Shown piece after piece: positions 1-64,000 of a stretch of DNA of 64,000 nt. The position numbers and the translations under genes are program-made. The stretch's first letter is position 1. Each line of letters starts with the position of its first letter. Source of the DNA: Guyparkeria hydrothermalis (GTDB lineage: Bacteria; Pseudomonadota; Gammaproteobacteria; Halothiobacillales; Halothiobacillaceae). The notes beneath the pieces are model-generated. The model saw only the letters and a program-made list of their open reading frames with translations. It was not told the DNA's origin and made no database searches. The stretch is from positions 124,001-188,000 of the forward strand of contig NZ_JAJSEE010000004.1 in the NCBI RefSeq assembly GCF_023555375.1, in the 5' to 3' direction.

Positions 1-763
1 CGAAATAACCTCGCGTAAACGTCAACAAAGTTATATTAGACCGGTTTCTTTTGGGCCGCGTGGTATCCACATCAAACCATGCGTCAAACCGAGGAAGGCC
101 CGTCACAATCACATCATGCTCGCTGCAGACATTTGATCGCTTGCAGATAACATCCTTTGACGACTGCCCCGCGACGGCAATTTTTGTTCCCTTGAACCGA
201 TATCTAGCGTCAGCATATCTTTTAGAGACAATGTCACACACCTCCGGAACAATGGGATGCTCTCTCGAAAGGACGACGAAGGGAATATTTTCGGATGCGC
301 ACACATCTTTAAACCCTGCATCCTGCCAATAGTCCAAGTTAGCCGACATAATAGCGTGAACTTGCACTTTTCGGCTAACTAGCCAAATAAGGAATTGAGC
401 GTACTGCCGGGACTTCAAAGCCACGGACTTATCCATGGGATGTTTATTTTGATAAAAAGTTTGCTCTTGCGAGCATAACGGAACCCACTCGGACTGGAAC
501 CTGGTGAAACCGGCAGTAACCGTCGGAAAGTTTAAAACGGTGCGTTTCCGCAGCTCTTTTATATCTTTATAAAACGACTCCCTTCCTAAACACAATACGG
601 TTGTTCGCCCTGGAAGAACGCCTTTCCAATCTACAGAATAATATGTTAGCAATGCCGCAAGTCGAGGGCCGCCTACACGCACGATCATACTCGAGATTAA
701 GGGCCAGATGGATGATAAAACCCCATACCGGATGGAAGAAACTATAACGGCGAATCTTTGCAT
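1..763 (-). CDS. Truncated glycosyltransferase-like surface carbohydrate protein
   Basis: An open frame without stops runs from 763 off the left edge, so the C-terminus is missing. ATG codons at 763 and 688 are both possible starts and neither has a convincing ribosome binding site. The readable ~254 residues contain a late motif V-T-G-L-P-R-F-D, a pattern seen in GT-B-fold glycosyl- and glycerophosphotransferases of polysaccharide loci; no other signature was recognised. It follows pseI in the same direction after a 71-base gap, so transfer of a sugar such as pseudaminic acid is a reasonable guess. The DNA is much AT-richer than the rest (two 60-base lines counted by hand give 45% and 40% GC), as is common for horizontally exchanged sugar-transfer genes. 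That this is coding is fairly sure; the function is not. Confidence 0.55.
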   Translation of the reverse strand, partial: MQRFAVIVSSIRYGVLSSIWPLISSMIVRVGGPRLAALLTYYSVDWKGVLPGRTTVLCLGRESFYKDIKELRKRTVLNFPTVTAGFTRFQSEWVPLCSQEQTFYQNKHPMDKSVALKSRQYAQFLIWLVSRKVQVHAIMSANLDYWQDAGFKDVCASENIPFVVLSREHPIVPEVCDIVSKRYADARYRFKGTKIAVAGQSSKDVICKRSNVCSEHDVIVTGLPRFDAWFDVDTTRPKRNRSNITLLTFTRGYF

Positions 764-834
764 TTATGGAACAACACCAGTTTCAACATGTAATTATCGG
801 TTATTAAAACCGAGACCATTAATCATTCTTGTTT

Positions 835-1887
835 TTACGGAAGGAGTTGATCCAAATGAATTGGGGAATTGGCATCTACGTCACACTTTAACCGCTTGCC
901 TACTATTTCATTGGTTAATCTTGGCGGCAGCCCAAATCCGGGGCGCACTGAAGCTATCGATTCTTCAGTTATCAAATCGCCTGCGCGGAGATTTTTAACA
1001 AAGTAAAGGGATCTACGAAACTTTACATTCCCCTGCTCACTGGACTTTCGACCGTATTCTATTACTCCAAGGGCCTTCCAGGCAGTTTGAGAATCCCGGC
1101 ATAACTGCGCCATCTCTTTCGGCTCGAGCGAGAAACTGTCATCTGGACCGCCGCCATTGCGGTCGAGGGTGAAGTGCTTCTCGATGATGGAGGCCCCAAG
1201 TGCGACACTCGTAATGGCGGTGGTGTTGTCGATAGTGTGGTCGGACAGGCCCGTGACCAAGCCGAAGCGCTCGATCATGTCGGGGATGGTGCGTAGGTTG
1301 TAGTCTTCCGCCGGTGCGGGATAGCCGCTTACGCAGTGGAGGATGGCCAGTTGCTCGCAGCCTGCACTCCGGGCCGCGTCAATAGCTTCCTGTATCTCCT
1401 CGGCATCGGCCATGCCCGTGGAGATGATCATCGGCTTGCCGGTACTCGCGACGTATTCGATCAGCGGCAGGTCCACGGCTTCGAACGAGGCGATCTTGTA
1501 GGCGGGAGCGCCGAGTTCTTCCAGCAAGTCGACCGCCGTTGTGTCGAACGGCGAGCTGAAGATAGTGATGCCGAGCTTCCGTGCGTGATCGAACAGCGGC
1601 TTATGCCACTCCCATGGCATATGGGCCTCTTCGTACAGTTCGTAGAGTGTCCGGCCATCCCACAACCCGCCGTGGATACGGAAATCTTCGCTGTCGCAAT
1701 CAAGCGTGATGGTATCCGGGCGGTATGTCTGCAGCTTGATCGCATCGGCACCCGCTTTCTTGGCTTCGTCGATGATCCGGAGTGCCGTTTCCAGCTTGCC
1801 GTTATGGTTCGCCGAAAGTTCAGCAACAACGTAAGGTGGATATTTTGCACCTATACGGCGGCCGTCAATTATTAGTTCTTCAGACAT
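835..1887 (-). CDS. pseI: Pseudaminic acid synthase
   Basis: 350 residues, NeuB/PseI family. It condenses 2,4-diacetamido-2,4,6-trideoxy-L-altrose with phosphoenolpyruvate to give pseudaminic acid in the cytoplasm. The N-terminal TIM-barrel part has the early segment VAELSANHNGKLETAL and the stretch GLWDGRTLYELYEEAHMPWE, which is characteristic of PseI rather than sialic acid synthases. The conserved EKHFTLDRNGGGPDD segment lies near residue 235, and a C-terminal SAF/antifreeze-like domain covers about 285-350. The ATG at 1887 follows an AAGGA site, three bases after the pseH stop. It is the fifth enzyme of the pathway and follows pseH in the operon. Confidence 0.95.
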   Translation of the reverse strand: MSEELIIDGRRIGAKYPPYVVAELSANHNGKLETALRIIDEAKKAGADAIKLQTYRPDTITLDCDSEDFRIHGGLWDGRTLYELYEEAHMPWEWHKPLFDHARKLGITIFSSPFDTTAVDLLEELGAPAYKIASFEAVDLPLIEYVASTGKPMIISTGMADAEEIQEAIDAARSAGCEQLAILHCVSGYPAPAEDYNLRTIPDMIERFGLVTGLSDHTIDNTTAITSVALGASIIEKHFTLDRNGGGPDDSFSLEPKEMAQLCRDSQTAWKALGVIEYGRKSSEQGNVKFRRSLYFVKNLRAGDLITEESIASVRPGFGLPPRLTNEIVGKRLKCDVDANSPIHLDQLLP

Positions 1888-1890
1888 AGC

Positions 1891-2445
1891 TTATCCTTTA
1901 TTCATCTTTGCGAGCTTTTCCTCAAGATCTGGCCTTGCCGTTTTCCATTCGCCAGCGAGCATTCCAAGCCTGTATACATCGACGAACTCACCTCCAATTT
2001 TGTGATGAGCCCGAAAAATTCCTTCAACCGAGAAGCCAAATCGCTTGTGCAACTTGATCACAGGTGTGTTGAAAGCCAATACTTCACAAGACAGCTTATG
2101 AAGGCCGATCTCTCTAAAGGCATAATCCAATGCTAGAAACTCCATTGCCAAACCAGTTCCCCTCGGGGCCTCGGGTGCGGCATAGAAGGCCCACATCGCT
2201 CGCTCGTTCTGCACATCGATGTCATTGAAGCTCACAACACCAAGAGGACGACCGGACTTTTCATACATAAGATATTTCTGGTTCTTTCGTTCTTCACGGA
2301 CGCGCTGCCACCATGCCAAATGCTCGTCCAGCGATATCTCGTGCTGTGTATACATGTTTTTGCGCACATTGGGTGCATTACGCCAACTGAGAATCAACTC
2401 AAGCTCTTCATCGCGAATATCGCGAATTTGACCACCGCTCTCCAT
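1891..2445 (-). CDS. pseH: UDP-4-amino-4,6-dideoxy-N-acetyl-altrosamine N-acetyltransferase
   Basis: 184 residues, GNAT family. It acetylates the 4-amino group made by PseC using acetyl-CoA. The sequence begins SGGQIRDIRDEELELILSWRN, has a GNAT core around GVVSFNDIDVQNERAMWAFYAAPEAPRG and ends with the F-x-V-E-G-x-F-R-x-H-H motif usual for this subfamily. ATG 2445 is chosen because it lies two bases after the pseG stop and has GAGG about 8 bases upstream; an upstream in-frame start at 2505 would overlap pseG by 58 bases. Base composition is visibly AT-richer than pseG and pseF next to it, suggesting a different history or faster drift. Confidence 0.9.
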   Translation of the reverse strand: MESGGQIRDIRDEELELILSWRNAPNVRKNMYTQHEISLDEHLAWWQRVREERKNQKYLMYEKSGRPLGVVSFNDIDVQNERAMWAFYAAPEAPRGTGLAMEFLALDYAFREIGLHKLSCEVLAFNTPVIKLHKRFGFSVEGIFRAHHKIGGEFVDVYRLGMLAGEWKTARPDLEEKLAKMNKG

Positions 2446-2447
2446 GG

Positions 2448-3569
2448 TTACCTCGACAGATGTTGTTTTTTTGGGTGAAGCAGAGCCTCGAGCACCCGGA
2501 CACAACCCTGTCCGTCAACGAGACGGGCTGCATCCAGTGTCATCTCCTTCATGGCTCCGCAATCCGCAGCTAACCGTAAAACGGCATCGCAGAGCTGTGA
2601 AGCGAAATTATTCACCGAGTCAAGTGACATTGCCGCATTGCGCTTTTCCAGGTGGCTGGCGACAACTCTCTGGTTCTCAGCCAGTATCACCTGCAGAGTC
2701 GGCAATCCTAGGCAACAGCGCTCCCAGGACGTGCTCCCCGCCGCCCCGATCGCCAGGTCGGCCTCGACCATCCGCCGAGACATGTCCGGGATATCGACCC
2801 GCACCCCAGTCGGCCAGGGCATGGCCGCGGCCTGTGCCCGTACCGATTCCAACCAAGGCGCGTTGCTGCCCATCACCACCTCGATTTCGGCGTCATCAGG
2901 CAAGGGGCAATCGCGGAGTGCCTCGAGCACCTTGCCGGTGGCATTGTCCTTGTCCACCCCGCCCATGGTGATCAGCAACCGTTTCAGACGCGGCGCCTGT
3001 CTTCTTCGCAGGCTTTCCTCGCGCATCCGGAGGAATTCCGGGCGCAGCAAGGCGTAGCGCGGCCCGATCAGGAGTCGGCAGTTTTTGGGCACGAGGCCTG
3101 CGTAGTCTTGGGTCTCACGGCCCAGGTTCTGGTCAAGCAGCAAGTCGGCTTGGTGGGAGCGGTCGGCAAGATCGTCGATGACGAGCAGGCGACTGCCTTC
3201 CGGCATGACATCGGCTTCCCAGCGTGATTCAAGTGCGTAGTGATCGACCACCAGCCAGGCCGGGGCCAGTTCACGAATGATCTCGCGACACTGTCGGGCA
3301 TCCGTCTCCCATGGCACGCCGAGCCATTCGGCATGGGGCGGCTCGTCGCCGCTTGTCACGCCGGCTCTGTCACCGGACAAGGGCAACGCATCCACAGGAA
3401 ATCCACGGTGCCTGATGGTTTCGATCAGGTTGCCGGGGTGTTCTCGGCAGATGAAATGGCATGCATGATCCTGCCCTCGGAGGGCACTGGCCAGCGTGAG
3501 ACAGCGCATGACGTGCCCGGTGCCGATATGCACCGAGGCGTCAACCCGGAAGACAATGGTTCGTGTCAT
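2448..3569 (-). CDS. pseG: UDP-2,4-diacetamido-2,4,6-trideoxy-beta-L-altropyranose hydrolase
   Basis: 373 residues, GT-B-like PseG family. It removes UDP from the diacetamido sugar, giving the substrate of PseI. The N-terminal motif HIGTGHVMRCLTLA contains His19, which corresponds by position to the catalytic histidine of Campylobacter PseG; MGGVDKDNATGKVLEAL and IGAAGSTSWERCCLGLPTLQV near the C-terminus are the nucleotide-binding loops of the fold. ATG 3569 overlaps the pseF stop in an ATGA, indicating translational coupling. It is slightly longer than typical homologues (about 340-350 residues). Confidence 0.93.
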   Translation of the reverse strand: MTRTIVFRVDASVHIGTGHVMRCLTLASALRGQDHACHFICREHPGNLIETIRHRGFPVDALPLSGDRAGVTSGDEPPHAEWLGVPWETDARQCREIIRELAPAWLVVDHYALESRWEADVMPEGSRLLVIDDLADRSHQADLLLDQNLGRETQDYAGLVPKNCRLLIGPRYALLRPEFLRMREESLRRRQAPRLKRLLITMGGVDKDNATGKVLEALRDCPLPDDAEIEVVMGSNAPWLESVRAQAAAMPWPTGVRVDIPDMSRRMVEADLAIGAAGSTSWERCCLGLPTLQVILAENQRVVASHLEKRNAAMSLDSVNNFASQLCDAVLRLAADCGAMKEMTLDAARLVDGQGCVRVLEALLHPKKQHLSR

Positions 3570-4270
3570 TCTGCTTCGCCCGCCTCGGCCTGCATGGCCT
3601 TAAACAGCCACTCGGCCCGACGCCAGTCCTCAAGGGTATCGATATCCTGTACACGCTCCCGCGGCAACACGACGGGGATGGCATCGGAGGTCATGATGGC
3701 CTTGTCCGACAACCATGCCTCGCTACGCCCCCAGTAGAATTGGCCGGCGTCATGCCACGCTTCCTCGAGATCCTGTGAGCGGGTGTTCGCGTATTCGGGA
3801 TGGAACATGGCCACCCGGCCGGCATCGGTGATCCGTAGTGCGCGCTGGATGGGGAAGGCGTAGCTGGTCACGGAAAAGGCGTAATCGGCATCCGCCGATT
3901 CCAATGCCTTTCGTCCCCGGCGGAGATCTTCGGGCCGAACGAAGGGCGCGGTGGCGTACAGGCAGCAAACGGCTTCGCACTGCTCGCCACTTTCCTGCAA
4001 CCATTCGATAGCGTGAGCCATTACAGGGACCGTGCCGGTATGGTCATCGGCCAATTCCGCCGGCCGCCGGAAGGGCACCTCGGCGCCTTGTTCTTCAGCC
4101 ACGACGGCAATCTCGCTGTCATCCGTGGAGACGATCACGCGATCAAAACAGCCACTGGCGCGGGCGGCCTCGATCGACCACGCAATCATCGGCTTGCCGC
4201 AAAACGATCGAATGTTCTTGCGGAGAATACGCTTGCTGCCGCCTCGGGCAGGGATGATGGCCACTCTCAT
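3566..4270 (-). CDS. pseF: Pseudaminic acid cytidylyltransferase
   Basis: 234 residues, CMP-sugar synthetase family. It activates pseudaminic acid with CTP to CMP-pseudaminic acid, the donor for the glycosyltransferases. The start AIIPARGGSKRILRKNIRSF is the CTP-binding loop; STDDSEIAVVAEEQGAEVPF and VCCLYATAPFVRPEDLRRG are the usual downstream landmarks, and the C-terminal MTSDAIPVVLPRERVQDIDT is typical of PseF. Its start overlaps the pseC stop (ATGA at 4267-4270) and its stop overlaps the pseG start, so F, G and C appear translationally coupled. Confidence 0.94.
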   Translation of the reverse strand: MRVAIIPARGGSKRILRKNIRSFCGKPMIAWSIEAARASGCFDRVIVSTDDSEIAVVAEEQGAEVPFRRPAELADDHTGTVPVMAHAIEWLQESGEQCEAVCCLYATAPFVRPEDLRRGRKALESADADYAFSVTSYAFPIQRALRITDAGRVAMFHPEYANTRSQDLEEAWHDAGQFYWGRSEAWLSDKAIMTSDAIPVVLPRERVQDIDTLEDWRRAEWLFKAMQAEAGEAE

Positions 4271-5427
4271 CCGCCAAGCGCCTCCTCAAGAGCCGAGACA
4301 ACCGAGTCCTGCTGACCCTCAGTCATAAGCGGGAACAGCGGCAGACTGATGGCCTCGGCGTAGTAGCGCTCCGCATCCGGGAAGTCACCCAGTCGAAAGC
4401 CCATCTGCCGATACCAAGGCTGAAGGTGGACCGGAATGTAGTGCAGATTGACTCCAATGCCATGCTCACGAAGTGATTCGAATACGGCACGGTGAGATCG
4501 GGCAATGGCGTCGATTTGCAACCGAATCACGTAGAGATGACGGCCCGAGTAGCTATCCGGATGTTGCCACGGCGTGGTCACCGGTAGATCGGCGAGCAGG
4601 CGGTCGTAACGCTCGGCCAGTTCGTTGCGGCGCGCGACATAGGCATCCAGACGCTCGATCTGAGAGACGCCGAGGGCGGCTTGCATCTCGGTCATGCGGT
4701 AGTTGAATCCCAGATCCACCTGCTCGTAGTACCAGGGGCCGTCCGGTTCGTGGGTCATGCATTGCGGGTCTCGCGTTATGCCATGACTGCGCAACAGGGA
4801 CATGCGCTCGGCAAGCTCGTCGTCATTTGTGACCGCCATGCCGCCCTCACCGGTAGTGATGATCTTAACCGGATGGAAGCTGAATACGGTGATGGCGCTA
4901 TAGCGACCATTACCGATCGGTTCACCACAATATTTCCCGCCGATGGCATGCGAGGCATCCTCGATCACGCGGAAGCCATAGCGCCGGGACAGTCCGTGGA
5001 TTGCCGCCATATCGCAGGGCTGGCCGCATAGGTGAACGGCGACCAGCACCTTTGGCAGGCGCCCCTCCTCCTCGGCCTTCTTCAGCTTCGCAGCCAACGC
5101 CTCGGGACAGAGGTTGTAGGTCTGAGGATCGATATCGACGAAATCCACCTTCGCACCGCAATAAAGACCGCAATTGGCCGAAGCCACGAAGGTGATGGGC
5201 GAGGTCCAAAGCCAGTCGCCCTCACTCAGATCGAGGGCCAGGCAAGCTATGTGCAACGCGGACGTAGCGCTATTGACCGCAACCGCGTGCCTGGCGCCCA
5301 CGTAACCCGCCACGGCCTGCTCGAAACGCGGCACCACCGGCCCCTGGGTGAGGAAGTCCGAACGCAGCACCTCAACGACGGCGTCCACGTCCTCCTGACG
5401 AATATCCTGTCGCCCGTAGGGAATCAT
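4267..5427 (-). CDS. pseC: UDP-4-amino-4,6-dideoxy-N-acetyl-beta-L-altrosamine transaminase
   Basis: 386 residues, DegT/DnrJ/EryC1 PLP-dependent aminotransferase. It transfers an amino group from glutamate to the 4-keto sugar made by PseB. Visible are IPYGRQDIRQEDVDAVVEVL at the start, the substrate-binding stretch FLTQGPVVPRFE, the PLP phosphate loop NSATSALHIA, ASHAIGG, and the Schiff-base lysine in SFHPVKIITTGEGG near residue 189. ATG 5427 overlaps the pseB stop by one base (TGATG); an upstream TTG codon is less likely as a start. Confidence 0.95.
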   Translation of the reverse strand: MIPYGRQDIRQEDVDAVVEVLRSDFLTQGPVVPRFEQAVAGYVGARHAVAVNSATSALHIACLALDLSEGDWLWTSPITFVASANCGLYCGAKVDFVDIDPQTYNLCPEALAAKLKKAEEEGRLPKVLVAVHLCGQPCDMAAIHGLSRRYGFRVIEDASHAIGGKYCGEPIGNGRYSAITVFSFHPVKIITTGEGGMAVTNDDELAERMSLLRSHGITRDPQCMTHEPDGPWYYEQVDLGFNYRMTEMQAALGVSQIERLDAYVARRNELAERYDRLLADLPVTTPWQHPDSYSGRHLYVIRLQIDAIARSHRAVFESLREHGIGVNLHYIPVHLQPWYRQMGFRLGDFPDAERYYAEAISLPLFPLMTEGQQDSVVSALEEALGG

Positions 5428-6425
5428 CAAATGGCCCCGATCTTTTCCCAGTTGGCGTCAATCCATGCCCGGAGCTGATCATCACTCATCCACTCGGCGT
5501 TGTTGTCACTGGCGTAGACAAAGCCCTCCGGCACGCGCTTGCCATCCTTGATGCGGTTGGCGTCGCGGTCCCAACCGTTGATGGCGGGAAGTATCTTGAA
5601 GTGGTCGGGGTACTCGTAGGTGTAATACGCATCGTCGGCGCCGATCATTTCCTCGTGGAGCTTTTCGCCCGGACGAATCCCGACGACCTCCTGCTTCGCC
5701 TCGGGCGCGATAACCCGGGCCAGGTCGGTCACCTTCATGGAAGGGATCTTCTTGACGTAAATCTCTCCCCCTTCCATGTCGTCGAATGCATGCCAGACGA
5801 GTTCGGCACCCTGCTCCAAGGAGATCATGAACCGCGTCATGCGGTCATCGGTAATGGGCAACACACCGCGGTCCCGAATGGACATGAAGAACGGGATCAC
5901 GGACCCACGGGAGCCCATGACGTTGCCGTAACGGACCACGGAGAATCGCGTTATATTGTGACCGGCGTAATGGTTCCCGGCCACGAACAGCTTGTCCGAA
6001 GTCAGTTTGGTCGCGCCGTAGAGGTTGATCGGGCTGCTGGCCTTGTCGGTGGACAGCGCGACAACCTTTTTCACGCCCTTGTCGATACAGGCGTCGATCA
6101 GATTCATCGCCCCCGTGACATTGGTCTTCACACACTCGAAAGGATTATATTCGGCGGTCGGGACGATCTTGGAGGCGGCTGCGTGTACCACGTAGTCCAC
6201 CCCGTCCAATGCACGGTAGACACGTTCGCGGTCGCGAACGTCGCCAATGAAGAAGCGTACGCGCGAATCGCCCTCGAACTTCTTGGCCATCTCCCACTGC
6301 TTCATCTCGTCGCGCGAAAAGATAATCACGCGTTTAGGGTTATAACGCTCTAGAAGCATCGGAATAAACGTATGACCGAAGGATCCGGTGCCTCCGGTAA
6401 TCAGAATGGATGAGCCGTTAAACAT
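5427..6425 (-). CDS. pseB: UDP-N-acetylglucosamine 4,6-dehydratase (inverting)
   Basis: 332 residues, short-chain dehydrogenase/reductase (extended) family. It performs the first step, converting UDP-GlcNAc to UDP-2-acetamido-2,6-dideoxy-L-arabino-4-hexulose using bound NADP. Visible are the Rossmann glycine motif TGGTGSFG near the N-terminus, the catalytic segment LSTDKA around residue 125 and YGATK about ten residues later. ATG 6425 is preferred, with AAGGA upstream; an in-frame TTG eight codons earlier is possible. It is the last gene before the ABC exporter gene upstream, 27 bases away. Confidence 0.95.
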   Translation of the reverse strand: MFNGSSILITGGTGSFGHTFIPMLLERYNPKRVIIFSRDEMKQWEMAKKFEGDSRVRFFIGDVRDRERVYRALDGVDYVVHAAASKIVPTAEYNPFECVKTNVTGAMNLIDACIDKGVKKVVALSTDKASSPINLYGATKLTSDKLFVAGNHYAGHNITRFSVVRYGNVMGSRGSVIPFFMSIRDRGVLPITDDRMTRFMISLEQGAELVWHAFDDMEGGEIYVKKIPSMKVTDLARVIAPEAKQEVVGIRPGEKLHEEMIGADDAYYTYEYPDHFKILPAINGWDRDANRIKDGKRVPEGFVYASDNNAEWMSDDQLRAWIDANWEKIGAI

Positions 6426-6452
6426 GAGTGAGTTTTTCCTTATCGACAATGG

Positions 6453-8249
6453 TTATGCGTGGTCGGCCATGCGCCGGAAGAGGGTATTCCGCGCGGCCAA
6501 CTCAGAATAAGTGCCATGGTCCGCCACCTGGCCATCCACTAGCAGGTAAATACTGTCGCACTGCTTCACAGTGGCTAAGCGGTGGGCGATCATGATGATG
6601 GTCTTCTTGCCCGAGAAGTCGTGGATGGCGTCCATGATCAATTTCTCGGTGATGCCGTCGAGCGCACTGGTGGCCTCGTCGAGCACTAGTACATCGGCGT
6701 CGTGATACAGAGCCCGAGCAATACCAATGCGCTGGCGCTGGCCGCCGGATAGTTGCACGCCGCGTTCGCCCACCCGCGTTTCCAGACCGTCGGGAAGCTC
6801 GTCAAGCAGTTCGTCCAGGTGCGCCATAGTGGCGGCCCGACGGACCTTGGCCTCATCGATGGCCTCAGGCGGCAGGCCGAAGCCAATGTTTTCGCGGATG
6901 GAACTGTCAGCCAGAAAGATGGACTGCGGCACGAAACCCAGACTGTTCTGCCAGGCGCGGCGGTTCTCGTCGGTCAGTGGCCCGCCGTCGATAAGCACAC
7001 GACCATACTGCGGCTCGATCAGGCCAAGCAGCAGGTCGATGGTCGTAGACTTGCCTGAGCCGGAGGCGCCCACCAGGCCAATCACCCGGTTGGCGGGAAT
7101 GCTCATTTCCAAACCCTTGAGCGCCGGCTCCGTCTTACCTGGGTAATGGAAGACGACGTCCTCCAGCAGGATTTCCTTTTGCGGCACGAGGTGTTCTCGG
7201 GTATCGCCAGGTTCTACCGGGATGGCAAGGCTGCTGGCCCGCAGGTCGTCGCGCAGTGACTCGAACGCGGCCAAGTTGCCGCGAATCTGCGACAAGCTGG
7301 AGTAGACCTGCTGGAACGCTGGCAACAGCTTGAAGCCAGCCAGCGCGTAGACGGAGAGCACGGGCAGGAGTGTCCCCAAGTTGCCCTCATGCGCGGCCAG
7401 CAGGTAGAGCACTAGGAAAATTACGCTGCCGAAGGCCACCAGCTCCATGGCGTAACGTGGCACTTGGCTCAATGCCAAGTTGGTGCCCTGGGCGGCCGCC
7501 AACTTACGGCTGGCTACCTGGAAACGGTCTGTAAAAACTTTCTGCCGGCCTAGCAGCAGCGCATCCTTAATGCCGCCGAAGCCCTCCCCCATCAGCTTGA
7601 AACGCAGCCGTTGTGCCTCAGTAATGTGCTGGCCATTGCGGACCAAGCGGCGGCGTACTATGCGGTAAAGCAACAGGTAGGCCGACGCAAATATCAGCAA
7701 GCCCACGATTGCCACCAGCGGGTTGAAGAGGAAGATGGCGAGCGCGATGAATACAGCCAATACCAGTTTGGCATTCATCTGCATCAGCGGGTTGATGATC
7801 TGGACAGTTATACGTTGCGTTTCCTGGGCGATTTGGTTAGTTAACTGGCTACTGCTGCCGCTGGCGTGGAACAGCCAAGGCTGATGCATGTAGTGGCGAT
7901 AGAGCCGGCTGCCTAACTCCGCTCCAACTCGGGCGCCGTAAGTAGACAGCCGCCATATGGTAAACATGGAGATCAATGCCGCCAGTGCTAGGACACCCAG
8001 CACCCCGATACCCACCCAGAACAGGAACGTGCGTGGATCGTCCAGACCGCTGGCCCGGTACAAGTCGGCCAGCCAACCCTCACCTTCGATCTGAGAGATG
8101 TCGCCCACTAGTGCCATAAACGGGCCGATGGAGATCACTCCGGCGATTTCCGCAAAGGACATCAGCACGACCAGGACCTGCAGTCGCAACAGCTTGCGAC
8201 GCTGTTCTGGATTGAGCAGGGAATACAGTTCTTTGAGCTTGCTTAACAT
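6453..8249 (-). CDS. ABC transporter, oligosaccharide flippase type (PglK/MsbA-like)
   Basis: 598 residues with a fused membrane domain (about six transmembrane helices in residues 20-315) and an ATPase domain from about 355. The ATPase has Walker A GASGSGKST, signature LSGGQRQRIGIARAL and Walker B DVLVLDEATSALD, followed by the H-loop histidine in IIMIAHRLATV. The N-terminus MLSKLKELYSLLNPEQRRKL resembles PglK-type lipid-linked oligosaccharide flippases. Next to the pseudaminic acid genes it probably moves the undecaprenyl-linked repeat unit across the inner membrane. ATG 8249 is preferred; the longer reading starts with TTG at 8276 and would overlap ugd. Confidence 0.85.
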   Translation of the reverse strand: MLSKLKELYSLLNPEQRRKLLRLQVLVVLMSFAEIAGVISIGPFMALVGDISQIEGEGWLADLYRASGLDDPRTFLFWVGIGVLGVLALAALISMFTIWRLSTYGARVGAELGSRLYRHYMHQPWLFHASGSSSQLTNQIAQETQRITVQIINPLMQMNAKLVLAVFIALAIFLFNPLVAIVGLLIFASAYLLLYRIVRRRLVRNGQHITEAQRLRFKLMGEGFGGIKDALLLGRQKVFTDRFQVASRKLAAAQGTNLALSQVPRYAMELVAFGSVIFLVLYLLAAHEGNLGTLLPVLSVYALAGFKLLPAFQQVYSSLSQIRGNLAAFESLRDDLRASSLAIPVEPGDTREHLVPQKEILLEDVVFHYPGKTEPALKGLEMSIPANRVIGLVGASGSGKSTTIDLLLGLIEPQYGRVLIDGGPLTDENRRAWQNSLGFVPQSIFLADSSIRENIGFGLPPEAIDEAKVRRAATMAHLDELLDELPDGLETRVGERGVQLSGGQRQRIGIARALYHDADVLVLDEATSALDGITEKLIMDAIHDFSGKKTIIMIAHRLATVKQCDSIYLLVDGQVADHGTYSELAARNTLFRRMADHA

Positions 8250-8262
8250 GAAGGCAATGTCA

Positions 8263-9450
8263 TTAGTCGGCTCCAAAAAGATCCCGGGTGTATACCTTAT
8301 CCATCACATCAGCAAGGTTCGAGGAACGCCGGTTGGCGACGATAACGTCGCTAATGCGCTTGAACTCTTCCACATCGTGGATGACCCGAGAGTTATAGAA
8401 ACGGTCTTCTTCCATTACCGGCTCGTAAACCACTACCTCGATACCCTTGGCCTTGATGCGTTTCATCACACCCTGGATGGCAGAGGCACGAAAGTTGTCC
8501 GAGCCGTTCTTCATCACTAAGCGGTAGATGCCGACGACATTAGGATTGCGCTTGATGACGGAGTCGGCGATGAAGTCCTTGCGGGTGTGGTTGGCATCCA
8601 CGATGGCGCCGATGATGTTGTTGGGCACTTCGTCGTAATTAGCCAGCAACTGCTTGGTGTCCTTCGGCAGGCAGTAGCCGCCGTAGCCGAAGGAGGGATT
8701 GTTGTAATGGCTATCGATGCGCGGGTCGAGGCAGACGCCATTGATGATCTGGCGGGTATCCAGACCGTGGGTCTCGGCGTAGGTATCCAGTTCGTTGAAG
8801 TAGGCCACGCGCAGCGCCAAGTAGGTATTGGCGAACAGCTTGATCGCCTCGGCCTCGGTTGGGTTGGTAAACAGGATGGGCACGTCATTGGCCACCGCGC
8901 TTTCCGCCAGCAGGTTGGCGAAGGACTCGGCGCGGTCGGAATGTTCGCCGACGACGATGCGCGAGGGATGGAGGTTGTCGTGCAGCGCCTTGCCCTCGCG
9001 CAGGAATTCCGGAGAGAACAGGATGTTGTCCGTGCCCATCCGCGCCTTGATTTCCCGGGTGTAACCGACCGGTACGGTGGACTTGATCACCATCACGGCA
9101 TGCGGGTTGATGGCCATGACATCCCGGATGACTGCCTCGACCGAGCTGGTATTGAAGTAGTTGGTTTCCGGATCGTAATCCGTCGGGGTTGCGATGATGA
9201 CAAACTCGGCATCGGCATAGGCCGCCTGCTTGTCCAGCGTGGCCGTGAGATCGAGTTCACGGTTCTGCAGAAAGTCCTCGATCTCCGGGTCGAGCACCGG
9301 GGATTGCCGTTTGTTCAGCATCTCGACCTTTTCGGGAACGATATCCAGCGCCACGACGTAGTTATGTTGGGCGAGCAGCACGGCGTTGGACAGGCCGACG
9401 TAGCCAGTGCCGGCGATGGCGATTTTGGTTTTGTTGGTGGGTTGGTTCAT
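8263..9450 (-). CDS. ugd: UDP-glucose 6-dehydrogenase (short form)
   Basis: 395 residues, UDP-glucose/GDP-mannose dehydrogenase family. It oxidises UDP-glucose to UDP-glucuronate with two NAD. Visible are the N-terminal NAD-binding motif [19 protein letters not shown], the segment [31 protein letters not shown] and the catalytic cysteine in [14 protein letters not shown] near residue 258. Its length matches the compact enterobacterial Ugd. It supplies a uronic acid for the same polysaccharide or for capsule. An AT-rich promoter-like sequence and repeat elements lie just upstream. Confidence 0.93.
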
Positions 9451-9507
9451 TTAGGTGTTGTTGTCTGTCGATGCGATGCGGGTGTGTGGCCGCACGCTGT
9501 AAAATTA

Positions 9508-9536
9508 ATTATTGAAAGGCTCGCTCGGTGTTCGAA
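9508..9536 (-). promoter_or_regulatory. Candidate sigma-70 promoter upstream of ugd
   Basis: On the minus strand, TTCGAA (9536-9531) is followed after 17 bases by AATAAT (9513-9508), which differs from the consensus -10 box in one position; the -35 match is weak (3 of 6). The predicted transcript would start near 9501 with about 50 bases of leader before the ugd ATG. It would drive ugd, the exporter and the pse genes. Inference from sequence only. Confidence 0.35.
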
Positions 9537-9587
9537 CTACCACTCTGCAGTAGAGCGACGTCCCCGGCCTTTCGACTATTTCTTCTG

Positions 9588-9668
9588 CCGTCATTCCCGC
9601 AGAGGCGGGAATCCACACAAGGTGTCGGCTCAAGGCACCATGGATTCCCGCTTTCGCGGGAACGACGG
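9588..9668. repeat. Inverted pair of dRS3/REP-like ATTCCC-N8-GGGAA(T/C) hairpins
   Basis: Two copies of a ~29-base unit face each other: ATTCCC (9593-9598) - 8 bases - GGGAAT (9607-9612), and ATTCCC (9644-9649) - 8 bases - GGGAAC (9658-9663). Each is itself a hairpin and the two are inverted relative to each other across about 25 bases. The unit fits the ATTCCC-N8-GGGAAT form of Neisseria dRS3 and related proteobacterial REP sequences. It sits in the 282-base gap between ugd and the next dehydrogenase. Confidence 0.8.
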
Positions 9669-9702
9669 GGTCTGGGGGGCGCGGCGTTCTACTTCGCGTG
9701 TC

Positions 9703-9719
9703 GGCGAGTGCAACTCGCC
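9703..9719. repeat. Copy of the GGCGAGT-NNN-ACTCGCC hairpin repeat
   Basis: A perfect 17-base palindrome with arms GGCGAGT/ACTCGCC. The same hairpin recurs around the RAYT gene at 13885-13952 and 14789-14977, about 4-5 kb away. This isolated copy lies 13 bases from the end of the tviB-like gene. Confidence 0.75.
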
Positions 9720-9732
9720 GTTCCATACACGG

Positions 9733-11028
9733 TTACAGCCGACCGTCGACCTCGTCGCGTCCAAGCAGGTGTTTGATGTCGTAGACGATGCCGTTGTCCC
9801 GGGTCAGGGCACGGATGCCATCGGCGCCAAGTTGGCGGAAGTCGTCGTGAGCGACGGCCAAGACCACGGCATCGAAAGAGCCTTGCGTCGGGTCGGGGTC
9901 GAGTTCGAGGCCGTATTCCTCTCGAGCCTCGTCGGCATCGGCCCAGGGGTCGTGGAGATGCACATCGACATTGTACTGCTCGAGGTGGTGGACCACGTCG
10001 ACCACGCGCGTGTTGCGCAGGTCCGGGCAGTTCTCCTTGAAGGTCAGCCCGAGGATGAGCACCTTGGAATCGACGACCTGCACCCGGTGCTTGGTCATCA
10101 GTTGCACGATCTGAGCGGCGACGTATTCGCCCATGCCGTCGTTGGTGCGCCGGCCGGCGAGGATCATCTCGGGATGGTAATTGATTTCCTGCGCCTTCTG
10201 GGTGAGGTAGTACGGGTCGACACCAATGCAGTGGCCGCCAACCAGGCCCGGCTTGAAGGGCAGGAAGTTCCACTTGGTAGCCGCGGCCTCGAGAACGGCC
10301 TGGGTGTCGACACCCATCTTGTTGAACAGCATGGCCAGTTCGTTGACCAGCGCGATATTCACGTCCCGCTGGGTGTTCTCGATCACCTTGGCGGCCTCGG
10401 CGACGCGAATCGCCGGGGCCAGATGCGTGCCGGCGTGGATAACGCGCCGATAGAGCGCATCGATGAACTTGGCGGCCTCGGGCGTGGATCCCGAGGTCAC
10501 CTTCATGATGTCCGCGACGCGGTGTTCCTTGTCGCCCGGGTTGATCCGCTCCGGGCTGTAGCCGGCGAAGAAATCCTGATTGAACGTCAATCCGCTGGTC
10601 TGTTCGAGCACCGGCACACAGTCGTCCTCGGTGGCACCGGGGTAAACGGTGGACTCGTAAATCACCACGTCACCCTTCTTGAGCACCTGGCCGACCGTCT
10701 TCGAGGCAGCAATCAGCGGGCTCAGATCGGGGCGCTTGTACCGATCAATGGGCGTGGGCACGGTAACAATAAAGACGTTGCAGTCGGCGATATCTTCCAA
10801 TCGGTCGGTGAACGAAAGATGTGTCGCCTCGGCCAGTTCGCCCGGCTCGACCTCACGGGTGTGGTCGACACCGGCTTTCAATTCGGCGATGCGTTTGGCG
10901 TTGATATCGAAGCCGACCACGGGCTGGACGCGGCCGAAGGCCACGGCCAGCGGGAGACCCACATAACCGAGGCCCACCATGGCGATCTTGACGTCTTTGG
11001 GCGGATGGAATGTGTTGGTTGTCGTCAT
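9733..11028 (-). CDS. tviB: Nucleotide-sugar dehydrogenase, TviB/WbpA type (UDP-HexNAc 6-dehydrogenase)
   Basis: 431 residues, UDP-glucose/GDP-mannose dehydrogenase family, in the longer Vi-antigen TviB / WbpA-WbpO group that oxidises UDP-GlcNAc or UDP-GalNAc to the uronic acid. Visible are [19 protein letters not shown] (NAD binding), [26 protein letters not shown] and the catalytic cysteine in [13 protein letters not shown] at about residue 267, then [16 protein letters not shown]. The exact substrate cannot be read from sequence. It lies between the Wzz-like gene and ugd, in the same direction, indicating a uronic-acid-containing polymer. Confidence 0.88.
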
Positions 11029-11047
11029 TGGAATATCGTTTTGTTAT

Positions 11048-11908
11048 TTAATCTTCGACTTCGTGTTCGCCATGCAGGCGCTCGCGGGCGGCAGCAATAA
11101 AATTGGCCATCAGCGCAGCGAATAGCCCGGCAAACAGCCCGAGGATGGCGCCTAAGGCCACGATAAGTGCTGAGGAGATGCCCTCACTACGGTCGGATTG
11201 CTGAGCGAGGGCCACCACCTCACCATCCTTCATTGAACTCTGACTGAGCTTGAGCGTGCTCAGCTTTTCCTTGAGACGTGAAAGCTGCAAGGCGACTTCC
11301 GCCAAACCACCGGCCTCACCACGCAGGCTATCGACAAGGTCCTGTGTTTCCCGAATTTGCTCCTCAACGGCATGGATCTCGCCTGCAATTCGCTCGGCAA
11401 ATTCAGTTTTTTTCTCCTTAGCGTGCGCACTTACGCTCGCGAGAACCGCACGGTGCAGGTCCCGGATTCGGTCATTCTTCGCAAGGCCACCCTGGGTTTC
11501 GAGGACTAGGTAACCGCCCTTGTCCGGACTACTGACCTCCACACCGAAATCGAACACTTTGCTTTCCTGACTACCTGCCGATGCTTCCAGCGCCTGACGT
11601 GCTTTCGGCAGATACACTCGCCGAACGACGTCCTCAAGGGCGGCCGGCTCCACGAGCATCCTTTCGTTTTGACCATTGCTGGCGTAGGAAGGAACTTCAT
11701 ATATGGAGCTGAATGTCCCGTCCTCCGCTGCACCAGCGTCGCGAGTAAGTGTGTACACGGCCGCCAGACCAGTAATCAACAGCGCGACCCCAACGACGAC
11801 CCACTTGCGTCGCCATAGAGCGAGCGCGAGATCCACCAAGTCTATCTCGCCGTCAAATCGTGGTGGGGTGGTTGCTGGCGGCTGCTGGCTAGGCCGAATT
11901 TCGTTCAT
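11048..11908 (-). CDS. Wzz-like polysaccharide chain-length determinant protein
   Basis: 286 residues. A cytoplasmic Pro-rich N-terminus is followed by DLVDLALALWRRKWVV leading into a first membrane helix (about 35-53). A long, largely helical periplasmic part comes next (coiled-coil-like around 165-235), then a second helix with the glycine pattern LGAILGLFAGLFAALM (about 248-272). This is the topology of Wzz/PCP1 proteins that set O-antigen or capsule length. The proline-rich motif normally beside the second helix is not evident, so the family call is by topology. ATG 11908 has AAGGA eight bases upstream; the codon before it is TTG. Confidence 0.75.
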   Translation of the reverse strand: MNEIRPSQQPPATTPPRFDGEIDLVDLALALWRRKWVVVGVALLITGLAAVYTLTRDAGAAEDGTFSSIYEVPSYASNGQNERMLVEPAALEDVVRRVYLPKARQALEASAGSQESKVFDFGVEVSSPDKGGYLVLETQGGLAKNDRIRDLHRAVLASVSAHAKEKKTEFAERIAGEIHAVEEQIRETQDLVDSLRGEAGGLAEVALQLSRLKEKLSTLKLSQSSMKDGEVVALAQQSDRSEGISSALIVALGAILGLFAGLFAALMANFIAAARERLHGEHEVED

Positions 11909-11935
11909 CAATCTGTCCTTGTTTATCGAGATCTA

Positions 11936-13789
11936 CTATTCAACCGTGACCGACTTGGCCAGGTTGCGCGGCTGATCCACGTCGGTGCCCTTGAGCACGG
12001 CGACATGGTAGGCCAGCAATTGAAGCGGAATGTTGAAGATAATCGGGGCGCTGATTCTACCCACATTCGACGTGACCGGCAGCACGTGCGTGAAGTCCGC
12101 CGAGTGCAGCCCGGCGCGCTCGTCGGCAAAGACGAACAGCTCTGCCCCGCGTGCAGAGACTTCGGCGATATTTGACTTCAACTTGTCGAGAAGTTCGTTT
12201 TGCGGGGCGATGGTGATTACCGGCATGGTCTCGTCGATCAACGCCAGCGGCCCGTGCTTGAGCTCACCCGCGGGGTAGGCCTCGGCGTGGATGTAGCTGA
12301 TTTCCTTGAGCTTCAAGGCCCCTTCCATGGCAATCGGGTACATCGGACCGCGGCCGAGGAACAAGGCATGCTCCTTCTCCACCAGCAGTTCGGCCAATTC
12401 ACGGACGCGGTCGCCATGATCAAGAGCGTCCTGGATGCGGCCCGGCACCTTCTCCAGTCCGGCGACGATGCGTTTCTCTTCGGCTTCTTCCATGCGGCCA
12501 CTCGCCCGTCCGATGGCCAGCAGCAGCAGGGCCAGAGAAACCAATTGGGTGGAGAATGCCTTGGTGGAGGCCACCGAAATCTCGGGGCCGGCGCGGGTCA
12601 TCAGCACTAGGTCCGACTCGCGCACCAGCGAGGATTCCGGGGCGTTGCAGATGGCGAGCACCGGGCGCTTCGCGTCCTCGCGTTTGAGCATGCGGATGGC
12701 GGCGAGGGTGTCGGCGGTCTCGCCGGACTGCGACAGCGCGACGATCAGCGTGTTGGGGCTGACTACCGGGTTGCGGTAGTGGAATTCGGAGGCCACCTCG
12801 ACGGCGCAGGGCAAGCGGAGGATGTCTTCGAACCAGTAGCGGGCCACCATGCCGGCGTGGTAACTGGTGCCGCAGGCGATGATCTGCACGCGTTCGACCG
12901 AGGCGAAGATCTCGTCGGCGCCGACGCCGAACGCCGCCGGCAGGATATGGCCGTGGGCAATGCGCCCTTCCAGGGTGTCGGCAATGGCCTGCGGCTGCTC
13001 GTGGATTTCCTTGAGCATGAAGTGGCGAAACCGCCCACGATCGGCGCTTTCCGCCCGCTGGGCCGACTGGCGCACCGGGCGCTCGACGGGGCTGCCCGCC
13101 GCATCGGTGATGGCAAGGTTCTCGCGGGTGATGACCGCCCGATCGCCCTCTTCCAGGTAGACGAACGATTGGGTGACCGGCAGGAGCGCGAGGGCATCCG
13201 AGGCGGCGAAATGTTCGCCGATGCCCACACCGATGACCAGCGGGCTGCCCTGACGGGCGACGAACAGTGTCTCGGGGGCGTCGGTGACGATCACCGCCAA
13301 CGCAAAGGCGCCCTGCAGGCGATCCACGGTGGCGTGGAAGGCCGCTTCCGGTGAGAGACCCAGGTCGAGTTGATGGTGGATAAGGTGCGCGATGACCTCG
13401 GTGTCGGTGTCCGAAGCGAACGTGCAGCCCGCGTCGACCAACTCAGCCTTGAGCGTGGCGAAGTTCTCGATGATGCCGTTGTGCACCACCGCCACCCGGC
13501 CATGATCGCAATTGGGCGCGATATGCGGGTGGGCATTGCGCTCAATCGGTACACCGTGGGTCGCCCAACGGGTGTGGGCGATGCCGAGCTGGCCGGTGAT
13601 GGGAATGGCTTCAAGCTTCTCGGCAAGAGCGGCGACCTTGCCCACGGCACGCGCCGAAGCGAGCCCCTGCTGCTCATCCAGCAACGCCACCCCGGCCGAG
13701 TCGTAGCCGCGGTATTCCAGGCGACGCAATCCTTCCAGAAGGATGGGCCCCACCTGCCGTTCGGCTACCGCTGCGACGATTCCGCACAT
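11936..13789 (-). CDS. glmS: Glutamine-fructose-6-phosphate aminotransferase
   Basis: 617 residues. It makes glucosamine-6-phosphate from fructose-6-phosphate and glutamine, the entry point to UDP-GlcNAc, which also feeds PseB. The N-terminal class II glutamine amidotransferase starts at Cys2 (CGIVAAVAERQVG), so ATG 13789 is used rather than 13804, which would bury the nucleophile. Residues about 290-430 and 460-600 are the two SIS isomerase domains (CGTSYHAGMVARYW; SQSGETADTLAA; the C-terminal end PRNLAKSVTVE). It is found beside the wzz-like gene instead of glmU. Confidence 0.97.
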   Translation of the reverse strand: MCGIVAAVAERQVGPILLEGLRRLEYRGYDSAGVALLDEQQGLASARAVGKVAALAEKLEAIPITGQLGIAHTRWATHGVPIERNAHPHIAPNCDHGRVAVVHNGIIENFATLKAELVDAGCTFASDTDTEVIAHLIHHQLDLGLSPEAAFHATVDRLQGAFALAVIVTDAPETLFVARQGSPLVIGVGIGEHFAASDALALLPVTQSFVYLEEGDRAVITRENLAITDAAGSPVERPVRQSAQRAESADRGRFRHFMLKEIHEQPQAIADTLEGRIAHGHILPAAFGVGADEIFASVERVQIIACGTSYHAGMVARYWFEDILRLPCAVEVASEFHYRNPVVSPNTLIVALSQSGETADTLAAIRMLKREDAKRPVLAICNAPESSLVRESDLVLMTRAGPEISVASTKAFSTQLVSLALLLLAIGRASGRMEEAEEKRIVAGLEKVPGRIQDALDHGDRVRELAELLVEKEHALFLGRGPMYPIAMEGALKLKEISYIHAEAYPAGELKHGPLALIDETMPVITIAPQNELLDKLKSNIAEVSARGAELFVFADERAGLHSADFTHVLPVTSNVGRISAPIIFNIPLQLLAYHVAVLKGTDVDQPRNLAKSVTVE

Positions 13790-13884
13790 GAATCCGTTTC
13801 CCATTTAACTCGGATTGAATAGCGCGGGATTGTATCTCAATGAGGCGGGTCAGAGGGACCGAATTGATCAGTTGCGCTAGTGGG

Positions 13885-13952
13885 CGCGGAGTGCAACTCC
13901 GCGATCCATTGGAGCGGCGAGTTGCACTCGCCAGCGTGGAGTGCAACTCCAC
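13885..13952. repeat. Cluster of three hairpin repeats downstream of the RAYT gene
   Basis: Three near-identical palindromes in alternating form: CGCGGAGTGCAACTCCGCG (13885-13903), GGCGAGTTGCACTCGCC (13916-13932) and GTGGAGTGCAACTCCAC (13936-13952). The central (T)GCA(A) is conserved and the arms are either GGCGAGT or GTGGAGT type. They lie in the 184-base gap between the RAYT stop and the glmS start, so they also form part of the glmS 5' region. Confidence 0.8.
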
Positions 13953-13973
13953 GGTCCATCGTTGGTTGCCATT

Positions 13974-14585
13974 CTAGTTGCCCCACCCTGCCGAGCCATA
14001 CGGCCAGTCTTCCGGGGTCGCAACCAGTCCGGCCTTGACGGGGTTTAGATGAATATATTCTTCGACCGCGGAGAAATGACGGTCGTTTCGGATGTAGCGG
14101 TCCCAGTAATCGCGTTGCCAGATTCCGGCATGCGGGGAAGCCGCTTGGCGATTCACGTCATAGCCGAGACGCCGAATCTCACGGGAAGAATGGCGTTTCC
14201 AGGACTGGACAATGCCTGACAGCGGGTGATGTTGGTCTTGCCGGACCAGCACATGGACGTGATTCGGCATGACCACCCACGCATGCAGTTGGTAGCGGGA
14301 TCCATCTGCGAACAACAGCGTTTCGACCATTATTCGGGCGCAGGTCGGATGCGCCAGCAGGCAGGTACCTCGGCCGGTGTCGAGCAAGGCCTCGATGCGG
14401 CGGGCTTTCGTTTGCTGCTGTTGGTAGGCGGGCAAATGGGCCAGTTCGCGTTCCATCCGGAGCAACACATCTCGCGGCAACGAGTCGGCCAGATGGAATA
14501 CGACGTGCTGAAAGTAACCCGGCGCGTCCATATGCGGTAGCCGACGGCGGGTCCAACGGGTGTGTGCGGGCATCCTTGCCGGCAT
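13974..14585 (-). CDS. REP-associated tyrosine transposase (RAYT, TnpA_REP)
   Basis: 203 residues, Y1 (HUH) transposase superfamily. The HUH metal-binding motif is MPNHVHVLV near residue 100; the C-terminal block WQRDYWDRYIRND supplies the nucleophilic tyrosine region and YIHLNPVKAGL is the usual RAYT tail. RAYTs are single-copy, non-self-mobilising enzymes thought to spread REP hairpins. ATG 14585 is chosen because AGGAGGT lies six bases upstream; an upstream in-frame TTG is unlikely. Hairpin repeats on both sides are its probable substrates. Confidence 0.9.
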   Translation of the reverse strand: MPARMPAHTRWTRRRLPHMDAPGYFQHVVFHLADSLPRDVLLRMERELAHLPAYQQQQTKARRIEALLDTGRGTCLLAHPTCARIMVETLLFADGSRYQLHAWVVMPNHVHVLVRQDQHHPLSGIVQSWKRHSSREIRRLGYDVNRQAASPHAGIWQRDYWDRYIRNDRHFSAVEEYIHLNPVKAGLVATPEDWPYGSAGWGN

Positions 14586-14993
14586 ACGTCGACCTCCTTG
14601 TTTTCGCAAGGGGCATGGTGCCGGGGGCGTGTTGAGCGGGCAAGTGGTGGGGCTGTTGGGGTGTGAACCCCTATTTCATGAAGGGCCACTTGCTGGTCCG
14701 CAAAGTTGCAGGCCCACGATTCGAGCGGGATTTACTGGTGAAACGTGCGTTTTGGCGCGGTTGCGTGGAGTGAAAGGTTGCTGGGAGCGGCGAGTTTCAC
14801 TCGCCGTACGTGGAGTGCAACTCCACGATCCAAGGGACGATCGTCTTCTTTTGCTTTTGGACCGGCGATTTGCACTCGCCGTTCGTGGAGTGAAACTCCA
14901 CGATCCAATGGTCAACCGCCTTCTACTGACTAGGAGCGGCGAGTTGGACTCGCCATTACCCGGGGAGAAACTCCGCGGTCCGATGCGTTGCGT
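14586..14993. repeat. Gene-free stretch with RAYT-linked hairpin array (14789-14977)
   Basis: The 408 bases between recJ and the RAYT gene contain no supported gene. Palindromes are GGCGAGTTTCACTCGCC (14789-14805), GTGGAGTGCAACTCCAC (14810-14826), GGCGATTTGCACTCGCC (14864-14880), GTGGAGTGAAACTCCAC (14885-14901), GGCGAGTTGGACTCGCC (14938-14954) and a degraded GGGGAG...CTCCGCGG copy (14962-14977). The two arm types alternate in pairs about 4 bases apart, repeated roughly every 75 bases, like BIMEs. A weak 8-base inverted repeat (14640-14647 / 14686-14693) is also present. Confidence 0.8.
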
Positions 14994-16805
14994 CTAATCC
15001 GATACGGTGACGGGCAACGCCGTCTCGACAAAGAGCTTCAAGCGTTTGCGGCCGCGGAAGCTGTCGGCGACGGGGCGGTAGGCGATCTGCCAGTGGCGGC
15101 CGGGGGGAAGTGGGTCGGGGGCGCGGAACCAGATGGCGTCGACGGGGCGGGCATTTGGGTGGTCGAGCAGGCGGACGGACAGGCGCCAGTGTTTGCCGTC
15201 TTTCAGGGCGGTTTTCTCGAGCACCTCGAAGGCGTTGTCGAACAGGGGCTCGGGAAAGCCGGTGCCCCAGGGGCCTTGGTGGTCGAGGGCGTCGATGAAG
15301 TTGAGGTGAAAATCGGCGGCTTCCAGGGGGCCATCGGTGACCACTTCGCGGCCGTCGGGAAGCCGCTCGTGGTGGCGTTCGACGACCTGCGTGAAGGCGT
15401 GGCGAAAGGCATCGAGTCGGGTGCGCTCGAGTGACAGCCCGGCGGCCATGGCGTGTCCGCCGAAGCCGTCGATCAGCCCGGGCTGTCGGGCGTCGATCTC
15501 GACCAGCAGGTCGCGCAGGTGGATGCCGGGAATCGAGCGACCCGAGCCCTTGAGCCGGCCGTCATTGCTGCCGACCTCGGCCGGGGCAAAGACGAACACG
15601 GGGCGCACCCAGCGGGTCTTCAGGCGCCCGGCGACGATGCCGATCACGCCGGGGTGAAAGCCCGGATCGAAGCGTACCCAGTCGGCCGGGCTTGAAGGCG
15701 GCGTATCGCCCTGCCCGGCCATCGCCCGATCCAGGTCGGCGGCGACGGTGTCGAGCATGTTGGCCTCGACGTCGCGACGTTGGCGATTGATCTGATCGAG
15801 CGTGCCGGCCAGCCGGCGGGCCTCGGCCGCCTCGCCGGCGAGCAGGCATTCGACCCCCAGCCGCATGTTTTCGAGCCGCCCGGCGGCGTTGAGTCGCGGG
15901 CCGATGGCAAAACCCAGATCGCTGGATCGCGCCTCGCGCGGATCGCGCCCGGCCACGGCAAACAGCGCGAGTATCCCCGGCGCGCAGGCGTGGGAGCGGA
16001 TGCGAGCCAGGCCCTGGGCGACCAGACGGCGGTTGTTGTCGTCAAGCTCGACCACGTCGGCGATGGTGCCCAGGGCCACCAGATCCAGCCAGTTGGCGAG
16101 GTTGGGCCGCTGACGCGTGGCGAACCAGCCGCGTCGATCGAGTTCACTACGCACGGCGGCGAGCAGGTAGAAGGCCACGCCAACGCCCGCCAGCGCGGTC
16201 GACCCGAAGTCGGCATCGGCACGGTTGGGATTGACGATGGCATCGGCAGCGGGAAGCGTGTCGCCCGGCAGGTGATGGTCGGTGACCACCACGCGCGACC
16301 CGGCGGCCTTGGCGGCGGCGACCCCGTCGTGGGCGCTGATGCCGTTGTCGACCGTGAGGATCAACGCCGGCGGTGTGTCGAGTTCGTCGAGCAACGCCGG
16401 GCTCAGGCCGTAGCCGTGGCGCTGGCGATCCGGGATCAAGAAGTCGACCCGCTCGCCCCCCATGGCGCGCAGACCGCGCAAACACAGGGCCGTGGCGGTC
16501 GCGCCGTCGGCATCGAAATCGCCGACGATCAGGATGGAGTCATCCCGCTCGATGGCATCACTGACCAGTCGAGCCGCCTCGCCCAAATCGGGCAGGCCGG
16601 CCGGCGGGAGGAGCGCCTGCAGGCGGTGATCGAGCTGCGCGGCCTGCGTGATTCCACGCGCGGCCAGCACGCGCGCCAACCGGGGATTGAGATGCGCCAG
16701 GGAGTCGCTGACCTCGGGGGTCTGACGCCGGCGGATGCTCGCGACACCCAGCAGGCGGGCGGCCCTGGGGTTGGCCTCGGGGTTGGCCTTTGCCTCTGCG
16801 GTCAT
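14994..16805 (-). CDS. recJ: Single-stranded-DNA-specific exonuclease RecJ
   Basis: 603 residues. RecJ is a 5'-3' ssDNA exonuclease acting in RecF-pathway recombination, base excision and mismatch repair. The DHH phosphoesterase motifs are visible: motif I VGDFDADGATATAL near residue 100, VDNGIS, and motif III VVTDHHLPGD, then NPNRADADF; DHHA1 (GGHAMAAGLSL) lies at about 450 and an OB-type C-terminal domain follows. ATG 16805 overlaps the stop of the upstream gene as ATGA; longer readings would run into that gene. It is last in a three-gene operon. Confidence 0.96.
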   Translation of the reverse strand: MTAEAKANPEANPRAARLLGVASIRRRQTPEVSDSLAHLNPRLARVLAARGITQAAQLDHRLQALLPPAGLPDLGEAARLVSDAIERDDSILIVGDFDADGATATALCLRGLRAMGGERVDFLIPDRQRHGYGLSPALLDELDTPPALILTVDNGISAHDGVAAAKAAGSRVVVTDHHLPGDTLPAADAIVNPNRADADFGSTALAGVGVAFYLLAAVRSELDRRGWFATRQRPNLANWLDLVALGTIADVVELDDNNRRLVAQGLARIRSHACAPGILALFAVAGRDPREARSSDLGFAIGPRLNAAGRLENMRLGVECLLAGEAAEARRLAGTLDQINRQRRDVEANMLDTVAADLDRAMAGQGDTPPSSPADWVRFDPGFHPGVIGIVAGRLKTRWVRPVFVFAPAEVGSNDGRLKGSGRSIPGIHLRDLLVEIDARQPGLIDGFGGHAMAAGLSLERTRLDAFRHAFTQVVERHHERLPDGREVVTDGPLEAADFHLNFIDALDHQGPWGTGFPEPLFDNAFEVLEKTALKDGKHWRLSVRLLDHPNARPVDAIWFRAPDPLPPGRHWQIAYRPVADSFRGRKRLKLFVETALPVTVSD

Positions 16806-17974
16806 CGGCCCACCCGCTGCAACAGTCGACGCCAGGTGCGTTTCCACCCGGATTCCGGCTGCCATACCCCGCCCTGGCCATCATCCAGGCGGACCACCAC
16901 GTCCGGGCATTCGGTCTGCAGTCGCTCGAGCCACGCATCAATGCGGGCCAGTTCCTGCTGGAAGCCGCCGACGTCGCCTTCCAGCCGACACCACGCCGCT
17001 TCGGTCAGCAGCACGCGTACGGGTCGGCCGGCACGAATCGCCTCGCCTGCCGCACCCATCTCGTCGGCCTGCCACACGCTTGCATCGCACTCGGCCATCA
17101 CGGCGGGCGAGTCGGTCAAGATCAACCGCTCCCCGGCTGATGGTGACGGCATTCCATCGGTCAGGGCACTCAGCCCGTGCGGCCAGAAGCTGCTCAGGAT
17201 GGGTTGGCCGTGGGCGGCGCGGCGGTCGTTGAGCGGTTGCGGATAGAGCCACATCTGTAACTCGGTCAGCCATTGGCGCAGCAGTGGATCGCTGCGCTCC
17301 TCGTTGAGGAACACCCCAGCGTTGCGGTTCAACAGGCAGGCCAGCGGCGCCCCGCCCCGCTGCAAGGCCGCATTCGCCGGACCGATTCCGTCCGGGCGCA
17401 ACTGGGCCAGCAGGTAGGTCTGACGACCGATGCGTACGGCTTGCATGCCGTCATCGGCAAGCCACGGGTTGAGGACGTCCAGCAGGCCGTCGAGCTCGGC
17501 GTCGCTCAAGGCGAGAAACCGCGCCCCGAGCACGATGGCATGGTCGGTCTCAGGCTTTAGGTGAACGGGATCGAAACACAGCAGCCGCTCGAAACCCTGC
17601 GCGCGCCAGTCGGCGACCTGCTCGGCAAACCCGGCCCGCGTGCCACCGGTAAGACACCAGTCGCCCAGGGCGCGAGCCAGAGCGTAGCCCGGACTCGTGA
17701 TGCCACGGGGCGCGGCGACTGACGCGGCCCCGTCCACGGCCGCCAGCGCGAGCGCATCGGGATCGTCGCAGGCCTCCTCGGGAGAACCGTCATCGGTCGA
17801 TGCCCCGCGTTGAAAGCGGCCGTCGAGCAGTTGGGCCAGGCGGGAAACGTCCGTCTCGGAAACGCTCGGCCCGGTCCAGATGGGGCGGGAAAAGCCGCTC
17901 TGGTCATCGCCCGGGGCATCGAGCGGCTCGAGGCCCAATACCGTCAGCTCGACATCGACAACCCGCCGCGTCAT
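16802..17974 (-). CDS. Phosphoglycerate-mutase-like protein of the recJ operon (function unknown)
   Basis: 390 residues. It resembles the gammaproteobacterial proteins lying just upstream of recJ that are often labelled cofactor-independent phosphoglycerate mutase. Recognisable landmarks are CFDPVHLKPETDHAIVLG, ALSDAELDGLLDVLNPWLAD and LRQWLTELQMWLYPQPLNDRRAAHGQP, followed by SSFWPHG. No convincing full set of metal-binding or catalytic serine residues of true iPGM could be seen, so the enzyme name is doubtful. It overlaps both neighbours by ATGA junctions (17971-17974 and 16802-16805), suggesting coupled translation with a histidine phosphatase and RecJ. Confidence 0.7.
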   Translation of the reverse strand: MTRRVVDVELTVLGLEPLDAPGDDQSGFSRPIWTGPSVSETDVSRLAQLLDGRFQRGASTDDGSPEEACDDPDALALAAVDGAASVAAPRGITSPGYALARALGDWCLTGGTRAGFAEQVADWRAQGFERLLCFDPVHLKPETDHAIVLGARFLALSDAELDGLLDVLNPWLADDGMQAVRIGRQTYLLAQLRPDGIGPANAALQRGGAPLACLLNRNAGVFLNEERSDPLLRQWLTELQMWLYPQPLNDRRAAHGQPILSSFWPHGLSALTDGMPSPSAGERLILTDSPAVMAECDASVWQADEMGAAGEAIRAGRPVRVLLTEAAWCRLEGDVGGFQQELARIDAWLERLQTECPDVVVRLDDGQGGVWQPESGWKRTWRRLLQRVGR

Positions 17975-18609
17975 GCCCCGTCGCCCGGCAGGCCATTATC
18001 CAGGCCGAGCAATCGCCGGCCGCGGTGGTTGTGACGGATGGAGAGCATGGCGGCGTATTCGGTCTCCACCTTGGCGATCGCCGCCATGGGGGCGCCGAGC
18101 ACCCAGGCACAGGCGGCGCGCATGACGATCGCGTGCGAGAGCACCAGCACGGACTGGCCGGCGTGGTTGGTCTCCAGGCGGGCCAGTCCGCGCGTGACGC
18201 GCTCGAAGAAATCGGCCATCGGCTCGCTGCCGGGCGGATGGCCGTCGACCGGATCGGCGAGAAAGGCGGCGTGCTGTTCGGGATAGCGCTCGGGAATCTC
18301 GGCATGCCGCAGGCCTTCCCAGGGACCGAAGCCAATCTCGCGCAGATCGGGATCGACCACGAGCTCCAGCCCGCGACGCTCGGCCACCGAGGCGGCAAAA
18401 ACCCGGCACCGACGCATCGGTGAGGTGGCGATGACGTCCCAGTCGGCTTCGCCACGCGCCTCGATCATCGTCAGGCGACGCTCGAGTTGCTGCCAGCCGA
18501 GTTCACTCAACGGATCGTCGACGGCGTCGCCACGAAAGCGACGACCGCCGACGGGTTCGCCGTGGCGTATCAGGTCGAGTCGGGTGGCCGGGGTGGTCTG
18601 GGTGATCAT
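17971..18609 (-). CDS. Histidine phosphatase family protein (CobC/PGM-like)
   Basis: 212 residues, phosphoglycerate-mutase-like branch 2 / histidine phosphatase family. The catalytic motif LDLIRHGEP is near residue 11; TSPMRRCRVFA carries the second arginine, REIGFGPWEGL follows, and LSHAIVMRAACAWVLG has the second catalytic histidine. Members include alpha-ribazole phosphatase CobC and broad phosphatases; the substrate cannot be assigned. ATG 18609 is the first good start (the longer frame opens with TTG). It heads the operon with the PGM-like gene and recJ. Confidence 0.85.
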   Translation of the reverse strand: MITQTTPATRLDLIRHGEPVGGRRFRGDAVDDPLSELGWQQLERRLTMIEARGEADWDVIATSPMRRCRVFAASVAERRGLELVVDPDLREIGFGPWEGLRHAEIPERYPEQHAAFLADPVDGHPPGSEPMADFFERVTRGLARLETNHAGQSVLVLSHAIVMRAACAWVLGAPMAAIAKVETEYAAMLSIRHNHRGRRLLGLDNGLPGDGA

Positions 18610-18709
18610 GGACACTCGCCGCTGGAAGTCGAGGCGGGATTCTATCAGTCGGCCCGGCGTCAAAAAGCACGATGGAGGCCCCGGAAGGAAAACCGGGGGT
18701 TACAGCCGC

Positions 18710-19000
18710 TCAAGCCGAACACGTGATGATCTGGTCGATCTCATCCCCTGATCGTGCCCGAGCCACCTCGAGTTCGTACTTGTCCTGCAGGTTCATCCAG
18801 AAGTCGGGGCTGGTACCGAAAAAGCGCGCCAACCGGAGCGCCGTGTCGGCACTGACCCCACGCCGCCCAAGCACGATTTCGTTGATCCGTCTTGCCGGAA
18901 CCCGAATTTCCTTGGCAAGGCGATATTGCGTGACACCGAAGTCGTCGAGGAACTCGGCCAGGTGTTCGCCTGGATGAATTGGGTCAATACGCTTGTTCAT
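18710..19000 (-). CDS. higA: Antitoxin HigA
   Basis: 96 residues, XRE-type helix-turn-helix antitoxin. MNKRIDPIHPGEHLAEFLDD is the standard HigA opening; the HTH covers GVTQYRLAKEIRVPARRINEIVLGRR and the C-terminal FFGTSPDFWMNLQDKYELEVAR is typical. It binds and neutralises HigB and represses the operon. ATG 19000 is used because this is where homology begins and it lies 11 bases after the higB stop. Confidence 0.93.
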   Translation of the reverse strand: MNKRIDPIHPGEHLAEFLDDFGVTQYRLAKEIRVPARRINEIVLGRRGVSADTALRLARFFGTSPDFWMNLQDKYELEVARARSGDEIDQIITCSA

Positions 19001-19011
19001 CACGCCCCCTC

Positions 19012-19293
19012 TCAGTGGTAATCCACAATCGCCACGTCGTGGGCGCCGCCCTGCTCCCACCGGAAAACGATCCGCCATTGGTCATTGATGCGCACGCTAT
19101 GAAACCCGAGCCGATCCCCGGACAAGGCCTCGAGTCGATGGGACGGCGGCACGCGCAAGTCGTCGAGGTCTCGTGCTGCGTCGATCCGGTCCAGGCGCAT
19201 CTTCGCCCGGCGCTGAATCTGTTGCGGGAGCCGTTTCGAGAACCGCCCGCTCGCCACCCGTTGCGTATCCTTGCAAGCGAAGCTAACGATCAT
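19012..19293 (-). CDS. higB: Toxin HigB (RelE/ParE-superfamily mRNA interferase)
   Basis: 93 residues, HigB/plasmid-maintenance killer family. RelE-fold landmarks are IQRRAKMRLDRIDAARDLDDLRVPPSHRLEALSGDRLG and the C-terminal SVRINDQWRIVFRW, with AHDVAIVDYH at the end. HigB cleaves mRNA at the ribosome, and toxin-before-antitoxin order is usual for higBA. The ATG at 19293 lies only six bases downstream of a promoter-like -10 box, so the transcript may be nearly leaderless. Confidence 0.92.
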   Translation of the reverse strand: MIVSFACKDTQRVASGRFSKRLPQQIQRRAKMRLDRIDAARDLDDLRVPPSHRLEALSGDRLGFHSVRINDQWRIVFRWEQGGAHDVAIVDYH

Positions 19294-19299
19294 GAACCG

Positions 19300-19335
19300 A
19301 GAATACAGCCACGCTTGTATTAACGCAACGCGTTA
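19300..19335 (-). promoter_or_regulatory. higBA promoter with overlapping palindromic operator
   Basis: On the minus strand TTGCGT (19328-19323) and TATTCT (19305-19300) are separated by exactly 17 bases. A perfect inverted repeat TAACGC-AAC-GCGTTA (19321-19335) covers the -35 box. A HigA dimer bound there would block RNA polymerase, consistent with known HigA autorepression. Confidence 0.6.
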
Positions 19336-19363
19336 TTACCTACTGCTGACACATTCACCAACG

Positions 19364-20296
19364 TCACGGCACCCAGCCGATCAGGGTGAGCACGGCCACC
19401 AGGGCCAGGCCGAACAGCAGCGCGCGCAGCACGATCGCGTGGGCGGCCCGGTACCAGGTGCGTTGATCGGCGAGACAGGCATTCTCGTCGAGGCATTCAT
19501 CGGCGCGCTCGACGTCGATGACGGCATGGCCGACCCGGGCGATCAGTCCGATCGAGCCGGCCTCCCAGCCGTCCATCGCGCCGTGCTCGCGCCCAAGTGC
19601 CTCGTCACCCCGCCAGGCATTCAGGCCCCGCTGGAACGAACCGGCCAGGAGCATCAGCACGGTGAACACCGGCGCGGCCGGCAGGACCAGCAGCGCGTGG
19701 GCTTTCGTCTGCCAGCGACGCAACCGCCCTTCCCCGTCCGCATCGGCACCCGATCCAGCCCCCGAACCAGCCTCGGGGTCGGGCGCCTGTGCCAGCCACT
19801 CGGTCAGGCGGTAGAACAACGCCCCGGCCGGCCCGAGCAGGACGAACCAGAACAGCACCAGGAACCATTCGCTGAACGCCAGCACGATGATGCGCTCGCC
19901 GGTCTGGCGGGTGGTCGCCTGGGCGGAATCCACCGGCGTGCCGTCGAACAGGACGCGGCGTGCCGCCTCGACGGTCTCCTGGTCGTCCCGGCCAGCGGCG
20001 TCGAGCAACTGGCGGTTGATCTCCGAGGTGTTGCGCGGGGTGATAACCAGCAGCAGTACGACCAGCGACACGACCCATCCGATCCAGCCGTCGCCGCCGA
20101 TGCCGAGCCAGACCAGCAGCACCGCCGGCAACAACAGCCAGACCAGCAGACGCGCGGCCGTGGCGCCGATCATGCCGGCGAGCGTGTCGAACACCTCGAT
20201 GGTGACGCGATGCGGCCAGCGATCGGCGCGCCATCGCTGAAAGAATTCCAGGAACCGGTCGAAGGCGATGACGAGGATCAGGACCAGAAGTTTCAT
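19364..20296 (-). CDS. ampE: AmpE-like inner-membrane protein
   Basis: 310 residues, AmpE/CobD-like membrane family. The start MKLLVLILVIAFDRFLEFFQ and hydrophobic segments near 40-85, 140-170, 205-225 and the last 20 residues indicate an integral membrane protein; the region DTLAGMIGATAARLLVWL and EWFLVLFWFVLLGPAGALFYRL match AmpE landmarks. AmpE is a putative sensor/transducer linked to AmpD and beta-lactamase induction, though its role is unclear. It is longer than Escherichia coli AmpE (284), with an insertion rich in Gly/Ala/Asp near 183-195. It follows ampD by 40 bases. Confidence 0.82.
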   Translation of the reverse strand: MKLLVLILVIAFDRFLEFFQRWRADRWPHRVTIEVFDTLAGMIGATAARLLVWLLLPAVLLVWLGIGGDGWIGWVVSLVVLLLVITPRNTSEINRQLLDAAGRDDQETVEAARRVLFDGTPVDSAQATTRQTGERIIVLAFSEWFLVLFWFVLLGPAGALFYRLTEWLAQAPDPEAGSGAGSGADADGEGRLRRWQTKAHALLVLPAAPVFTVLMLLAGSFQRGLNAWRGDEALGREHGAMDGWEAGSIGLIARVGHAVIDVERADECLDENACLADQRTWYRAAHAIVLRALLFGLALVAVLTLIGWVP

Positions 20297-20336
20297 CGCG
20301 TGGATGCCCCACTGTTGGACGAAAATGGACGCACGG

Positions 20337-20897
20337 TCAGGCGGTCGCCATGCCGTCGGGCAGGCGGGATGCCAGGTGCCCCCAGTCGAAGGCCGGGCCG
20401 GGATCGGTCTTGCGTCCCGGGGCGATATCGCTGTGGCCACGCACCGCGTGCACGCTCGGATAGGCGCGTTTGATGGCCGCGAGCACGCGACCGAGCGTCT
20501 CATACTGCACGGCCGTATAGGGCTCGGTATCCGTGCCCTCGAGCTCGATACCGATGGCAAAGTCGTTGCACCGCGTGCGTTCGCCGAAGCGAGACTGCCC
20601 CGCGTGCCAGGCACGACGATCGAAGGGCACGAATTGCGTGACCGACCCGTCGCGGTAGATCACCACGTGGGCGGAGACGCGCAGGTCGCGAATCTCCTCG
20701 AAATACGGATGTTCGCCGGGGTCGAGCCGGTTGGTGAAAAAGCGCTCGATCGCCGTGCCGCCGAATTGGCCGGGCGGCAGGGACATGCCGTGGATCACCA
20801 CCAGCTCGATGCGTTCATCGCGTGGGCGCGCGTCGCAATTGGGCGAGGCGACGAAGCGGGCGCTGTCGAGGCGATTGGTGGCAGGATCAACGTTCAT
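20337..20897 (-). CDS. ampD: 1,6-anhydro-N-acetylmuramyl-L-alanine amidase AmpD
   Basis: 186 residues, amidase_2 (PGRP-like) zinc enzyme of the cytoplasm that cleaves the stem peptide from anhydro-muropeptides during peptidoglycan recycling. Visible are VVIHGMSLPPGQFGG (first zinc His), AHVVIYRDGSVTQFVPF, RAWHAGQS, CNDFAIGIELEG and GHSDIAPGRKTDPGPAFDW with the remaining His, Lys and Asp. ATG 20897 follows GAGGTG with good spacing; a GTG three codons earlier is the alternative. It forms the ampD-ampE pair. Confidence 0.96.
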   Translation of the reverse strand: MNVDPATNRLDSARFVASPNCDARPRDERIELVVIHGMSLPPGQFGGTAIERFFTNRLDPGEHPYFEEIRDLRVSAHVVIYRDGSVTQFVPFDRRAWHAGQSRFGERTRCNDFAIGIELEGTDTEPYTAVQYETLGRVLAAIKRAYPSVHAVRGHSDIAPGRKTDPGPAFDWGHLASRLPDGMATA

Positions 20898-21050
20898 TAC
20901 GGGCACCTCGAAAATCGACTGCGCAGACCGATTGCGGCGTCACGTGCTCGTTCGCTCCTCCCCTATCCATATGATATGTCTCGTCGCTCACTGCGCGGTT
21001 CCTTGCACTCGGATCTGCTCGCTACGGTTTACGAGACGCCCTTTGGGAAT

Positions 21051-21656
21051 TCAGCTGTCCGACCACTTGAGACCAGCCGCCGGCCAGTGCGCCGACGACC
21101 AGCGCGCGGCGGCCGAGTCGTTCCAGCCCTCGCCGCCGAGGTGGGCACACAGGCCTTGCAGGGCGACGTCCACGGCCGCCTCGCGCACCGTTTCGCGGTC
21201 GCCGGGAAAACGAAATCGGGTCGCGAAGGTGGCAACGGCGGACTGATGCGGTTCGCCTTCGGTCGGCGGCCGATGGCCCCAACCGATCCAGACGGTGCCA
21301 ACCGGCTTGGTCTCGCTGCCGCCGCCCGGGCCGGCCACGCCGCTGATGGCCACCGCGTAATCGACCCCCGCGCGCTCGAGCGCCCCGCGGGCCATCGCCG
21401 TGACCACCTCGGCGGACACCGCCCCCACCTCGGCGAACAAGGACGCCCGCACGCCCAGCTCACGCTGCTTGGCCTGATTGCTGTAGGTGACCCAGCCACC
21501 GTCGAACCAGGACGAACTCCCGGCCAGCGCCGTGAGATTGGCAGCCAACAGCCCGCCGGTGCAGGACTCGGCGACGGCCAGGCGCAGCCCACGCGCACCC
21601 AGCGCCTCGCCCAGGCAACGAATGCGGGCCGGGCGACTCAGGTCGCAGTCGGTCAT
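21051..21656 (-). CDS. pncC: Nicotinamide-nucleotide amidohydrolase (CinA C-terminal domain)
   Basis: 201 residues, CinA C-terminal / PncC family. It deamidates NMN to nicotinate mononucleotide in pyridine nucleotide recycling. Landmarks are [25 protein letters not shown] near residue 25 (catalytic Ser/Thr), [17 protein letters not shown], and [24 protein letters not shown] 21656 is the homologous start (an upstream ATG at 21710 adds 18 residues). It is divergent from mutS, 182 bases apart. Confidence 0.92.
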
Positions 21657-21838
21657 GGCCTGGGCCCCGTGCCATTCGGGTGGCTGTTGCCCCTCGTCCC
21701 GTTCCACCATCCGGTTCGCCCGTCCCTCGTGTCATTCACTGCCCAGTTCGCCCACGGCCCACGACCGGCACGCGCCCAGATCGGCGGGCCGTTCGGCGTC
21801 AGGGTTATCGTTACTGGGTTTTCGTTACAATGCCGCGC

Positions 21839-24508
21839 ATGACGAAATCGACATCGCCCCGCCCCGCCGAAAACTCGCCCACGGCCGGTCAGACGGACAG
21901 TTTCAGCGCGCATACGCCCATGATGCAGCAGTTTCTCCGGATCAAACAAGATTATCCGGACGTGCTGCTGTTCTACCGCATGGGCGACTTCTACGAGTTG
22001 TTCTTCGAGGACGCGCGGCACGCGGCCAGGGTGCTCGATCTCACCCTGACCCAGCGCGGCACCTCGGCCGGCGAGCCGATCCCGATGGCCGGCGTGCCGG
22101 TGCATGCCTACGAGTCCTACCTCGCCCGGCTGCTGAAGGCCGGCGAGTCGGTCGCCATCTGCGAGCAGGTCGGCGACGTGCAGGCCAAGGGGCCGATGAA
22201 GCGCGAGGTGGTCAAGGTGATCACCCCGGGGACGGTCACCGACGAGGCCCTGCTGGAACAGCGCCAGGCGCACCGGCTGGTGGCGGTATCGCGCAGCCGT
22301 TACCGCGGCCGTGAGCGCCTCGGCCTGGCCCACCTGGATCTCTCCAGCGGCCATTTTGCCATCATGGCCCCGGCCGGCCCGGACGAACTGGCCACCGAGC
22401 TGGCGCGGGTCGACCCGCGCGAGCTGCTGCTGCCCGAGGGACTGTCCATCGAGGCGCTGACCGACGGCCTGTTCCGCGCCGACGGGTTTTCCCGCGAACG
22501 TCCGGTCTGGCATTTTGCCAGCGAGACGGCCAGCGAGCAGTTGTGTGCCCAGTTCGGCACCCGCGATCTCGCCGGCTTCGGCATCCACGCCGACAACCGC
22601 CAGGCCCTGGATGCCGCACTCGGCGCGGCCGGCGCCCTGTGGCAATACGTCAACGACACCCAGAAGACGAAGCTGGGCCACATCGACGGGCTGGCCGTGG
22701 AACAGACCAGCGACGCCCTGCTGCTCGACGTGCACACCCGCCGCCACCTGGAGCTGTTCGAGGACAGCCAGGGGCGCCCGGACGGGGCGCTGATCGGCCT
22801 GCTCGACCGCACCGCCACCGGCATGGGCGCCCGCCGGCTGCGCGAATGGCTGGCCCGCCCGCTGCGCGACCACGAGCGGCTGGCCGCCCGTCACCAGGCG
22901 ATCGGCGAGCTACGCGAACGCGACCTGCCGGCCGTCCTGTTCGACGCCCTGCGGCAGGTCAACGACATCGAGCGCATCACCACGCGCATCGTGCTGGGCA
23001 CGGCTCGGCCGCGCGACCTCGCCGCCCTGCGCGACTCGCTACACCAGTTGCCCGCGCTGACCGCCACCCTGGCCACCTGCGACCAACCGCTGCTCGCCAC
23101 GCTGAACGACGCACTGGCCGACCTGCCCGAGGTGCGTGAACTGCTGGATGCGGCGATCGCCGAGAAGCCCTCGGTCTGGCTGCGCGACGGCGGGGTGATC
23201 GCGAGCGGCTTCGACGAGGAGCTCGACCGCTTGCGGGGCCTGTCCGAGCGCGCCGACACCACGCTCACCGCCATGGAGGAGGATGCACGGCGACAGTCGG
23301 GCATCGAGAACCTGAAACTGGCCTACAACCGCGTCCACGGTTACTACTTCGAGGTGCCGCGCAGCCAGTCGGCGCGCATGCCGGAGACCTTCACCCGTCG
23401 CCAGACGCTCAAATCCGTCGAGCGCTACACCAACGACACCCTGAAGACCTTCGAGCAGGAAGTGCTCACCGCCCGCGACAAGTCGCTCGCCCGCGAACGC
23501 GAGTGCTTCGAGGCATTGCTGGTCACCTTGGCCGGCCACCAGAGCGAGCTGCGCCGGCGGGCCGATGCCCTCGCGGACCTCGACACCCTGGCCGCGCTGG
23601 CCGATGTCGCCGAGCGCCACGACTGGACCGCCCCGCGCTTTCGTAACGCGCTCGGGGTGGATATCCGCCAGGGCCGCCACCCGGTGGTCGAGGCCAACAG
23701 CGAGGCGGTCTTCGTGCCCAACGACGCCGAGCTGGCCCCCGACCGGCGCATGCTGCTGATCACCGGCCCCAACATGGGCGGCAAGTCGACCTACATGCGC
23801 CAGACGGCGCTGATCGTGCTGCTGGCCCACGCCGGGGCGCACGTGCCGGCCGAGGACGTCGAGATCGGGCCGATCGACCGCATCTTCACCCGCATCGGCG
23901 CCTCCGACGATCTCGCCTCGGGACGCTCGACCTTCATGGTGGAGATGACCGAGACCGCCGAGATCCTGCACCACGCCACCGAGCGATCGCTGGTGCTGAT
24001 CGACGAGATCGGCCGCGGCACCTCGACCTTCGACGGCCTGGCGCTGGCCTGGGCGGTCGCCGAGCACCTGTTGCAGAAGAACCGCGCGATGACGCTGTTC
24101 GCCACCCACTACTTCGAGCTGACCACGCTTGCCGAACAGTTCGAGACACTGGTGAACGTCCACCTCGAGGCGATCACGCACAACGGCGAGCTGGTGTTCC
24201 TGCATGGCGTGAAGGATGGTCCCGCCAACCAGAGCTACGGGATCGACGTGGCGCGTCTGGCCGGCCTGCCGCGCCCCACCATTCGCCGGGCGCGCGGCCT
24301 GCTGGAGAAACTCGAATGGCAGTCGCATACCGGCGGCGAGGTCCCGCAGATGGATCTGTTCGCCGCCGAGCCGGTCGCCGACCCCGTCGAGACCGAACCC
24401 GACCCGTTGCTCGAGGCGATAGACACTCTCGACCCGGACGAGCTCTCCCCCCGCGCCGCGCTCGACTTGCTCTACGAGTGGAAGGCGCGACGTCAGCAGG
24501 ACCTCTGA
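21839..24508 (+). CDS. mutS: DNA mismatch repair protein MutS
   Basis: 889 residues. It recognises mismatches and small loops and recruits MutL. The mismatch-binding motif [11 protein letters not shown] lies near residue 50; Walker [10 protein letters not shown] is near 642, followed by [14 protein letters not shown], Walker [17 protein letters not shown], and FATHYFELT; the C-terminal dimer/tetramer tail ends [14 protein letters not shown]. Start choice is uncertain: ATG at 21830 and 21839 are in frame, neither has a Shine-Dalgarno, and a TACAAT box overlaps the first. A much longer upstream frame is not homologous. Confidence 0.96.
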
Positions 24509-24534
24509 CTTGTACCGGACGATATACTGATCTC

Positions 24535-24990
24535 ATGCCATCTTCCGATCGACCGCTCGTCTCCCTGACCGTCGCCGGCATTGCCCGCCGGGGCGATGCC
24601 TACCTGCTCGTGGAGGAACGCATCCGTGGCCAGCGCTACCTCAACCAGCCAGCCGGACACGTCGAGCCGGGCGAGACGTTGCTCGACGCGGTGATCCGGG
24701 AGGTGCGCGAGGAGACCCGTTTTGGCTTCGAGCCGACCGGGCTGCTCGGGATCTACCACGACAACCCCGTCCAGGGGCGGCGGGTACTGCGGGTGGCGAT
24801 CATCGGCGAGATCGACGACGAGCCCGATGACGAGCCGCTGGATAGCGGGATCATCGCCGCGCGCTTCATGGACCGCGCAACCCTGGAGAACGCCGAGATC
24901 CCGCATCGCTCGCCCTTCGTCACCGCCGCCGTCCGCGATTTCGAACAGGGGTACTGCTATCCCCTCGACCTGCTGCACTCGATCCGATGA
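24535..24990 (+). CDS. nudJ: Nudix phosphatase NudJ
   Basis: 151 residues. The Nudix box [21 protein letters not shown] fits GX5EX7REUXEEXGU exactly and continues [13 protein letters not shown]. In E. coli NudJ dephosphorylates HMP-pyrophosphate and nucleoside triphosphates, and its gene sits beside mnmA and hflD as here. ATG 24535 is the first Met of the conserved part. The stop overlaps the mnmA start by ATGA (24987-24990), so the two are coupled. Confidence 0.92.
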
Positions 24991-26114
24991 CCGACTCGAC
25001 GATCAACGACCTCATCTCCCCCGCCCCGGCGGACGCCCCGCGCATCATGGTGGGCCTGTCCGGCGGCGTGGACTCCTCGGTGGCCGCCCTGCTGTTGAAG
25101 GAGGCCGGCTACCGCGTCGAGGGCCTGTTCATGAAGAACTGGGAAGGCGACGACGATGACGAGTACTGCGCGTCCAAGGAGGACATGCTCGATGCCATGG
25201 CCGTGGCGGACAAGCTCGGGATCGAGTTCCACTACGTCAACTTCGCCGGTGAGTACTGGGACCGCGTGTTCGAGCACTTCCTGCACGAGTACCAGGCCGG
25301 ACGCACGCCCAACCCGGACATCCTCTGCAATCGCGAGATCAAGTTCCGCGCCTTTCTCGACCACGCCCGGGCACTGGGGGCGGATGCGATCGCGACCGGT
25401 CACTACGCGCGACGTCTTGACGACGCGACCGGCGTGCACCTGGCACGCGGCGTGGACGCGAACAAGGACCAGAGCTATTTCCTGCACGCGCTCTCCCGCG
25501 ACCAGGTCGGTTCGGCGTACTTCCCGGTGGGCGAGCTGGAAAAGCCGCGCGTGCGCGAGATTGCCGCGGCGCACGACCTGATCACCGCCGACAAGAAGGA
25601 TTCGACCGGCATCTGTTTCATCGGCGAGCGCCGCTTCGCCGATTTCCTCAAGACCTACCTGCCCGCCCAGCCGGGGCCGATCGAGACCCTCGAGGGCGAA
25701 CGGCTCGGCACCCACCAGGGCCTGATGTACCACACCATCGGCCAGCGTCAGGGGTTGGGGATCGGCGGCACGAAGGCCCATGGCGATGCGCCGTGGTACG
25801 TGGTGGGCAAGGATCTCGAGTCCAACACGCTGCGGGTCGCCCAGGGCAAGAACCACCCGGCCCTGTTCGCCGACCGGCTCGAGGCCGAGCAGGTCCACTG
25901 GATCGAGCCGCCGCCGACCGACCGGCCGCTGACCGCCAAGATCCGCTACCGCCAACCCGACCAGGCGGTCCGCATCGAGCAGACGGGCGATCGCCTGATC
26001 GCCTCCTTCGAGGAGCCGCAACGCGCCATCACCCCCGGCCAATCGGTCGTGTTCTATGATGGCGACATCTGCCTGGGGGGAGCGGTGATCACCCGCGCCC
26101 TGCCCCGGGACTGA
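24987..26114 (+). CDS. mnmA: tRNA-specific 2-thiouridylase MnmA
   Basis: 375 residues. It thiolates U34 of tRNA-Lys, -Glu and -Gln using sulfur relayed from IscS and TusE. Visible are the PP-loop [26 protein letters not shown], the first catalytic cysteine in [14 protein letters not shown] (about residue 110), the second in [11 protein letters not shown] (about 208), and the C-terminal beta-barrel region. It is the middle gene of nudJ-mnmA-hflD, a conserved gammaproteobacterial order. Confidence 0.97.
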
Positions 26115-26139
26115 TCATCAAACCAACCGATACGGGACC

Positions 26140-26766
26140 ATGCCACAAGACACCGACGACCAATTGATCGCCATGGCCGGCATGACCCAGGCCGTCCAGT
26201 TGATCCAGACGCTGGCCTACGAAGGCCGCGTGGCGGACAGCCAAGCGCTGGAGGCGAGCATCGGCTCGCTGTTCGCCTTCGACGCCCCCGACACGGCCAG
26301 TATCTACGGCGGGCTGTCCGGGGTTCGATTCGGCATGAAACGCCTGAGCGAGTTGCTGGCGGGTAATTCCCGCGCACCACGTGACCTGGAACTCACGCGC
26401 TACGTGGTCACGCTGTTCGCGATCACCAAGGCCTTTCGTCGCGACCAGGAGATGGGCAGCACGCTATTCCGGCGACTCGAGGAGTTGAAGCCCGCCTTCG
26501 ACGAGCACGGCGCCGACAGCGGCCTGATGGCCGATCTCAACAACCTCTACCGCAGCACACTGAGCCACCTGCCTCAGAAGTTCGTGATCAACGGCGAGAA
26601 GCATCACCTCGAGGACATGGCGATCTCCTCGACCGTACGAGCCCTGCTGCTCGCGGGCGTGCGGGCCACCATCCTGTTCGACCAGGTCGGCGGCCGGCGC
26701 TGGCGCCTGCTGTTTATGCGCGGCAAGTATGTCGACGGTGCCCAGCGGCTATTGCGACAGATGTAA
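26140..26766 (+). CDS. hflD: High frequency lysogenization protein HflD homologue
   Basis: 208 residues, HflD family. The pattern QLIAMAGMTQAVQLIQTLAYEGRV at the N-terminus and HLPQKFVINGEKHHLED with VRALLLAGVRATILFDQVGGRRWRLLFMR at the C-terminus are family hallmarks. In E. coli HflD binds the lambda CII activator at the membrane; the cellular role outside phage biology is not settled. It starts 25 bases after mnmA and ends 30 bases before a strong terminator. Confidence 0.94.
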   Translation: MPQDTDDQLIAMAGMTQAVQLIQTLAYEGRVADSQALEASIGSLFAFDAPDTASIYGGLSGVRFGMKRLSELLAGNSRAPRDLELTRYVVTLFAITKAFRRDQEMGSTLFRRLEELKPAFDEHGADSGLMADLNNLYRSTLSHLPQKFVINGEKHHLEDMAISSTVRALLLAGVRATILFDQVGGRRWRLLFMRGKYVDGAQRLLRQM

Positions 26767-26796
26767 GCCGCTTGCGAGGACGCGTCGGGCACGAAA

Positions 26797-26823
26797 AAAG
26801 GCGAACCATCACGGTTCGCCTTT
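26797..26823. terminator. Bidirectional intrinsic terminator between hflD and the nuo operon
   Basis: AAAGGCGAACC - ATCAC - GGTTCGCCTTT forms an 11-bp stem with a 5-base loop. It is flanked by an A-run (26794-26799) and T-rich TTTCTTGTT, so it can stop both the plus-strand nudJ-mnmA-hflD transcript and the minus-strand nuo transcript. Confidence 0.9.
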
Positions 26824-26849
26824 CTTGTTGGGCACGTCCGATGCCGGTG

Positions 26850-27167
26850 TCAGACCTGCAGGTGCTTTCGCAGCTGGTATTGCCAGATAAATCCGATCAC
26901 CGAAAACACCGCGAAGATGGACGCGGCCACGGCCCAGAATTCCCAGCCCTTGGGCTCGATACCGCCGATCGAGTACTCGAGGTACAGCCCGATGCCCATG
27001 CCGATCACGAAATAGAGCAGCCACTCGACGATTCGCCACCAGAACGATTTCTGCTGGCCCGGTGCGGCGACCGGGATCACCAGGAACAGTCTCTGGTTGA
27101 CGAAAGGCAGGTTCGCCAGGACGAACAGGCCGATCAGGTAACTCGCGATAATCCAGTCGGCGATCAT
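26850..27167 (-). CDS. DUF2818 family membrane protein at the end of nuo
   Basis: 105 residues with three predicted helices: about 5-22 (IASYLIGLFVLANLPF), 45-67 (IVEWLLYFVIGMGIGLYL) and 77-97 (WAVAASIFAVFSVIGFIWQY). The motif FVNQRLFLVIP and KSFWWRIVEWLLYF match DUF2818 proteins, which are commonly the gene after nuoN in beta- and some gammaproteobacteria. No catalytic residues stand out. ATG 27167 starts 35 bases after nuoN, so it is the last cistron of the operon, just before the terminator. An accessory role in complex I is inferred only from position. Confidence 0.85.
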   Translation of the reverse strand: MIADWIIASYLIGLFVLANLPFVNQRLFLVIPVAAPGQQKSFWWRIVEWLLYFVIGMGIGLYLEYSIGGIEPKGWEFWAVAASIFAVFSVIGFIWQYQLRKHLQV

Positions 27168-27201
27168 GCAGGCCTCGTTTCGATGGCGTAATGAATGTGG
27201 C

Positions 27202-28638
27202 TTACAGGCCGAAGGCGCCGGCACTCAGCGCGGTCAGACCGGTCGGGTACAGGCCGAAAATCAGCATGGAGGCGCCGGACAGGACCAGCACGCCCCGCAC
27301 GTTGGCATCGGCTTCGATGGGGCTCGTGTCCTCCGGCGCGTCGAAGTACACCATCTTGACCGCGCGCAGGTAGTAGAACGCACCGATCACCGCGGTGACC
27401 ACGGCGAAGGTCGCCAGCCACCACAGCCCGATCCCTACGACCGACTGGAGCACGGCAAGTTTCGCCCAGAAGCCGAAGGTGAACGGGATGCCCGCCATGG
27501 AGAACATCAGCAGCAGGAAGACGAACGCCATGACCGGGCTGCGATCGTTCAGCCCCTTGAGGTCGTCCAGGCTCTCGGCCTCGAATCCCTGGCGTGCCAG
27601 CAGCAGGATGATGCCGAAGCCGCCGATGGTCATCGCCGCGTAGGCGATGGTGTAGAACAGCGCGGCGGCGTAGCCCTCGTTGGTGCCGGCCAGCACGCCC
27701 AGCAGGATGAAACCGACGTGACCGATGGTCGAGTAGGTCAGCATCCGCTTGAAGCTGGTCTGCGCGATCGCGACCACGTTGCCGATGGCCATCGAGAGCA
27801 TCGCCACCACGATCAGCATCGGTTGCCAGTCGGCGAACAGCGGCCCCATGCCGTCGACCAGCAGACGCAGCACCAGCGCGAGCGCGGCGATCTTGGGCGC
27901 GGCGGCGAGGTACAGGGTCACGGCCGTCGGCGCGCCTTCGTAGACGTCCGGCAGCCACATGTGGAACGGCGCGATACCCATCTTGAACACGGCACCGACC
28001 ACGATCAGGACCACGGCCGCCTTCAGGGCCATCGACTCCTCGCCGCTGGCGACCGACTCGGCGATCGCGGTGAGCGTCAGGTCGCCGGTCACGCCGTAGA
28101 GCAACGACATGCCGTAGAGCAGGATGCCCGAGGCGAGCGCGCCCAGCACGAAGTACTTCATCGCCGCCTCCGAGGCGCGGCCGTCGTCGCGCTTGAACGC
28201 GGTCATGGCGTACATCGCCAGCGACATCAGCTCCAGGCCGAGGTAGAGCAGCAGCAGGTGGTTGGAGGAGATGGTGATCATCATCCCCAGCACGCCGAAC
28301 AGACCGAGCATGTAGTACTCGCCCTTGTCGATACCGCGCTGGCGCAGATAGGTGCGCGAGATGACGAACACCGCGGCCACCAGCACGTAGACCACCAGCT
28401 TCATCACGTCGGCCATGGGGTCGTTGACCACCATGTCGCCGAAACTCATGCGCACATGATCGTCCATCTGCACCAGGGTGATCACGAACAGCGCGATCAG
28501 GGTGAGGATCGAGAGCACGAAGCTGACCGTCGGCCCGCGCTTGGGCAGGAACGGGTCGACGAGCAGGATCAAACAGGCCATCGCCGCGAGGACGATTTCG
28601 GGCAGGACCGGTTGCAGGTTCAGTGAGGCGAGTGTCAT
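27202..28638 (-). CDS. nuoN: NADH-quinone oxidoreductase subunit N
   Basis: 478 residues, antiporter-like membrane subunit of complex I with about 14 transmembrane helices. Landmarks include LGLELMSLAMYAMTAF, the helix with charged residues around FKMGIAPFHMWLPDVYEGAPT and FKRMLTYSTIGHVGF, which carry conserved Lys/His of the proton channel. It lies 10 bases after nuoM and is the last of the 14 canonical subunits. Confidence 0.97.
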   Translation of the reverse strand: MTLASLNLQPVLPEIVLAAMACLILLVDPFLPKRGPTVSFVLSILTLIALFVITLVQMDDHVRMSFGDMVVNDPMADVMKLVVYVLVAAVFVISRTYLRQRGIDKGEYYMLGLFGVLGMMITISSNHLLLLYLGLELMSLAMYAMTAFKRDDGRASEAAMKYFVLGALASGILLYGMSLLYGVTGDLTLTAIAESVASGEESMALKAAVVLIVVGAVFKMGIAPFHMWLPDVYEGAPTAVTLYLAAAPKIAALALVLRLLVDGMGPLFADWQPMLIVVAMLSMAIGNVVAIAQTSFKRMLTYSTIGHVGFILLGVLAGTNEGYAAALFYTIAYAAMTIGGFGIILLLARQGFEAESLDDLKGLNDRSPVMAFVFLLLMFSMAGIPFTFGFWAKLAVLQSVVGIGLWWLATFAVVTAVIGAFYYLRAVKMVYFDAPEDTSPIEADANVRGVLVLSGASMLIFGLYPTGLTALSAGAFGL

Positions 28639-28648
28639 AGGGAACGTC

Positions 28649-30169
28649 TTACAACTTGGTGGTCAGCGCCTGTTGCGCCAGGTTCTCGATCGAGGCGTGC
28701 ATGACCTCGACCAGCGGGTTCGGCCAGACGCCGATCAGTACGATCAGGAACGCGAGCACGCCCAGAATCCAGGCCTCGCGGAAATTGAGATCCTGGAGCG
28801 TCTTGACGCCCTCGTTCTTCACCTCGCCGAAGATCACGCGCTTGACCATCCACAGGGTGTAGGCCGCGCCGATGATCAGCGTCAGGGCCGCGGTGAGCGC
28901 GATCCAGAAGTTGGCCTTGAAGGCGGCGAGGATGACCATGAATTCGCCGACGAAGCCCGAGGTGCCCGGCAGGCCGACGTTGGCCATAGCGAACAGCACC
29001 ACCAGCGCCCCGAACCACGGCATGGTGTTGACCACCCCACCGTAGGCCGAAATGTCGCGGGTGTGCAGCCGGTCGTAGAGCACGCCGATGGAAAGGAACA
29101 TCGCCGCGGAGATCAGGCCGTGGGAGATCATCTGCACCATCGCGCCCTCGAGCGCCAGGGTCACGCCACTGGCCGAGGCGTTGTGCGGGTTGGCGACGAT
29201 CATGTAGATCACGAACAGGCCCAGGGTGACGAAGCCCATGTGCGAGATCGACGAGTAGGCGACCAGCTTCTTCATGTCCGACTGGACCATGGCGACCAGG
29301 CCGATGTAGACGATCGCGATCAGCGACAGCGCGATCATCAGCCAATCGAGCGTCGCCGCCGCATCCGGCGTCATCGGCAACGAGAAGCGCAGGAAGCCGT
29401 AGCCGCCGATCTTGAGCATGATCGCCGCCAGGATCACCGAGCCGCCGGTGGGCGCCTCGACGTGGGCATCCGGCAACCAGGTATGCACCGGCCACATCGG
29501 GATCTTGACCGCGAAGGCGATCAGGAACGCCAGGAAGATCAGGATCTGCTCGGTCAGCGTCAGCGGCAGTTCGTGGAACACCGGGATTGCGAAGCTGCCG
29601 GCCTGGAAGTACATGTAGATCAGCGCGACCAGCATGAACACCGAGCCGAGGAAGGTGTAGAGGAAGAACTTGATGGTCGCGTAGACGCGCTGCGGGCCGC
29701 CCCAGATGCCGATGATGATGAACATCGGGATCAGCATGCCTTCGAAGAAGAAGTAGAAAACGATGGCGTCCATCGCGGCAAAGGTGCCGTTCATCATGCC
29801 TTCCATGATCAGGAAGGCGGCCAGGTACTGGTGCGCCTTGTCCTTGATCACGTCCCACGCGGCGACCACCACGAGGATGGTGGTGAAGGTGGTCAGCACG
29901 ATCAGCGGCATCGAGATGCCGTCGACGCCGAGCGCGTAGTTGATGCCGAAGGCCGGGATCCACGGCAGGTGCTCGACGAACTGCATCGCGGCGGTCTGCG
30001 TGTTGAATCCGACGATCAGGCCGAGGCTGATCACGAAGACCACGACGGAGACGATCAGCGCGAACCAGCGCGCCGAGGCGGCACGTCGTTCGCCGAACAG
30101 CATCACGGCAAGGCCTGCCGCGATCGGCAACCAGACGAGCAGGCTCAGTATGGGCCAGGAGGTCAGCAT
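28649..30169 (-). CDS. nuoM: NADH-quinone oxidoreductase subunit M
   Basis: 506 residues, antiporter-like proton-pumping subunit. Landmarks are FFEGMLIPMFIIIGIWGG (conserved Glu in the fifth helix), KIPMWPVHTWLPDAHVEAPTGGS, and DMKKLVAYSSISHMGFVTLG. The fold and charge pattern are those of Mrp-type antiporters. It follows nuoL after 36 bases. Confidence 0.97.
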   Translation of the reverse strand: MLTSWPILSLLVWLPIAAGLAVMLFGERRAASARWFALIVSVVVFVISLGLIVGFNTQTAAMQFVEHLPWIPAFGINYALGVDGISMPLIVLTTFTTILVVVAAWDVIKDKAHQYLAAFLIMEGMMNGTFAAMDAIVFYFFFEGMLIPMFIIIGIWGGPQRVYATIKFFLYTFLGSVFMLVALIYMYFQAGSFAIPVFHELPLTLTEQILIFLAFLIAFAVKIPMWPVHTWLPDAHVEAPTGGSVILAAIMLKIGGYGFLRFSLPMTPDAAATLDWLMIALSLIAIVYIGLVAMVQSDMKKLVAYSSISHMGFVTLGLFVIYMIVANPHNASASGVTLALEGAMVQMISHGLISAAMFLSIGVLYDRLHTRDISAYGGVVNTMPWFGALVVLFAMANVGLPGTSGFVGEFMVILAAFKANFWIALTAALTLIIGAAYTLWMVKRVIFGEVKNEGVKTLQDLNFREAWILGVLAFLIVLIGVWPNPLVEVMHASIENLAQQALTTKL

Positions 30170-30205
30170 CGAACCGTTTTCCTTCGCTTGTTATCGGTAT
30201 GGGCG

Positions 30206-32167
30206 TTACGCGCCGACGAACACGATCCAGGTCAGCAGCCCGATCAGGCCGAGGATCATGACGAACGCGTAATGGTAGAGGTAGCCGGTCTGGATCAGGC
30301 GCCAGGTGCGGGCCATGCTGCCCACCACCTTCGCCGAGCCGTTGACCAGCCAGCCGTCGATCGCGCCGAGATCGGCGCCCTTCCACAACCCGCGACCCAG
30401 GAGCCGCGAGCCGCCGGCGATGACGGTGTTGTTGAAGCTGTCAAAGCCGTAGCCTTCCTCGAGGATGCGCTTGGGCCAGGCGAAGACGCGGGCGAACAAC
30501 GGCGGCAGCACCTTCGGCATGCCGAGATACATGATCGCCGCGGTTGCGACACCGGCCAGCGCCATCCAGACCACCGGCGTGGTCCAGCCGTAGAGGAACA
30601 TGCCCCAGGCGCCCTTGAACTGCTCCTCGAGCGTCGCCATGGCGCCGTGGGTCGCCAGCACGCGGATCGAGTCATCGAAGTAGGCACCGAACAGCAACGG
30701 CTCGATCACCAGGAAACCGACGATCAGCGACGGCACGGCCAGCAGCACCAGCGGCACGGTGACCACCTTGGGCGATTCCTTGGCGTGCGAGGCGGTGTGC
30801 TTGTCCATGCGCGACTCGCCGAAGAACACCAGGAACAGCATGCGGAAGGTGTAGAAGGCGGTCACGAACACCCCGATGAACAGCGCCCAGTAGGCGAACT
30901 CGGCCCCGGGCAGCTCCGAGGCGGCCACGGCGTAGATGATCGACTCCTTGGAGTAGAAGCCCGAGGTGCCCGGGAAGCCGATCAGCGCCAGCGCCCCGAT
31001 AAAGAAGGTGGCGAAGGTGATCGGCAGCGTCTTGGCCAGCCCCCCCATCTTGCGCATGTCCTGCTCGTGGTGCAGCGCGATGATCACCGAGCCGGCCGCC
31101 AGGAACAGCAGCGCCTTGAAGAAGGCGTGGGTCATCAGGTGGAACAGGGCCGGGCTGTAGGCCGACACGCCCAGTGCCGCGGTCATAAAGCCGAGCTGCG
31201 AGAGCGTCGAATAGGCGATCACGCGCTTGATGTCGTGCTGGACGATACCCAGCAGGCCCATGAAGATCGCGGTCACGGCACCGATCACCAGGATGAACGA
31301 CAGCGCGGCGTCGGACAGCTCGAACAACGGCGAGAAGCGCGCCACCATGAAGATACCGGCGGTGACCATGGTCGCCGCGTGGATCAGCGCGGAGATCGGC
31401 GTCGGGCCTTCCATCGAGTCCGGCAGCCACACGTGCAGCGGCACCTGGGCGGACTTGCCCATCGCACCGATGAACAGCAGGATCGCGATCACGCTGATCA
31501 GCGACCATTCGACGCCCGGCCAGTACTCGACGGTGATGTCGGCGAGCTCCGGCAGCCGCTCGAAGACGGTCGCGTAGTGCAGCGAGTCGGTGTACATCAG
31601 GATCGCGGCGATGCCGAGCAGAAAGCCGAAGTCACCCACGCGGTTGACGATGAAGGCCTTGAGGTTGGCGAAGATCGCCGACTCGCGCTTGTACCAGAAG
31701 CCGATCAGCAGGTAGGAGACCAGACCCACGGCCTCCCAACCGAAGAACAGCTGCAGCAGGTTGTTCGACATCACCAGCATCAGCATGGAGAAGGTGAACA
31801 GCGAGATGTAGCTGAAAAAGCGCTGGTAGCCGGGGTCATCGTGCATGTAGCCGATGGTGTAGATGTGCACCATCAGCGAGACGGCGGTGACCACCACCAT
31901 CATCATCACGGTGAGGTTGTCGACCAAAAAGCCGATGTTGAACTCGAACAGGTCCGAGGCGATCCAGGTATAGACGGTGCCGTCGAACGTCCCCAGCCCG
32001 CCGAAGACGTGCATGTAGAAGGCGTACACCGAGGCGACCAGCGCGATCGCCACGCCGATGATCGTGACCCAGTGGGCGCCGGACCGACCGATCTGTCGTC
32101 CGAACAGGCCCGCGATGATCGAGGCGATCAGCGGGGCAAGTACGACGGCAAGATAAACCTTTTCCAT
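30206..32167 (-). CDS. nuoL: NADH-quinone oxidoreductase subunit L
   Basis: 653 residues, the largest antiporter-like subunit, including the C-terminal extension that forms the lateral helix along the membrane arm. Landmarks are FFGWEAVGLVSYLLIGFW (key Glu), SAQVPLHVWLPDSMEGPTPISALIHAATMV, and DIKRVIAYSTLSQLGF. It starts four bases after nuoK. Confidence 0.97.
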   Translation of the reverse strand: MEKVYLAVVLAPLIASIIAGLFGRQIGRSGAHWVTIIGVAIALVASVYAFYMHVFGGLGTFDGTVYTWIASDLFEFNIGFLVDNLTVMMMVVVTAVSLMVHIYTIGYMHDDPGYQRFFSYISLFTFSMLMLVMSNNLLQLFFGWEAVGLVSYLLIGFWYKRESAIFANLKAFIVNRVGDFGFLLGIAAILMYTDSLHYATVFERLPELADITVEYWPGVEWSLISVIAILLFIGAMGKSAQVPLHVWLPDSMEGPTPISALIHAATMVTAGIFMVARFSPLFELSDAALSFILVIGAVTAIFMGLLGIVQHDIKRVIAYSTLSQLGFMTAALGVSAYSPALFHLMTHAFFKALLFLAAGSVIIALHHEQDMRKMGGLAKTLPITFATFFIGALALIGFPGTSGFYSKESIIYAVAASELPGAEFAYWALFIGVFVTAFYTFRMLFLVFFGESRMDKHTASHAKESPKVVTVPLVLLAVPSLIVGFLVIEPLLFGAYFDDSIRVLATHGAMATLEEQFKGAWGMFLYGWTTPVVWMALAGVATAAIMYLGMPKVLPPLFARVFAWPKRILEEGYGFDSFNNTVIAGGSRLLGRGLWKGADLGAIDGWLVNGSAKVVGSMARTWRLIQTGYLYHYAFVMILGLIGLLTWIVFVGA

Positions 32168-32171
32168 TGAA

Positions 32172-32477
32172 TCAGCCCTTCATCTCGGTCAGGTCTTCGA
32201 CGTTGATCGTGCGTCGATTGCGGAACAGCGTCACCAGGATGGCGAGGCCGATGGCCGCCTCGGCCGCGGCGACGGTCAGGACGAAGAACACGAACGCCTG
32301 TCCGTCGATATCGCCGGAGAAGTGCGAGAACGCCACGAAGTTCACGTTGACCGCAAGCAGCATCAACTCGATCGCCATCAGCAGCACGAGGACGTTCTTG
32401 CGGTTGAGAAAGATGCCGGCGACGCTGATCGAGAACAGCAGACCGCCGAAGATCAGGAACTCGGACAGGCTGATCAT
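32172..32477 (-). CDS. nuoK: NADH-quinone oxidoreductase subunit K
   Basis: 101 residues, three transmembrane helices, MrpC-like. The helices carry the two conserved glutamates seen in [19 protein letters not shown] and [14 protein letters not shown], which are part of the central proton path. ATG 32477 overlaps the nuoJ stop as ATGA. Confidence 0.97.
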
Positions 32478-33130
32478 GACGTTTCCTTATCCTGTTTGGC
32501 ACAAGACTCGTCCGACAGGTCGCCGCGGCGGGTCTTGTCGGCGTCCAGCTGGGCGATGCGGACACGATCCTCGGCGCGCACGCGCACCTGGGCGTCGATG
32601 TCCTGGTAGTGCACGCCCGGCCGACGGCGGTGCGCCAGCGCGATCGCCGCGACGATCGCGACCAGCAGGATGAACGCCGCGATCTCGAACGGGTAGACGA
32701 ACTTGGTGTAGAGCACCTGGCCGATGGCCAGCGTGTTGCCCGCATCGGCCGGCGCCGGCTCGGGCGACGGGTAGATATCCAGACCGAAGCTTGCCGGACC
32801 GAGGATCAGGGCGAGCTCGACGATCATCACCAGGGCGACGAACACGCCCACCGGCAGGTTCTTGATGAAGCCTTCACGCAGCGGGGCGATGTTCACGTCG
32901 AGCATCATCACCACGAACAGGAACAGCACCATGACCGCGCCGACGTAGACGAGCAGGAGGACGATGCCGAGGAACTCCGCCTCCATCAGGATCCAGATCA
33001 GCGCGGTGGAGAAGAACGTCAGCACCAGGAACAGTGCGGCGTGCACGGGGTTCTTGACCGTCACCACCCGAATCGCGGCGACGACCGCGACCGAGGCGAA
33101 CACGTAAAAAAGGATCTGATAGAGCGACAT
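32474..33130 (-). CDS. nuoJ: NADH-quinone oxidoreductase subunit J
   Basis: 218 residues, five transmembrane helices in the first ~165 residues; [28 protein letters not shown] is the conserved third helix with a pi-bulge. The last ~45 residues are a hydrophilic, Asp/Arg-rich tail ([18 protein letters not shown]), longer than many homologues. AAGGA lies upstream of the ATG. It is separated from nuoI by an unusual 138-base gap. Confidence 0.96.
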
Positions 33131-33268
33131 GACTATCCTTCTGCTGGGAGCGGGCGCCCGCCCCTGAGCCGGTTGACCGTTGTTCCGTTCGTTTTTCGAG
33201 GCCGCGGGCCCTGGCCGGTGCGGGACGTTACCACGACCACCGACCCGCGCGCCCGTTGCCGTGATTCG

Positions 33269-33757
33269 TTATCGGTAAGCGGCGTCCGCCAGGCGGTCGG
33301 CCGCGATCTGCGACTCGAGGCGATCACCGATTTCCAGGAGCATGTCCTTGGTCATGATGTTCTCGCCACGATTCTCGAAGTGGTACTCGTAAACCCTTGT
33401 CTCGACGATGGAATCGACCGGGCAGGCCTCCTCGCAGAAGCCGCAGTAGATGCACTTGAACAGGTCGATGTCATAGCGCGTGGTCCGGCGGGTGCCGTCC
33501 TCGCGCTGCTCGGACTCGATCGTGATCGCCAGTGCCGGACAGACCGCCTCGCAGAGCTTGCAGGCAATACAACGCTCCTCGCCGTTGGCGTAGCGGCGCA
33601 ACGCGTGCAGGCCACGGAAGCGCGGCGACTGCGGGGTCTTCTCCTCGGGGTACTGCACCGTGTACTTGTGACCGAAGAAGTACTTGCCGGTCACCGACAT
33701 GCCGAGGAACAGTTCCCACAGGAACCACGTCTTGAAGAAATGCTTGATCGCGTTCAT
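33269..33757 (-). CDS. nuoI: NADH-quinone oxidoreductase subunit I (two [4Fe-4S])
   Basis: 162 residues, peripheral-arm ferredoxin-like subunit carrying clusters N6a and N6b. The two motifs are [16 protein letters not shown] and [16 protein letters not shown], each C-x2-C-x2-C-x3-[28 protein letters not shown] is the usual contact segment. It starts 12 bases after nuoH. Confidence 0.98.
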
Positions 33758-33769
33758 CGCAGGAACCTC

Positions 33770-34825
33770 TTAGAACCAGGGACCGACTTCGAAGAAGAAG
33801 AACGCGCCTTCCACCGCGATCCAGAGGATCGTCACCGGAATGAAGACCTTCCAGCCGAGACGCATGATCTGGTCGTAACGGAAACGCGGGAATGTCGCGC
33901 GGAACCAGATGAAGACGAACAGCAGGAACGAGATCTTGAGCAGGAACCAGACGATGCCCGGCACGAAGGCGAACACCGGCTCGAGGAACGTGCCCTGGAA
34001 GGGAGACAGCCAGCCGCCCAGGAACAAGACCGCGGTCAGCGCCGAGATGAGGATCATGCTGGCGTACTCGGCGAGCATGAACAGCGCGAAGGCGATGCCG
34101 GAGTACTCGACGTGGAAGCCGGCGACGATCTCGGACTCACCCTCGGAGATATCGAACGGCGCGCGGTTGGTCTCGGCCACGCCGGAGACGAAGTAGACCA
34201 CGAACATCGGCAGCAGCGGCAGCCAGTACCAGTGCAGGATGCTGCCCTCCTGGCCGCGGACGATCTCGGAGAGATTGAGGCTGCCGGACACCATCAGCAC
34301 GCCGACCAGGGCAAAGCCCATCGCCAGTTCGTAGGCGACCTTGTGAGCCGCCGAGCGCATGCCGCCGAGCAGCGCGTACTTGGAGTTGGATGCCCAGCCG
34401 GCCAGGATCACGCCGTAGACGCCGGCCGCGCCGATCGCCAGCACGTAGAGCAGACCCGCGTTGATGTCGGCCAGCACCCAGCCGTCATCGAACGGGATGA
34501 CCGCCCAGGCGACCAGCGCGGCGACCAGGATCAGGACCGGCGCGAGGTAGAAGATGAACTTGTTGGCGACCGTCGGGGTGATCACCTCCTTGAACATCAG
34601 CTTGAACACGTCCGCGAACGGCTGGAACAGCCCGCGCGGGCCGACGCGGTTCGGGCCGATGCGCACGTGCATGTAACCGATGACCTTACGCTCGGCGAGC
34701 GTCAGGTAGGCAACCGCCACCACGATCGGCATCACGATCACCAGCGTCAGCAGCACGTGCACCACGAAGTACTGCCACGACGGCGACATCCAGCCGATGA
34801 CCGGGGAAAGCCATTCGGTGATCAT
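33770..34825 (-). CDS. nuoH: NADH-quinone oxidoreductase subunit H
   Basis: 351 residues, about eight helices; it forms part of the quinone chamber and E-channel. Landmarks are [34 protein letters not shown] and [28 protein letters not shown], with the acidic loop lining the quinone tunnel. ATG 34825 overlaps the nuoG stop as ATGA. Confidence 0.98.
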
Positions 34826-37212
34826 GCGGCGACCTCCACCTGAATTGCGACCGAACCGGCGCGCGGCGCCAGTTCCCCGGCGTGCATGCCGCTGAACACG
34901 ATCACGCTACCCGGCGTGACGCGCGGGTCGACGCGAATCGGCAGCTCGACGCGCACGCCGTCCTGCACGATCGCCGCGGTCATGTCGTCTTCCCAGCCCT
35001 CGCGTTCGGCGTCGGTCGGATTGACCAGCACGTGACGCTGCAGCTCGGCCTTCTCGGTGCCTTGCAACGGCGTGGCACGACGGATGACCGGGTCGATGCC
35101 GTACATGGCGACCGGCGCGATGCGCTGGTAGGCGCCCGGCTCGGCCTTGGCGGGCAGCTCGAAGCGTGCCTCGGCAAGCGCGGCGGTCTTGTTCTCGAGC
35201 GCGACCTCCTGGCAGTGCGTCTGCACCTCGCGGCGCACCTCGGTGACGGCCATGTAGTCAAAGCCGTTGAGGTCCAGGAGGTTGCCCAGCACGCGCAGGA
35301 TCTTCCAGGCCGGACGCGACTCGCCCAGCGAGCGCACGGCACCGTTGACCGACTGCCAACGACCCTCGCCGTTAACCCAGGTCCCGGCCGTCTCGACGGC
35401 CGTGCCCATCGGCAGAAGCACGTCGGCGTAGCGCTTCATCGCCGGGGTGACGAAACTCGTGATCGCGACCACACAGCCGGCGCGCTCGAGGCGCTCGATG
35501 GCCGCCTCGCCGGCCGCGGAATCGTGCTCGGGCTCGACGCCCTGCAGGATCATCGCCTCGCAGGGCTCGGCCAGCATGTCGGCGGCGTGACGGCCCAGTC
35601 CGACGGCATCGGCCCCACCGGCGGCCCGGTGCGGTACGGCACCGGCCAGCCACGCACCGGCGGCGTTGCCGCCCTGGGCGACGATGCCGAGTTGCGTGCC
35701 GGTCAGGCGGGCCAGTTCGGCGGCCACCGCACGAATCGCGGCGAAGTCCGGCGCATTCTGCGCCACCGCACCGAGGAAGATCGCGCCGTTCTCGGCGGTC
35801 TTCAGCTCCTCGACGATGGTGGCGGCGTCATCGACGGTCGCTACCGGGTGGTCGGCCAGACTCGCCGGGATCTCGCCGCCGGCGGCCTTGAGCAGTGCCA
35901 GCAGGCTGCCGAGCTCTCCCCCTTCGGCCACGCGGCTCGGGGCCTGGCGCGCCGGGAAGGTGAGATCCTGTTGGTACGGGTGGATCAGCGTGATCCGTGC
36001 CTGGTTGTTCAGGGCCGTCTGGCGCAGGCGGTGGCCGAACAGCGGCACCTCCTCGCGCACCGCCATGCCGACGGTCAGGGCGGCGTTGAGTTCGGCGATC
36101 GCCGGGATGTCCATGCCCAGCCACGGCATGACCGGGTCGTCGGCGTCACCGGAGAAGTCGGTCTGCCGCAGGCGGTGATCGATGTTGTTCGAGCCCATGC
36201 CGCGGACGATGCGCGCGGTGAGGTACTGCTCCTCGAGGCTCGCGTTCGGCGAGACCAGCGCACCCAGCGCGGTCGGGCCCTGCTCGTTGACGATCCGCTG
36301 GATTCCCTGGGCGGCGGCCTCCAGCGCCTCCTCCCAGCTGGTGGTTACCCACTCGCCATCGCGCTTGACCATCGGGCGGGTCAGGCGATCGTCGGTGAAC
36401 AGGCCGGTGTAGGCGTAGCGGTCGCGGTCGGCAATCCAGGTCTCGTTGACCGCGTCGTTGTCGCGCGGAACGGTCCGCATCACCCGCCCTTCGCGGGTGT
36501 GGATGTAGAGGTTCGAGCCGAACGCGTCATGCGTGGAGAGGTGCTTGTGCTGGACCAGCTCCCACGGACGGTGCGTGTAGCGCGACGGCTTGGCGGTCAG
36601 TGCGCCAACCGGGCACAGGTCGATCACGTTGCCCGAGAGCTCGGAGGTCACGCTCTTGGAGATGTAGGTGCCGATCTCCATCTGATCGGAGCGACCGGTG
36701 GCGCCCAGCTCCTTGAGACCGGCGATTTCCTCGCCGAAGCGCACGCAGCGGGTGCAGTGGATGCAGCGCGTCATGTCGGTCGCGATCAGCGGGCCGATGT
36801 CCTTGTCCTTGACCACGCGCTTGGCCTCGGAGTACTGGCCCACGCCCTCGCCGTAGCCCATGGCCACGTCCTGGAGCTCACACTCGCCGCCCTGGTCGCA
36901 GATCGGGCAGTCGAGCGGGTGGTTGATCAGCAGGAACTCCATGGTCGAGCGCTGGGCGGAAATCGCCTTGGGGCTGCGCGTGGAGACCTTCATGCCCTCG
37001 GAAATGGGGGTCGAACAGGCCGGCAGCGGCTTGGGCGCGCGCTCGACCTCCACCAGGCACATGCGGCAGTTGGCCGCGATCGACAGCTTGCGGTGATAAC
37101 AGAAGCGCGGGATGTTGATCCCCGCCTTGTCCGTCACCTCGATCAGCATGTCCCCCGGGTTGCCCTGGAGGGTCATGCCGTCGACTTCAAAGGTAATCTG
37201 CTCGTCACTCAT
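34822..37212 (-). CDS. nuoG: NADH-quinone oxidoreductase subunit G
   Basis: 796 residues. The N-terminal 2Fe-2S domain has [18 protein letters not shown]; the next motifs [14 protein letters not shown] and [13 protein letters not shown] hold [4Fe-4S] clusters. The rest is a molybdopterin-oxidoreductase-like domain without molybdenum ligands ([35 protein letters not shown]). ATG 37212 ([13 protein letters not shown]) is the homologous start; the frame extends upstream into nuoF, but that part is antisense-like and was not used. Confidence 0.97.
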
Positions 37213-37240
37213 ACCTGGAAACCTGATTGCACGGCCGGCC

Positions 37241-38548
37241 TTAGGCCGCCTGGGATGCGCGGTCGACCATGCTGTGGCCGTGCTTGATGTAGTACTCGAA
37301 TTCCGGACGGAAGTGCTTGATGAAGCTCCGTACCGGCGTGGCCGCCGCGTCGCCGAAGGCGCAAATGGTGCGGCCCTCGATCTTGCTGGCGACATCGTCG
37401 AGGCGGTCGAGATCCTCGAGCGTGCCTTTGCCGTCGATGATGCGATTGAGCATGCGATACAGCCAGCCGGTACCTTCGCGGCACGGCGTGCACTGCCCGC
37501 AGGATTCCTTGTAGTAGAACTGAGCGACACGCCGCAGGGCCTTGACCATGCAGGTGTCTTCGTCCATGACGATCAGACCGCCCGACCCGAGGAACGTGCC
37601 CGACTTGGCGATCGAGTCGTAGTCCATGTTCGTCTCGAGCATGATCTCGCCCGGGATCACCGGGGAGGACGTGCCGCCCGGGATCACGGCCTTGCACTTC
37701 TTGCCGTCGCGCATGCCGCCGGCCATCTCGAGCAGATCCGCGAAGGGCGTGCCCATCGGGATCTCGAACACGCCCGGCTTGTTGACGTGGCCGGAGACCG
37801 ACCAGATCTTCACGCCGCCGCTGTTCGGCACGCCCAGATCGGCGAACCACTGCCCGCCGTTGCGCATGATCGCCGGCACGGAGGACAGCGTCTCGGTGTT
37901 GTTGACCGTGGTCGGCCGGCCGTACAGGCCGAAGTTCGCCGGGAACGGCGGCTTAAAGCGCGGCTGGCCCTTCTTGCCCTCGAGCGATTCGAGCAGCGCG
38001 GTTTCCTCGCCGCAGATGTAGGCCCCGGCACCGAGCGAACCGTAGAGGTCGAAGTCGATGCCCGAACCCTGGATGTTCTCGCCGAGCACGCCGTACTCGT
38101 AGGCCTCGCGCACGGCCTGCTCGAAGCGCTGGAACACCAGGTCCGAGAACTCGCCGCGCATGTAGTTGTAACCCTTGGTCGCGCCGATGGCGTAGCCGGC
38201 GATCGCCATGCCCTCGACCAGGGCGTGCGGGTTGTTCATCAGGATCTGGCGATCCTTGAACGTGCCCGGCTCGGACTCGTCCGAGTTGCAGACGATGTAT
38301 TTCTGCCCCGGGGCGTTACGCGGCATGAACGACCACTTCAGTCCGGTCGGGAAGCCGGCGCCGCCGCGCCCGCGCAGGTTGGAGGTCTTGATCTCCTCGA
38401 TGATCAGGGCCGGATCGGTCTTCTCCTCGAGGATCTTCTTCCAGGCCTGGTAGCCGCCGGACTCGAGGTAGGCCTCGAGCGACCAGGGCTTGTCGTGACC
38501 CAGTGTGGCGAAGCAGACCGCAGTGGAACTCGCGTAATTGAAACTCAT
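37241..38548 (-). CDS. nuoF: NADH-quinone oxidoreductase subunit F
   Basis: 435 residues, carries the NADH and FMN sites. Visible are [19 protein letters not shown] (NADH/FMN), [30 protein letters not shown] (FMN), and the N3 cluster motif [12 protein letters not shown] near residue 350. It starts four bases after nuoE. Confidence 0.98.
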
Positions 38549-38552
38549 GGCG

Positions 38553-39050
38553 TCAATCCAGCTTGTCGAGAATCTCGTCGACCCGTTCCGGGGTGAGATT
38601 CTCGTAGTAGACGTGATCGACCTGCATCATCGGCCCGCCGCCGCAGGCCGCGAGGCATTCCTCTTCCTTCTTCAGCAGGATTCGGCCATCCGGCGTCGAC
38701 TCGCCGGTCTTGATGCCCAGCTTCTTCTCGCAATGCTCGACGATCTCGTCGGAACCCATCAGCGAGCAGGCAATGTTGGTGCAGACCGAGACGTGATGAC
38801 GGCCACAGGGCTTGGTCTCGATCATGGAGTAGAACGACGCCACCTCGTAGACCGAGATCGGCTCCATCTCGAGGTATTCGGCCACGGCATCCATCAACTC
38901 GACGGTGACGTGCCCGTCATTCTGGTGTTGCACGATCCGCAGGGCAGCCAGCGAGGCCGACTGCTTCTGGTCCTCGGGGTAACGAGCGAGCCAGCCGTCG
39001 ATCTCCTCGCGGCTGTGATCGGTCAGCAGGTGGAGTTTGCTCTCGGTCAT
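38553..39050 (-). CDS. nuoE: NADH-quinone oxidoreductase subunit E
   Basis: 165 residues, thioredoxin-like [2Fe-2S] subunit (N1a). Cluster ligands are C-T-N-I-A-C and C-L-A-A-C in the order C-x4-C ... C-x3-C. The N-terminal helical part and [10 protein letters not shown] are typical. Its start overlaps the nuoD stop by one base (TGATG). Confidence 0.97.
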
Positions 39051-40303
39051 CAGCGGTCGACCTCTCCGAATACGATGTCCTGGGTACCGATGATCGCCAC
39101 GACGTCGGCCAGCATGTGGCCGCGCGACATCTCGTCGAGACCCGACAGGTGCGCAAAGCCAGCCGCACGGATCTTGACGCGGTACGGCTTGTTGGACCCG
39201 TCGGAGACGAGATAAATGCCGAACTCGCCCTTCGGGTGCTCAATCGCGGAATACGCTTCGCCCTTGGGCAGAGTGTAACCCTCGGTGAACAGCTTGAAGT
39301 GATGGATCAGGGACTCCATGTCCGCCTTGAGTTCCTCGCGGCGCGGCGGAACGATCTTGTGGTCATCGGCCATGACCGGACCCGGGTTCTTGCGCAACCA
39401 ATCGATGCACTGACGGATGATGCGATTGGATTGCCGCATCTCTTCGACACGCACCAGGTATCGGTCGTAGCAGTCGCCGTTCACACCGACCGGAATGTCG
39501 AAGTCGAGCTGGTCGTAGACCGCGTACGGCTGGTGCTTGCGCAGATCCCATTCGATGCCCGAGCCGCGCAGCATCGGACCGGTGAACCCCATCTGCAGCG
39601 CACGCTCCTTGGAGACGACGCCGATGTCGACCGTACGCTGCTTCCAGATGCGGTTATCGGTGAGCAGGGTCTCGTACTCGTCGACGTACTTCGGGAAACG
39701 CTCGGTAAAGTCCTCGAGGAAGTCGAGCAGCGAGCCCTGACGCGGCTCGTTCATGCGCTTGACTTCGCGCTCGCTGTGCCACTTCGAGGCCTGGTACTTG
39801 GGCATCGAGTCCGGCAGGTCGCGCGCGACGCCGCCCGGGCGGTAGTAGGTCGCGTGCAGGCGCGCCCCGGAGACCGCCTCGTAGCAGTCCATCAGGTCCT
39901 CGCGCTCGCGGAAGGCGTACAGGAAGACCGCCATCGCGCCGATGTCGAGCGCGTGTGCGCCCAGCCACAGCAGGTGGTTCAGGATGCGGGTGATCTCGTC
40001 GAACATCACCCGGATGTACTGGGCACGCTCGGGGATCTCGAGGTCCAGCAGCTGCTCGATGGCGCGCACGTAGGCGTGTTCGTTGCACATCATCGAGACG
40101 TAGTCGAGCCGGTCCATGTAACCGATCGACTGGTTATAGGGCTTGTTCTCGGCGAGTTTTTCGGTGGCACGGTGCAGCAGGCCGATATGCGGGTCGGCAC
40201 GAACGACCGTTTCGCCGTCCATCTCGAGCACCAAACGCAGCACGCCGTGGGCCGACGGGTGCTGGGGGCCGAAGTTCAGGGTGTAGTTGGCGATTTCCGG
40301 CAT
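39050..40303 (-). CDS. nuoD: NADH-quinone oxidoreductase subunit D
   Basis: 417 residues, 49-kDa subunit related to [NiFe] hydrogenase large subunits; it shapes the quinone site. Landmarks are [38 protein letters not shown] and the C-terminal [11 protein letters not shown]-type segment ([15 protein letters not shown]) and [18 protein letters not shown]. It is a separate gene from nuoC, three bases downstream of it. Confidence 0.98.
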
Positions 40304-40306
40304 CTA

Positions 40307-41002
40307 TCAGCCCTCGTCGAGGTCAATGTAGCGGCTGTCATCACGGCGTACCTTCGGTACCAGCACCCGAGGCTCGATCGACACCGGTTCGTACACGACG
40401 CGCTGTTTCTCGTCGTCGTAACGCACCTCGACATGCCCGATCAGCGGGAAATCCTTGCGGAACGGGTGGCCGACGAAACCGTAGTCCGTCAGGATGCGAC
40501 GCAGGTCCGGGTGGCCGTCAAACAGGATGCCGAACAGGTCGAACGCCTCGCGCTCGAACCAGTTCACACCCGCCCACACGGCCACGACCGACGGCACCGC
40601 CGGTGCTTGATCGTCCGGGCAGTAGATCCGCACCCGCAGACGCCAGTTGTGCGTATAGGAGAGCAGGTGAGCGACGACCGCGAAGCGCGGACGGCCGAGA
40701 TCGACGTCGTCGGGATCGTCACCGAATTTGAGCCAGCCGCTGGTGTTCGGCTCCACACCCCGGCTGTAGCCGGTGTACGAAACGGTCTCTTCACCAGCCC
40801 ACTCGTCGCGACCGTACTCCAGGTAGTCGACGCCACAGATATCGACACACTGCTCGAAGCGCGTCGCCTCGCTTTTCTCGAGACGCTCCGCGACTTCACG
40901 CCAATGCTTGGCCTCGACCTGGATGGTCAATTCGCCACGGTCGATGGTCTGATCGACGATGTACTCGCCGATGGTCTCCTTGAGGGCCGTTTGCAGGTTC
41001 AT
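40307..41002 (-). CDS. nuoC: NADH-quinone oxidoreductase subunit C
   Basis: 231 residues, 30-kDa subunit. Conserved parts are YNWRLRV-like [47 protein letters not shown] and [16 protein letters not shown]. The C-terminal tail ([16 protein letters not shown]) is as in proteobacterial homologues. It begins 33 bases after nuoB. Confidence 0.97.
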
Positions 41003-41035
41003 GGATGAGACTACCCCTGGGCTTGCCGGTACCGG

Positions 41036-41515
41036 TCAGGCACGCGCGATGGTGTTGGTACGACGGATCTTGTTCTGCAGCTGGATGATCCCGTATAGCA
41101 GCGCCTCCGCCGTGGGCGGACAGCCGGGCACGTAGATATCCACCGGCACGATGCGGTCACAACCGCGCACCACCGAATAGGAATAGTGATAGTAACCGCC
41201 GCCGTTGGCGCAGGACCCCATCGAGATCACCCAGCGCGGCTCGGCCATCTGGTCGTATACCTTGCGCAGGGCCGGCGCCATCTTGTTGACCAGCGTACCG
41301 GCCACGATCATGACGTCCGACTGACGCGGACTGGGACGGAACACCACCCCGAAGCGGTCGAGGTCATAGCGCGCCGCACCGGCGTGCATCATCTCGACGG
41401 CGCAGCAGGCCAGACCGAACGTCATCGGCCACAGCGAACCGGTGCGCGCCCAGTTGATCAGCTTGTCGGCCGAGGTGGTGACAAAGCCCTTCTCCAGAAC
41501 GCCTTCTACTCCCAT
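41036..41515 (-). CDS. nuoB: NADH-quinone oxidoreductase subunit B
   Basis: 159 residues, carries cluster N2, which hands electrons to quinone. The cluster ligands are in [31 protein letters not shown] and [18 protein letters not shown] 41515 with AAGGGG upstream is chosen; it overlaps the end of nuoA by 10 bases. A GTG seven codons earlier is the alternative. Confidence 0.97.
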
Positions 41516-41862
41516 TCCAGCGCCCCCTTCTTCCACTCGTAAATGAAGCCGATCACGAGCACGCCCAGAAAGATGGCCATGGCCGCGAGCCCGAAGCCGC
41601 CGATGTCCTCGAGCGCGACGGCCCAGGGGAACAGGAAGGCGATCTCCAGGTCGAAGATGATGAACAGGATGGCGACCAGGTAGTAGCGGATGTCGAACTT
41701 CATGCGCGCGTCTTCAAAAGGCGCGAAACCGCACTCGTACGCATCCAGCTTGGCCGCATCCGGCCGATTGGGTGCCAGCACCTGGCCGACGACCAGGAGA
41801 CCCAGGGAGAACAGGGTGGCCACACCGAAGAAGATCAGGATGGGAATGTAGCCTTCAAGCAT
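41506..41862 (-). CDS. nuoA: NADH-quinone oxidoreductase subunit A
   Basis: 118 residues, three helices; YECGF-type motif [43 protein letters not shown] holds the conserved Cys of the switch loop and acidic residues. First gene of the 14-subunit operon, 136 bases after the tRNA-Leu gene. No clear promoter was found in that gap, so read-through from tpiA-secG-tRNA is possible. Confidence 0.97.
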
Positions 41863-41880
41863 CTGACACCCTCTTGCTCG

Positions 41881-41913
41881 AAACCCGGCCGGGTCGATCC
41901 CGACCGGTTTTTT
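41881..41913 (+). terminator. Terminator-like hairpin facing away from nuoA
   Basis: CCGGCCGGG - TCGAT - CCCGACCGG (41885-41907, one mismatch) is followed on the plus strand by TTTTTT. In this direction it would stop plus-strand transcripts leaving nuoA antisense, not the tRNA-nuo transcript; on the minus strand only three T residues follow. Confidence 0.6.
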
Positions 41914-41998
41914 CTGCGCGTTCGACTGCCTTGCGCGCGCCGGGAGAAATCACCACGGCAACGTACAAGAATAACGAATCGAACCGGAAAAGTGTGTT

Positions 41999-42083
41999 TG
42001 GTGCGGACGGTGGGACTCGAACCCACACGGCTTTCGCCACTACCCCCTCAAGATAGCGTGTCTACCAGTTCCACCACGTCCGC
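41999..42083 (-). tRNA. tRNA-Leu (anticodon GAG)
   Basis: 85 bases including an encoded CCA end. Acceptor GCGGACG pairs with CGTCCGC; the anticodon stem CTATC/GGTAG encloses TTGAGGG, giving anticodon GAG; a long variable arm (class II tRNA) follows, then T-arm GTGGG-TTCGAGT-CCCAC and discriminator A. It reads CUC/CUU leucine codons. The tpiA-secG-tRNA-Leu-nuo order is common in gammaproteobacteria. Confidence 0.97.
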
Positions 42084-42094
42084 TTTGGTTGTCA

Positions 42095-42138
42095 CCGGAT
42101 CATCGCTTGATCCGGCCGCAACGGCGATTGCTCGCCGT
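42095..42138. other. Two tandem stem-loops between secG and tRNA-Leu
   Basis: Perfect hairpins CCGGATCA-TCGCT-TGATCCGG (42095-42115) and ACGGCGA-TTGC-TCGCCGT (42121-42138). The second begins at the secG stop. Neither is followed by a T-run in the minus direction, so they look more like RNA-stabilising or processing structures than terminators. Confidence 0.5.
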
Positions 42139-42557
42139 TACTGTCCGGGCACGTCCGACGGCGATTGGGTGCTGCCGTCTTCCTGCCCAGAGGGTGCCGC
42201 CGAGTTCGAGGATGGGACGTCGGTCGGCGTGCCTGCCGGCTTGTCGGACGGGGTGCGTCCGTCTTGCTCTGGCGCGTTCCCGCTCTCGGAAACGGGTGCA
42301 GAATCTACCACGCTCGAGGGCTCCTGGGAAGTGTTAATCACGTAGGCAAGCAACAAACTCGTGCCGAAAAAGGCCACGACCATCCAGCCGGTGACCTTCT
42401 GCAGGGTGTTTGCCGGCCCACGGGCCCCGTGAACGGTGCCAGACGCGCCCGAACCGAAGGCGGCGCCGGCATCCGCGCCCTTGCCATGCTGGATGAGCAC
42501 CAGCCCGATCAGGGCCAGCCCCAGCAGCACGTGGATGATGATTACGAATGTGGTCAT
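42138..42557 (-). CDS. secG: Preprotein translocase subunit SecG
   Basis: 139 residues. Two helices (about 2-20 and 57-75) flank the conserved loop VLIQHGKGADAGAAFGSGASGTVHGARG. SecG assists SecYEG-SecA export. The C-terminal ~60 residues are a Ser/Pro/Asp-rich hydrophilic tail, typical in length for this protein in gammaproteobacteria but low in complexity. Its start overlaps the tpiA stop (TAATG). Confidence 0.95.
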   Translation of the reverse strand: MTTFVIIIHVLLGLALIGLVLIQHGKGADAGAAFGSGASGTVHGARGPANTLQKVTGWMVVAFFGTSLLLAYVINTSQEPSSVVDSAPVSESGNAPEQDGRTPSDKPAGTPTDVPSSNSAAPSGQEDGSTQSPSDVPGQ

Positions 42558-43324
42558 TAGTTACCTACCGTGTCCGCCGCGGCGCGGCAGATTCCCAGAA
42601 AATCCTCGGCCTTGAGCGATGCCCCGCCGATCAGGCCGCCGTCGATGTCCGGCTGCGCGAGCAGGTCCGCGGCGTTGCCGGGCTTCATCGATCCGCCGTA
42701 CTGAATACGTACCGATTGGGCGATGCCCGCGTCGTGATCGGCCAACTGACCGCGGATGAACGCGTGCACGGCCTGGGCCTGCTCCGGGGAGGCCGTCCGG
42801 CCCGTGCCGATTGCCCAGACCGGCTCGTAGGCGATCACGATGCGATCGAAGGCCTGGATACCGTTGCCGCTGATCACGGCCGCCAGCTGACGACGCACCA
42901 CCGCTTCGGTCTCGTCGGCCTCGCGCTCCTCGAGCGTCTCGCCGACGCACAGGATCGGGGTGAGTCCCGCGGCGAGTGCGGCCTTGACCTTCTCGCTGAC
43001 GATCTCGTCGGTCTCGCCATACATGGCACGACGCTCGGAGTGACCCAAGATCACGTAGCGGGCACCGACGTCGGCGAGCATCGGCGCGGCCACCTCGCCG
43101 GTGAACGCCCCATTCTCGTGCTCGGAACAGTTCTGTGCGCCGACGTCCAGCGCGGTCGATTCCGCGAGCCGGGCGACCTGCGGCAGATAGACGAACGGGG
43201 GGCAGACGGCCACGTCGATGCCCTCGAGCGCCGGCATGCCGTCGAGCACGCCCAGCACCAGCGATTCGTTGTCGGCCAATGCGCCGTTGAGCTTCCAGTT
43301 TCCTGCGACGATCGGTTTACGCAT
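42557..43324 (-). CDS. tpiA: Triosephosphate isomerase
   Basis: 255 residues. It interconverts dihydroxyacetone phosphate and glyceraldehyde-3-phosphate. Active-site lysine is in VAGNWKLNG (residue 11), histidine in ILGHSERR (about 95) and the general base Glu in [11 protein letters not shown] (about 167); the phosphate-binding [15 protein letters not shown] and GGLIGGASL are also present. ATG 43324 gives the standard length; the frame continues upstream but without homology. A 161-base gap precedes it, so its own promoter is likely. Confidence 0.97.
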
Positions 43325-43485
43325 CCGATGGTTCCACTTGAAATGTTCGAGAGCTAGATTCGAGAGTTCGGTTATCGAAATCGTATCGATATCGATTGCC
43401 CCGGGACACAGCGACGCGAGTTGCGTACCCCGCCCCCGGAAACGGGCGACAAGCCTACTTGGCCGCCCCCCATAAATCAATCCGC

Positions 43486-43980
43486 CTACGGGTGGCGAGC
43501 GAGCATCGCGACCGCCTCGGCGGCGATCCCCTCGCCCCGCCCGGTAAAGCCGAGTTTCTCTGAGGTGGTCGCCTTGACGTTGACCTGAGCCACCGTCCAG
43601 CCGGCCGCCGCCGCGATGGCCTCGCGCATCGGTCCGATCCAGGGTGCGAGCGTCGGCGCCTGGGCGATCACGGTGGCATCCACGTTGACGAGCTGCCACC
43701 CCTGCTCACCGAGCAACCCGACCACGCGCCGCAGCAAATCGCGACTGTCCGCCCCCTCCCAGGTCGGATCGGTATCGGGGAAGTGCCGGCCGATGTCGCC
43801 CAGCGCCGCGGCGCCCAGCAGGGCATCGCAGATCGCGTGCAGCAGCACGTCGCCGTCCGAGTGCGCGCGAAAGCCACGATCGAACGGGATCCGGCAGCCA
43901 CCGATCCAGAGGTGATCCCCCGGCTCGAAGGCGTGCACGTCGAAGCCGTGCCCAATCCGCAACGCAAACGGGTCAGTCAT
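43486..43980 (-). CDS. ispF: 2-C-methyl-D-erythritol 2,4-cyclodiphosphate synthase
   Basis: 164 residues, MEP isoprenoid pathway. The metal-binding motif is GHGFDVHAF, followed by [33 protein letters not shown] and the C-terminal [23 protein letters not shown]. It overlaps the ispD end by eight bases (start ATG 43980), the usual ispD-ispF pair. Confidence 0.97.
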
Positions 43981-44767
43981 CCAGCACTCCCTGTCGCCGG
44001 AGGATCGCGCGGGCGATGCCGAGATCCTCCGGGTGCGTGATCTTGAGGTTGTCGGTGGCGCTGTCCACGACCCTTGGGGCCAGGCCCAGCCGTTCGACCG
44101 CGGATGCCTCGTCGGTGATCTCCGCCCCCGCGACCAGCCCCTGCTCGATCGCCTCGAGCAGCACCCCGACCGGGAACATCTGCGGCGTGAGCGCGTGGCG
44201 CAGGGTACGGCGATCGACCGTCCCGGTGACCCGCCCGTCGGCATCGACACGCTTGATGGTGTCGCGCACCGGCGCCGTCAGCAGGGCGCCGTCCGGGTAG
44301 CGTGCGGCGTCGAGCAGCCGCTCGAGGTCGCCGCGCAACACGCAAGGCCGCGCGGCATCGTGCACCATCACCCACTCGCCCAGGCCATCGGTCAGGCCGT
44401 CGCCCTGCCCCGGCGACAGGCCTGCCCAGCGATCACGGAAGACGGCCAAGCCGTTGCGTACGCTCAACGCCCGGCTCGCCCCCCCGTCGACACGGTGGAT
44501 GGGCACGCCGACCACGTCGGACGACGGCATCAGGTCCTCGGGCAGCGATTCACTGGTGACCAACACCACGCCGGCCAGCCCCGGCAGCCCGGCAAATCGT
44601 GACAGGGTGATCTCGAGCACCGGTCGCCCGCCCAGTCTCAGGTACTGCTTGGGCGTCTCCCCCCCCATGCGGCGACCAAAACCGGCGGCCGGCACCAGCA
44701 GCCACCAGCGCCCTGCCTCGCTCGGGCTGACCGCCGCCGGCGGCAGCGGCGCGGCCGCAGCGCTCAT
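43973..44767 (-). CDS. ispD: 2-C-methyl-D-erythritol 4-phosphate cytidylyltransferase
   Basis: 264 residues, slightly longer than the usual 230 because of an Ala/Pro-rich N-terminus. It makes CDP-methylerythritol in the MEP pathway. Landmarks are [42 protein letters not shown], and [31 protein letters not shown]. Follows ftsB by 95 bases, matching the common ftsB-ispD-ispF order. Confidence 0.96.
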
Positions 44768-44862
44768 CGCGCCCCCGTGCCGGGCGTCTTGACGGCAGCT
44801 GAGGAGAATGAGAAAAGCAACGGGCTCATGCGGGCAGCGGGTACGAGAGAGTCACACATGAC

Positions 44863-45204
44863 TCAGTCGGCGATGGCCGGATGGGTCACGCGTGCCGGAT
44901 CGACCGCAGGCGGCGTGATGGTATCGGGGCGCACGGCCTCGACCACCTGATAGAAGTGCTCGTTCTCTCGGACCAGGCCGAGGGTCAACCGGGCCTGCGC
45001 TTCGACCGCGTCGACCCCTTCGCGCAGGCTGTCGACCTCGGCCACCAGGGTCTCGTTGCGCCGCTCGAGACGCGTCTGCTCGGCCTGCAAGACGGCAAGA
45101 CGCTCCTGCTTGGCATTCACCTCACCCACGGACGCCTCGCTGAACCAGACCCGCCATTGCAGGCCGGCCACCATCAACACGAGGATGACGGTCAGCAGGC
45201 GCAC
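44863..45204 (-). CDS. ftsB: Cell division protein FtsB
   Basis: 113 residues, bitopic membrane protein of the divisome subcomplex FtsQBL. A short cytoplasmic tip, a membrane helix (about 3-20) and a coiled coil (residues about 27-70, NAKQERLAVLQAEQTRLERRNETL) are followed by LGLVRENEHFYQVV. The start is GTG at 45204. It precedes ispD and follows eno, as is common. Confidence 0.93.
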   Translation of the reverse strand: MRLLTVILVLMVAGLQWRVWFSEASVGEVNAKQERLAVLQAEQTRLERRNETLVAEVDSLREGVDAVEAQARLTLGLVRENEHFYQVVEAVRPDTITPPAVDPARVTHPAIAD

Positions 45205-45325
45205 AGGAAGCTCGGCGAGTCCGTCGACGGCACCGCATACACCACAATCCGGCAGGATTCGCGTTGTGGCATCGATGATGTCAGGAGCATGGAGTCAGTG
45301 CGTCCCGAAGGCCTGGACCGAGACC

Positions 45326-46669
<1,344 letters not shown>

Positions 46670-46698
46670 TCAACAATTATCTTGTGGCAACGGCCGGT

Positions 46699-49367
<2,669 letters not shown>

Positions 49368-49454
49368 TCAGCCCCGCGCCCGCCGGGATGGCGAAATCGG
49401 CCGAGTAATGCGACCATACGGATGTTTGATTCCCATGACAGCCGGCACCAGTCC

Positions 49455-49907
49455 ATGACCCAATCTTCCGACCCGGTCCAGCAACGCGAAGACGAAATCA
49501 CCCGCCTGGTTTTCGACGTCTCCAGGCTGTGGCGCGTGCAGGTCAATGAAACCCTGAGCGAGTTCGACCTGACCGCCTCGGCCTGGGCCGTGTTGCGCAT
49601 CCTGCGCGACGAGGGCGAGGGACGCACGCAGAAGGAACTGGCCGGTGAGCTGGCCATCGAAGGCCCTACCCTGGTCAAGCTGCTCGACGGGCTGGAAAAG
49701 GGCAACTGGATCGAGCGGCGCATCTCGGAGGTCGATCGGCGCGCCAAGACCATTTGGCTCCGGCCCGAGGCGCACGCGCGCATCGAGGCCGCCGACAAGG
49801 CGCTCGCCCGTTTCCGCCACAAGGTGCTCGGCGAGCTGACCGACGAGGAAAAGCGCGATTACATGACCTTGAGCCGCAAGGTCCGCGACCTGCTCAAGAG
49901 CCTGTAA
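49455..49907 (+). CDS. MarR/SlyA family transcriptional regulator
   Basis: 150 residues, winged-helix regulator. Helices and wing are visible in LTASAWAVLRILRDEGEGRTQKELAGELAIEGPTLVKLLDGLEKGNWIERRISEVDRRAKTIWL, where the DRR-K of the wing contacts DNA. A C-terminal helix ends at LLKSL. Target genes are unknown. ATG 49455 is chosen by family length; an in-frame ATG at 49422 is possible. It is divergent from pyrG. Confidence 0.88.
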   Translation: MTQSSDPVQQREDEITRLVFDVSRLWRVQVNETLSEFDLTASAWAVLRILRDEGEGRTQKELAGELAIEGPTLVKLLDGLEKGNWIERRISEVDRRAKTIWLRPEAHARIEAADKALARFRHKVLGELTDEEKRDYMTLSRKVRDLLKSL

Positions 49908-50019
49908 TCCGGATTATCCAGGCCGTGGCCGACGGGCGAGGATGGCGGCGAAACCCGGCTAACGCCGGAATCACCGCCCCGCCCGCGCCACCGGCAAGCC
50001 GACGTTTGACGAGGCCCGA

Positions 50020-50580
50020 ATGCCACGCAAGTTCTTTCGTCGCCTGACACCCAGCCGCCACCGGATCGTCAACCAGCCGTTCCTGCGGCCGGTGGCCCAG
50101 TTCCTCGGCGACCCCAACCTCTGGCACCTCAACCGCCGCTCGGTCTCCGGCGGGGTCGCCCTCGGCCTGTTCCTCGCCTTCATCCCCCTGCCCGGCCAGA
50201 TGCTGATCGCCGCGGTCGGCGCCATCGCCATGCGCGTCAACATCGCGTTGGCCGTGGCCCTGGTCTGGACGACCAACCCCCTGACCATCCCGCCCCTGCT
50301 CTGGCTCGCCTACCAGGTGGGCGCGTTGCTGACTGGCGCCTCGCTCGATCCGCCCACCGGCGAACAGGGGGCCATGAGCATCGGCTACGCGATGAGCCAG
50401 CTCCCCGTTATCTGGCTGCCGCTCGGCGTGGGGCTGGTCACCCTGTCCTTCGTCAGTGCCCTGATCGGCTTTGCCACCATTCGCCTGCTGTGGCGACTCA
50501 ATATCGCCGCCCACAAGCGCCGCCGGCAGGCCCAGCGTCGCCAACGGCTGCGACAGGCCCGCTCGAACCAGCGCCACTGA
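50020..50580 (+). CDS. DUF2062 domain membrane protein
   Basis: 186 residues. N-terminal basic segment, then a glycine-rich helix (VSGGVALGLFLAFIPLPGQ, about residues 42-60), PLTIPPLLWLAYQVGALL and a C-terminal helix (about 128-155) followed by an Arg/Gln-rich tail (RRRQAQRRQRLRQARSNQR). DUF2062 proteins occur alone or fused to glycosyltransferases; their function is not known. It lies between the marR gene and metH on the same strand. Confidence 0.85.
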   Translation: MPRKFFRRLTPSRHRIVNQPFLRPVAQFLGDPNLWHLNRRSVSGGVALGLFLAFIPLPGQMLIAAVGAIAMRVNIALAVALVWTTNPLTIPPLLWLAYQVGALLTGASLDPPTGEQGAMSIGYAMSQLPVIWLPLGVGLVTLSFVSALIGFATIRLLWRLNIAAHKRRRQAQRRQRLRQARSNQRH

Positions 50581-50660
50581 CTCTCCGCATTGGCCTCGGG
50601 CCCCGCCCCCGCCTGCCCGAATGGCGTTATACTGCGGCGCTTTAAACGCCACTCACCCAT

Positions 50661-50695
50661 CGTCCGGCGCCCGGCCTTAGTCGGCCCGCCGGACG
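50661..50695 (+). promoter_or_regulatory. Strong hairpin in the metH 5' leader
   Basis: CGTCCGGCG (50661-50669) pairs with CGCCGGACG (50687-50695), with an inner GGCC-TTAGTC-GGCC. It ends 21 bases before the metH start and no T-run follows, so it is not a terminator; it may affect translation or decay. A TATACT -10-like box at 50628-50633 upstream lacks a clear -35 partner. Confidence 0.4.
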
Positions 50696-50716
50696 GTCCA
50701 GGACGCCGCGTCGCCC

Positions 50717-54412
<3,696 letters not shown>

Positions 54413-54799
54413 CCGTCTCGCAGGCCGCCACGGGCCGCGAATGCTCGCGGGAGTTGAGTTATCCCGCTAGCAGGCCGAGAATGGCGAGGGAAACTTTGCA
54501 CGAATGGCATACCGCTCTGCGCGCCTTGAGCCGGGCAGATGCAAGGCGGCCGTCCGACGCGGAAGGGTGATTCCCTTTCCGAGGACGGCAACACAGCAGA
54601 TGTCCGGCTCAAGGCGCGCCCTGCGGGGCCTGTCGAGCCGCCCGTGCTCGGCGTTGCGCCGTCTTGGCGTGGCCACCGGCACGCCGGCGACGACGTGCCT
54701 TGATCACGAACGGCTCGACAGGCCAGAGCGGCATGGCATTCGTGCAAAGTTTCCCTAACGCGAGACGGCCGACACACCCTCGACCCGCATCGGCATCCA
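54413..54799. repeat. Gene-free stretch holding a 268-bp nested palindromic element
   Basis: No supported gene. An outer inverted repeat (54488-54519 and 54724-54755, 32 bases, 30 matching) begins GGGAAACTTTGCACGAATG and its mirror ends CATTCGTGCAAAGTTTCCC. Inside are two independent hairpins: a 16-base perfect stem GCGCGCCTTGAGCCGG (54519-54534) with CCGGCTCAAGGCGCGC (54604-54619), and a 14-base perfect stem GGCCTGTCGAGCCG (54627-54640) with CGGCTCGACAGGCC (54711-54724). The first contains a further GCCGTCC/GGACGGC pair (54549-54555 / 54583-54589). The layout is a three-way-junction palindrome, MITE-like. No flanking target duplication was evident. Confidence 0.8.
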
Positions 54800-55579
54800 A
54801 TGGATCGGAACGCACCTCTGAAAATCTACGAGCAACCGCTGAATGAACGGATCCGGGCCTGCCTGAGGCTCGACCACCTGTTCGCGCGCATCGACCATCA
54901 CCTGACGAGCAACTCGCGAGACGACACGCTCTGTACGGTGCTCCTGCTGCTCGAGGCGGCCGATGTGCTCTCGCGCATCGACATCAAGCGCGAACTGATC
55001 AAGGAACTCGAGCGCCAGCAGGCCCGGCTGATGAACGTGCCGGACTCGCCCGGCGTCGACCGCGACAAGCTCAACGCCCTGCTTGACCAGCAGAACGGCC
55101 TGATCAAGGCCCTGCACGGCTACCACGCCCAGCCCGGCGCGCACCTGAAGAACCACGAGCTGCTCAACGCCGTGCGTCAGCGCGCCTCGATCCCCGGCGC
55201 GCTGTGCGAGTTCGACATCCCCGGCCTGCACTACTGGCTGGGCCTGCCGGAACACGAGCGCCGCGAGGACATCGACACCTGGCTCGAGCCCTTCGCCGAC
55301 ATACGCCAGGCCAACGAGCTGGTGATCAGCCTGATCCGCAACAGCGTCGACACCATGTCCGTGGTCGCCGACGAGGGATTCCTGCAGCAGAGCATCGAGA
55401 GCGCGACGCCCTACCAGCTGCTGCGCGTGATGATCGACGAGGACACCGATTCGTACCCCGAAATCAGCGCCGGCAAGCACCGCTTCACCGTGCGCTTCAT
55501 GACGCTGGACCGGGAGAACGGCCACCCCCGACAGGTCCACGAGGACATCGAATTCCGACTGGCCCTCTGCCGCCTGTGA
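54800..55579 (+). CDS. zapD: Cell division protein ZapD
   Basis: 259 residues, ZapD (DUF1342) family. ZapD bundles FtsZ filaments and stabilises the Z ring. Conserved parts are YEQPLNERIRACLRLDHLF at the N-terminus, LLLLEAADVLSRIDIKRELIKELERQ, and the beta-rich C-terminus with ALCEFDIPGLHYWL and KHRFTVRFM. In many gammaproteobacteria zapD is next to coaE and yacG; here it precedes minC, 52 bases away, placing a Z-ring promoter with Z-ring inhibitors. Confidence 0.93.
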   Translation: MDRNAPLKIYEQPLNERIRACLRLDHLFARIDHHLTSNSRDDTLCTVLLLLEAADVLSRIDIKRELIKELERQQARLMNVPDSPGVDRDKLNALLDQQNGLIKALHGYHAQPGAHLKNHELLNAVRQRASIPGALCEFDIPGLHYWLGLPEHERREDIDTWLEPFADIRQANELVISLIRNSVDTMSVVADEGFLQQSIESATPYQLLRVMIDEDTDSYPEISAGKHRFTVRFMTLDRENGHPRQVHEDIEFRLALCRL

Positions 55580-55631
55580 CGGGGCGAGGACCGGTTAGCC
55601 AACCACCGTCAGGACGAGAACGACACCCTTC

Positions 55632-56438
55632 ATGACCGCCACTACCCGCAAGGCCGCCAGGACGGGCGCCCCCGCCCTCGACATCGACCAGCGCTCGCTG
55701 ACGCTCACCCACGTTCACCTGTATGAAACGCACCTGCTCAAGCTCACCCGCAGCCTGAGCGAACGCTTCGGCAACCCGGGCGTCGGCGACGAGCGCGAGC
55801 CCTGCGTGATCGATCTCGCGGCCATCGCCGACAGCGGCAAGTGGATCGACTTCCCGGCGCTGGTCAGCCTGCTGCGCAACTACCGCCTCGAACCGGTGGG
55901 CGTGGTCCACGGCAACGACCAGCAAAAGACCCAGGCGCGCGGCGCCGACCTGCCGGTCTTCGACGACCAGGCCGCGGCCGCCTCGCCGGCGACTCCAAAG
56001 GCGCCCCCGGCCTCGCCGCCGGAACCCGAGCCAGTGGCCGACCCCACACCGGAGCCTGCTCCGGAACCGGCGGCCCCGAACGCCGAGGCTGCCCCGGCCG
56101 GCCCGGTCGCGCCGATGATCCTGCGCCACCCGGTACGCTCAGGGACCGAACTCTACGCCCAGGGCCAGGACATGGTGGTGATGAACACGGTCGGGGCCGG
56201 GGCGCGCGTGGTGGCCGACGGTTCGATCTACATCCATGGCGCCCTAAAGGGCACGGCCGCGGCCGGCGCCGGCAACCAGACCGAGGCTCGCATCTTCTGC
56301 GAGTCCTTCGAACCGGAAATCATCGCCATCTGCGGCACCTTCCTCGATGGCGAGCAGTTGGCAAGGCACCCGGCCTGGGGCAAGCGCGTGGTGGTGGAAC
56401 TGGTCGATGGCCAACTGGTGGTCCATCCGTTCGACTGA
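55632..56438 (+). CDS. minC: Septum site-determining protein MinC
   Basis: 268 residues. The N-terminal FtsZ-inhibiting domain (about 15-105) is followed by an Ala/Pro/Glu-rich linker (about 112-160) and a C-terminal beta-helix domain with RSGTELYAQGQDMVVMNTVGAGARVVADGSIYIHG that binds MinD and FtsZ. MinC blocks Z-ring formation away from mid-cell. It is followed by a 143-base gap before minD. Confidence 0.93.
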   Translation: MTATTRKAARTGAPALDIDQRSLTLTHVHLYETHLLKLTRSLSERFGNPGVGDEREPCVIDLAAIADSGKWIDFPALVSLLRNYRLEPVGVVHGNDQQKTQARGADLPVFDDQAAAASPATPKAPPASPPEPEPVADPTPEPAPEPAAPNAEAAPAGPVAPMILRHPVRSGTELYAQGQDMVVMNTVGAGARVVADGSIYIHGALKGTAAAGAGNQTEARIFCESFEPEIIAICGTFLDGEQLARHPAWGKRVVVELVDGQLVVHPFD

Positions 56439-56581
56439 GTGCCGCGCATTTGGCGCTTAGGGAAGAATTTCGCGGTCGTTGGGAAAGGGCTCGCCTTTGT
56501 GGCACAGTCCGCCCCACCTGACGACCCCGCCCCTCGGGGCAGTATGACGTCAACAATCTTTCGCGATTAGGGAGACAATCC

Positions 56582-57397
56582 GTGTCCAAAGTCCTGGTGG
56601 TAACCTCCGGCAAGGGCGGCGTTGGTAAAACGACGACCAGTGCCGCGATTTCGAGCGGCCTGGCCATGGCCGGCAAGAAGACCGTGGTGATCGACTTCGA
56701 CGTCGGCCTGCGCAACCTCGACCTGATCATGGGCGTCGAGCGCCGCGTGGTCTACGACATCGTCAACGTCATCCAGGGCGAGGCAGGCCTCAACCAGGCA
56801 CTGATCCGCCACAAGGAGGTCGACAACCTCTACGTCCTGCCCGCCTCGCAGACCAAGGACAAGGACGCCCTGACCGAGGAAGGCGTCGGCAAGGTCCTCG
56901 ACGACCTGCGCGCCGAGGGCTTCGACTACATCGTCTGCGACTCGCCCGCCGGCATCGAGCGCGGTGCGCAGCTGGCGATGTACTACGCCGACGAGGCCAT
57001 CGTGGTCTCCAACCCCGAGATCTCCTCGGTGCGCGATTCCGACCGCATGCTGGGCATCCTGGCCAGCAAGTCGCGCCGGGCGAAGGATGGCGAGACGGCG
57101 ATCAAGGAACACCTGTTGATCACCCGCTACGCCCCGGACCGCGTCGGCACCGGCGAGATGCTCTCGGTCGAGGACATGCTCGAGATCCTGGCCGTGCCGC
57201 TGCTGGGCGTAATCCCGGAATCCAACGCCGTACTGCAGGCCTCCAACGCCGGTCGCCCGGTGATTCTCGACGAGAACACCGACGCCGGCCAGGCCTACCA
57301 GGACGCCGTCGCCCGTCTGCTGGGCGAGGAACGCCCGATGCGATTCATCGAGACCGAGAAGAAGGGCTTTCTCGGTCGCCTGTTCGGTCGGAGTTAA
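56582..57397 (+). CDS. minD: Septum site-determining protein MinD
   Basis: 271 residues, ParA/MinD ATPase. Deviant Walker A is SGKGGVGKTTTSAAI near residue 10, VIDFDVGLRNLDLIMG and CDSPAGIERGAQLAM are switch regions, and the C-terminal amphipathic membrane anchor ends GFLGRLFGRS. MinD recruits MinC to the membrane. The start is GTG with GGGAGA about six bases upstream. The 143-base spacing from minC may hold a promoter, none clear. Confidence 0.97.
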   Translation: MSKVLVVTSGKGGVGKTTTSAAISSGLAMAGKKTVVIDFDVGLRNLDLIMGVERRVVYDIVNVIQGEAGLNQALIRHKEVDNLYVLPASQTKDKDALTEEGVGKVLDDLRAEGFDYIVCDSPAGIERGAQLAMYYADEAIVVSNPEISSVRDSDRMLGILASKSRRAKDGETAIKEHLLITRYAPDRVGTGEMLSVEDMLEILAVPLLGVIPESNAVLQASNAGRPVILDENTDAGQAYQDAVARLLGEERPMRFIETEKKGFLGRLFGRS

Positions 57398-57400
57398 GCC

Positions 57401-57685
57401 ATGGGATTGCTGGATATCTTTCGTAACCGTTCCCAGGATCCGTCGGCCAAGATGGCCAAGGAGCGTCTGCAGATCCTGATCGCCCACGAGCGCGCCCAGG
57501 GTCAGAACCGGGCACCGCACTACCTGCCCGAGATGCAGAAGGAGATCCTCGAGGTGATCCGCAAGTACGTTCACGTCGAGGACGATGCGGTGAAATTCGA
57601 GGTCGAGCACAACGAGCAGTTCGAACTGTTCGAGCTCAATATCACCCTGCCGGAAAAGGGCGAGGCCGGCGATCGCCCGGACTGA
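57401..57685 (+). CDS. minE: Cell division topological specificity factor MinE
   Basis: 94 residues. The N-terminal membrane-targeting helix GLLDIFRNRSQDPSAKMAKERLQILIAHERAQ contains the MinD contact and precedes the topological specificity domain (EMQKEILEVIRKYVHVEDDAVKFEVEH). It starts three bases after minD and drives MinCD oscillation. Confidence 0.97.
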   Translation: MGLLDIFRNRSQDPSAKMAKERLQILIAHERAQGQNRAPHYLPEMQKEILEVIRKYVHVEDDAVKFEVEHNEQFELFELNITLPEKGEAGDRPD

Positions 57686-57742
57686 CCGTCCTGATTGATC
57701 GTTGCGGCTGACCGGACTCGACGCGGTCCGGGCCCACTGCTT

Positions 57743-57767
57743 CACCCCCGATTAACGGGGGTGTTTG
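57743..57767 (+). terminator. Intrinsic terminator after minE
   Basis: CACCCCCG - ATTAA - CGGGGGTG (57743-57763) forms an 8-bp stem followed by TTTGT. It ends the zapD-minCDE unit 58 bases after the minE stop. Confidence 0.85.
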
Positions 57768-57864
57768 TCGTTATGGGCCGGTAAAAAACATCTGTTGGCG
57801 CGGATGGGCAAGGATCGCTACCGTAACGGGCTCTCTCAGACCACAAGCCAAGCCCCTGTCGCCA

Positions 57865-58380
57865 ATGGAAATCGCAACCGTTATCGAGGCCCTCTTCTCG
57901 CCGCTATGGACGCCGGTGCTGGTCGGGGCACTGATCGCCCTGCTCGCCTTCGCGCAACGCTGGCTGGCCGACCAGCCGCTCTCCTGCTCGACCGGCTTTG
58001 CCAACCTCGCCTCCTTTCTCCGCCCCGGCGTCAAACGCGACCGGGAGGCCGACTGGCGCATCGTGTTCCTGCTCGGGATCGTGCTCGGCGGCCTGCTTGC
58101 CGCGCTGACCGACGGCGCGCCCGGCTGGCAGGGCACGGCCGCGGAATTCGGCGTGTTCTACACCGCGCTGGTGCCGGAATCGAGCCTGGGTTCGGCCCTC
58201 TGGTGGCTGATCGGCGGACTGTTGATTGGCCTGGGCGCGCGACTGGCCGGGGGCTGCACCTCGGGCCACACGATTGCCGGCGTGGCGATGGGCGCACCGG
58301 CCAGCCTGGTCGCCTCGGCGGTGTTCTTCGCCGTCGCCGTGGGCAGCGCCCAGCTGGCCGCCTGGATGCTGGGGGTCTGA
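57865..58380 (+). CDS. YeeE/YedE family sulfur-transport protein (PmpA-like)
   Basis: 171 residues with four to five helices (about 15-32, 65-82, 110-130, 145-168). Conserved cysteine motifs LSCSTGFANL and GARLAGGCTSGHTIAGVA match the YeeE/YedE family (TsuA, PmpA), which passes thiosulfate or other sulfur species through a cysteine-lined path. It is a half-size protein with its partner half next door, and is preceded by the minE terminator, so it likely has its own promoter. Confidence 0.85.
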   Translation: MEIATVIEALFSPLWTPVLVGALIALLAFAQRWLADQPLSCSTGFANLASFLRPGVKRDREADWRIVFLLGIVLGGLLAALTDGAPGWQGTAAEFGVFYTALVPESSLGSALWWLIGGLLIGLGARLAGGCTSGHTIAGVAMGAPASLVASAVFFAVAVGSAQLAAWMLGV

Positions 58381-58383
58381 GCC

Positions 58384-58809
58384 GTGCTGAGTCGACGCAA
58401 CCTGCTTTTCCTTGCCTTCGGTATCGGCTTTGGCTTTCTCCTGAGCCGCGCCGGGGCGACCAGCCCGGCGATCATCAGCGATCTGTTGCTGTTCGAGGAC
58501 CTGCGCCTGCTGTGGGTGATCGCCACGGCGGTCGCCCTGGGCGGGGTGCTGACCTGGATGGCCGCGCGCTGGGGTTGGCGGGCGCGCAACACCGGGGAGC
58601 CGATCACGATCCAGCACAAGCCGTTCAAGCGCGGGCTGATCGTGGGCGCGGTGCTGTTCGGTCTGGGCTGGGCCGGAACCGGGGTCTGCCCGGGCACGGC
58701 ACTGGCGATGATCGGCGAGGGCAAGGGGTTCGCCCTGTGGGTCGGGGCCGGCATCGTGCTGGGCGCCGGTGCCGGCAGCGCGATCAACCGCCGCCTCGAG
58801 CGAGGCTGA
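58384..58809 (+). CDS. YeeE/YedE-type second half, DUF6691-like (PmpB-like)
   Basis: 141 residues with about four helices. The motif GLGWAGTGVCPGTALAMIGEGKG holds the conserved Cys-Pro-Gly of the DUF6691/YeeE second component. It starts at GTG 58384, three bases after the previous stop, so the two are cotranscribed and probably form one transporter. In other bacteria such pairs lie with persulfide dioxygenase and regulators; none is adjacent here. Confidence 0.8.
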   Translation: MLSRRNLLFLAFGIGFGFLLSRAGATSPAIISDLLLFEDLRLLWVIATAVALGGVLTWMAARWGWRARNTGEPITIQHKPFKRGLIVGAVLFGLGWAGTGVCPGTALAMIGEGKGFALWVGAGIVLGAGAGSAINRRLERG

Positions 58810-58832
58810 ACGTCACGCCCAGTCGGATAGAG

Positions 58833-59498
58833 TTAGTCCGCGAGATACTGCTGCGCGTACCAGCCGTTCTGCTTTTTCAGCATCATCGGGAACAGGTCGT
58901 CGAAGCCCTCGGGCAGCGAGTCGCGGATCACCGGCTCGTCGGCCAGTCGTTCGCCCCAGCGCATCACCGTCGGGATCGCGTTCCAGTCGAGCAGGGATTC
59001 CGGCAGGGCGAACAGGCGCTGGAACAGCGGCGCGAACGAGGTGTCCACCAGCGACAGCGTCTTGCCGGCAAAGAACGGGGCCGGCGGCTGCTTGGCCAGG
59101 TGCTTTTCCAGGTGCCCGAACAGCTTGGCCAGCTCGGCGCGCTTGGCGGCACTGGCGGATTCCTCCGCGGCAGTGATCGCGCCGAACATCGCCATGATGC
59201 CCGCCGAGCCCAGCTCGATCCACGCCCGCTGCTGGGCGCGCTCGAGGGTATTGGCGGAGAGCATCCGCTCGCCGAAGGATTCGTCGAGGAATTCGTTGAT
59301 CACCGCCGACTCGAACAGCACCTCGCCGTCGACCTTCAGCACCGGCACCTTGCCCAGTGGAGAGACCTCGTCGAACCAGGCCGGCGGGTCGTTGAGCTGG
59401 ATGAAGGTGGTATCGAACGGCACGCCCTTGTGCTTGAGGGTGATCACCGAGCGCTGGACGAAGGGACAGAGCTTGAAGCTGATCAGTTCGAGTTGCAT
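58833..59498 (-). CDS. Glutathione S-transferase family protein
   Basis: 221 residues. Thioredoxin-like N-terminal domain with the active-site-like motif LCPFVQRSVITL (Cys near residue 11, as in omega/GstB-type enzymes), the PxVPVLK cis-proline loop (GKVPVLKVDGEVLFESAVINEFLDE) that binds glutathione, and an alpha-helical C-terminal domain from about 85. Possible roles are thiol transfer or detoxification. Not in an operon with its convergent or divergent neighbours. Confidence 0.87.
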   Translation of the reverse strand: MQLELISFKLCPFVQRSVITLKHKGVPFDTTFIQLNDPPAWFDEVSPLGKVPVLKVDGEVLFESAVINEFLDESFGERMLSANTLERAQQRAWIELGSAGIMAMFGAITAAEESASAAKRAELAKLFGHLEKHLAKQPPAPFFAGKTLSLVDTSFAPLFQRLFALPESLLDWNAIPTVMRWGERLADEPVIRDSLPEGFDDLFPMMLKKQNGWYAQQYLAD

Positions 59499-59596
59499 GA
59501 TGCCTCCACATCGAAAAAACCGCGGACGACACGCGCACGTCGTCCGAAACAGACCCGAATCGTAGCCTACCGGCCGACGCTATTGCCGCAGTTACC

Positions 59597-60025
59597 GTGA
59601 AAAAATCCGCCAAGACAGGTCAATCCGCGTCCGCATCGACCGCCCAGGACAGCCAACGGCTCGATACCTGGCTGTGGGCCGCCCGTTTCTTCAAGACCCG
59701 CCAGCTCGCCTCGGCGGCGATCGACGGCGGCAAGATCGAGCTCAACGGCCAGACCGTGACCAAGCGCGGCAAATCGGTGAAGCCCGGCGACCGGCTCACC
59801 ATCGGCAAGGCGGGCATGCGGTTCGTCGTGGATGTCGAGGCACTCAATCCCAAACGCGGACCGGCCAGCGAGGCGGCGCTGCTCTACCGGGAGACACCGG
59901 AGAGCATCGAGAAGCGCCGGCTGGTCGCCGAGCAGCAGCGTGCCGAACGCGAACTCAACCCACACCACAAGCCAGCCAAACAGGCGCGTGCCCTGCTGCG
60001 CGCCTTGCGCGGCAAGTCATTCTGA
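59597..60025 (+). CDS. hslR: Heat shock protein 15 (S4-domain RNA-binding protein)
   Basis: 142 residues. The S4 RNA-binding domain is QRLDTWLWAARFFKTRQLASAAIDGGKIELNGQTVTKRGKSVKPGD; the C-terminus is Lys/Arg-rich with TPESIEKRRLVAEQQRAER. HslR binds 50S subunits carrying stalled nascent chains for recycling. Starts at GTG 59597, divergent from the GST gene. Confidence 0.92.
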   Translation: MKKSAKTGQSASASTAQDSQRLDTWLWAARFFKTRQLASAAIDGGKIELNGQTVTKRGKSVKPGDRLTIGKAGMRFVVDVEALNPKRGPASEAALLYRETPESIEKRRLVAEQQRAERELNPHHKPAKQARALLRALRGKSF

Positions 60026-60112
60026 ACCGAACGCCCCCGCGCAAGCCCTCCGGCGAACCGCCGACTCGATGCCTATACTCCCGTACCCGAATCCACCGCA
60101 CGAGGAGACTGC

Positions 60113-60715
60113 ATGCGAGTCAGCGAGGCGATTGCAACCCGACGCGCCATCAAGCAATTCGACCCGGAACACCAATTATCCGAGGCCGACCAGGACCGGC
60201 TGATCGAACTGGCGATGCAGTCGCCCACCGCGTTCAACCTGCAGCACTGGCGGTTTGTCGTGGTCCGGGATCCTGCCCGTCGCCAGGCGATCCGGGAGGT
60301 GGCCTGGGATCAGGCCCAGGTGACCGACGCCTCGATGCTGGTGATCCTCACGGGCCGTCGTGACGTCTGGCAAAACGAGGCCGAACGCGTCTGGCGGGAT
60401 GCCCCGGCCGAGGTGCGCGAAATGATGGCCGGGGCGATCGATGCCTATTACCGTGACAAGCCGCAGGTCGAGCGCGACGAGGTCATGCGCAGCTGCGGCA
60501 TCGCCGGACAGAGCCTGATGCTGGCCGCCCGGGAAATGGGGCTCGATTCCTGCCCCATGGACGGCTTCGATTTCGAGGCCGTCGGTCGCCTGATCAACCT
60601 GCCCGACGATCACCTGATCTCGTTCATGGTCGCGATCGGCAAGAAGGCCAACGATGTCTGGCCGCGTCCGGGTCAGCTTTCGATTGACGAGGTGCGCCGG
60701 GTCGACGGATTCTGA
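60113..60715 (+). CDS. Nitroreductase family protein
   Basis: 200 residues, FMN-dependent nitroreductase. Landmarks are the N-terminal RRAIKQFDPEHQLSEAD, SPTAFNLQHWRFVVVRD (FMN contact), and GIAGQSLMLAAREMGLDSCPMDGFD near 135. It reduces nitro compounds or quinones with NAD(P)H. GAGGAG lies upstream of the ATG, and a TATACT box lies 34 bases before the ATG without a clear -35. Confidence 0.9.
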   Translation: MRVSEAIATRRAIKQFDPEHQLSEADQDRLIELAMQSPTAFNLQHWRFVVVRDPARRQAIREVAWDQAQVTDASMLVILTGRRDVWQNEAERVWRDAPAEVREMMAGAIDAYYRDKPQVERDEVMRSCGIAGQSLMLAAREMGLDSCPMDGFDFEAVGRLINLPDDHLISFMVAIGKKANDVWPRPGQLSIDEVRRVDGF

Positions 60716-60826
60716 ACTTGTCGACACGGAGCGCCTCAAAGGGGCCGGCAACCGAAACTGCCAGTTGAATTTCCGAGTCCGACACTCATTCGCCGGCACC
60801 GACCGGCACGACATGGAGAGCAAACG

Positions 60827-61039
60827 ATGAACGCACGCAATGCACTGATCGCGCTGATGATGGCACTGGGTCTGACCGTGGCCGGCTGCGCCGAAGAGCA
60901 AGGCCCGGCCGAGGAGGCCGGCGAGCAGATCGACCAGACCATGGAAGAGGCTGGTGACGAGATCGAGGAGGCCACCGACGAGATGGGTGGCAAGGCCGAA
61001 GAGGCCGGCGACAAGATGGAAGAAGAAACCGACTACTGA
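60827..61039 (+). CDS. Small acidic lipoprotein with 11-residue repeats
   Basis: 70 residues. A type II signal peptide ends in lipobox VAGC at Cys21. The mature part is very acidic and Ala/Glu-rich, with three Gly-led 11-residue units: GEQIDQTMEEA, GDEIEEATDEM and GGKAEEAGDKM. This LEA/CsbD-like amphipathic periodicity suggests a long exposed helix anchored to a membrane. GGAGA lies before the ATG. A strong terminator 26 bases later makes it monocistronic. Not assigned to a known function. Confidence 0.8.
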   Translation: MNARNALIALMMALGLTVAGCAEEQGPAEEAGEQIDQTMEEAGDEIEEATDEMGGKAEEAGDKMEEETDY

Positions 61040-61064
61040 TTCCCGCCGTCTCGCGGACCCGATC

Positions 61065-61090
61065 AGCCCCGGCAAAGCCGGGGCTTTTTC
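61065..61090 (+). terminator. Intrinsic terminator after the lipoprotein gene
   Basis: AGCCCCGGC - AAA - GCCGGGGCT followed by TTTTC (61086-61090): a 9-bp GC-rich stem with a T-run, 26 bases after the stop codon. Confidence 0.92.
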
Positions 61091-61237
61091 GTTGTTGGCC
61101 CGTGCATCACACCCTCACGCCGACCTGCCCTTTTGGCCACTGTTCGGCGCGGGTGCAACTCGCTACACTGGCCGGCGCCCTGTTTCTTAGCAGGCTAAGG
61201 AATACATCTCAGCCACCCCAACGAATACCGGATCGTC

Positions 61238-61861
61238 ATGGCCATCACGATTGCGACCTTCATCTACCTGCTCTCGATCCCGCTCTGGCTGCTGGTCTGG
61301 TACAGCGCCACCGGCTTCAAGCTGATGCGTCACAACCCGCTGTTGATGATCCCGTTCTTTCTGAGCCTGGCGTACCTGGCCGGCAACGCCATCCTGCTCG
61401 AGGTCTTCACCGAGACCAGCGGGGCGACCTACGAGGAATCGCGCATCAAGGCGATCACCGACCGGGCGATGATCGCCGCGCAGGCCATGGCCAGCGTGCT
61501 GATCGTCGCCACCATCGTCTACGGCCTGTCGATCAAGCGGGTGCCCCTGCACTTCATCCGCTTCATGGTCTACTCGTTCATCGCCTTGCTCGGCGTGATG
61601 GCACCCATCCTGTGGATCCCCGCCGAGCAGGCCGGCCTGTTCTTCGTCCTGCGGCATTTCCAGGCCACGGCGCTGAACTTCGGCCTGTTCCTCTGCGTTG
61701 CCGGGATCATCATGCTGCTGCGCGACCTGATCACGCATGGCGATGCCCAGATCAGCCTCACCCCGGTCGACCCGATGATGCGTTGCCACGAGGAAAACCA
61801 GGGGCCCGCTCGACGTGCCGGTGCGGCATCACGGGAATCGGGGCCGGCGACCGACCGCTGA
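61238..61861 (+). CDS. Integral membrane protein of unknown function
   Basis: 207 residues, not recognised. Five probable helices at about 3-22, 35-57, 78-98, 106-127 and 143-162, with a hydrophilic C-terminal tail rich in Arg/Gly/Pro. A periplasm- or cytoplasm-facing loop TETSGATYEESRIKAITD lies between helices 2 and 3. No cofactor or catalytic motif was seen. It is convergent with mltF, whose stop is 19 bases away. Confidence 0.72.
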   Translation: MAITIATFIYLLSIPLWLLVWYSATGFKLMRHNPLLMIPFFLSLAYLAGNAILLEVFTETSGATYEESRIKAITDRAMIAAQAMASVLIVATIVYGLSIKRVPLHFIRFMVYSFIALLGVMAPILWIPAEQAGLFFVLRHFQATALNFGLFLCVAGIIMLLRDLITHGDAQISLTPVDPMMRCHEENQGPARRAGAASRESGPATDR

Positions 61862-61879
61862 GCTCCCCCTCCCCTGGCG

Positions 61880-63232
61880 TCAGTCGGCAAGCGCCTGGCC
61901 GATCACGTCGCGGTAGTTGCGGATGCGCCGCACGTAGTGCACCGACTCGTAGCCGCGGGCGTAACCGTACTTGGTCTGCGGGTAGTAGCGCTTGTCGGCC
62001 TTGAGCGGCAGCACCTCGCGCATGTCGGCCCAGGAGTCCGGGTCGCGCCCCAGCTCGCGGGCGAGCCGGCGGGCGTCGAGCACATGGGCCCGACCGAGGT
62101 TGTAGCTCGCCAGCGCCAGGTAGGTGCGATCGGGTTCGGGGATGTCCTCGGGCAGGCGGGCTCGTCGGTCGGCCAGGTAGCGGGCCCCGCCAAGGATGGA
62201 CTGGCGCGGATCGAGTCGATCGTCCACGCCCAGCGACTCGGCCGTCGGCCGGGTGAGCATCATGATCCCGCGCACCCCGGTCGGCGAGGTTGCCTGCGGG
62301 TCCCAGTGCGACTCCTGGTAGGCCATCGCGGCAAGCAGGTCGACGGCCAGCCCCGTTTCCTCCGAGGCCTGGCGAAACTCGTCGAGGTAGCGCGGCAATC
62401 GCTCGTCGAGCCGACGGTTGAGCGCCCGGAGGTCGACGAAATCGAACTCGCCGATGTGGGCGTAATAGCGTTCGCGCATGGCGGCCACCGCCGCTTCGCC
62501 GAGTTCGCCCTGTCGCCAGTGACGCGTGGTTTCCGCCAGCTCCGGCCGAGAACCGGCGGCGTACCAGCCGACCGACTCGGCCTCATCGAGGTTCATCGCG
62601 ACCTCCAGGTGCGGCCAGTAACGGCGCACGAGACGAACGATCGATGAGTCGGCGACCGTGCATTCCACCTCCTGGGTTGCCACCTGGGTGAGGAGCACCT
62701 CGCTGCTGCGCGAGTCATCGGCGACGAACGCGAGCCCCGGCACCGTCCGCGCCAGTGACTCGAGCCGGGCGACGTAGCTCGACTCGTCGGTGACCTGCAG
62801 GTCCACCCCGGCCAGTGCCTCGGGCGTGTCGGGCAACGGTCGGTCGTCACGATGGCAGACCACCTGCTGGACCACCTCGCCGTGCACCAGGCCCGGCTCG
62901 AAATGCTCGTTGCGGGACGGCAGGTGCGTCAGCCCCGCCGCCGCCAGGTGGACCTGCCCGGTCTCCAGCGCATCGAGCACCCCCGCGGTCGACTCGAACT
63001 CCCGCCACTCCACCGTCCAGCCACGGCTGTTGGCAAAGGCCGTGACCAGGTCGTGTTCCGGACCGGTCGCCGCCCCGTCACGCCCCTGGTAACGGGCCGT
63101 CGGGCCGTTGCGCGTGGCCACGACCAGATGCTCGGTGTCGAAGGGCGAGGCCAGGGCGCCGGGCGCGCCACGATCGCCGCATCCGGACAGCAACAGGGCC
63201 GCGACGGAAAGGAATAGCAGGAAGGCTCGCAT
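61880..63232 (-). CDS. mltF: Membrane-bound lytic murein transglycosylase MltF
   Basis: 450 residues. Lipobox LLSGC after the signal peptide (about residue 18); a periplasmic solute-binding-like domain (VVATRNGPTARYQGRDGAATGPEHDL, about 35-260); then a Slt-type catalytic domain with the glutamate in YQESHWDPQATSPTGVRGIMML near residue 310 and LALASYNLGRAHVLDARRLA. It cleaves peptidoglycan glycan strands to anhydromuropeptides, which AmpD later processes. ATG 63232 follows GAGGAA upstream. Confidence 0.92.
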   Translation of the reverse strand: MRAFLLFLSVAALLLSGCGDRGAPGALASPFDTEHLVVATRNGPTARYQGRDGAATGPEHDLVTAFANSRGWTVEWREFESTAGVLDALETGQVHLAAAGLTHLPSRNEHFEPGLVHGEVVQQVVCHRDDRPLPDTPEALAGVDLQVTDESSYVARLESLARTVPGLAFVADDSRSSEVLLTQVATQEVECTVADSSIVRLVRRYWPHLEVAMNLDEAESVGWYAAGSRPELAETTRHWRQGELGEAAVAAMRERYYAHIGEFDFVDLRALNRRLDERLPRYLDEFRQASEETGLAVDLLAAMAYQESHWDPQATSPTGVRGIMMLTRPTAESLGVDDRLDPRQSILGGARYLADRRARLPEDIPEPDRTYLALASYNLGRAHVLDARRLARELGRDPDSWADMREVLPLKADKRYYPQTKYGYARGYESVHYVRRIRNYRDVIGQALAD

Positions 63233-63260
63233 GCAGAGGGATTCCTCATCGGGGTCGTGT

Positions 63261-63282
63261 GTCGTGGGTTCGAACCCGCGAC
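63261..63282. promoter_or_regulatory. Near-perfect palindrome between mltF and the permease gene
   Basis: GTCGTGGGTTCGAACCCGCGAC reads the same on both strands except at one pair. It sits 29 bases upstream of mltF and 64 bases before the divergent permease start, a position suited to an operator. The central GGGTTCGAACCC resembles a tRNA T-loop but the flanking stem does not pair as in a tRNA. Confidence 0.35.
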
Positions 63283-63345
63283 CAGCGTACCGCACCGGGC
63301 GCATCGACTCGTCTGCGGCCGCCCCCGACGCTTACACTTCGAGGC

Positions 63346-64000
63346 ATGACGCACGAGAAAAACACCAGGGACGGCGAACCACCCCAACCGGTGGGCCTCC
63401 CCGCGCCCCGACCACCCGTGCTCCAGCGCGAGCTCGGCCCGATACTGCTGACGCTCTACGGGCTGGGCACCATCCTCGGGGCCGGGATCTACGTGGTAAT
63501 CGGCGAAGTCGCCGGCGCGGCCGGCCTGCTCACGCCGTTCGCCTTCGTCCTCGCCGCGCTGGTCGCCTCGCTCACCGCGTTGTCATTCAGCGAACTCACC
63601 GCGCGCATCCCGGAGGCCGGCGGGCCGATCGACTACGCCCGCCAGGCATTTGGTCGCCGCGGGCTGTGCATCGCGATCGGCTGGGGGCTGGTGGCCACGG
63701 GCGTCGTCTCGGGGGCGACCATCCTGACGGGCTTCGAGCGCTACGCGTCGTTGTTCATCGACCTGCCGCGCGCCGGGACACTGATCCTCGTCACCCTGGC
63801 ACTGGGCGGGATCGCCATCGCGGGCATGCGCGAGAGCGCCTGGTTCATGGCCGCGACCACCCTGCTCGGCATGGGCGGGCTGGCCTACGTGGTCTGGGTG
63901 GCCGCCCCGGCGATGGGGGATGCGCCGCTGCGGCTGGCCGAATCGCTGGGCGGGCTCGAGTTCGGCATGGTCACCGGGTTGTTCCTGGGCGCCTTCCTCG
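63346..64000 (+). CDS. APC-family amino acid permease (partial)
   Basis: The first 218 residues are present; the gene continues past the right edge. Following a hydrophilic Pro-rich N-terminus, residues from about 30 show the APC opening LQRELGPILLTLYGLGTILGAGIYVVIG, with the substrate-binding G-x-G-x-x-G-like pattern, then FSELTARIPEAGGPIDYARQAFG. At least six membrane helices are visible. Substrate not assignable. ATG 63346, divergent from mltF. Confidence 0.85.
   Translation, partial: MTHEKNTRDGEPPQPVGLPAPRPPVLQRELGPILLTLYGLGTILGAGIYVVIGEVAGAAGLLTPFAFVLAALVASLTALSFSELTARIPEAGGPIDYARQAFGRRGLCIAIGWGLVATGVVSGATILTGFERYASLFIDLPRAGTLILVTLALGGIAIAGMRESAWFMAATTLLGMGGLAYVVWVAAPAMGDAPLRLAESLGGLEFGMVTGLFLGAFL

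Follow-up and report, generated by a model that had tools for sequence, protein, structure and literature searches.

The window analysed here is a 64-kb stretch of the Guyparkeria hydrothermalis genome, in which a palindromic element of 268 nt occupies positions 54488-54755 of the forward strand, between the genes that an earlier note on this sequence had named metH and zapD. The features of the locus are as follows.

50717..54412, + strand: metH, the upstream gene (name as in the earlier note)
54449..54483, + strand: promoter-like block, TTGAGT, 17 nt, GAGAAT, ahead of zapD and outside the element, just before the insertion
54485..54488, no strand: left 4-mer at the insertion point, CGAG, where YTAR is expected
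54488..54755, + strand: whole element, full-length; 268 nt by the palindrome, 266 nt if the outermost G and C are target duplication
54488..54519, + strand: left terminal inverted repeat, 5' side of the outer stem, ending in CTCTG
54520..54618, + strand: arm 1, a hairpin with a conserved internal loop
54536..54548, + strand: arm 1 loop motif, 5' side, CAGATGCAAGGCG; over 26 diverse copies AA and GC are invariant and the intervening G almost so
54589..54602, + strand: arm 1 loop motif, 3' side, CAACACAGCAGATG; AA invariant in the 26 diverse copies
54619..54626, + strand: inter-arm linker, part of CCC..GGG
54627..54723, + strand: arm 2, the arm 1 module inverted
54643..54657, + strand: arm 2 loop motif, 5' side, CGTGCTCGGCGTTGC; GTT invariant in the 26 diverse copies
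54695..54711, + strand: arm 2 loop motif, 3' side, GTGCCTTGATCACGAAC
54724..54755, + strand: right terminal inverted repeat, 3' side of the outer stem, starting with CAGAG
54755..54758, no strand: right 4-mer at the insertion point, CTAA
54800..55579, + strand: zapD, the downstream gene (name as in the earlier note), with 44 nt from the element to its start

The outer inverted repeat measures 32-33 nt with two mismatches (94%), and once the 4-bp target duplication of the family is allowed for, the element proper runs from 54489 to 54754 (266 bp). Inside the outer repeat are two arms, 54512-54555/54583-54626 (75% overall) and 54627-54649/54702-54724 (87%), and the proximal part of the first pairs free of mismatches in the fold. 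The predicted RNA fold of 54488-54755 has an energy of -200 kcal/mol, compared with -124.4 ± 5.1 for shuffled sequences (n = 200, z -14.8, none of the 200 as good), and the DNA fold gives a z of -14.9. Both are three-way junctions, and the palindrome with two outer mismatches and the junction described in the earlier note were recovered here. Among the open reading frames of at least 80 aa at the element, one of 84 aa begins inside and stops 3 nt past it, and the remaining ones enter from outside; judged by its sequence, the window element is short and without coding capacity, as is characteristic of MITEs. A model built from 26 diverse copies, two of them other subfamily A copies from the window's genome and the window copy itself left out, matches the element with an E of 8e-66. 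No second copy was found in the 64-kb window up to E 1, except for a reverse-strand match of the same palindrome; since arm 2 is the arm 1 motif inverted, the model matches both strands.

The promoter-like block preceding the element is kept with constant spacing in all ten Guyparkeria loci examined, and where the element is present it begins 3-6 nt past this block. By manual count the block holds 8 of 12 consensus bases, which places it under the cut-off of a strict promoter scan. In the ten Guyparkeria genomes the GGGAGTTGAGTT..GAGAATG block (54449-54483) can also form a small hairpin, and it may be a promoter or the terminator of metH. If TTGAGT-17-GAGAAT is the zapD promoter, the entire element would be transcribed as leader; it sits between metH and zapD, as first reported, and probably in the zapD leader.

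Empty sites, looked at for the zapD locus only, give a view of its history. Outlier G003 apart, a full element occupies the site in four of ten loci (G000, G002, G006 and G009), and five are empty (G001, G004, G005, G007 and G008), as is that of G003, with spacers of 103-120 bp; G010 retains a relic in which part of one arm is recognised (21 bits). As relatives show both presence and absence, zapD tolerates the element and its lack. The copy is common to four species whose zapD genes differ by a dS of 0.33-0.53, a divergence by which the window copy is old. This runs against the recent insertion that the earlier note had read from the near-perfect pairing, and active maintenance of the pairing at this site, its other proposal, fares no better: among the four orthologues 17 pairs differ, 13 of them on one side only, and 11 are without a standard pair in one or more species (manual count). 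Between species the zapD copies are 91.8-94.8% identical (5.2-8.2% different), as against a zapD pS of 0.26-0.38, and the 600-nt flanks of the copy are 87-90% identical to the flanks in G000. This slow evolution could stem from constraint acting in place, from exchange among copies or from transfer of the locus. G001 is devoid of the element though near G002 and G009 by zapD, which requires loss or transfer. A second orthologous pair (L015/L039) shows 86.5% identity, with flanks at 87-90%. Given CGAG on its left and CTAA on its right, the window copy's own duplication either decayed or was never perfect.

BLAST of the window's own genome (2.43 Mb, 9 contigs) located about 40 places, the window copy included, and the best two dozen matches covering most of the length are 83-93% identical to it. 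Allowing up to 3 mismatches, the 19-mer of the terminal inverted repeat occurs 46 + 45 times in this genome and its reversed control never; allowing up to 2, the terminal 16-mer occurs 76 + 72 times, as against 1 + 0 for its reversed form, which suggests about 75 elements. We read 59 two-ended copies there, 38 of them full length (260-275 nt), and the closest pair among these 38 is 97.4% identical. Copies were also found by BLAST in 9 of 10 other Guyparkeria genomes, the miss being G003, which is 64% complete and deeply diverged; in other Halothiobacillaceae genera, 1 of 14 genomes gave one weak match. The earlier note had named a lone copy with neither homologues nor an empty site as the outcome that would tell against it; the searches of genome and relatives that it proposed returned the opposite, and a single relic is ruled out.

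From these genomes we assembled 89 copies (59 from the own genome, 20 from G009 and 10 from other Guyparkeria), three pairs that overlapped or were duplicates having been removed; copies whose terminal 16-mer has over 4 mismatches, and some places of the 16-mer scan, lie outside this set. Two subfamilies, A and B, align poorly to each other by BLAST and have a common length near 268 nt. Size variants comprise copies with one arm (about 160-235 nt), copies without arms (44-95 nt) and enlarged copies (279-352 nt). Those of about 340-352 nt are L045, L049, L077 and L090 in the own genome and C28, C47 and C70 of G170; folding of L045, L049 and L090 places extra hairpins inside arm 1, from which it follows that the fold tolerates added arms. 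One insertion site holds 267 nt in G000 (L011) and 57 nt in G009 (L104), the latter the outer stem only, so that both arms were lost or gained. Several contigs end in or near elements (L028, L040, L041, L074, and C1 of G006, C112 of G008 and C34 of G010), and these assembly breaks were probably caused by the strong hairpins or the repeats.

The alignment of 58 full-length Guyparkeria copies (A1, which holds all but one of 59 such copies, the 273-nt L101 being omitted) has 84 consensus pairs, formed in 97.0% of cells and changed on both sides at 49. Its covariation is 0.423, against 0.151 ± 0.005 when shuffled and less than 0.09 with slid partners, the consensus structures of this and the following set being derived from the same alignments, which favours pairing over the slid versions. 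The consensuses of A and B differ at 30 of the 84 pairs, at 29 of these on both sides with pairing kept. Identity between them is 57% in arm stems (74 columns), 71% in the outer stem (56) and 87% in internal and junction loops (55); overall it is 65% in paired and 76% in unpaired columns, the apical loops being less alike. The diverse set (A2), a structure-free alignment of 26 copies from 21 genomes and 19 genera, has 100 pairs, of which 91 changed on both sides, with 94.7% of cells formed, a percentage enriched by the fact that its members from outside Guyparkeria were found with a structure-bearing model (R1, below). Covariation reaches 0.885 in this set, against 0.212 ± 0.009 shuffled and at most 0.147 slid. 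Few bases are strongly conserved, and most of them are in a loop or next to one: arm 1 has CAAGGC and CAAC, arm 2 has GTT and CCT.G, and CCC..GGG lies between the arms and YTCWG at their foot. The ends of the 26 copies fall by eye into at least seven dissimilar types. Across these alignments, stems and ends are rewritten between lineages, and the pairing and the loop motifs persist.

The same architecture extends well beyond the genus. R1, a covariance model of the Guyparkeria copies, matched at least 64 of 274 Gammaproteobacteria genomes at E 1e-5 or better (51 of 221 genera; three of the 64 are Guyparkeria), and R2, built on the 26 diverse copies, matched at least 80 of 299 Pseudomonadota genomes (40 of 154 genera), 29 from the same class, the own genome included, and 51 from other classes, 43 of which belong to one family (f191); with 6-7 candidates scored per genome under strict filters, these counts, made on real genomes only, are lower bounds. 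Among the R1 matches listed, most span the whole model (257-268 nt), some being shorter and some longer. The family fold of about 265 nt consists of an outer stem and two arms, and the same loop module recurs in both arms, inverted in one relative to the other. Carriers known by name are plasmids of Azotobacter chroococcum, Halomonas sp. PA16-9 and Pseudomonas aeruginosa PA83. Further hits outside the relatives of Guyparkeria looked, by eye, like chance matches in genes, except for L122 of Acidovorax, a one-armed relative. Plasmid searches with L141, L144 and the Guyparkeria ends gave nothing relevant, and searches of phages found nothing.

The ends carry the trace of insertion. In the 28 copies with TA on both sides the flanking 4-mers are exactly alike in 13, and in the 89 copies overall in 20. 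Within the 28, the last base of the element recurs at position -3 in 20, where 11.5 would be expected (0 of 20000 permutations), and its first base recurs at position +3 in 20, against an expectation of 14.2 (0.012). Where the 4-mers are not palindromic, they form a direct repeat in 5 copies (CTAA twice, TTAG once and ATAA twice, the ATAA pair coming from adjacent L038 copies that are not independent) and an inverted repeat in none. REP and REPIN elements lack a duplication and carry inverted tetranucleotides at the base of the hairpin, and ends of this type are ruled out by the same count. Flanking duplications in other genera read CAAG/CAAG, CTAA/CTAA, TTAA/TTAA and CTAG/CTAG. Judged from these flanks, the family, as is usual for MITEs, duplicates a 4-bp YTAR target, a duplication that the window copy does not display.

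In G146, a genome in one contig, there are 22 copies whose 18-bp ends are perfect; 16 of them are 263 nt long and differ on average by 1.1 nt, and such near-identity in sequence marks recent movement. TA flanks both sides in 19 of the 22, not YTAR, and the ends are unlike those of other copies; orientation relative to replication is mixed. No longer pair of G146-type ends was found in this genome, so the enzyme comes from elsewhere in it or is gone. Several neighbouring sequences were recorded alongside. In L152 (401-604, G146) a copy adjoins a second, related element, and L157, L172, L182 and L185 (G146) adjoin a recurring sequence like GGCCTGTTAACACTA, perhaps the end of IS5-type copies. In G280, G155 and G081 (L144, L146-L150) there are elements of 158-321 nt with ends like GGAACCTCTGATTAA, unmatched by R1; several are flanked by clean duplications of CTAG, CTAA or TTAA, and a CAAGGCG/CAACG loop is present in several. 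L144 of G280, whose matching ends lie 1.24 kb apart, was considered as an autonomous element and proved to be two short elements flanking an unrelated open frame.

A candidate for the moving enzyme comes from the plasmid copies. Those of Azotobacter, Halomonas and P. aeruginosa start with GGGYCTGTTGACG, after CTA or TTA, and ends of this kind, with one or two differences, recur on insertion sequences (ISs) of about 850 bp at CTAG on plasmids of Aeromonas caviae and Raoultella planticola. With the IS5 family model NF033580 the transposases of these ISs give E 1.2e-79 and 8.2e-83, and they also match DUF4096 and DDE_Tnp_1. The IS5_3-type IS of Aeromonas and the Azotobacter plasmid copy are alike in 16 of their first 17 bases, and both lie at CTAG. 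The target preference of IS5 is a 4-bp YTAR. As the plasmid copies share ends and target with IS5-family ISs, their mobilisation in trans is likely, and on sequence grounds the lineage in Azotobacter, Halomonas and Pseudomonas looks like a passenger of IS5-type elements. The earlier note did not recognise the element as an IS-derived MITE; an origin apart from ISs is not supported, as copies in other genera have IS5-family ends and target.

We propose, with a probability of roughly 0.7, that the window element is an old copy of a phylum-wide, fold-conserving MITE family moved in trans by an IS5-type DDE transposase. The element would be a non-autonomous DNA transposon, with two inverted hairpin modules within a long terminal palindrome, whose ends are acted on by a transposase supplied in trans; it would spread by cut-and-paste and insert at YTAR with a 4-bp duplication. 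The folded molecule would be DNA rather than RNA, probably extruded as hairpins on single-stranded or supercoiled DNA, and the loop motifs may be read as sequence by the transposase or by a host DNA-binding protein. If the fold is needed for propagation, stems should change in matched pairs in the lineages that spread, and a copy that has landed would be freed from this constraint and decay. At zapD the outcome would be a very stable hairpin in the transcribed leader, and we take any effect there as a by-product.

The pattern of substitutions conforms to this proposal. Rare states within subfamily A (n = 121) are one-sided in 85 cases, two-sided and paired in 25 and two-sided and unpaired in 11, and within B (n = 68) the corresponding figures are 43, 20 and 5. 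Differences between the subfamilies are compensated and those of single copies mostly are not, so that the fold seems needed for spreading and not at zapD. We read this as selection on the lineages that spread, followed by decay after landing.

Several findings count against the proposal. No NF033580 (IS5_3-type) transposase was found in 9 Guyparkeria genomes; PF01609 is represented by one gene among 11 Guyparkeria genomes, in G002, without such ends, and PF05598 by one gene, in G003. A resident IS4/IS5 transposase as mover in Guyparkeria was rejected, none being present in G000 or G009, as was L132 of G002 as partner, for which there are no matching ends within the locus. No autonomous IS with Guyparkeria-type ends was found on plasmids. 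G146 does carry IS5-type genes, and no element ends were seen around them; with its other ends, its TA flanks and no longer end pair, IS5 cannot explain everything. The window copy itself has CGAG and CTAA, and agreement of the 4-mers is confined to 20 of 89 copies. The conservation of the zapD copies relative to zapD pS would rather suggest constraint in place, and an excess of G-U pairs over A-C mismatches leans towards a folded RNA (209:66 cells in A and B together, 150:56 in the diverse set). Finally, one-armed and armless copies, some with clean duplications, imply that the two arms are dispensable.

Of the other explanations, a possible one, compatible with the one we prefer, is a portable structured module that hitch-hikes on different transposases, with the arms as the unit of selection. 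By eye, at least seven dissimilar types of end are combined with the same arm loops, and TA flanks in G146 contrast with a 4-bp YTAR elsewhere, both as such a module would produce; YTCWG is nonetheless retained below the arms in nearly all copies and YTA..TAR flanks in many, so that the ends of one lineage may instead have changed stepwise in matched pairs. Carried further, and put forward tentatively, the family would be a phylum-wide selfish structured DNA of about 265 bp, a pair of inverted hairpin modules with fixed loop motifs that exchanges its terminal repeats and depends on no single transposase: any host DDE transposase, IS5-type at YTAR or another at TA, would propagate it, and a conserved host protein would read the loops in folded DNA.

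It is doubtful that the element is a structured RNA, transcribed here in the zapD leader and selected as a fold for gene control or as a small RNA. Strong covariation, conserved internal loops, a window copy just past a promoter-like block and slowly evolving zapD copies would all suit an RNA. Selection on one RNA strand should also leave more G-U pairs than A-C mismatches, and by cells G-U exceeds A-C in A (120:36), in B (89:30) and in the diverse set. Many of these cells are alike by descent, however, and the structures were predicted with energies that permit G-U; rare states, which are nearer to single events, show no clear strand preference (GU:AC 27:22 in A, 14:18 in B, 25:35 in A and B together and 41:29 in the diverse set, one-sided binomial 0.09). 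Orientation likewise gives an RNA little help: by a crude gene call on 26 contexts, 6 of them dropped because a predicted frame overlaps the element and the other 20 divided into 15 tandem, 4 convergent and 1 divergent, 10 of the 15 copies in tandem contexts share the direction of their neighbouring genes and 5 oppose it. Most rare changes lack compensation, and there is no Rfam match.

Matched changes could also arise from DNA template switching between palindrome arms, known as quasi-palindrome correction, instead of selection. We regard this as unlikely for the family as a whole, even though in the 89 copies departures from the consensus are alike at both ends of a copy at 59 positions and not at 62, part of the 59 being inherited within subfamilies, and rare GU and AC states are about equally frequent. 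It leaves unexplained why internal and junction loops are kept (87% between A and B) when arm stems are not (57%), why length is near-constant across genera and why rare states are mostly one-sided (85 of 121 in A, 43 of 68 in B), and it may have contributed some of the matched changes. Least likely of all is that these are ordinary, decayed MITEs and that the fold is a mere side effect of their long inverted repeats: stable stem-loops are common in MITE transcripts according to the accessible part of PMC10969869 and one-armed and armless copies have good target duplications, but inverted ends alone would not be expected to yield conserved asymmetric loops in two arms, a length that hardly varies, or changes on both sides of 91 of 100 pairs over 19 genera.

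The family is a gene-less mobile element present in about a quarter of the Pseudomonadota genomes sampled, its members not joined by sequence similarity because the fold is kept and the sequence lost. Selection on DNA shape in a transposon, and what reads that shape, become testable, and many of the intergenic palindromes, hairpins in leaders and contig breaks of these genomes may be traced to the family.

With regard to known systems, Rfam 15 gave no match at the gathering score: the window region had three matches with E 0.04-0.35, far under that score, and eight loci with other copies had none. A known Rfam RNA is thereby ruled out, in line with the earlier note, which had recognised no known RNA and suggested this check. 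No description of the family was found in Rfam or in the mostly open-access literature, ISfinder apart. The closest likeness is to the MITEs of IS5-family ISs (IS5_3 or ISPa67-type), which are also gene-less, with terminal inverted repeats, a CTAG-like 4-bp duplication and many copies; the present family differs in a two-arm interior conserved across lineages with dissimilar ends, and in Guyparkeria no partner IS was found. The bcr1 repeats of the Bacillus cereus group, ERIC/IRU and Correia elements are mobile repeats with stable folds, and differ from the present family in sizes, ends, targets and hosts. Integron attC sites and the T-shaped terminal hairpins of viruses are folded DNAs with variable stems in which unpaired bases matter, and have two small arms within an outer palindrome; here, in contrast, the ends abut duplicated targets and neither an integrase nor a nickase is linked. 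In Pseudomonas fluorescens, the accessible part of PMC2718517 describes R0, R2, R6, R26 and R200 as intergenic, hairpin-forming repeats, R0 and R2 sharing ends with ISs and R6, R26 and R200 measuring 177, 352 and 320 bp; the hairpin-forming families, inverted repeats round a variable core, were compared by description only, and one of them may belong here. QMITE2 of Coxiella, as far as the part of PMC10969869 at hand describes it, is likewise short and gene-less, with terminal inverted repeats and a very stable predicted transcript fold, and is set apart by its description, having direct repeats of 7-9 bp, terminal repeats of 23-29 bp and a core of 113-145 bp. Overall, the finding is more general than the earlier note supposed, the window copy being one of many in a Pseudomonadota family that joins a conserved two-arm module to MITE-like ends and target, the ends being IS5-type in some lineages.
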